The notes: generated by a model not told the origin, from the sequence alone. A stretch of DNA of 25,048 nucleotides from a virus (IMGVR_UViG_3300032278_000110:1-25048), one strand, 5' to 3'; numbered from the stretch's first letter, positions 1-25,048 are shown. Translations and numbers: made by a program.

Positions 1-411
1 CTCGAAAATGTAGGTCAACTCGTCCGGCTGGTCTCCTATTGCCCCTGCCCTACCATTTTTCACATACCGACCTTCATAGGGGGGTGTTCCACTAAAGGTC
101 AGAACTCTTGGTCCATCAGTCACAAACTTCCCGTCAAGAATCATGCCGTTTAGAGCAATATCAGACCTGAGAATGAATGTTCCAGCCCATCTCCGGATAT
201 CTCCGTTGGGTGTTTCATCAGCGTCCCATTCGAGTCTATTGATGGCCGTTATGGCCCATTCACAGGAGTCTCGACCATACCACCCAAAATGGACCGTATC
301 GTTTGCTCCCGGCAAGCCGAGGGCTACTGAACCGTCATAGGTTCCAACGGTGTAGTTTCGATAATCTCCGCCATCATCGTCGACAACACCAATCCAAAAG
401 TAGTCAGCCAT
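1..411 (-). CDS. Partial virion structural protein (C-terminus beyond window)
   Basis: An open frame of 137 codons starts with ATG at 411 and stays open to the first base of the window, so the C-terminus is missing. The protein begins MADYFWIGVVDDDGG and is rich in Gly, Asp and aromatic residues, with short alternating turns and strands (for example around residues 87-110, LNGMILDGKFVTDGP). This composition is usual for beta-rich virion proteins. It starts 6 nt after the stop of the preceding gene and is the last visible member of the leftward head-gene operon, in a place where connector, tail or surface-fibre genes are usual. I cannot assign a family. Being real is well supported by the frame and by tight operon spacing; the structural role is inferred from position. 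Confidence 0.7.
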   Translation of the reverse strand, partial: MADYFWIGVVDDDGGDYRNYTVGTYDGSVALGLPGANDTVHFGWYGRDSCEWAITAINRLEWDADETPNGDIRRWAGTFILRSDIALNGMILDGKFVTDGPRVLTFSGTPPYEGRYVKNGRAGAIGDQPDELTYIFE

Positions 412-417
412 GCGTTA

Positions 418-822
418 TCAAACCGTATTGTCTCCGGACAATCGGCTCGTTGTGCTCTTTGTGCTAAATGCTGTTCCACCCACTTCTCTAACCTGTGCAT
501 ACAAGTTATCGGCCTTCTTCGACATCTCACTTAACTGCGTTCTGAACCTCTGTTCAGCATACCGACCGTCCTCTTCTGTATAGTATGAGGGGATAGTGTC
601 TATCAAGACGAGCAGGCAATCTACCGCAACGAGGCTTTTGATGGCCGCTTCGATAAGGGGGGCTGTGACGGCATTTACTGAGCCATCGGGGAGGTAAAGA
701 GTCCCACGCGCCGACTTATTGACCTCAAGGGTCCTCATGCCGATGTATTCAGTAATTGTCCCTTCAAGAAGCCCACGAGGTCTGTTTAGCAGGTCACGAA
801 TGTTATCTGTCGTTATCGCCAC
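418..822 (-). CDS. Putative head-tail connector/adaptor protein
   Basis: This 134-residue protein starts at GTG 822, with GGAGGAG a few bases upstream inside the end of the previous gene; the two genes overlap by 20 nt. No Cys-pair motif or membrane segment is visible. It begins MAITTDNIRDLLNRPRG and is mainly helical in appearance, with a long charged helix around residues 80-115. Lying just after the major capsid gene and two small genes, it occupies the slot where tailed viruses encode head-completion or adaptor proteins, and its size fits. I do not recognise a specific family, so the role is positional inference. A ribosome moving on from the previous gene could easily re-initiate here. 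Confidence 0.65.
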   Translation of the reverse strand: MAITTDNIRDLLNRPRGLLEGTITEYIGMRTLEVNKSARGTLYLPDGSVNAVTAPLIEAAIKSLVAVDCLLVLIDTIPSYYTEEDGRYAEQRFRTQLSEMSKKADNLYAQVREVGGTAFSTKSTTSRLSGDNTV

Positions 823-1153
823 AATACTCCTCCGGTATCTCTATGACCCGTATGCTATTTGGGACCTTCGCTCGAAACATTCTCCCAACCACTTGAACAA
901 TGTGAGGTTTGGAATTGCATATCTCACGCGCGTAGCGACTCGATGGAACCCATACCGTCTCGTCATAGGCGTTAAACTTGAATGCTGGGCCTGTTCCCCT
1001 TGATGTGGGTCTAACAGCCCTAAGCAGATAGCCTGCGCCGGGCTCATGCGAAGATAGAATGTGCTCTAATTCGGCTACCGTCGCTTTATCGGGAAAATCA
1101 ATGCCGTTATCTCGGCATTTCTTAATCAGACCCGCTCGACTGCTTTTCGCCAC
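803..1153 (-). CDS. Small head-region protein with SAP/LEM-like N-terminus
   Basis: A 116-residue protein starting at GTG 1153, with AAGGTGA at a good distance upstream. Residues about 7-34 (GLIKKCRDNGIDFPDKATVAE) have the helix-extended-helix pattern of SAP/HeH/LEM-type domains, often found in small phage head-region proteins. The rest contains beta-like stretches (TVWVPSSRYA) and no catalytic motif. Its start overlaps the preceding 42-residue gene by 32 nt and its end overlaps the next gene by 20 nt, so the three are probably translationally coupled. A connector, head-stabilising or DNA-end-binding role is possible, but only the domain-like pattern and the position support this. Confidence 0.7.
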   Translation of the reverse strand: MAKSSRAGLIKKCRDNGIDFPDKATVAELEHILSSHEPGAGYLLRAVRPTSRGTGPAFKFNAYDETVWVPSSRYAREICNSKPHIVQVVGRMFRAKVPNSIRVIEIPEEYCGDNDR

Positions 1154-1250
1154 TCTTCTTCACCTTACTCTTCTTAGCCTTCTTAGGGGCTACCGCAACC
1201 TCTTCTGTAGGGTCTTCGACCCAATCGTTGCCTATTCTTCGACGTGCCAT
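1122..1250 (-). CDS. Small lysine-rich protein (42 aa)
   Basis: A short gene starting at ATG 1250 with TGAGGT about 6 nt upstream and ending at TAA 1122. The product begins MARRRIGNDWVEDPTEEV and then becomes very basic (PKKAKKSKVKKSGEK). It lies 9 nt after the major capsid stop and overlaps the next gene by 32 nt in another frame. The good ribosome-binding site, the tight packing and the basic tail support a real gene. The same lysine-rich style is seen at the N-terminus of the maturation protease in this operon. Function unknown; a nucleic-acid or capsid-binding peptide is conceivable. Confidence 0.55.
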   Translation of the reverse strand: MARRRIGNDWVEDPTEEVAVAPKKAKKSKVKKSGEKQSSGSD

Positions 1251-1259
1251 ATTCTAACC

Positions 1260-2213
1260 TCATGCGATGAGGTCAGTCAGTTTCACGATTCTGTTCGTGG
1301 TTCCAGCACCCTCAGCAACTCCAGCGTCTTGGTGCTCGTGGATAACCATACCGAAGTATGAAGTCAGAAGCCAATCGTAGCCAAGACCGGGGATTCGGGT
1401 CAATTCCGTCTCCATGAAACCGGGTCCGTTGTATTGGAAGAACTCGGCTGTGGTGGCTCCGGGGATAAGCAGAAGCCCATCGTTCTGTATGGCTCCGTCT
1501 GTCCCAGCGGCTCCTGCACCGTTACCGAAGTCTCGTGTGTAGTAGATACTGATATTCGCTATATCGGCCATGTGCTCCTGCAAAGACAGAATCACATTTC
1601 CGAATAGTTGGGTGTTCAACATGGTTCCGCGCACGATGGTCGGAAGGACAAGGGCCACGCCCTCGTCACCCGATACTCGGGCGGTGGTGAAAATCTTATC
1701 CATAGCGTCAAGCATATTCTGCTCTGGGTCTGCGGCTGAACCGCCATTCCACTTCGCCGTGCCGCCGCCAACCGCAAGGGTCTGGCCTGCGCCTGCGCGA
1801 AGGTTCGTTAGGATTAGATTGTCGATTACTGCGGCCCTGTTAGTGATGATAGCCAACTGCTGACGGTCAAGGGTTTCCCATGTCTCGCCTCGCAATCTGA
1901 CGGAATCCAAGAAGGTCGTTCGGCCCTGTCCCTTGCTGAGGACAACGCTGTAGGACTTCGTGAGTTCCTTCGTAGCATCCACAATGGCGTTATCATCGAG
2001 GGGATAGGTAAAAGTGCCTTCGACCCCCGTATACCACTTAAAGGTCATCCACGGGACGGTGCGAACACCGACCAATTTCGTTCCAACAGAAATCGTTAGA
2101 CTCTGCAATTGGATAAAGTCTCGAAGCGTTTGCTCGAGGACTGAATCTCCCTTTCCGAAGGGACCGTCTGCGGCTTCAACCTGTAATATCTGTTCCAATG
2201 TCTTTCCACTCAT
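1260..2213 (-). CDS. Major capsid protein, HK97-fold type
   Basis: A 317-residue protein read from ATG 2213. An in-frame ATG lies 4 codons upstream at 2225, but 2213 has GGTGA placed correctly before it, and the preceding gene's TGA (2219-2221) falls inside that site. The sequence has the feel of HK97-like major capsid proteins: an N-terminal helical stretch (LEQTLRDFIQLQSL), then mixed alpha/beta with FLDSVRLRGETWETLDRQQ, and a long region with ALVLPTIVRGTMLNTQLFGN resembling the P-domain spine. At 317 residues it has no N-terminal delta/scaffold extension, consistent with the scaffold-like region lying on the protease. Gene order portal, protease, decoration, capsid makes the assignment strong even though individual motifs are weakly conserved. 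Confidence 0.85.
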   Translation of the reverse strand: MSGKTLEQILQVEAADGPFGKGDSVLEQTLRDFIQLQSLTISVGTKLVGVRTVPWMTFKWYTGVEGTFTYPLDDNAIVDATKELTKSYSVVLSKGQGRTTFLDSVRLRGETWETLDRQQLAIITNRAAVIDNLILTNLRAGAGQTLAVGGGTAKWNGGSAADPEQNMLDAMDKIFTTARVSGDEGVALVLPTIVRGTMLNTQLFGNVILSLQEHMADIANISIYYTRDFGNGAGAAGTDGAIQNDGLLLIPGATTAEFFQYNGPGFMETELTRIPGLGYDWLLTSYFGMVIHEHQDAGVAEGAGTTNRIVKLTDLIA

Positions 2214-2218
2214 TTTTC

Positions 2219-2626
2219 TCACCATGTGCTCGCGTTAGTATTCACAGGAACCAACAGTCCCGCCGTCACAACCGCTCCGTGTGCGCCCACATAGGTCCCG
2301 AGGGCTGTTGCGCCCGAAGCCTGCGTGTCGTCACAATACCCGTTAGCGGCAAGGTAGACGGTTGCGCCGAGGTTGTATGTCCCTGCGGCGGCTCTCATCC
2401 AAACCACGCCACCCGAAGGGCAGTATGTTACAGTCCCGCCTGCGACTAATGCTTGTTCCGCATCGCGGGATGATTCGTCAAGTGATACTCCGAAGGGGGT
2501 GTCGCCCACAGCGGCAATAGCCGTTAGTGTGCCGGAGGTTAATTTCAGCAGTATTCCACTATTCGCTACCGTTTGTCCGCTCGCTAATGTTGCATTCCGT
2601 GTGACGCTTGTTCCAATGTTGCTCAT
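2219..2626 (-). CDS. Head decoration/cement protein
   Basis: A 135-residue, low-charge, Gly/Ala/Thr/Val-rich protein from ATG 2626, one base after the protease stop, with GAGGG upstream. The pattern of short beta strands, with TPFGVSLDESSRDAEQALVAGGTVTY in the middle, matches small capsid decoration proteins of the DUF2190 or lambda gpD-like kind, which carry an 'fGVa...g..a.v...G' core. It sits between the maturation protease and the major capsid protein, the usual place for a cement protein that stabilises the expanded head. Two Cys residues (CPSG and YCDD) are not spaced like a zinc site. The family call is by pattern and position only. Confidence 0.75.
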   Translation of the reverse strand: MSNIGTSVTRNATLASGQTVANSGILLKLTSGTLTAIAAVGDTPFGVSLDESSRDAEQALVAGGTVTYCPSGGVVWMRAAAGTYNLGATVYLAANGYCDDTQASGATALGTYVGAHGAVVTAGLLVPVNTNASTW

Positions 2627-2627
2627 A

Positions 2628-3821
2628 TCAGTTTCCCTCCGTGAAGTTTAGCAACTCTCGTTGCTCGTGTGAAAGGTCCTCGAATCGGGTAGCCCTATCA
2701 TCGGCCACGCCAAGTCCTCTATTGTATGCGGCAACCCAACTGTTGAAAGCGCGGGCGTATATGTCCTCTGCTGTCTTAAGGTGGGAACCGTTGAAGAAAT
2801 TAGCCACATAGACCTCGGCCTCTGGCTCCGGTGTAGATGCTATTACCTCTTCGGTGGTAGCCGTCTTAACCGGCTCCAACTCCACAATTTCCTCTTCCTC
2901 TGCTGGCTGGGCCTCCTTCCACGAAGCGATGAGGTTAGTCACCACCTCCGTGCTGAGGTCCTCGTGGCCGTTAAGTCCGAGGGCAGTCGCTTCATCCACA
3001 ACAGTTTGGCGGTCGGCCTCTGCCTTATCCGCCTTGTCCTGCTCGAATGCCTCGATACGAGCATTAGCAAGAATCAAGTCTGCCTTAGCCTGTTCGAGTT
3101 CTTCTGTATTCACTTCGATTGGTGCTTCCTCTTCCATATTCGTAGCCTCGCTGGCCTGTGATAGAGCCATACCATACTTATAGTTAGCGGTCGATGCCTT
3201 CGGTGTCGCAAGGTCCTCGACTTCTACGCGCACGGCGGAGTCGATTGTTGCATCGGGATAGGCCGGTCGATGAACGATAGCCAAATGGTCAAGTGCAAAC
3301 TCACTTGCGAACATAGCGTAGCCCGTCTCTTCGTCATAATCCGAGGGGACGCCATACCCGCCGATTGATACGCCGTATTCAGGTCTTAGCCATAGACCGG
3401 TTTCAAGGGCTTCAAAGAGCTCTGAACGATGGACTTCTGCCGTGAAGTCTACGCGCCAGCCGTCTCCTTCGTCAATAAAGACCGCGCTGGTCACTATACC
3501 AACAACGGCCTCATCAACGCCTCCGTCCATGTTGCGGGTAAAGCCTGCTCCATCAGCATGGGGATGATTCAAAGTAAGGTCTGCGCCACGCATCTGTTCT
3601 GCAACGCTTCTCGCGGCTTCTGCCCCGAGCTCCCAATTGTTCTTGTTCTTCCCTTCATGGAAGGCGGTCCCTGCTATGATTACAACGGTCTTGCCTGTAG
3701 CCGCTTCAACGGTCATATCCACGCCCGTTAAGTCAAGGTCTATCTTGACCTCGAATCCTATATCGTCTTCTGCATATCGTCGCTTTGACGGCTTCTTCTT
3801 CTTCTTCGCTTTCTTGCTCAT
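2628..3821 (-). CDS. Prohead maturation protease fused to scaffold-like region
   Basis: A 397-residue protein from ATG 3821, whose start overlaps the portal stop as ATGA; GGAG lies 8 nt upstream. Domains in order: a strongly basic tail (residues 3-15, mostly Lys), a protease domain at about 25-200, then an acidic Ala/Glu-rich coiled-coil-like region from about 230 to 345. Candidate catalytic residues of the U35 herpes/HK97-like protease are His86 (LTLNHPHADG) and Ser152 (EYGVSIGGYG), and the family-like strand DHLAIVHRPAYPDA follows at 178-191. The C-terminal half looks like a scaffold that drives shell assembly and is then digested. The final segment (AEVYVANFFNGSHLK) resembles a capsid-contacting peptide. 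Protease role well supported; scaffold role inferred. Confidence 0.88.
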   Translation of the reverse strand: MSKKAKKKKKPSKRRYAEDDIGFEVKIDLDLTGVDMTVEAATGKTVVIIAGTAFHEGKNKNNWELGAEAARSVAEQMRGADLTLNHPHADGAGFTRNMDGGVDEAVVGIVTSAVFIDEGDGWRVDFTAEVHRSELFEALETGLWLRPEYGVSIGGYGVPSDYDEETGYAMFASEFALDHLAIVHRPAYPDATIDSAVRVEVEDLATPKASTANYKYGMALSQASEATNMEEEAPIEVNTEELEQAKADLILANARIEAFEQDKADKAEADRQTVVDEATALGLNGHEDLSTEVVTNLIASWKEAQPAEEEEIVELEPVKTATTEEVIASTPEPEAEVYVANFFNGSHLKTAEDIYARAFNSWVAAYNRGLGVADDRATRFEDLSHEQRELLNFTEGN

Positions 3822-5233
3822 TTTGTTTTCTCCTTTGCTGGTGGCTTATCCTTGTTAGTAGGAGCGGGTGCGACCGGCTCTGGTTTGAAGTCATCTCCTT
3901 TTTTAACCTTATCCAACTCAAGCAGGTCTCTCGCCTCATTTAGTTTGAGAACCCCTGCCGTATAGCCCATTGTGGAACGGGTCATGATTTCGGATGGTGG
4001 CTCTTCTTGCAGGGGCTTGAAAGTCATTTTCGGAAGGTCTTTCTTCTCTGCGGTGATACCGAGTAATTCAAGGTGTTTCAAAAAGAGCCTGCAACACGAT
4101 TCCACCGCTACGGCTTGTAGGCGTTGGATGGCTTGAATGCTCCACATAGACGCTGAATATGTGGCGGCAAAGGTTGAGCCCCTTTCCTGACCTGCGGCTA
4201 CGCGCGGGACTTGTAGGACGGCTGATATGTCTCCATTCACAATATCAAGGAATGCTGTTGGGTCGGGGATTGTGTTCTTCAAATCGACATGGTGCATTTC
4301 CACATAGGACGGGAGGATTGGGATTTGGTCGCCCCTAAGCCCTTCAAGCAATTCGGCCACTTGGGTCATGATGTAATTCAGCCGTTCTTGCTGTTCATCG
4401 GGGTCAAGGATATGTTCGACCGATTCTGCGTCTATTGTGATGTATTGCTTGGTCAGGGCTTCTTCGAGCGCTATGCGGTTGTTAATCATGTTATACTTGG
4501 CTCGGATGGGTTGCTTGAGGCTTGAAAACCTCGACGCACCCCAAACGCCGTAGGTCCAGCGTCCGAGCCGGTCTTGGAACCAATTGCTCCTGTAATCAAT
4601 CTTTGTATGCCAAACCTCGCTTGCTGGGAACTCCTGTGGGTATGTTCCCTGCTCCTGCATGATGTAGACTTGAGCATCCATGATTGGGGATTCGCGGGTG
4701 ACTGATGGGGGTTCGATACCCCTACCATCCTTAATGGTCATCTGATGGACGGGGAGTGATTGGACTTTCGTTATCCCAACTCCGGTCTTTCCAACGACCT
4801 TATTCATGTCGTTCCCATAGACCATCAAGTTGCGTAGTATAGTAATGAGTATATCATCGAAGTCAATGTTGTAGACTAACTTCTCGATAGCGTTTCGGAT
4901 TTTGCGGTTCTTGCCCTTCGTGTAATCAATCTCCCAATTGTTCGCTGTTAGGCTGACTGAACGGACCGCACCGTTCAATTCGGGGTCTAACTTCAACATA
5001 CTATCGTATAGGTCGAACTCATCGTCATATTGGGTTCGGCGGAATGCTGTTCTGTGGTCCCTTAGTGGTCCGGTGTCCTCGAAAATATCGCTAAGACCGG
5101 CCACCTGTGCAAAAGAGACAGGCTGAGTAATTCCTACGCGCTCGACACGCTTTTCTCCATCACTCTCCTCGACTTTATCCGGAGGTCGACGGAACAAATC
5201 AAGAAATCTCCTACTTGCGCCTTGCCTCGCCAT
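3818..5233 (-). CDS. Portal protein
   Basis: A 471-residue protein starting at ATG 5233, the first gene of the leftward head operon. It has the usual portal layout: N-terminal helical part (YDDEFDLYDSMLKLDPELNGAVRSV), a clip/wing region with WEIDYTK, NLMVYGNDMNKV and HTKIDYRSNW, a long helix near MINNRIALEEALTKQYITIDAE, and the late-domain stretch VPRVAAGQERGSTFAATYSASMW that many portals share. The C-terminus is a Pro/Lys-rich tail. Length fits the family. The portal forms the 12-fold ring through which DNA enters and to which the terminase docks. Its upstream region is short and lacks the strong promoter signature of the right-hand genes. Confidence 0.9.
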   Translation of the reverse strand: MARQGASRRFLDLFRRPPDKVEESDGEKRVERVGITQPVSFAQVAGLSDIFEDTGPLRDHRTAFRRTQYDDEFDLYDSMLKLDPELNGAVRSVSLTANNWEIDYTKGKNRKIRNAIEKLVYNIDFDDILITILRNLMVYGNDMNKVVGKTGVGITKVQSLPVHQMTIKDGRGIEPPSVTRESPIMDAQVYIMQEQGTYPQEFPASEVWHTKIDYRSNWFQDRLGRWTYGVWGASRFSSLKQPIRAKYNMINNRIALEEALTKQYITIDAESVEHILDPDEQQERLNYIMTQVAELLEGLRGDQIPILPSYVEMHHVDLKNTIPDPTAFLDIVNGDISAVLQVPRVAAGQERGSTFAATYSASMWSIQAIQRLQAVAVESCCRLFLKHLELLGITAEKKDLPKMTFKPLQEEPPSEIMTRSTMGYTAGVLKLNEARDLLELDKVKKGDDFKPEPVAPAPTNKDKPPAKEKTK

Positions 5234-5312
5234 GTAAGCCGCAACTATCCTTGAGTCTTAAGAAGGTTCGGTCCACCGGAAATACTAAATACGGCAACAG
5301 GAGTGGCAACAC
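5234..5312. promoter_or_regulatory. Divergent intergenic region between head and packaging genes
   Basis: This 79-bp gap separates the portal (leftward) from the phosphoesterase/terminase pair (rightward). On the plus strand a weak TATA-like box, AATACTAAATACGG (about 5283-5296) preceded by CCGGAAAT, lies about 25 nt before ATG 5313. On the minus strand CTTCTTAAGAC (about 5257-5267) lies about 27 nt before ATG 5233. Neither has the strong TTTATA box or the TGGTAGT initiator seen in the right half. A weak or activator-dependent late divergent promoter is a reasonable reading. Confidence 0.4.
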
Positions 5313-6815
5313 ATGGGGAACGACTCAGGCAGAAGGAAGCGACTCAAGGATGAGACCCTTGATATGATTCGACCCTATTTAGATGAGTGGGTCGGAACAG
5401 ATACAGACTTTGCGAAACGGCTTTGGGAGATAAATGCTCCGGAAGGGAAGGGAGCCGCCCGTTGGCAGTCGTGGAAATCAACGGTCAGCCGATTTAGGCA
5501 ATTCTACCCAGAGGAATGCCCTCAGACTGACCCTTTCACGCAAGGGGAGATGGAGTTGGCCGATGCTGACGATGAGTGGATTTCAGATAGGGCATACTAC
5601 TACAACTCAGAAACCGACGTGTATGTGACCTTCATCCGTTCTGCGGGAAATAAGCCCATGACGGTCAGCGGTGTGACCCATAGGGCGATGAAAAGCGCAT
5701 ATAGCAACATGATTAACAAAGGCTCAAGCATAGGGCAGATTTCGCGGGACTTCTCTATCCCCCGCCAATGGTTCGACGAATATCGGCGTGTTCATGGTTG
5801 GACGCACGATATGGACCCTTTCACCGATGAGGAAGTGGTTGATTCTGATTCTGTGGAAGGTCTGGTGGATGACCTGCTTCTGCGTCGAAGACGCTCGCTA
5901 CATATTGAATATGAGAAGAAGAAATGGGATGAGATTCAGAAAAACGCTAAGAAGTGGGAGAGATTCGAGGACACATTCATTGAGCACTTGAAAATTGTTG
6001 AACCGAAGGCGAGAACGGTTCAGAAGTTAGATTTGTGCGAGACTAACCCCTATGCCCTTGTGATTTCCCCCACAGACCTTCACTATGGGAAGTATGGGTG
6101 GGAGGACGAAGTGGGTTCGCGGTATGACTTCGATGAGGCACGAAAAAGACTCCATGAGTCTACGAGCGCATTGGTTTCAAGACTACCGGGCGCACCCGAA
6201 GTAATCTATGTGGCAACAGGCTCTGATTGGTTCCATGTGGATAATGACCTCGGGACAACCACGCGGGGGACGGCACAAGACCTTTATGGGACCCCTGCAC
6301 AGATTCTTCTCGATGGGTGTGACCTTGCTAAAGAGCATATTGACTATCTTAGGACTGTGGCTCCGGTTAAGGTTGTCTTCATGGCTGGGAACCATGATAA
6401 GCACTCTGCGCTCACGCTTGGGCTATACTTGAAGGCCACATACGAGGATTGTGACGATTGCGAAGTCATCCTGTCTGCTGATATGGCGAGAAACTATCAA
6501 CAATATGGGAACACCCTTCTCGGCTTTACACATGGGGATGGAGCAAGAATGAATGACTTGCCGAGCATCATGGCGCGTGAATCGTGGGAAGATTGGGGTC
6601 AATGCCGGTATAAGGTTTGGTTTTCGGGTCATAGGCATCATCAAGCCGTGAAAGAACACGGTGGGGCTCTTTGCATCCAATTACCGTCTCTATCGGGGCA
6701 TGACCGCTGGCATCACCGGAAGGGTTTTGTGAGTCAAGCCGGAATGTCTGCTCACATAATCGACCACGAAGAAGGGATGATAGGGAGTCTGTTTAAGCCG
6801 GTGGTCGAAGAATGA
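5313..6815 (+). CDS. Helix-turn-helix/metallophosphoesterase protein preceding terminase
   Basis: A 500-residue two-part protein from ATG 5313, with AGGAG upstream; it overlaps the terminase start as ATGA. Residues 1-65 and 120-175 are helical and DNA-binding-like; the second has a clear HTH pattern (INKGSSIGQISRDFSIPRQWF) followed by GWTHDMDPFTDEE, a segment seen in phage proteins of this type. Residues about 245-490 form a calcineurin-like metallophosphoesterase with the expected metal ligands: D255/H257 (DLHYG), D305 (GSDWFHVDN), N360/H361 (GNHD), H407 (THGDG) and H440/H442 (GHRHH). The position suggests a packaging role, possibly terminase small-subunit function in the HTH part; alternatively it is an associated nuclease or phosphatase. 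The enzyme fold is well supported; the packaging role is inferred. Confidence 0.85.
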   Translation: MGNDSGRRKRLKDETLDMIRPYLDEWVGTDTDFAKRLWEINAPEGKGAARWQSWKSTVSRFRQFYPEECPQTDPFTQGEMELADADDEWISDRAYYYNSETDVYVTFIRSAGNKPMTVSGVTHRAMKSAYSNMINKGSSIGQISRDFSIPRQWFDEYRRVHGWTHDMDPFTDEEVVDSDSVEGLVDDLLLRRRRSLHIEYEKKKWDEIQKNAKKWERFEDTFIEHLKIVEPKARTVQKLDLCETNPYALVISPTDLHYGKYGWEDEVGSRYDFDEARKRLHESTSALVSRLPGAPEVIYVATGSDWFHVDNDLGTTTRGTAQDLYGTPAQILLDGCDLAKEHIDYLRTVAPVKVVFMAGNHDKHSALTLGLYLKATYEDCDDCEVILSADMARNYQQYGNTLLGFTHGDGARMNDLPSIMARESWEDWGQCRYKVWFSGHRHHQAVKEHGGALCIQLPSLSGHDRWHHRKGFVSQAGMSAHIIDHEEGMIGSLFKPVVEE

Positions 6816-8308
6816 GCGATATTCTGAAAGGATTCAACCTTGAGCGTTCGAGAAACGATTTCAAGCACTTCTATGAATGGACGGGCTACATTTGGGGTGA
6901 CCATATTGAAGAGTGGGATAAACTCTACCGCGATAGAAAGGGAGCGATAGTCCATCGAACCTGTATCATCGCTCCGCGTGACCACAGCAAATCCACAACG
7001 CTAAGGATGGTTCTCCTTCACCAATGCCTATTCAACACTTGGCGCAATAAGCCATTCACGGTCTGGCTTTTCTCTGCATCTAAGGAATTGGCCGCTAACA
7101 GGCTCGAAGAAATACGAAACGATATGCAACGCCATAGAGAACTTCGGAAGTTTATTGATACCCGGAGAGGTGGAAAATTGAATCTGAGGCTTACAAACGG
7201 CGCATGGATTAAGGCTACCGGGGTTGGTGCGGCTATTCGCGGGGAGCACCCTGCCTGCATAGCACTTGACGATATACTCGATGATATGGGGGATTCCACA
7301 CCTGAGAGCACGAGACAATGGTTCCGAAAGAAAATCACGCCTATGCTGTCTCCCGGCACTTGGATGTATTGCGTTGGGACCCCTATGGGGATGACTGACC
7401 TTTACCACACCGAAATGCTTGAGAATGATGCTTGGAAGTGTTGGATAGGCTCCGCATTCCCTAATTGGGATGAATGGAAGGCAGACCCCGATGGTGTCGA
7501 ATTGACCTGCCTGTGGCCGGAACATAGGTCATTGGAGTTCCTGTTGGAACAGAGAACTGCTATGGGTGACTTGGCTTTCGTGCAGGAGTATCTCTGTAAG
7601 GTCGTTGATGAAGAAGCGCAAGTCTACAAGAGAACTGATACGCGGGCGCACTTAGAGCCTACTGATATTCTGATGCAAAAGCCCGAGTTGGATGGAAAAT
7701 ATGTGATTGGGTTCGACCCTTCTCATGGTTTGGGAAGAGATTATTCGGTTATGGTGATAATGCGCCAAGATAAGGACGGTGACCTTCATTTCGTCAATAT
7801 GTGGCGGAGAAATGACTTCCCCCCTGCGAGACAGATAGATGCTATCATCGAGCAATGTAGGATTTGGGAAGGACCGCCCTTCGCCTGTGAGGAAGCAGGC
7901 TTTCAAAGGCTCTATGAACAATTGCTGATTGAGCGGGGCGCGATGATTGATTACAGGGAGAGCAAGGTTGGGAATGCCCCATTGAAGCAGGCTCTAATGA
8001 ATAGGCTTCGCGTTTGGTTCGAGCAACACCGGGTCCATTTCCCCTTCGGTGACGATAAGACGAGAAGGATGGTCAATATCATGCTTGAAGAGTTAGACCA
8101 CCATGTTTGGAAGGAAGGGGAGATTGTTGATGTGGGTCGGCACAATGACTGTGTAATGGCTTTGGCTCATGCGGTGGACCAATTCTATGTGTGGGAGAAC
8201 CCCGCACCTATGGCTACCGCGAAGATTGAAGGTTCTAAGTGGTTGGATAACGCTACCGTGGGTTCTTCAAAGGGCAGGCCCGTGACCGGCAGATATAGAA
8301 CATTATAA
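6812..8308 (+). CDS. terL: Terminase large subunit
   Basis: A 498-residue DNA-packaging motor starting at ATG 6812 inside the end of the preceding gene. ATPase motifs: Walker A variant APRDHSKST (residues 54-62), Walker B IALDD (150-154), and a coupling motif near YCVGTPMG (186-193). The nuclease domain follows with the RNase H-like acidic set: D302 (GFDPSHGLG), E360/E361 (ACEEAG) and D446 (RHNDCVMALAHA). The arrangement and length are typical of the large terminase that cuts concatemeric DNA and pumps it into the prohead through the portal. All key residues are present, so it should be functional. Just before its stop codon is a TATA-like box (CATTATAAG) that probably serves the next transcription unit. 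Confidence 0.95.
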   Translation: MSDILKGFNLERSRNDFKHFYEWTGYIWGDHIEEWDKLYRDRKGAIVHRTCIIAPRDHSKSTTLRMVLLHQCLFNTWRNKPFTVWLFSASKELAANRLEEIRNDMQRHRELRKFIDTRRGGKLNLRLTNGAWIKATGVGAAIRGEHPACIALDDILDDMGDSTPESTRQWFRKKITPMLSPGTWMYCVGTPMGMTDLYHTEMLENDAWKCWIGSAFPNWDEWKADPDGVELTCLWPEHRSLEFLLEQRTAMGDLAFVQEYLCKVVDEEAQVYKRTDTRAHLEPTDILMQKPELDGKYVIGFDPSHGLGRDYSVMVIMRQDKDGDLHFVNMWRRNDFPPARQIDAIIEQCRIWEGPPFACEEAGFQRLYEQLLIERGAMIDYRESKVGNAPLKQALMNRLRVWFEQHRVHFPFGDDKTRRMVNIMLEELDHHVWKEGEIVDVGRHNDCVMALAHAVDQFYVWENPAPMATAKIEGSKWLDNATVGSSKGRPVTGRYRTL

Positions 8309-8331
8309 GTCCGCTCCGGAAAAATTGCTCA
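8299..8331 (+). promoter_or_regulatory. Promoter overlapping the terminase stop
   Basis: AGAACATTATAAG (8297-8309) matches the AAACCATTATAAG box found before the ArdC-like gene. It predicts transcription from about 8330, reading into the structured region and the small gene at 8650. The box lies within the last codons of the terminase. Confidence 0.45.
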
Positions 8332-8640
8332 AAAACTACCTTGACCGGCAGGCGAGCAAAAGGGGCTAAAATGACGCATTTATGGGGTTCTTTAAGTGTA
8401 AATAGGCAGGTGTGGCCCCTGTCCCTGCATAGCAGGGGCGGGAAACCTTGCGATTCAACCCCTGCGATGGGGGCAAGTAAGCCCGGTGAATGAAGGCGGA
8501 CATATCCCCCACGGAACCCCCGCCAAGCCAAGTGCCAAGTGCCACGGTGAAGCCCCCCCTTGAAGACGGGTGGGGGCAGGGAAGACAGCCCACCAACAAG
8601 GCCGTCAGACAGCCCCTAACGGGGTATGTGGGGGCATTCT
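8331..8640 (+). ncRNA. Highly structured non-coding leader or ncRNA candidate
   Basis: No convincing gene lies between the terminase stop and 8650. The plus strand contains a series of strong stem-loops: CCCTGC/GCAGGG (8423-8428/8432-8437); a two-level stem CTTGC/GCAAG (8447-8451/8473-8477) enclosing CCCC/GGGG (8459-8462/8469-8472); GGCGG/CCGCC (8495-8499/8520-8524); GCCCCC/GGGGGC (8552-8557/8572-8577); and CCCC/GGGG (8613-8616/8621-8624). A promoter at about 8300 and a strong terminator at 9305-9339 could bound a transcript. The hairpin of the type GAAGCCCCC...GGGGGC recalls the right ends and omega RNAs of IS200/IS605 elements, but no TnpB or transposase gene is present. The class is unknown; a riboswitch-like leader, a stand-alone ncRNA or a transposon-end relic are all open. 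Confidence 0.4.
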
Positions 8641-8649
8641 AACGATAAC

Positions 8650-9054
8650 ATGGTTACAACCACTAAGGCCTTCGTTAGCATGGATGCAGAAGAAGCAAAC
8701 GCCCGCCGCAAGCGGGCGGGCAAGAAGCCAGCGCAGATACACCCGGCAAGGGCAAGGAAAGCGCAGGGCAAGGCAGGGGCAGTAACCGCGCCCTTCATCA
8801 TCAGCCGGTTGCCGCGTGGCGAATCAGTCACGCATCACTTCGGCGTGAAGAACCCGCAAGGGCATTCACACGCTGTTGTGTGCTTCACCCACCACAAGGC
8901 GGTTCTGTGTGCTTCACGGCACATGGCCACCTTCGGGGCCGTCTATACCAGCGGCAGGGACAGGCGGACACCGAAGCAGATTATCGAATCGGGGAAGACT
9001 TGTCCTGTGGGGTGGTGCGCAGGGTGCGTAAGTGCCTTGACGGCATCCATGTGA
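8650..9054 (+). CDS. Small basic Cys/His protein, possible zinc-binding
   Basis: A 134-residue protein read from ATG 8650; an in-frame GTG lies 8 codons upstream, and neither start has a clear ribosome-binding site. The N-terminal third is basic and Ala-rich (ARRKRAGKKPAQ). The C-terminal half has SHAVVCFTHH (C78, H81/H82) and ends CPVGWCAGCVSAL (C118, C123, C126). This layout, an AVxC..H followed about 40 residues later by WCxxC and a short AL-rich tail, parallels the two related proteins at 11358 and 12022, so it may be a distant third member. Codon use (many GCC, GGC, GCA, CAG) differs from its neighbours, which suggests a separate origin. It is flanked by folded non-coding DNA. Function unknown. 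Confidence 0.6.
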   Translation: MVTTTKAFVSMDAEEANARRKRAGKKPAQIHPARARKAQGKAGAVTAPFIISRLPRGESVTHHFGVKNPQGHSHAVVCFTHHKAVLCASRHMATFGAVYTSGRDRRTPKQIIESGKTCPVGWCAGCVSALTASM

Positions 9055-9304
9055 TACACAGGCCTGTAACATAGCAGACAGGGCCAGCGCAGGGATGCGC
9101 TGATGATAAGGGGACACAACCCGGACACCCGCAGACAATCGCGGCCCACATCGCAAATGCGATACTGAACCCCGCCTTGCCCGTGTGATTCACCAAGCCC
9201 CCAAGCGGGGCGTCAAGCCAGCCCGGAAGGGGTGGCCTTCGGTATCACGGGCAGGGCCAAGCCACCTGCCGCGGTTACTGTCCGTTAGGGCCACGCGCCA
9301 CCGT
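9055..9304 (+). other. Structured intergenic stretch, no gene seen
   Basis: Only short stem-loops are visible: CAGCGC/GCGCTG (9085-9090/9097-9102), ATCGC/GCGAT (9150-9154/9159-9163) and CCGGAAGG/CCTTCGG (about 9220-9241). Composition matches the 8309-9054 block rather than the flanking viral genes. It may be the 3' part of the same transcript. The possible reading frames crossing it look random. Confidence 0.4.
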
Positions 9305-9339
9305 CCCCCCGTCTTGCCGCGGGGGGGCGTCATTTTTTT
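9305..9339 (+). terminator. Strong intrinsic-type terminator (rightward)
   Basis: A CCCCCCG/CGGGGGG stem (9305-9311/9320-9326) with an 8-nt loop is followed after six bases by seven T (9333-9339). It would end the plus-strand transcript carrying the terminase region and the 8650 gene. Confidence 0.75.
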
Positions 9340-9362
9340 GCGCGGCCACATGGGGGAGAAGT

Positions 9363-9475
9363 CGCGTATTAAAAGAGCTTTCTCTCTATGGGTCCGCCCC
9401 CGGGTCAGAGAAGTCGTTCTCAATCGTGTAGAGAAGTCGTCTATTAAAAGAGGTTTCTCTGTGTGGGTCCGCCCC
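9363..9475 (-). terminator. Two tandem TTTTA-type terminators (leftward)
   Basis: Two copies of the same module about 73 bp apart. Read on the minus strand each has GGGGCGGACCCA, then a small AGAG/CTCT stem, then CTCTTTTAATA, then CGACTTCTC. Positions: 9366-9401 and 9439-9475. They lie just after the 37-residue gene ending at 9488 and fit as its terminators. They are the best-matched pair of a family repeated through the window (see findings). Confidence 0.55.
9398..9423. repeat. 26-bp exact direct repeat, copy 1
   Basis: CCCCGGGTCAGAGAAGTCG plus TTCTCAA occurs here and again at 10152-10177. Both copies sit between a minus-strand gene and its neighbour, next to a TTTTA element or a promoter. 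It contains the GAGAAGTCG word that recurs in this region. Confidence 0.6.
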
Positions 9476-9487
9476 TGTAGAGCAGAA

Positions 9488-9601
9488 TCACAAAAGGTCC
9501 GTTTTATCGAACCTCATTCTGTGTCTCCACAATCTTGTCTCAGCAATAACAACGGCTCTTTCTAATCGTCGTCCGCGCCAATCGAGAATCTTCTTCATCA
9601 T
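9488..9601 (-). CDS. Small basic protein (37 aa)
   Basis: Starts at ATG 9601 (a second ATG follows at once), with AGGAGGTG seven bases upstream, and stops at TGA 9488. The product begins MMKKILDWRGRRLERA and is Arg/Lys-rich with one predicted helix. It lies 21 nt after the 156-residue gene in the same transcription unit and just before tandem terminators. The strong ribosome-binding site is the main support. Function unknown. Confidence 0.5.
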   Translation of the reverse strand: MMKKILDWRGRRLERAVVIAETRLWRHRMRFDKTDLL

Positions 9602-9622
9602 ACATTTCACCTCCTGACCTAT

Positions 9623-10093
9623 TCAGTCCTCCAAAGTTATGAGTTTATCTGTTATTACGAGGCATACAAAATCCCCGACGTGTGGTGTGGAGTGGTAAGG
9701 TCGGGTTTCCCAATCAGAGTCATAGTGTGGGTTGAGTCTCTCAAGCAGTTGTTCGCAAGCGAGGCGTAGTGGTTGTTTCACGAGACGCTGACCTTCGCTG
9801 GTTCTGAGGGGGACATAAGAGCCATCAGGACAGCGGACCATTATAGGGTATGCGGGACCAGCGACCGTTAGGCGAGGCCCCATGAGGTCTGCATAGTGCG
9901 ACCTTACAACATCGACTGTTTGGCTGAGATGCACAGCATGAGTCATTGGGAGTGATACATCCAAACGACCTTCGTGATGTGACCTGTAAGCCGACCGTAT
10001 TAATTCTGCCTCCTTGAGGGTAATGATGACCCCTAAATCATGAGGCGTCATCGGAGTTGCACTATATACGATTAATGACCCCGTGCCTTCCAT
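9623..10093 (-). CDS. Hypothetical protein (156 aa), leaderless
   Basis: Starts at ATG 10093, directly preceded by TGGTAGT and 25 nt from the TATA box, so the mRNA probably begins at the start codon. The protein begins MEGTGSLIVYSATPMTPH, has a segment LGVIITLKEAELIRSAYRSHH and a C-terminal part with YHSTPHVGDFVCLVITDK. There are several His residues but no recognisable metal or catalytic motif. Only two Cys residues are present and they are not paired as CxxC. It is followed by the 37-residue gene. I do not recognise a family. Confidence 0.7.
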   Translation of the reverse strand: MEGTGSLIVYSATPMTPHDLGVIITLKEAELIRSAYRSHHEGRLDVSLPMTHAVHLSQTVDVVRSHYADLMGPRLTVAGPAYPIMVRCPDGSYVPLRTSEGQRLVKQPLRLACEQLLERLNPHYDSDWETRPYHSTPHVGDFVCLVITDKLITLED

Positions 10094-10140
10094 ACTACCA
10101 TTACTTCATTTTCACTTATAAGCCTTTGCCTCTCACGAGA
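10094..10140 (-). promoter_or_regulatory. Promoter with TGGTAGT initiator
   Basis: Minus strand: GAGAGGCAAAGG, then CTTATAAG (10115-10122), then TGGTAGT (10094-10100) touching ATG 10093. AGTTCTCGTGAG lies just upstream of the BRE-like part. Confidence 0.7.
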
Positions 10141-10151
10141 ACTAACGAAAC

Positions 10152-10177
10152 CCCGGGTCAGAGAAGTCGTTCTCAAA
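10152..10177. repeat. 26-bp exact direct repeat, copy 2
   Basis: Second copy of the repeat at 9398-9423. It lies upstream of the promoter for the 156-residue gene. Confidence 0.6.
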
Positions 10178-10212
10178 CTACCGTAGGAGAGTTAAACAGG
10201 CTCGCGCCTCCA

Positions 10213-10252
10213 TAAAAGAGACACAAGCCCTGTTCTCCGCCCCCATAGGGGG
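10213..10252 (-). terminator. TTTTA-type terminator
   Basis: Minus strand after the gene ending at 10261: GGGGGCGG, a stem GAGA.ACA/TGT.TCTC with one bulge, then TCTCTTTTATGG. Same family as 9363-9475. Confidence 0.5.
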
Positions 10253-10260
10253 AAAGAGAA

Positions 10261-10527
10261 TTACTGCCCACGCCACGATTTCTCGCGTGTGGTGCTTGGT
10301 TTGGTCAAATGCTGTATTCTCTTACTTGATGCTTTCTGACCATGCTTCGTAAAGTCCCCGCAGGACCTGCATAGACGCAGGTTCGCAGGACCAACATCTT
10401 CAGATTCCGTATGAGCATACTTAGCCAACTTGCGCGAGCACATATCGCATCTCGTTGCATTCGCAACTCGCATACGCATTGTCTTCTTCTCGTGTGTGGG
10501 CTTCCACTTTCTCAAATTATGTTTCAC
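10261..10527 (-). CDS. Small zinc-ribbon protein (88 aa)
   Basis: Starts at GTG 10527 with AGGGGGTGA eight bases upstream. It is very basic. Residues 27-56 hold C27-x2-C30 and C53-x2-C56 (RCDMCSRK and RLCRSCGDF), a standard four-Cys zinc ribbon; the remainder is Lys/Arg-rich and probably disordered. Such proteins usually bind nucleic acid or the transcription/translation machinery. It stands alone between its own promoter and a TTTTA element. The 5' leader contains a short ATG ORF that ends at the ribosome-binding site. Zinc binding is likely; the target is unknown. Confidence 0.7.
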   Translation of the reverse strand: MKHNLRKWKPTHEKKTMRMRVANATRCDMCSRKLAKYAHTESEDVGPANLRLCRSCGDFTKHGQKASSKRIQHLTKPSTTREKSWRGQ

Positions 10528-10569
10528 TTAGATTTCACCCCCTATTACGACAATACATGGTGATAGATA

Positions 10570-10600
10570 CTTATAACACTTTGCTTCTCACGAGAACTCT
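10570..10600 (-). promoter_or_regulatory. Promoter for the 88-aa zinc-ribbon gene
   Basis: Minus strand: GAGTTCTCGTGAGAAGCAAA, then GTGTTATAAG with the TATA box at 10570-10577. The BRE-plus-TATA part is almost identical to that at 10905-10912. Confidence 0.65.
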
Positions 10601-10639
10601 GGGTCATAGGGTATCTACATACTCGCAGTCGTTTCGGTC

Positions 10640-10673
10640 CATAAAAGAGCCGGTCCCCTCAGGGTCCGCCCCT
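10640..10673 (-). terminator. TTTTA-type terminator
   Basis: Minus strand after the stop at 10685: GGGGCGGACCCTGAGGGGAC can pair as GG.CCC/GGG.CC, then CTCTTTTATGG. The flanking CTCCACAGGGG also matches the copy at 9439-9475. Confidence 0.5.
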
Positions 10674-10684
10674 GTGGAGCAGAC

Positions 10685-10864
10685 TCACCTCTGGCTCATC
10701 ATGCCGACGAAATCCAACAGCATGGCACTCAGGGCGCGGTCATCGACCGGATTATTTCCCTCGTGCATAATCGTCGGACTCATCTTGCACTCAACGACGA
10801 ACCCACCACGATACTCATATTGGGTTGCAGTCGCCTTGAACTCATTGACCTTAACTTTACGCAT
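10685..10864 (-). CDS. Small hypothetical protein (59 aa)
   Basis: Starts at ATG 10864, preceded by TAGGAGGT about 6 nt upstream, and stops at TGA 10685. The product begins MRKVKVNEFKATATQYEYRG and has the look of a small alpha/beta protein with a C-terminal helix (DDRALSAMLLDFVGMM). There is one Cys only. It has its own promoter and a TTTTA element, so it forms a one-gene unit. Function unknown; the good start signals make it likely to be real. Confidence 0.7.
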   Translation of the reverse strand: MRKVKVNEFKATATQYEYRGGFVVECKMSPTIMHEGNNPVDDRALSAMLLDFVGMMSQR

Positions 10865-10904
10865 TCGTTTTACCTCCTATTACAGTCTCATTAGGCGGTG
10901 TGTG

Positions 10905-10960
10905 CTTATAACACTTTGCCTCTCGTGAGGAACGCCGAACTCGAGAAGTCGGCTCGCCCG
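10905..10960 (-). promoter_or_regulatory. Promoter for the 59-aa gene
   Basis: Minus strand: CTCACGAGAGGCAAAGTGTT with TATA box GTTATAAG at 10905-10912, about 41 nt from ATG 10864. GAGAACTC (10955-10962) lies about 45 bp upstream. Confidence 0.65.
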
Positions 10961-10987
10961 AGAACTCTGCTCTATGGGTGGGCGGGT

Positions 10988-11259
10988 CCCTCAGAAAGCC
11001 ACTCTTGTAGCGAGTCGGCCCCCGAGTCGGAGGCTGAGTCGCGAGGCGGCTGGGAGGCCCTGAGTCGCGTCGACGCGGCGAGTCGGGGCGAGATGCACAC
11101 GAGTCGGAGGGAGTCGCAGGGGGTAGCGGCGAGTAGCCGCGACTCCGAGGGAGAGTCGCCCTCGGGCTCGGGGGAGGCCCTCAGAAAGCCGACTCTTCTC
11201 CGACTCGGCCCCGGAGTCGGAGCGACTGTAGTGATTTGGGGTCAACTCGGGGTCGACTC
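10988..11259. repeat. Dense GAGTCG array with two 45-bp imperfect repeats
   Basis: The hexamer GAGTCG occurs on the plus strand at 11012, 11024, 11036, 11062, 11080, 11101, 11111, 11153 and 11214, and as CGACTC at 11140, 11190, 11201 and 11254: 13 copies in about 250 bp, the first three exactly 12 bp apart. A 45-bp unit starting CCCTCAGAAAGCC is found at 10988-11032 and again at 11178-11222. Local palindromes include GCGTCGACGC (11067-11076), GCGGC/GCCGC around 11126-11140 and CCGACTC/GAGTCGG at 11200-11220. A frame that reads through is a by-product of the repeats. Origin, partition or operator functions are possible. Confidence 0.75.
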
Positions 11260-11294
11260 CGACAGGAGGGCGAGACCGTGCCTCTCCGAGCCTA

Positions 11295-11330
11295 CCGAAT
11301 GTTTATATGGTATTACTCTCTCCTATGAGT
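11295..11330 (+). promoter_or_regulatory. Promoter for the first cassette gene
   Basis: CCGAATGTTTATATGG with the TATA box at 11301-11310. Start expected near 11330. An ATG at 11325 is in frame with the main start 33 nt downstream, so a slightly longer leaderless product is possible. Confidence 0.65.
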
Positions 11331-11357
11331 AGGGCGGGAGGCCCGGGAGGTGAAAAA

Positions 11358-11663
11358 ATGGAAAATGAGAATTATTGGAATGAGTGTGAAAAGCACACCG
11401 GCGCGGCAACGTCGGCGACCGCCGAGAAAATCGGAAAAGACGGGGCATGGACTCTAAAATCGAGAGGACAGGCCAAAATCTTGGTCGGGTGCGTGGTGAA
11501 GGCCGAGTCCGAGTTCGCTGGACGCCGGGTGCGAGGAATGCACCTTGCGGTATGCGAGCATGGGCGAATCAAGGCCTCGCCCAGCCGCCGAGGTGCAATA
11601 ATCGAGGCAAAGCGGAGCCCCGATTGGTGCGCGAAGTGCCGAGATATCGTGGCCGCCCTGTGA
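11358..11663 (+). CDS. Small CxH/CxxC protein, paralogue A
   Basis: A 101-residue protein from ATG 11358, with GGGAGGTGA five bases upstream. It is clearly related to the gene at 12022: both start MEN.YW..C, share DGAWTLK.RG..KILVGC and SEFAGR, and both have AVCEHG (here C66, H68) and a C-terminal CxxC (C91, C94). The Cys/His set suggests one zinc site formed by CxH and CxxC. Sequence between the motifs is basic. It is the first of two tandem copies, each with its own promoter, and each followed about 100 bp after the stop by a similar CAAATAGGTCTG element. The family is not recognised; a nucleic-acid or host-protein-binding regulator is a guess. Confidence 0.75.
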   Translation: MENENYWNECEKHTGAATSATAEKIGKDGAWTLKSRGQAKILVGCVVKAESEFAGRRVRGMHLAVCEHGRIKASPSRRGAIIEAKRSPDWCAKCRDIVAAL

Positions 11664-11960
11664 GGTGTGACCTGAACCCGATGACCTCCGAAAGGGGCGA
11701 GGGCCAGCGGGCCACTCTCCGACGAGCGCGAGTAGGGGGGAGGCAGGCTCCTTGCCGTAGCAAATAGGTCTGGCGGCTCCGACTCCCGCCCCCTATGGTC
11801 ACAAAGGTCTCACTCTCTCTCTCAAAGGCTCGATTCTCGCTCTCCGGTCCGAGAACTCTGCTCTGCTCTCTCAAAGGCTCGATTCTCGCTCTGGGGTGGG
11901 CTCAGGGAGCCTCTAAAAGGGCTCGACCCTGCGACTCCGCCCCATCTCCAGAGTTAGAAA
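11664..11960. other. Gene-free stretch between cassette genes
   Basis: Contains an element CAAATAGGTCTG...CCGCCCCC (11760-11793), a 27-bp direct repeat (11817-11843 and 11866-11892) and another TCTAAAAGGG...CCGCCCC element (11910-11943). No gene with credible start signals was found on either strand. Confidence 0.5.
11817..11892. repeat. 27-bp direct repeat, two copies 49 bp apart
   Basis: CTCAAAGGCTCGATTCTCG plus CTCT is repeated exactly at 11817-11843 and 11866-11892, each following a CT-rich run. The copies flank GAGAACTCTGCTC. It lies upstream of the promoter of paralogue B. Confidence 0.7.
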
Positions 11961-11995
11961 GGTTTATATCTAATGACTTCTATTGTCGTGTAGGC
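11951..11995 (+). promoter_or_regulatory. Promoter for the second cassette gene
   Basis: GAGTTAGAAAGG followed by TTTATATC (11963-11970). Start expected near 11993 around GTCGTGTAGG. The GAGTTAGAAA part is shared with the ArdC-gene promoter. Confidence 0.7.
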
Positions 11996-12021
11996 CAAGA
12001 GGCCGGGAGGTGAGAAAAAAT

Positions 12022-12366
12022 ATGGAGAACTATTGGAGCAATTGCAAGAGGACTACCGGAGCCCACATTGGGCGAGCCGGGACCAAAGTGGCCGACGAGA
12101 TTGGCCGTGATGGAGCATGGACCCTTAAGGCGCGAGGAGAGCACAAGATTTTGGTCGGGTGTTTGGTGCGAGCCAAGAGCGAGTTCGCCGGGAGGAGCAT
12201 CCGTGACGAGAAAGGCCAGCCAGCGAGACACATCGCGGTCTGCGAGCACGGAAAAATCCTCGGCGGAATGTCGACGAGGAGAAAGGCGATAGACCTTGCG
12301 AAGCACGAGCCCCGCAACTGTGCTCAATGCCGAAAGGTAGCGAGCACCGATGTGGCGGCGACCTGA
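12022..12366 (+). CDS. Small CxH/CxxC protein, paralogue B
   Basis: A 114-residue protein from ATG 12022, with GGGAGGTGAG upstream. It aligns along its length with the product at 11358: MENYWSNC, DGAWTLKARG, KILVGC, SEFAGR, then HIAVCEHGK (C74, H76) and NCAQC (C100, C103). It has a 10-residue insert before HIAVC (RDEKGQPAR) and a different C-terminal tail. Conservation of the Cys/His set in spite of divergence elsewhere supports a structural zinc site. Tandem duplication with promoters and 3' elements suggests the cassette was copied as a unit. Function unknown. Confidence 0.75.
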   Translation: MENYWSNCKRTTGAHIGRAGTKVADEIGRDGAWTLKARGEHKILVGCLVRAKSEFAGRSIRDEKGQPARHIAVCEHGKILGGMSTRRKAIDLAKHEPRNCAQCRKVASTDVAAT

Positions 12367-12523
12367 GCAAGTCTTAGCCGACCGGACGAGACGCGGGACC
12401 TGCGCGACCCAAGTGCCGAAATCGACCTAAGAGCATAAGTATACTCTCCGAGATAGAGAGAGGCGAGAACTCGGGTCAACAAATAGGTCTGGGCGACCCT
12501 GCTCCCGCCCCCCGGAGAGAGAG

Positions 12524-12556
12524 AGTTCTCGAGAACCGAAGGTTCTTTCGAGAACT
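12524..12556. repeat. Long palindrome (cruciform-type) with GTTCTCGAGAAC core
   Basis: AGTTCTCGA/TCGAGAACT (12524-12532/12548-12556) enclosing GAACC/GGTTC (12533-12537/12541-12545), with a GAA loop and a two-base TT bulge. The left arm also contains the perfect 12-bp dyad GTTCTCGAGAAC. The half-site GAGAAC recurs next to many promoters here. Confidence 0.75.
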
Positions 12557-12636
12557 CCCAGTCGGAGAAGTCGTGCTCGATATACGGTATGGGGGCGAGC
12601 ACTCGTAGTATCGTTCAGGGGAGCGACAACTCAAAA

Positions 12637-12675
12637 ATCGTAGTAAAAGACCCCAAGACCCCTCCCTCACGCCCA
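12637..12675 (-). terminator. TTTTA-type element after the 228-aa gene
   Basis: Minus strand GGGGTCTTGGGGTC followed by TTTTACTACG. A stable hairpin is not evident, so it is weaker than its relatives, but it is placed downstream of the stop at 12810. Confidence 0.35.
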
Positions 12676-12809
12676 CGACTCCGTCGGAGAACTCGACATA
12701 CATCTCCCCGCTCGAGCCATGTGCTACGCGGAGAACTCGTGGTCCCTCTACTCTACACGAGGGGACCCGAGAGTATGCTTGCCCCTCATGGGTCCGTGTG
12801 GTCCCATGC

Positions 12810-13496
12810 TCAGATACCCGAGTCTGTGACCCGGTTCTCGTGGTGGTGATAGTCGCACTCGGAACAGGCACTCGTGAAAGGAGTAATCTCCGCCCAGTCG
12901 CCTCGTCCCCCGTTGGTCCATGACTCGTCGCACTCAGTCCATGACCACGCCCCGCAGTCGGGACAGCAGGTCTGCGGTGGTCTGTTATTGTGGTCGGGTG
13001 TCTCTAAGTCCCTGACCCCCATACGAGGGTGCTCCCCACGACCGAACCTCTTCAGTTGTCGGTTCATGAGCATCATGTTCTGCACTCGCACGTCGAAGTC
13101 CTCGCACAGTTTCTCAAGTGCGCGACCTTCCCGCACATCGTCGCGCGTCGGCTTGTGGCTCATGAGGGATGGTCCCTCGTGATACCCATAGAGCAGGCGG
13201 CTCGTGAGTGCCCTCGCATTCGCTGAGCCGGAGTTGTAATCCCAACTCGCTGGGTGCGAACTCCAGAATATCTCCTCTGGATTCTGAGCATACCAAAGCA
13301 TCTCCACTACGCACTCCTTGAACTCGGCACTCCTCGTGGTCATCATTTGAGGTTCCTCCATGTGCATGGTCTGATACTCGATTTCCTCACGGTCGAAGTA
13401 ATACTCGTATGATTCGAGGACCTCATCCATTAGAGGTGTCTCGGGCTTGCCTATCTCGCAGAGTTCTTTGTCGCTTCTATCGTCGTTCTCATTCAT
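12810..13496 (-). CDS. Hypothetical protein (228 aa) with C-terminal zinc ribbon
   Basis: Starts at ATG 13496, with GGGAGGTGAG upstream. The first 170 residues are acidic and largely helical (MNENDDRSDKELCE; EVLESYEYYFDREEIEY; ALEKLCEDFDVRVQNMM). The C-terminus has a four-Cys ribbon, C178-x2-C181 and C211-x2-C214, with Trp/Asp-rich sequence and a HHH run after it. The leader is about 70 nt from the initiator-like TATGGTAGAG. It is the only gene of its unit and is preceded by the iteron-like region. A regulator or replication-associated DNA binder would fit the location, but no family is recognised. Confidence 0.75.
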   Translation of the reverse strand: MNENDDRSDKELCEIGKPETPLMDEVLESYEYYFDREEIEYQTMHMEEPQMMTTRSAEFKECVVEMLWYAQNPEEIFWSSHPASWDYNSGSANARALTSRLLYGYHEGPSLMSHKPTRDDVREGRALEKLCEDFDVRVQNMMLMNRQLKRFGRGEHPRMGVRDLETPDHNNRPPQTCCPDCGAWSWTECDESWTNGGRGDWAEITPFTSACSECDYHHHENRVTDSGI

Positions 13497-13564
13497 TCTT
13501 TCTCACCTCCCTGTCGGGTCTGACTCCCATTGTTTTGTCGAATCTTCATTTGGTCCGGCCTCCG

Positions 13565-13615
13565 CCCTACTCTACCATATGCGTCATACCTTATAAGGTT
13601 TTTGTAGTCGCGAGG
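13565..13615 (-). promoter_or_regulatory. Promoter for the 228-aa gene
   Basis: Minus strand CGCGACTACAAAAACCTTAT, box CCTTATAAGG at 13589-13598, then TATGGTAGAGTAG (13567-13579) as probable initiator. Confidence 0.7.
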
Positions 13616-13685
13616 TATGCCGGAGTCGCTGGGTCGACCGCCACACGACGTAGAGACGAGTTCTCGAGAGAGTAGCGTCTACGCC

Positions 13686-13994
13686 GAGCACTCATCGCGT
13701 AGGGCTACGGAATGAGCGGTCATCGCGTAGTGCTACGGAATGAGCACTCATAATACCGTAAATGGGCGAGCACTCATAATACCGTGTGGGGGCGAGAGCT
13801 CGGACCGGAAGGTATATAGGTGTGAGCATATTCTCGCATAATCAGGATAAATGAGCACTCGATTCGTGTAGTCTACGCGGGAGAACTCGGAGAATCGAAA
13901 TGCTTATAGGCGTGAGAATAGGTCGGGGATTACTACGCGAATGAGTGGTCAAAATACCGTTAGGGCGTGAGTGCTCAAAATACCGTAAATGAGC
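13686..13994. repeat. Iteron-like array of 26/28-bp units
   Basis: Units begin GAGCACTC or a close variant. Two 28-bp units with CGTAGxGCTACG palindromes start at 13686 and 13714. Two 26-bp units with GAGCACTCATAATACCGT start at 13742 and 13768, abutting exactly. A GAGAGCTC variant starts at 13794, a single GAGCACTC at 13853, and two abutting 26-bp units with TCAAAATACCGT at 13943 and 13969. Between them are two TATA-like boxes (GGTATATAGG at 13811-13820 and GCTTATAGG at about 13903). All units point the same way. No gene is seen in 13616-14060. An origin, a partition site or a multi-operator region is likely. Confidence 0.75.
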
Positions 13995-14019
13995 AATATT
14001 GACCGACACGTCGATTTCC

Positions 14020-14057
14020 GTAGTAAAAGAGACTTGTCGCGCACGAGCCCGCCCCTG
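14020..14057 (-). terminator. TTTTA-type terminator
   Basis: Three bases after the stop at 14061; minus strand GGGGCGGGCTCGTGCGCGAC, then TCTCTTTTACTACGG. The stem CTCGTG/CGACAAG is imperfect. Confidence 0.5.
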
Positions 14058-14060
14058 TGG

Positions 14061-14375
14061 TCAGGGCGAGTTCGAGGGGAACATTTGAGTCCACTTGTCG
14101 CCAATGAGTTCGTAGACTTCGACGCATAATAGACCGTGTCGTGCCGACAGCGCGTCGTTGAAGAAGACCCTTGTCTCCTTGTCGCTGTATTTGGTTTGGT
14201 CGGTCGGATTACACGCTTCGCAGGTCACGTCGTCATTCCACACCTCCGCGACCTGCATCTTGCAGGACCCGCAGACCGTGTAGTTTATCGACGCATACAC
14301 GACGATTGGGTAGTCGCCCACCCATACCTCGTCGACGCCTTCGTCGTTCGCTATCTCTGCCTCTGATTTTTCCAT
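14061..14375 (-). CDS. Small zinc-ribbon protein (104 aa)
   Basis: Starts at ATG 14375, with AGGAGGTGA about 10 nt upstream. The acidic N-terminus (MEKSEAEIANDEGVDE) leads into a beta-rich part with C35-x2-C38 and C52-x2-C55 (TVCGSCKMQ and TCEACNP), a compact zinc ribbon, followed by a C-terminal alpha/beta segment (ETRVFFNDALSARHG). It is a single-gene unit with its own promoter and TTTTA element. Function unknown; the ribbon may bind nucleic acid or a protein partner. Confidence 0.75.
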   Translation of the reverse strand: MEKSEAEIANDEGVDEVWVGDYPIVVYASINYTVCGSCKMQVAEVWNDDVTCEACNPTDQTKYSDKETRVFFNDALSARHGLLCVEVYELIGDKWTQMFPSNSP

Positions 14376-14399
14376 GGTAGTTTTTCACCTCCTTTCTAC

Positions 14400-14480
14400 T
14401 CTCAGTAGGACTTACAGGGTTATAAACCTTTCGTAGTCGTGAGTGGTCTGTGTATCATGTATGAGAGTGGGGAGAACTCT
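14400..14480 (-). promoter_or_regulatory. Promoter for the 104-aa gene
   Basis: Minus strand ACTACGAAAGGTTTATAAC with the TATA box at 14419-14428. GAGAACTC is at 14472-14479, about 45 bp upstream. Confidence 0.7.
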
Positions 14481-14488
14481 TGGTAGAG

Positions 14489-14530
14489 GCGGAGTAAAAG
14501 AGAGTTGGAGGGGTGGTCAGCCCCCCCATC
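14489..14530 (-). terminator. TTTTA-type terminator
   Basis: Follows the stop at 14540. Minus strand GGGGGGGCTGACCACCCCTC, then AACTCTCTTTTACTCC. A GGGG..CCCC pairing is possible. Confidence 0.45.
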
Positions 14531-14539
14531 TCTGGGGAT

Positions 14540-15259
14540 TTACTCGTAGCCCGAGTTATCGGAATACTCGTGTCCGCCGGGTCGAGGCTCCACATAGTAT
14601 GTCGCCTTCGAGTCAGCGGTCCATCCGGTCGGGATATACCCCTCGGGATAGGTCGAGTTTACGGAATCGTCGCCGCCCAAACTCTCGTAATGGGGTCGGA
14701 AGATTGTGGTCTTGTCCTTCGACTTCTGCTCCTCCCTGAGGAACGCCAGCACTATGTCGGCCAACGCCTTGCTCGGGAAAACGGTCCACTTGACCATAGT
14801 CACGACTGACCTATACCAGCCACCTTCCTCGGGTCCACCATACACCGAGTCATGTCTATACTTGGTCACGAAAGCCGGTCGGGGATTCATCTCAGTCCCA
14901 TACCACTCGTTCCTCCACAAGGTCGGCTGACCTGCATATTTCGATTCCTCGAAGTCGCTTTGCAGATAGTGGTCAGCGTCTCTGGCAGATTCTCCTCGCG
15001 TTGTGGTCATATCGTGGTAATGCTCTTCACGGGTCAACCACTCTGTCTTGAGCCCACCGTCGATGTGTCTTTCTCGATTCTTGTTGAGTTTCGGACAATA
15101 CTCGCCCTTCCATCTCGTGAACGCTTCGTCGAACGAAAACTCGCTGTAAATCGGACCCGGGTAGTCTCGGTTCTGACCCAATGGCTCACTTATCCATACT
15201 GCTCCTTGCAGAGCCGCGATTGCTTGCTCCTTCTCGATTTCACTTATCTCATTCATCAT
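14540..15259 (-). CDS. Hypothetical acidic protein (239 aa)
   Basis: Starts at ATG 15259 (a second ATG follows), with AGGAGGTGAG six bases upstream; its first base overlaps the TAA of the preceding gene. The protein begins MMNEISEIEKEQAIAALQ and is rich in Tyr, Trp, Glu and Asp, with no Cys pair; a central segment reads YRSVVTMVKWTVFPSKALAD. The C-terminus is Gly/Tyr/Asp-rich (YYVEPRPGGHEYSDNSGYE). It is last in a three-gene operon. I do not recognise a family. The acidic character could suit a protein-protein or DNA-mimic role, but nothing in the sequence proves this. Confidence 0.75.
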   Translation of the reverse strand: MMNEISEIEKEQAIAALQGAVWISEPLGQNRDYPGPIYSEFSFDEAFTRWKGEYCPKLNKNRERHIDGGLKTEWLTREEHYHDMTTTRGESARDADHYLQSDFEESKYAGQPTLWRNEWYGTEMNPRPAFVTKYRHDSVYGGPEEGGWYRSVVTMVKWTVFPSKALADIVLAFLREEQKSKDKTTIFRPHYESLGGDDSVNSTYPEGYIPTGWTADSKATYYVEPRPGGHEYSDNSGYE

Positions 15260-15678
15260 TATTTCTCACCTCCTGTTCTGATGTTCTCTGAATCTCGGCT
15301 CCATAGCCCTCGCTTTCTCTTGCTCTTCCGAGTCTTACCATGTCTCATAGTATCGAACTCATCGGGGTTCTCGAATAGAAGTCTCTTCTCAATCGCTCGC
15401 TTCATATCTTGCGTCTCATAGATGACCTTATCCAACTCATCCTCATCCAAGTGACTCACCACTATCTCGAAAATAGCATCGACCCTGCAACGCATCTCTT
15501 TGTGTTGCGCTCGATTCCTTGAGTCATGCTCATCCTTCTCCTGTTGTGTCGGGTTCCTCTTGTGTCTCCAACCTCGATTCAGACGTCGGCAACAGGGACC
15601 AATCTCTTGAAGAGACTTATTACTGAATCTCGTAAAGGGTCGACCACAATTCCCGCAGGTCGCGCCTTTCATACTCAT
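15259..15678 (-). CDS. Small Cys-cluster protein with charged tail (139 aa)
   Basis: The best start is ATG 15678, two bases after the preceding stop and with GGAGAG upstream; an in-frame ATG at 15693 would overlap the previous gene. N-terminal zinc site: C8-x2-C11 (TCGNCGRPF) with C29-C30 (IGPCCRR), a treble-clef-like spacing. Then comes a long charged helical part (HLDEDELDKVIYETQDMKRA) and a very basic C-terminus (GKTRKSKRKRG). It is the middle gene of a three-gene operon. The basic tail and zinc site suggest nucleic-acid binding. Confidence 0.7.
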   Translation of the reverse strand: MSMKGATCGNCGRPFTRFSNKSLQEIGPCCRRLNRGWRHKRNPTQQEKDEHDSRNRAQHKEMRCRVDAIFEIVVSHLDEDELDKVIYETQDMKRAIEKRLLFENPDEFDTMRHGKTRKSKRKRGLWSRDSENIRTGGEK

Positions 15679-15680
15679 AC

Positions 15681-16016
15681 TTATTCTCTCCATACCTCAC
15701 AGAATGTGCAGTCGCAGGTATTCTCGGGGAGTGGGAACATGAACTCATTCGCCCATATTATCTCTTGGTCCCAATCTCTTCCTTGACTCATTACTATTTT
15801 CTCGGAAATGACTTTTCTCGCGGCGGTGAGCCAGCGTCCCTTGTGGTCTTTAGCGCAGTCGCATGGGGCGACCACCCCCATCTCGTTTCCCACTCCCATG
15901 AAGACTCTTCTGCTCCAATCCAAGTGTGGTCCGCTGGTCCCGCATCTCTCACAATGGTTTAGAGCCTTGCGTCTCTTCCCTAATGGACTCCACTCAACGA
16001 TATCTCCTATTTTCAT
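15681..16016 (-). CDS. Small multi-Cys protein (111 aa)
   Basis: Starts at ATG 16016, first in its operon, about 20 nt after the predicted transcription start. Cys/His residues fall in three groups: C22-x2-C25 (HCERCG), C52-x-C54...H58 (PCDCAKDH) and C101-x-C103-x2-C106 (TCDCTFC), enough for two zinc sites. The N-terminal MKIGDIVEWSPLGK resembles a short beta-barrel start. Function unknown. Confidence 0.7.
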   Translation of the reverse strand: MKIGDIVEWSPLGKRRKALNHCERCGTSGPHLDWSRRVFMGVGNEMGVVAPCDCAKDHKGRWLTAARKVISEKIVMSQGRDWDQEIIWANEFMFPLPENTCDCTFCEVWRE

Positions 16017-16036
16017 GTCCCTCGATACCCCTGTCC

Positions 16037-16130
16037 TACTCCCTCATGGGGGTTCGCCCTTATAAGGTTTTCTGACTCAGGAGATGTCGGGTATTTGAGC
16101 CTACCGCGTGGTTAGATAGGACAGAGAACT
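16037..16130 (-). promoter_or_regulatory. Promoter of the 16016-14540 operon
   Basis: Minus strand CTGAGTCAGAAAACCTTAT, box CCTTATAAGG at 16058-16067, initiator-like GGGAGTAGG near 16037-16045. GAGAACTC is at 16124-16131, about 57 bp upstream. Confidence 0.7.
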
Positions 16131-16157
16131 CTGGTCGTGAGAGAGACGTAGTCCTCA

Positions 16158-16195
16158 GTAGTAAAAGACCGAATGAGGGCTACTCGGCCCCCCTA
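16158..16195 (-). terminator. TTTTA-type terminator overlapping a stop codon
   Basis: Minus strand GGGGGGCCGAGTAGCCCTCA, then TTCGGTCTTTTACTAC; the CCGA/TCGG stem contains the TAG stop of the gene ending at 16180. Confidence 0.5.
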
Positions 16196-16641
16196 CTCAC
16201 GCTCATCGGTGTCGTTCGGAAGAATAGGTCAATACCGTCTCTACCTGAATACACTCGGAGTTCATCACCCCTCGCGTCGTTAATGAGGCATTGGGTCCTG
16301 TTCGTATCGACCTCACCGACTATCTTCTTGAATAGTCGTTCTGCCTCAGTAGCCTCGACCGCGTCCCACCACCAAATCTCGGTGTCGTTCATCTTTCGAG
16401 GCCCCGGAGTATCTTCATCTCGTTCAAGTATTTGCTCGATTTTGAGATAACCCACCTCGTAGTGACCTCTTTCCTGAGTATATTGTATCGACTGCAAACC
16501 AAGAGCCACTTGTCTTATGCTCTTAATCTCGTCCCAATCTTTCTCTTTGAAGGTCCTCCACACGCTCTGCGCGTCAGTATGCTCCCACAGGCTATTGCTC
16601 TCTGCGAGAAGCATTCTGCTTTCTACCATCTCGTCGTCCAT
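16180..16641 (-). CDS. Hypothetical protein (153 aa)
   Basis: Starts at ATG 16641, with GGGAGGTGAT upstream, 30 nt after the previous gene. It is an acidic alpha/beta protein without Cys pairs, beginning MDDEMVESRMLLAESNSLWE and containing IRQVALGLQSIQYTQERGHY and a Trp-rich MNDTEIWWWDAVEATE. Last gene of the seven-gene nano-operon that starts at 17620; the stop lies inside the terminator. Family not recognised. Confidence 0.72.
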   Translation of the reverse strand: MDDEMVESRMLLAESNSLWEHTDAQSVWRTFKEKDWDEIKSIRQVALGLQSIQYTQERGHYEVGYLKIEQILERDEDTPGPRKMNDTEIWWWDAVEATEAERLFKKIVGEVDTNRTQCLINDARGDELRVYSGRDGIDLFFRTTPMSVSRGAE

Positions 16642-16671
16642 CTCTTATCACCTCCCTTCGGACCGTCGGAA

Positions 16672-16866
16672 TCACTCTTCCTCGTCTAACGCGACCTTGA
16701 AGATTTCTCGCACAATTTTCGGGTCTATGGTGGTCGATTTCATCATCTCGATGAACTCTTCTACCGTCCCTCCTTCTGCTATGACCTCATCTCCTCGCAT
16801 TACGCGAAAGAGCGGGCCTTCTTCTCCTAAGTCAGCGAGCTCGATTGCTTTTATCTCATCACTCAC
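16672..16866 (-). CDS. Small acidic protein (64 aa)
   Basis: The best start is GTG 16866, with GGAGGTG five bases upstream and a GTGA overlap with the preceding stop. A longer frame from ATG 16887 would begin upstream of this ribosome-binding site. The protein reads like a compact alpha/beta fold (PLFRVMRGDEVIAEGGTVEE) ending in an acidic helix. Function unknown. Confidence 0.65.
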   Translation of the reverse strand: MSDEIKAIELADLGEEGPLFRVMRGDEVIAEGGTVEEFIEMMKSTTIDPKIVREIFKVALDEEE

Positions 16867-17006
16867 ATCGTCACCTCCTTCAAACAACTCTTACAAATCC
16901 ATGCTCGGCCCCACGGGACCGATATTGGTAGATTGCACTCACACTTCATTTGCCTCGTCCTCCAATCTGCATCTCCTAAGATGCTCCCTCCACGGAACCA
17001 TCTCAT
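16863..17006 (-). CDS. Small zinc-ribbon protein (47 aa)
   Basis: Starts at ATG 17006 and stops at TGA 16863. It contains C22-x-C24 and C38-x2-C41 (MKCECNLP and WICKSCLKE), with Trp and Arg residues between. It fits exactly between the 97-residue and 64-residue genes and its stop overlaps the next start. It has no strong ribosome-binding site of its own, so translational coupling is likely. Cys spacing supports a real protein despite the small size. Confidence 0.6.
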   Translation of the reverse strand: MRWFRGGSILGDADWRTRQMKCECNLPISVPWGRAWICKSCLKEVTM

Positions 17007-17015
17007 TATGAATGC

Positions 17016-17309
17016 TCACGGACACCACCAATAACTCTGCAACATTCTCCAAGCATAACTCATGCGTGGGTCAATATTTCTGTCCCAACTCGCAAGTATC
17101 TCTTCCTTTGAATCTCCGCTTTCTTTCTCGGCAAACCACATACAACTCTGGTAGGTGTGGAAGGCTATGGTCGCTCTGATACGCTCAGTCGATGTGCGAT
17201 TGTCTCCAATAAGCCACTCCTTAACATGGTCACTTCCTATCATCTCGATAATGACTAACTCAGCGGCCTCATTCAAAGACTCACATACTGTTATCTCATC
17301 ATCACTCAT
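17016..17309 (-). CDS. Hypothetical acidic protein (97 aa)
   Basis: Starts at ATG 17309, with GGGAGGAG about 7 nt upstream; it overlaps the end of the 27-residue gene by 8 nt. It begins MSDDEITVCESLNEAAELVI and is mainly helical, with several Trp residues (SCMWFAEKES; RMLQSYWWCP). Similar in acidic character to the neighbouring small proteins. No family recognised. Confidence 0.7.
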   Translation of the reverse strand: MSDDEITVCESLNEAAELVIIEMIGSDHVKEWLIGDNRTSTERIRATIAFHTYQSCMWFAEKESGDSKEEILASWDRNIDPRMSYAWRMLQSYWWCP

Positions 17310-17385
17310 TCAACCACTCCTCCCAAATATACTCATCATGGATAACTCGAATCAATAGGCGGTCGGCTGGGAATCTCACTATCAT
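17302..17385 (-). CDS. Very small protein (27 aa) in overlapping operon
   Basis: ATG 17385 overlaps the previous stop as ATGA, and TGA 17302 lies inside the next gene. The product MIVRFPADRLLIRVIHDEYI ends EEWLNE and could be one strand-helix unit. Its existence rests only on exact start/stop linkage; it may serve mainly to carry ribosomes to the 97-residue gene. Confidence 0.4.
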   Translation of the reverse strand: MIVRFPADRLLIRVIHDEYIWEEWLNE

Positions 17386-17471
17386 GCCCAACTCCCCTTC
17401 TCACAACTCCAGCAGGCTCCGTTGAATTGTGGTCGTAATCTCATACCGCACTTCTCACACCGCTTGGTCAT
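17382..17471 (-). CDS. Tiny zinc-ribbon protein (29 aa)
   Basis: ATG 17471 overlaps the preceding stop as ATGA; TGA ends at 17382. C5-x2-C8-G and C20-x2-C23 (RCEKCGMR and ACWSCEKG) form a complete four-Cys ribbon in only 29 residues, with an aromatic and hydrophobic core between the two hairpins. Both ends overlap neighbouring frames. The Cys pattern makes chance unlikely. Confidence 0.6.
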   Translation of the reverse strand: MTKRCEKCGMRLRPQFNGACWSCEKGSWA

Positions 17472-17620
17472 TCTTCTTCATCTCCCACGAAATATACTCC
17501 GCAGGCCGGACACTCGATATGGGCTAACTCCCACCCCGGGTCGGGCTCAACGGTGATATACTCAGCAGGCTGGTCACATTTGCGGCAGGTCGTGCCGCAT
17601 GGTAATCTCTGCTTCGCCAT
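17468..17620 (-). CDS. Small zinc-ribbon protein (50 aa), leaderless
   Basis: Starts at ATG 17620, directly after TGGTAGT and about 25 nt from the TATA box, so translation is probably leaderless. The four-Cys ribbon is C12-x2-C15 and C37-x2-C40 (TCRKCDQ and ECPACGVYF), with an acidic tail (GDEEE). It is first in the seven-gene operon ending at 16180, whose genes mostly overlap by 4-8 nt. Single-ribbon proteins of this size often bind RNA polymerase or ribosomal components; here that is only a possibility. Confidence 0.7.
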   Translation of the reverse strand: MAKQRLPCGTTCRKCDQPAEYITVEPDPGWELAHIECPACGVYFVGDEEE

Positions 17621-17695
17621 ACTACCACATGGGCGTTCCCCCTTATAAGTCTTTCGAACTCTTGAGTCATGGGGGATTCGGGGATTGAGAACTCA
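17621..17695 (-). promoter_or_regulatory. Promoter of the nano-operon
   Basis: Minus strand ACTCAAGAGTTCGAAAGAC, box CTTATAAG at 17642-17649, initiator TGGTAGT at 17621-17627 adjoining ATG 17620. A second GAGAACTC is at 17688-17695. Confidence 0.75.
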
Positions 17696-17722
17696 TATTG
17701 TTCCAAAAAGTCGGTGAGAGTG

Positions 17723-17750
17723 AAAAAGGTCGCGCGGGGTGTGACCCCGC
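17723..17750 (-). terminator. Perfect hairpin terminator
   Basis: Minus strand GCGGGG/CCCCGC stem with a 5-nt loop, GCGACC, then five T. Lies just after the stop of the zinc-knuckle gene at 17758. Confidence 0.8.
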
Positions 17751-17757
17751 CTGTAAA

Positions 17758-18039
17758 TCACTCGTTCTTAGACTCTCGAAGAGCGTCAAAGACCTGCCGT
17801 CCTGTGAAGGTCGAACCACATGTCGGGCAAGCGCAGGTCTTGGTGTTCAACTCTGCATTTACCTCGCTGGTGTTCTCCACTTCCAGACCGATGGCCTTCT
17901 GCTCGATAACGGGGACGGGTCGGGGTGACCCAACTCTCCTCTTAAAGGAACAGGTCTTGATGTTGTGACCTACCCTTCCGCACTTCGAGCAAGCGTGTGC
18001 TTTTCTCGCATTCTTCATTTGTCCTCTGACTTCCGCCAT
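17758..18039 (-). CDS. Zinc-knuckle (CCHC) protein (93 aa), leaderless
   Basis: The start at ATG 18039 is preferred because TGGTAGT touches it and the TATA box lies 25 nt away; longer frames begin upstream of the predicted transcript. Residues 17-30 (ACSKCGRVGHNIKTC) match the CX2CX4HX4C zinc-knuckle consensus exactly, and residues 69-74 hold a second group C69-x-C71-x2-C74. The middle is low complexity. Zinc knuckles bind single-stranded nucleic acid and are common in retroviral Gag and eukaryotic RNA proteins, less so in archaea. It is a one-gene unit with its own promoter and terminator. RNA binding is likely. Confidence 0.78.
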   Translation of the reverse strand: MAEVRGQMKNARKAHACSKCGRVGHNIKTCSFKRRVGSPRPVPVIEQKAIGLEVENTSEVNAELNTKTCACPTCGSTFTGRQVFDALRESKNE

Positions 18040-18092
18040 ACTACCACATAGTCTAACAGGCATATAAACATTTCTGACTCAGGAGTTCTCCG
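18040..18092 (-). promoter_or_regulatory. Promoter of the zinc-knuckle gene
   Basis: Minus strand GGAGTTCTCC... hmm-free core: GGAGAACTCC (18082-18091) palindrome, CTGAGTCAGAAATG, box TGTTTATATG (18061-18070), then TGGTAGT (18040-18046) at ATG 18039. Confidence 0.72.
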
Positions 18093-18129
18093 GTTCAGAC
18101 GGGTGGCCGGTAGGCTCGGATAAGGCCAT

Positions 18130-18180
18130 AACTCAAGAGATGGAAACACTTATAAGGGGCAACCCACATCTGGTAGTATG
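18130..18180 (+). promoter_or_regulatory. Promoter of the 246-aa gene
   Basis: ACTCAAGAGATGGAAACACTTATAAGG in outline: BRE-like GGAAACA, box CTTATAAG (18149-18156), initiator TGGTAGT (18171-18177) directly followed by ATG 18178 of a short upstream ORF. Confidence 0.75.
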
Positions 18181-18222
18181 AAGCGGGAGGATTACGATAC
18201 CCCGAGGAGGTGTAAATTATGA
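18178..18222 (+). promoter_or_regulatory. 14-codon leaderless upstream ORF overlapping the main start
   Basis: ATG directly after TGGTAGT opens MKREDYDTPRRCKL and stops at TGA 18220-18222, sharing ATGA with the main ATG at 18219. The main ribosome-binding site GAGGAGGTG lies inside it. Likely translated leaderlessly and coupled to the main gene. Confidence 0.5.
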
Positions 18223-18959
18223 GTAAGAGTAAAGTCATTGAGCAAACAACGCAGAGACACGCAACGAGACAAGTATCAGCGACCTTCGTGAAGGTTGGAG
18301 ACACCGACAACCACGATGGGGAGTGGAGGAAGCCTTCTGAGAAGGGGACGGATGCCGACCTGATGCTTCTGAGAAGATTGGCTTCTACCTATGGAATCGA
18401 GATGCGACACTATTCTTGGAGCAACGATACCATAGAACTCGAAGATACGGTCAGAAAGAACGAGACCTTCTATGTGGAGATAACCGATGGGAGCGGTTCA
18501 ACCGAAGAGTTCGAGGTGGTGGAATCCCGACAGAAGTGGTTCCTTGAGAACATAGCACCCATTCTCGAAGCGAGCGGATGCGCGGTCATGCGACGAAAGG
18601 TGGTTGAGGAGAAGCAAAAGGCTCCTTACATCCAGAGCCGCTATCGTGAGACTAACATTGACGGGGAGAATCCTGATTGGGACCTGCCCGAGGGCGTATC
18701 TGTTGAGATTAGTGAATTGGACTTGACCGGCGGAAAGGTCGTCATAGAGGCGACCAGCGTGGGAGGGACGGCGACAAAGAACGGAGCCAACCTAACCGAG
18801 GACAGCGTGGAGAAGGCAATCAGATACCTCCACGACTGCATCATCGACACGCTAAGAGAGTTCGACTGCTGGGATGAGGACCTATACACCAGAGAGTGCC
18901 AGACCAACCTGTCTGCCGAGTCCATCCGAGTTTGCGACACAGCATTCCTGAGTGACTGA
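18219..18959 (+). CDS. Hypothetical protein (246 aa)
   Basis: Starts at ATG 18219, with GAGGAGGTG seven bases upstream. It is an acidic soluble protein with alternating charged helices and strands. Recognisable stretches are DADLMLLRRLASTYGIEMRHY, a central EEFEVVESRQKWFLENIAPI and a C-terminal helical part (EKAIRYLHDCIIDTLREFDCWD). Three Cys near the end are not spaced like a zinc ribbon. No catalytic motif or membrane segment is visible. It is a one-gene unit ending in a strong bidirectional hairpin. I do not recognise the family. Confidence 0.8.
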   Translation: MSKSKVIEQTTQRHATRQVSATFVKVGDTDNHDGEWRKPSEKGTDADLMLLRRLASTYGIEMRHYSWSNDTIELEDTVRKNETFYVEITDGSGSTEEFEVVESRQKWFLENIAPILEASGCAVMRRKVVEEKQKAPYIQSRYRETNIDGENPDWDLPEGVSVEISELDLTGGKVVIEATSVGGTATKNGANLTEDSVEKAIRYLHDCIIDTLREFDCWDEDLYTRECQTNLSAESIRVCDTAFLSD

Positions 18960-18982
18960 TTAGGTCACCCGGACGACATAAC

Positions 18983-19012
18983 CCCCCCTCGCGGGAGTCA
19001 CGGCGAGGGGGG
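18983..19012. terminator. Bidirectional hairpin between convergent genes
   Basis: CCCCCCTCGC/GCGAGGGGGG 10-bp stem with a 10-nt loop. It lies between the stops of the rightward 18219 gene and the leftward 19021 gene. GGTCACCC occurs on each side (18963-18970 and 19011-19018). Confidence 0.75.
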
Positions 19013-19020
19013 TCACCCTC

Positions 19021-19680
19021 TTAAGGGGTGGCGGTAGAGTCCTTCCATCTCTCCCTGTTGGGACCCCACTTCGAGTTGAACCCCGCTTGATGCTCACACC
19101 AATCATCGACCGCTTGTTCGAGCGTCACATCGGGAAGGTCGGGAACCATAATGTCCTCGGCTTCGCAGATTGAGTCCCAACACCTTCTCAATAATGCTAA
19201 AAGAGATTCGGAATCGCAATCTCCCGCCCGGAGCTCGGCACAGTATGCTCTTGCGGTGCGGTCACAGTTTCTCATCCTGTTCGTCACTCCTCGGGGAACA
19301 GCGAGCCCATAACCAGCATTGTCGCATCTCACTATCTTCCATGTCTCGGCCTCGAAATTACCTATCTCCATAGTTATGGAGTCCACTCCATGCCACGACT
19401 TCTTAGGGAATATCTCACCCACTTCGCCTTCTCCGCGTATCAGAAGAGCCCCTGCATTAAGGACCCAAAACCGCTGACCCCGCATCGCTTGGTCCATCCA
19501 TCGGACAGACCTGCCTCGCATCCATTCTTGGTGCTCCGCAAACTCCTCATCAGTCATCCTTCTCGATTCATCACTCATGAAAGAGGGGAAGAACGGGTCC
19601 TCCCGTTGGTCCATACATCTGACCCAATCAGCCGCATTCTCAAAATCCTTATCACTCACATCACATCTTCTCTTATACAT
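19021..19680 (-). CDS. Hypothetical protein (219 aa)
   Basis: Starts at ATG 19680, with GGGAGTG six bases upstream. An acidic, Trp- and Cys-containing protein: an N-terminal helical part (DKDFENAADWVRCMDQRED), a beta-rich middle (RFWVLNAGALLIRGEGEVGE and WKIVRCDNAGYGLAVPRG), and a helical Cys-containing C-terminal part (LLALLRRCWDSICEAEDI). Cys residues are scattered and do not form a clear zinc site. It has its own promoter with an initiator-linked GTG upstream. Family not recognised. Confidence 0.77.
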   Translation of the reverse strand: MYKRRCDVSDKDFENAADWVRCMDQREDPFFPSFMSDESRRMTDEEFAEHQEWMRGRSVRWMDQAMRGQRFWVLNAGALLIRGEGEVGEIFPKKSWHGVDSITMEIGNFEAETWKIVRCDNAGYGLAVPRGVTNRMRNCDRTARAYCAELRAGDCDSESLLALLRRCWDSICEAEDIMVPDLPDVTLEQAVDDWCEHQAGFNSKWGPNRERWKDSTATP

Positions 19681-19745
19681 ATCTACACTCCCGCCTTTTT
19701 TCCGACACTACCATATAGGGGTTGCCGGATATAAACCTTTCGGAC
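19673..19745 (-). promoter_or_regulatory. Promoter and possible upstream ORF of the 219-aa gene
   Basis: Minus strand GAGTCCGAAAGG, box GTTTATATC (19729-19738), TGGTAGTGTC around 19706-19714. A GTG there opens an 11-codon ORF (MSEKRRECRYV) ending at 19673 and overlapping the main ATG 19680. GAGTTCTCC lies just upstream of the BRE-like part. Confidence 0.65.
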
Positions 19746-19976
19746 TCAGGAGAACTCACCCAACACCCACGAGAGACACAGGTAGTGAGGCTTTACCCCA
19801 AGCACTCGAATGCAATCTCGACCGCGCCCCACAACGACGGCCAAAAATTCTCCGGGGAAAGAGCGATGAAGAACCGCTCGTGTTCGAGTCTTCCCCTTAG
19901 AGTTGTATGGGCTCTCGACACCGTGATGACTCCGCAACGACCTATGAATGGGTCGCCGCTTTGCTGTTTTCTCCAT
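19746..19976 (-). CDS. Possible small basic protein (76 aa)
   Basis: ATG 19976 is preceded by GGAGGAG at proper distance, the main evidence for a gene. The product (MEKTAKRRPIHRSLRSHHG...) is Arg/His-rich without a recognisable domain. No TATA box is seen before it, a terminator-like hairpin (20013-20047) precedes it, and its 3' end runs into the promoter of the 219-residue gene. It may be a read-through gene of the 20190 unit or a chance frame. Confidence 0.4.
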   Translation of the reverse strand: MEKTAKRRPIHRSLRSHHGVESPYNSKGKTRTRAVLHRSFPGEFLAVVVGRGRDCIRVLGVKPHYLCLSWVLGEFS

Positions 19977-20012
19977 CTTTACTCCTCCACGATTGCAGTC
20001 GGTCAGGAGCCG

Positions 20013-20047
20013 AAAAACCCTCAAATTGTAATGAGATGAAGTGAGGG
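20013..20047 (-). terminator. Hairpin plus T-run terminator
   Basis: Minus strand CCCTCA/TGAGGG stem (20042-20047/20018-20023) with an 18-nt loop, then TTTTT. Probably ends the transcript of the gene stopping at 20190. Confidence 0.55.
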
Positions 20048-20086
20048 GGGAGAAACACGGGTCAGTTGGCCCTTCCTCGCGCTACC

Positions 20087-20160
20087 ATCCAGCACACGGC
20101 TCGAATAGATGGACCGGCGTGTCCCCGTGTCGCGTGTGGCCGGTCCAGCACACGCAGGGT
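20087..20160. repeat. Large inverted repeat with flanking direct repeats
   Basis: GGACCGGC/GCCGGTCC arms of 8 bp (about 20112-20119/20139-20146) with a GT-rich loop. TCCAGCACACG occurs on both sides. It lies in the 3' region of the gene ending at 20190; it could fold in the mRNA or be a protein site. Confidence 0.5.
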
Positions 20161-20189
20161 CTGGTCATCCTAACGATAGGGTGAGTTGT

Positions 20190-20678
20190 TCAGGAGGTGG
20201 TAGTGGGTTCTGCCTCGGTGGATTTCTCCTCCTTAGCCTTCTCCGCTTCCTTCTCCTTCTTGGCCGCCTCGTCAGCGAGCTTCTGCACGATGGTCCGTGC
20301 CTTACTGCTCCACTTGGCGGGGTCTCTGCACAGTATGAGCATCTCCTTCCTGTTGGGGGCTCCTGTCTTTTGGAGCCTGTCCATATTCAGGTCAGTAACG
20401 CCCTTCTCGTGGGTTCCGGTCAGAACGATGGTGTATTTCTCGCTCCTGTTGCCGATGGGTGCGTCGGCTCGGGTTGTTAGATAACCTCGGACCTGCATCC
20501 CACCTATTTGTCGGCAACCCTTCTCGCGTATCAGACCCTTGATTCCGAATAGGTCATACTCGCCGTTGCCGTGTGTGTCGTCCTCGGCACTCTTCCACTT
20601 GCGCTTAGGCTCGGACGGTTTCTCTTCCGCCTTCTCTGCCTTTGCCTTGCTCTTGGTTGTCTTCTCAGATTTATTCAT
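20190..20678 (-). CDS. Hypothetical protein with charged low-complexity ends (162 aa)
   Basis: Starts at ATG 20678, with only a weak ribosome-binding site (GAGGAAGTGTGAG). Residues 1-30 are Lys/Glu/Ala-rich (TTKSKAKAEKAEEKPSEPK) and residues 125-162 form a Lys/Glu-rich helix; between them is a compact alpha/beta core containing GEYDLFGIKGLIREKG and YTIVLTGTHEKGVTDL. One possible reading is a nucleic-acid-binding core with disordered basic/acidic tails. Highly expressed DNA-organising proteins look similar in composition, but no family was recognised. The 5' leader contains an 18-codon leaderless ORF. Confidence 0.75.
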   Translation of the reverse strand: MNKSEKTTKSKAKAEKAEEKPSEPKRKWKSAEDDTHGNGEYDLFGIKGLIREKGCRQIGGMQVRGYLTTRADAPIGNRSEKYTIVLTGTHEKGVTDLNMDRLQKTGAPNRKEMLILCRDPAKWSSKARTIVQKLADEAAKKEKEAEKAKEEKSTEAEPTTTS

Positions 20679-20708
20679 TTTCTCACACTTCCTCGGTTAT
20701 CGGGCAGA

Positions 20709-20800
20709 TTACGACCCATCACTCCGGTTATCTTCCTCGTCACGGGTTTGCCTCCGCTTCGCCATACTACCACTACATGTTGGGGGCATATAAACCTTTT
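20709..20800 (-). promoter_or_regulatory. Promoter with 18-codon leaderless upstream ORF
   Basis: Minus strand AGTTCCAAAAGGTTTATATG (box 20787-20796), then TGGTAGT (20766-20772) touching ATG 20765 of MAKRRQTRDEEDNRSDGS, which stops at 20709, 30 nt before the main ATG 20678. The first six codons resemble the leaderless 17620 gene start (ATGGCGAAGC). Confidence 0.6.
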
Positions 20801-20883
20801 GGAACTCTGAGGTGTGGGGTGCTCAGACGCTGGGACTACTCTACCATGATACGCGCCTACGTAGAGGCCTCAGCGGTCAGGGA

Positions 20884-20930
20884 GGTAGTAAAAGGTCGCC
20901 GCAGAGCGAGTCGGCCCCCGACTCAGTCGC
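20884..20930. repeat. TAAAAG element with GAGTCGG/CCGACTC hairpin
   Basis: GTAGTAAAAGGTCGCC then GAGTCGG/CCGACTC arms around a CCC loop (20909-20926). Same orientation as the other elements, but here it sits between two divergent promoters where no leftward gene needs terminating. Confidence 0.55.
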
Positions 20931-20972
20931 GACTTAGAAACCATTATATGCCGCCGCCACAATGTTGTAGCA
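20930..20972 (+). promoter_or_regulatory. Promoter of the 142-aa gene
   Basis: CGACTTAGAAACC followed by ATTATATG (20943-20950); initiator-like GTTGTAGC (20964-20971) adjoins ATG 20972 of a 10-codon upstream ORF. Confidence 0.7.
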
Positions 20973-21004
20973 TGGGCCTGAGGCTATGGGGGGCAGGGAA
21001 ATGA
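20972..21004 (+). promoter_or_regulatory. 10-codon leaderless upstream ORF
   Basis: ATG 20972 opens MGLRLWGAGK and ends at TGA 21002-21004, sharing ATGA with the main start 21001. GGGGGGCAGGG before the main ATG is only a modest ribosome-binding site, so coupling may matter. Confidence 0.45.
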
Positions 21005-21429
21005 GTATCGTCTGTTCCGAGAATAAATGTGAAGAGCAAGCGAATGTATGGGTAGACGAAGGACCGTATTGCACGGCTCATGGAGTCAAACGGGCTGAAT
21101 ATCTCGAAACACACACGGTCCCAATAATTTCAATCGACGAATACCTCGATTTAGGGGACGACGCGATGGCGTTCTTTGACCCTGAGACTATGATTATCGG
21201 TGAGGCTTCGGAGGGGATGCTGACTCTTGAGGATGTAGACTCTACCATCAGATTAACAGTTAGCGAGGGGCTCACTACATACAGGGAACCGGTAGTAATG
21301 GCGAGATGCACATTCTGTGAGGCTGTGGCTATTGGTCATATTAACAAAGTGGGAGGGTGGCTCGCAAGACACTCACACTTCCACCAATTCTATTCTCCGG
21401 AGGACGACTATGTTGGGATGGACGCTTGA
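21001..21429 (+). CDS. Protein with two zinc-finger-like sites (142 aa)
   Basis: The start is taken at ATG 21001; an in-frame ATG five codons upstream (20986) is possible. N-terminal site: C5, C10, C24, H27 (VCSENKCEE ... YCTAHG). C-terminal site: C103-x2-C106 followed by H113 and a H-x-H-x-H group at 124-128 (CTFCEAVAIGH ... ARHSHFHQ), close to a C2H2 finger. The middle is acidic with a beta-like repeat (ETMIIGEASEGMLTLEDV). It may be a small DNA- or RNA-binding regulator. The family is unrecognised. Confidence 0.75.
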   Translation: MSIVCSENKCEEQANVWVDEGPYCTAHGVKRAEYLETHTVPIISIDEYLDLGDDAMAFFDPETMIIGEASEGMLTLEDVDSTIRLTVSEGLTTYREPVVMARCTFCEAVAIGHINKVGGWLARHSHFHQFYSPEDDYVGMDA

Positions 21430-21439
21430 CTCCAGAGAC

Positions 21440-21503
21440 GGATGGGTTTATATCCTATGACTTCAATGGTAGATTGATGGCGGAGGCCATGAAAAATGAC
21501 TGA
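21440..21503 (+). promoter_or_regulatory. Promoter and 8-codon upstream ORF before the helicase operon
   Basis: GAGACGGATGGG then TTTATATCC (21447-21455); initiator TGGTAGAT about 21467-21474. ATG 21477 opens MAEAMKND, stopping at 21503 and overlapping the main ATG 21496. Confidence 0.6.
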
Positions 21504-22128
21504 CGAGAAAAATAAGAGAAAATCCGCAGAAGAGGAATTACTTGAGAGGTATTCACCCGAGATGCCTATGGACTTCGTCGAAAGAACGCAGACCAATACC
21601 TTTACCGAGACAGTCTATACACTCTATAAATTGTATGACTCTAATAAGGTCAGCAAGGATGGGGAGACAAGTAAGAAGACCCCGTGGACCACGAAGCAAT
21701 TTGAGGAATGGGGCCACCATCTCAATGATGACGGGACCCGGAAAAGCGAGTTGTTCGAGGGAATACCGGCAGACCATAAGTATGTTGTGGCTCTTACCGA
21801 GACAGGCGAGTGGAAATCATTCAAGACCCGAAGGGAGATTACTATGGAGCGGGGGTGGAATAATCCTCTTGCGGGAGCGATGTATCCTTACGCGAGATGG
21901 AGTAAGCATGAGAAGGCAAGAATGGAGGTATATTCATCGGTCAAGACTATGACCTTAGCATTGAGCAAGGCACTTCCAGAGAATTGCGAAAACGAGATAG
22001 CATACCTCACCGCAAGAGACATAAGGGAAGCGGCTCTAATGCTTCTGAGTATCGAATCCCAGAGAAGGGAAGAAGCCGAGTTCTATCAGGAGATAGCGGA
22101 TATTCGGAGTGGGGATGAAGAGGAATGA
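21496..22128 (+). CDS. Hypothetical protein coupled to helicase (210 aa)
   Basis: Starts at ATG 21496 and ends overlapping the helicase start as ATGA. It is highly charged and helical, with Tyr/Trp-rich segments (FTETVYTLYKLYDSNK; LAGAMYPYARWSKHEKAR). C-terminal residues about 160-210 form an acidic helical region (LTARDIREAALMLLSIESQRR). No Cys pair, membrane segment or catalytic motif. Tight coupling to an SF2 helicase suggests a partner in viral replication or repair, for example a loader, primase accessory or single-strand-binding factor, but sequence evidence for a specific role is lacking. Confidence 0.78.
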   Translation: MTDEKNKRKSAEEELLERYSPEMPMDFVERTQTNTFTETVYTLYKLYDSNKVSKDGETSKKTPWTTKQFEEWGHHLNDDGTRKSELFEGIPADHKYVVALTETGEWKSFKTRREITMERGWNNPLAGAMYPYARWSKHEKARMEVYSSVKTMTLALSKALPENCENEIAYLTARDIREAALMLLSIESQRREEAEFYQEIADIRSGDEEE

Positions 22129-23750
22129 TTGAAGAAGAGAATTTCGTGCCTTCGGGCGTCTCGGAACGGCTAAAGAGCCTTCATGAATCCGATAGAGAAC
22201 ATTCCCTATACCTCTGGCAAGAAGGAGCAATTCAAGCGTGGTCTGGAGAGGAATATACGACCGTTGCTGGCGATACGGAAGAGAAAGAACGATTTCGAGG
22301 CATCTTTGCGGCGGTCACAGCCGCAGGTAAGACCTTAGCCGCCACCGAGTGCATTTGGGTCTGGCTTCAAGAGCACCCATTAGGGCAGATAACGGTCTTG
22401 GTCCCCAATCGAGGGCTTCAGAGACAATGGAAGAAGGAGATGCACAAGTGTTTTCCGACAATGAGGCCCATAGGTATGCTTGGAGGCGGTCGAAGGGACT
22501 TCCGACAAATAACCGTGGCGGTCATGAACACGGCGGCAAAAGGTCTTCCATACTCAGACGGGGACCACCTAATAGTCGTGGATGAGTGCCACAACATAGG
22601 CTCAGACTTCCGACAATATGCTATGAGAAATAACGAGCATACTGCGGTGCTGGGTTTGAGTGCAACTCCAGCACGGGAAGACCACGGACTCACTATCGTT
22701 GGAGAACTATGTGGGCCGGTCGTGTATGAGTATGGGTATGAGCAAGGGATTGCTGATGGAGTAATAGTCCCATTCCGAGTCAGAGCGGTTGAAGCGCCGC
22801 TGACCCACTATGAAAGGCACGGGTATTGGTCGCTGAGCCAAGAAATCAGAAAAGTCTCGTTCATCCTGAGGAGGAAATACGGAAATAACTCGAATTGGTT
22901 CGCCATCAGAGAAGACCCGGACGACCCGGATATGGCTTTGACCACTTTCAAGGACCTATGTATGCGGAGAAAGCGGCTGACTAACGAGTGCCACTATCGA
23001 GCAGAAGCCGTTGATGATATACTCAGACTTCACGACAACAACAAGACCATGATTTTCCACGAGAGAATCAAGCAGATAGAGTGGATGCACGAGAAGTATA
23101 GTGGCTCATGCCCCCCGACCTTGTTCGATTGCGAGACAGATTGGGAAGGAGCAGGGGTTGAGGAACCCGATTGTTCCGAGTGGGTGGGCCTATGGCCTGA
23201 GATATACCACGGTGAGCGCACTAAGAGTCACAATGATAGGGCATTAGAGCGATTTTCCGAGGGGGATTCTAAGATTCTCCTGTCCTGTAAGGCTCTTCGC
23301 GAGGGCATTGATGTTCCGGCTTGCGACCTTGGAATCATGGTGAGTGGGACTAATTCGGCTCGTGCAAGAGTGCAGACACTTGGTCGGTGCTTGCGCCGAG
23401 CGAAGGATAAGAACGAGGCAATAGTCTACCTTCTCTATGTGCCGAATACGACCGATGCGAAGGGCTTGAGGAATCTCAAATACGGGGGAAAACTCCCCGA
23501 CGGTATCATAGAGTGGTGGAAATACGACCCAGCGAAGGGGTTGAGCAAACAGGGCGAGGAAGAACGGCCCGAGTTGCCAGAGAGAAAGCCACAGAAGCCG
23601 AAAGAGAAACACTTATGCGAGGGGTGCTATAAGACCTTCTTCACAGAGTCAGCCGCAAAACCGGAGAATCACCATTGTTACCCGAGACTTGGAAGGACAG
23701 GGAGAAAACCGCTTGACCTATGGAGTGACTTAATTGGTCGAAAGCGATGA
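22125..23750 (+). CDS. SF2 DNA/RNA helicase with C-terminal zinc site
   Basis: A 541-residue superfamily 2 helicase. Motifs in order: Walker A variant AVTAAGKT (63-70), Ia LVPNRGLQRQW (92-102), II VVDECHN (151-157, DECH type), III GLSATPA (177-183), motif IV-like KTMIFHERIKQIE (308-320), V LSCKALREGIDVP (387-399), VI QTLGRCLRR (418-426). This resembles the XPB/RadD/type-I-restriction-like group, with a long insert between the two RecA-like domains. The C-terminal tail carries C499-x2-C502 and H517/H518-C519, a probable zinc site. It starts inside the previous gene (ATGA). Role in viral replication, repair or transcription is inferred; helicase identity is strong. Confidence 0.92.
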   Translation: MIEEENFVPSGVSERLKSLHESDREHSLYLWQEGAIQAWSGEEYTTVAGDTEEKERFRGIFAAVTAAGKTLAATECIWVWLQEHPLGQITVLVPNRGLQRQWKKEMHKCFPTMRPIGMLGGGRRDFRQITVAVMNTAAKGLPYSDGDHLIVVDECHNIGSDFRQYAMRNNEHTAVLGLSATPAREDHGLTIVGELCGPVVYEYGYEQGIADGVIVPFRVRAVEAPLTHYERHGYWSLSQEIRKVSFILRRKYGNNSNWFAIREDPDDPDMALTTFKDLCMRRKRLTNECHYRAEAVDDILRLHDNNKTMIFHERIKQIEWMHEKYSGSCPPTLFDCETDWEGAGVEEPDCSEWVGLWPEIYHGERTKSHNDRALERFSEGDSKILLSCKALREGIDVPACDLGIMVSGTNSARARVQTLGRCLRRAKDKNEAIVYLLYVPNTTDAKGLRNLKYGGKLPDGIIEWWKYDPAKGLSKQGEEERPELPERKPQKPKEKHLCEGCYKTFFTESAAKPENHHCYPRLGRTGRKPLDLWSDLIGRKR

Positions 23751-23910
23751 ATCAGACCACATCCATGAGTTGGTCCTTGAGGGTTTCGAGTGGGACGACA
23801 AGACCGGCATAGTAAAAGAGTCCCTGAGATGCAAAATCTGCTACCAAAAATCAGAGCGCACGATTGAGCGGGTTTGGTCGGTCGAAGAATATCTGCGGGG
23901 ACGCCGGTAG
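23734..23910 (+). CDS. Small CxxC protein overlapping helicase end (58 aa)
   Basis: The frame opens directly after an in-frame TAA with TTG 23734, with GGAGTGA six bases upstream, and stops at TAG 23910. It overlaps the helicase by 17 nt. The product is acidic and contains a single C33-x2-C36 pair (LRCKICYQKS) flanked by strands, ending in RVWSVEEYLRGRR. One pair alone would need a partner or dimer to bind zinc. The ribosome-binding site and overlap support a real gene; the TTG start is unusual. Confidence 0.6.
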   Translation: MVESDESDHIHELVLEGFEWDDKTGIVKESLRCKICYQKSERTIERVWSVEEYLRGRR

Positions 23911-23927
23911 AGCCAATAGACTCTTAC

Positions 23928-23973
23928 TCTTGAGTTAGAAACCATTATAAGCCCCCGCGCGTAGTGTGTAGTG
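23928..23973 (+). promoter_or_regulatory. Leaderless promoter of the ArdC-like gene
   Basis: GAGTTAGAAACC then ATTATAAG (23944-23951), with GTGTAGTG (23966-23973) touching ATG 23974. Confidence 0.75.
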
Positions 23974-25048
23974 ATGGCGAAGGCAAGTGGAGACTTTGGA
24001 CGCGGCATGAGTAAGGCCAAGCGCGAAGAGTTCGAGAAGGACTTAGCCGACAAGTTTATCGAGGCCATCAAGAAAGGCGAGGTTGGAGCATTCAAGTCCG
24101 GTTGGGTCAACATCGGAGGTAATGCTATGCCTCATAACCCACAGGGTCGCCCATATCGAGGCATTAACACAGTCATTCTCTGGATTAGCGGATTCGAGTA
24201 TACCTCTAACACTTGGGGGACCTATAACGCTTGGAAGAAGACCGGGAGAAAACACGCCATCCGGGAGAAGGAGTTCACCGTCGAGACAAACAAGGACGGT
24301 TCGACTTGGAAGAAGACCACAGAATACTATGGGGTCAAGAAGGGCGAGGGCGGCACAACGGTCGTCCTATGGAAGCCCTCAGCATATCGAAGCGAGAACA
24401 AGGACACAGGCGAGGAGGAAATCAGACAGAGTGTTTTGATGAGGTATTTCACGGTCTTCAACCGTGACCAAACTAATCTACCTGTGGAGAAGACTGATGT
24501 TGAACTCGAAGAAGCAGAGGACTTTTCAGACACCGAGGCGGAATTAGAGTTCTGTTTGGAGTATTATATCGACAACCCCAACAGGAGTGCAAAGAAAATC
24601 GGAGATATCATGCCCGACGGCAGTAAAGCCGAGGAAGTATGCTGGGTCATGAAGAGTGAAAACCCAATCCTCCTTAAGCACGGCGGAGATAGAGCGTTCT
24701 ATACCAAAGGAGCAGACAGGATTGCGCTCCCACTTCAAGAGCAATTCGATTCAAACGGTCACTATCTATCGGTCAAAGGACATGAGATTATCCACAGCAC
24801 CGGTCATCCACTTCGACTAAACCGAAAACTCGGAAATGCCTTCGGGAGTGATGATTACGCGAAAGAGGAATTGATAGCCGAGTTCGGGACCGCTATGTTG
24901 TTGGGCTCATTCGGCATACAGGGCGAGTTGAGGAATGTTGAGTATATCAACAATTGGGCGACCGTTCTGTCTAAGGAGCCACGATTCTTAATGACCGCCG
25001 CGCAGAGGGCGCAGAAAGCGGTCAATTATGTTCTTGAGCCGTGGCTTG
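23974..25048 (+). CDS. ardC: ArdC-type antirestriction/zincin protein, partial
   Basis: 358 codons are visible and the frame is open at the window end. The N-terminal domain (about 15-145) matches the ArdC N-domain: FEKDLADKFIEAIKKGE, NPQGRPYRGINTVILW and TWGTYNAWKKTG. The C-terminal domain is a zincin-like metallopeptidase with HEIIH at about residue 271 (GHEIIHSTGHPLRLNRK) and the downstream glutamate motif KEELIAEFGTAMLLG, then YINNWATVLSKEP and the AAQRAQKAV helix typical of the family. ArdC proteins bind single-stranded DNA and protect incoming DNA from host restriction. An insert rich in Asp/Glu lies between the two domains. Leaderless start from a strong promoter suggests early expression. 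Confidence 0.92.
   Translation, partial: MAKASGDFGRGMSKAKREEFEKDLADKFIEAIKKGEVGAFKSGWVNIGGNAMPHNPQGRPYRGINTVILWISGFEYTSNTWGTYNAWKKTGRKHAIREKEFTVETNKDGSTWKKTTEYYGVKKGEGGTTVVLWKPSAYRSENKDTGEEEIRQSVLMRYFTVFNRDQTNLPVEKTDVELEEAEDFSDTEAELEFCLEYYIDNPNRSAKKIGDIMPDGSKAEEVCWVMKSENPILLKHGGDRAFYTKGADRIALPLQEQFDSNGHYLSVKGHEIIHSTGHPLRLNRKLGNAFGSDDYAKEELIAEFGTAMLLGSFGIQGELRNVEYINNWATVLSKEPRFLMTAAQRAQKAVNYVLEPWL

Follow-up and report, generated by a model that had tools for sequence, protein, structure and literature searches.

Known systems of leaderless and coupled translation

In mycobacteria, leaderless open reading frames (ORFs) for small proteins, some of them "coupled" by RTGA, are commoner than expected, and their peptides are not conserved while the linkage is maintained (Shell et al., 2015, PMC4633059). 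In the archaeon Haloferax volcanii, termination-reinitiation was demonstrated at overlapping genes, where removal of the Shine-Dalgarno (SD) site cut re-initiation by 20–80% and never abolished it (2019, PMC6728339); upstream ORFs were also described in long leaders of this species (PMC4983044), and a leaderless small ORF in an sRNA of Methanosarcina (PMC11456600). In Corynebacterium glutamicum, a synthetic bicistronic design with a leaderless fore-cistron requires both translation of that fore-cistron and an SD site (PMC10367133). For early genes of archaeal viruses, conserved sequences around strong BRE/TATA promoters were reported (PMC11065993).

The arrangement described below resembles the mycobacterial coupled ORFs (PMC4633059) in that a small ORF begins with a start codon at +1 (a predicted +1 in the virus) and its stop falls on the main start above chance; the peptide is likewise unconserved, and in mycobacteria leaderless initiation and the linkage are retained. 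It differs in that the mycobacterial case is bacterial and was established with mapped starts and ribosome profiling, whereas the present one concerns archaeal-type viral early promoters and was obtained from sequence only. The ATGA-type overlaps with an internal SD site are shared with H. volcanii, although there they join gene pairs of operons, whereas here the upstream partner is a 5'-terminal, putatively leaderless mini-ORF (PMC6728339). A leaderless fore-cistron ahead of the gene of interest is also found in the C. glutamicum design, which is, however, engineered and bacterial (PMC10367133). The archaeal virus early genes have in common with ours a shared sequence around BRE/TATA promoters, but they are from other virus families, and mini-ORFs are not mentioned in the part of that source considered (PMC11065993). 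The original prediction had regarded the scheme as undescribed, a view that does not agree with the RTGA-coupled leaderless small ORFs of mycobacteria (PMC4633059) or with archaeal termination-reinitiation (PMC6728339). By analogy, the leaderless coupled ORFs would belong to an already known kind, and archaeal viral early genes would be its new setting. A literature search, weak in this respect and with subscription journals mostly outside its scope, returned no report of such leaderless mini-ORFs for archaeal viruses.

The viral window and its relatives

The window, i.e., the whole stretch of DNA analyzed, is a 25-kb IMG/VR virus record (IMGVR_UViG_3300032278_000110:1-25048). Up to ~8.3 kb it carries portal, capsid-region, exonuclease, and terminase genes, followed by numerous small genes, a helicase gene, and an ArdC-like anti-restriction gene. 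Related viral contigs were found by a terminase scan. The relatives carrying the early region are few: it was found in the same gene order in G014 (75 kb, IMGVR_UViG_3300030104_003872), G016 (23 kb), and G017 (52 kb), the latter two picked up by a two-sequence helicase alignment search; a four-sequence helicase alignment search gave the same patterns again. Scans with the helicase alone or with 18219 alone retrieved no relatives, and scanning with the leader sequence GGGAGGANTRCGAWACCCCGAGGAGGTG, which is shared, gave no contigs beyond those already found.

The gene content of the relatives (RFC-type clamp loader, ERCC4 domain, and family B polymerase) and the BRE/TATA type of the promoters point to an archaeon as the host; the virus appears to be tailed and to infect a marine archaeon. 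Two scans of the genome collection for the host, with TerL and with RFC, gave no match, and the phage records contained no near relative of the terminase, the G014 helicase, or the 1260-2225 protein. The genes considered below are presumed to be early on the basis of gene types and the common promoter.

Promoter organization and start-codon spacing

The sequence TGGTAGTATG occurred five times in the window against 0.04 expected, a number reached in 0/100 shuffles, and TGGTAGT occurred eight times against 1.9 expected. Nine modules of a TATA box, a TGGTAGT-like initiator, and a start codon had originally been proposed. All of them were present in the window sequence, with exact TGGTAGT at 10093, 17620, 18039, 18178, 19708, and 20765 and with the variants TTGTAGC at 20972, TGGTAGA at 21477, and TGTGTAGT at 23974; however, the list was incomplete, since the window holds ~16 such promoters. 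The seven further ones (10575-, 10910-, 11304+, 11965+, 13595-, 14424-, and 16064-, the sign giving the strand) use another initiator, carry a leader, and lack an AUG at +1. The general layout consists of an upstream CTCNNGAG palindrome, a BRE (GAAA), a TATA box, and then a GTAG-type initiator. The CTCNNGAG box with GAAA and TATA is common to the presumed early genes of the window, G014, G016, G017, and G007, so that these genes would have the shared sequence around strong BRE/TATA promoters that marks an archaeal virus early regulon.

Start-codon spacing across the virus family was determined by means of a promoter matrix for which 25 sites had served as the training set. The start codons peaked sharply at 27–28 nt from the T of TATA (15 close-clade and 8 distant sites at +27; 7 and 13 at +28), and a second, broad group lay at ~39–62 nt. 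The spacing in the original prediction, TGGTAGT about 25 nt after the TATA box, was corrected to AUG at +27/+28 counted from the T of TATA: exactly +27 at 10093, 17620, 18039, 18178, 20765, and 20972, and +28 at 21477 and 23974. The first group would be leaderless genes at the expected archaeal transcription start, and the second, genes with a leader. Since transcription is predicted to start at +27/28, AUG would be the first codon of the RNA in most modules, and leaderless initiation in this virus is very probable. At 10093, 17620, 18039, and 23974, the initiator-linked codon opens the main gene, as proposed (ATG at +27 or +27/28). The GTG at 19708, taken earlier for the start of a leaderless ORF, sits 2 nt upstream of the predicted +1 (at +25) and probably lies outside the RNA. 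Two kinds of initiator were distinguished: GTAG(T/A/C)-ATG or close variants at leaderless genes and mini-ORF leaders, and GAGT-AG or GAGGT-AG, with A at the same +27, in many other early leaders. The features are listed in Table 1.

Table 1. Promoters, predicted leaderless starts, mini-ORFs, and hairpin-type leaders in the window.
Feature	Coordinates	Strand	Basis or remark
TATA to TGGTAGT-ATG, predicted leaderless start of gene 9623-10093	10091..10121	-	ATG 27 nt from T of TATA
TATA to TGGTAGT-ATG, predicted leaderless start of 50-aa gene 17468-17620	17618..17648	-	ATG at +27; protein homologue in G007
TATA to TGGTAGT-ATG, predicted leaderless start of 93-aa gene 17758-18039	18037..18068	-	ATG at +27
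Early promoter of gene 18219, from TATA to the predicted +1	18150..18178	+	
Predicted leaderless mini-ORF, 14 codons, stop TGA within ATGA of gene 18219	18178..18222	+	Sequence
TATA box and TGGTAGT for gene 19021-19680, with G19706 as the predicted +1	19706..19735	-	Spacing
Early promoter of gene 20190-20678	20765..20794	-	
Predicted leaderless mini-ORF of 18 codons, ending 30 nt short of the main start (20678)	20709..20765	-	ATGA in orthologues of G014, G016, G017
Early promoter of gene 21001-21429	20944..20972	+	
Predicted leaderless mini-ORF, 10 codons, stop in ATGA of gene 21001	20972..21004	+	Sequence; kept in relatives
Early promoter of gene 21496-22128	21447..21477	+	
Predicted leaderless mini-ORF, 8 codons, 8-nt overlap with ATGACTGA main start of 21496	21477..21503	+	Sequence
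Promoter and predicted leaderless start, ArdC-like anti-restriction gene (ArdC domains)	23945..23976	+	ATG at +27/28 in window, G014, G016, G017
Hairpin-type leader: A, GGGC-GGGAG-GCCC, then GGGAGGTG	11331..11353	+	
Hairpin-type leader: A, GGCC-AAGA-GGCC, then GGGAGGTG	11992..12012	+	
Hairpin-type leader of gene 12810-13496: GGC-GGAG-GCC close to 5' end	13557..13568	-	

Overlap of mini-ORF stops with main starts

The lengths and overlaps originally given for the mini-ORFs at 18178-18222, 20972-21004, and 21477-21503, and for the one at 20765-20709 that ends early, agreed with the window sequence. The set analyzed comprised nine close-clade leaders with AUG at +27/28 and a separate main start; in the G014 41665 and G016/G017 20190 genes, the AUG lies within 2–3 nt of +27/28, depending on the TATA chosen. 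The mini-ORF stop fell on the main start in 8/9 leaders and upstream of it in one. ATGA or TAATG was found in seven of the nine and an 8-nt overlap in another; stop/start overlaps of 1 or 4 nt, as in archaeal termination-reinitiation, would thus be the prevailing type. Among control frames, 13/69 overlapped in leaders without the +1 AUG and 2/18 in the off-frames of mini-ORF leaders (17% overall), and comparison with the 8/9 gave a Fisher P of 3e-5, uncorrected for kinship. For seven independent leaders P was 0.0014, or 0.006 if the shared 18219/20190-type leader was counted once, under a null in which the leader was shuffled, its length left free by one, and the main start context kept (0.14–0.56 per leader). 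Family-wide, three other leaders with AUG at +1 were added: one success, one run-in (G007 25070, in which the ORF continues 23 nt into the gene), and one near miss (G025 20566, in which it stops 3 nt short of the main start). With these failures included, 7/10 leaders overlapped (P 0.008). L013 8375, whose supposed main ORF overlaps the next promoter, and G025 39479, with a weak promoter score, were excluded from the counts. Stops therefore overlap the downstream start above chance (P 0.0014 to 0.008), as in mycobacterial coupled small ORFs.

The mini-ORFs of the window itself had been chosen for overlapping in the original prediction, whereas those of the relatives had not; all five distinct leaders in G014, G016, and G017, unseen at that stage, overlapped. 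SD-like sites (GAGGAGGTG, GGAGG, and GAGG) were found within most mini-ORFs. As for the encoded peptides, only AKPRGGE recurred, and only between homologous leaders; since this stretch coincides with the SD site, it was rejected as coding evidence.

Comparison of orthologous leaders

The arrangement is retained in relatives at two genes. At gene 21001, the leader is 29 nt with 10 codons and ATGA in the window, 41 nt with 13 codons and TAATG in G014, and 20 nt with 7 codons and ATGA in G016/G017. Three divergent lineages, whose leaders have no visible similarity and whose peptides are unrelated, thus share an AUG at the predicted +1 and a mini-ORF stop that falls on the main start. At gene 20190, the leaders (44 nt in G014 and G016, 53 nt in G017) all end in ATGA, unlike the 18-codon ORF of the window; between G016 and G017, 1-nt and 8-nt indels jointly preserve the frame. 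The ArdC gene is leaderless by position in the window and all three relatives.

At the other two genes, the upstream start and stop are absent from relatives, an outcome that the original prediction had named as refuting it; this outcome was thus observed at two genes (18219 and 21496) and not at the other two (21001 and 20190). For gene 21496, G014 has TGGTAGT-ATAG, i.e., the initiator without AUG, and G016/G017 have TTGTAGATTG-AAAGG, reading ATTGAAAGG, also with no AUG. For gene 18219, the G014 and G017 leaders open with GTAGCGG and GTAGCCGGAAGGC and contain no mini-ORF. The window 18219 leader (AAGCGGGAGGATTACGATACCCCGAGGAGGTG) is nearly the same as the leader of a different gene, 20190, in G014, G016, and G017; it ends in ATGA in both uses, although the part in common is read in different frames. 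This near identity suggests that leaders move between genes or get copied. A conserved RNA structure was also considered in this shared leader, but none of its five pairs covaried, and it was rejected as evidence.

Hairpin-type leaders

The 5'-terminal hairpins did not figure in the original account of the mini-ORFs. Other early leaders, those with the GAGT-AG or GAGGT-AG initiator, often open with a covarying 5'-terminal hairpin and then an SD site, which is new here. The hairpin is short and starts from nucleotide 2–3 onward (GGGC-GGGAG-GCCC, GGCC-AAGA-GGCC, CGGC-GGAA-GCCG, and GCGC-GAAAA-GCGC). Compared with shuffles, a hairpin at p <= 0.05 was obtained in 10/24 leaders without the +1 AUG (Fisher combined 5e-9), in 1/10 leaderless genes (combined 0.91), and in 1/9 mini-ORF leaders (0.08). 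In 13 hand-aligned leaders every stem pair was Watson-Crick, pair 2 being G-C in 8 and C-G in 5; these cases were selected for forming hairpins, and significance rests instead on the shuffle test. The first 14 nt of the mini-ORF at 21477..21503 can also form a hairpin, ATGGC-GGAG-GCCAT.

Tentatively, in early messages of this viral clade one promoter type might be followed by three alternative 5' ends: a leaderless gene, a leaderless mini-ORF with coupling to the gene behind it, or, in place of the +1 AUG, a covarying 5'-terminal hairpin with an SD site after it. Hairpin and mini-ORF might then be alternative devices controlling ribosome access, with genes switching between them in evolution (18219, 21496).

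Proposed mechanism and alternative explanations

The best single explanation, to which we assign a probability of roughly 0.5, is that a leaderless mini-ORF is coupled to the main gene by the stop/start overlap. RNA polymerase would start 27–28 nt after the T of TATA, so that at TGGTAGT-ATG promoters AUG would become the first codon of the RNA, on which archaeal ribosomes would load. Where this AUG is the start codon of the main gene itself, a plain leaderless message would result. Where it does not, ribosomes would translate an ORF of 7–18 codons spanning the SD site of the gene and finish at or close to the start codon of that gene, in most cases within ATGA or TAATG; the ribosomes or their small subunits would restart there, aided by the SD site. 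The overlap would matter and the peptide sequence would not. What the sequences show is the anatomy, the constant spacing, the surplus of stop/start overlaps, and their retention in relatives at two genes; the transcription start, the translation of mini-ORFs, and re-initiation in this virus are what we infer. Thus, of the originally proposed hand-over from leaderless ribosomes translating a short ORF, the leaderless starts are well backed by spacing and the overlaps exceed chance, whereas the hand-over itself is a conjecture, and the arrangement is absent from relatives at 18219 and 21496.

The main rival is less probable than coupling. The initiator and the leaderless class would fix A-T-G at +1, and selection would only remove mini-ORFs running into or fusing with the gene; the overlap would be a harmless by-product with no hand-over, the main gene starting on its own SD site. 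Consistent with this, none of the genes with a mini-ORF lacks an SD-like site of its own, and several leaders speak against coupling: AUG was freely lost in relatives at 21496, where the initiator is kept, and at 18219, where the leaders are different, and the window mini-ORF of 20190 ends well before the gene. However, early stops would be equally harmless and yet are rare, with eight overlaps against one upstream stop in the nine close-clade leaders, and the arrangement at 21001 is kept in three lineages despite complete leader turnover. Because overlap against an earlier stop, among non-run-in outcomes only, gave P 0.05, coupling is only weakly favoured over mere avoidance of interference.

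Two further explanations are unlikely. Transcription might start at the TAG purine within TGGTAGT or even before it, leaving a short leader in which ATG would not be 5'-terminal and the mini-ORFs would not be leaderless. GTAG does occur in both initiator classes, displaced by ~4 nt, and +1 is a prediction here; but with the TAG purine as the start, the distance to the T of TATA would be only 24 nt, shorter than is usual in archaea, and the first A of hairpin-type leaders lies at the same +27. Still more improbable is a repressive or sensing mini-ORF that draws ribosomes from the gene or stalls them conditionally, an attenuator-like tuning of early expression. The position of the mini-ORF over the SD site would fit such a role, and for some mycobacterial leaderless small ORFs a role in sensing cysteine or the redox state has been proposed (PMC4633059); against it, no peptide is conserved, and those of the 21001 lineages differ completely.

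If the coupling of leaderless mini-ORFs to main genes is correct, leaderless-initiated coupling would occur in archaeal viruses too, besides mycobacteria, and would be a cheap combination of leaderless loading with SD-dependent translation. It would also sharpen the gene annotation of such viruses, in which main starts would be readable from promoter spacing.

Further sequence elements in the window and other viral contigs

A palindrome, CTCNNGAG or a close variant, was located directly 5' of the BRE in nearly all early promoters of the window and of the viral contigs G014, G016, G017, and G007, and leaderless promoters belonging to other genes did not show it. It is probably a regulator site.

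Early leaders without a start codon at the predicted transcription start often open with a GC hairpin of 3–4 bp, with loops such as GGAA, GAAA, and AAGA, followed downstream by the Shine-Dalgarno (SD) site. Leaders of this type also occur in G014, G007, G006, and G017, and the stems showed covariation across these contigs and the window. In addition, a leader of 30 nt is nearly identical before two different genes across related viruses. A tandem pair of window genes, each with its own TATA box, hairpin leader, and SD site, encodes proteins alike in appearance; the pair probably arose by duplication.

A TCTTTTACTAC-like sequence recurs 3' of minus-strand genes in the window and is perhaps a transcription terminator.

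At loci of three further contigs, L032, L034, and L022, an early promoter is followed by AUGUAGGGGG, and a stretch of approximately 100 nt there folds with a long closing stem (z-scores from -2.7 to -4.6) and had no match in Rfam. The folded RNA contains CCUCC stretches, which could pair with SD sites. The stretch is a possible viral small RNA.

Coordinates of the described elements
Feature	Location	Remark
CTCNNGAG palindrome (examples)	window 18132-18149, 23927-23944	upstream of early TATA boxes
Hairpin-type early leaders	window 11331-11353, 11992-12012, 13557-13568	
Near-identical 30-nt leader	window 18178-18222; G014, G016, G017	gene 18219 (window); gene 20190 (G014, G016, G017)
Tandem similar genes	window 11307-11663, 11983-12366	
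TCTTTTACTAC-like sequence	window near 12645, 14025, 16160, 20890	minus strand
Early promoter, then AUGUAGGGGG	L032:7545-7650, L034:9104-9205, L022:7281-7390	no long ORF directly downstream
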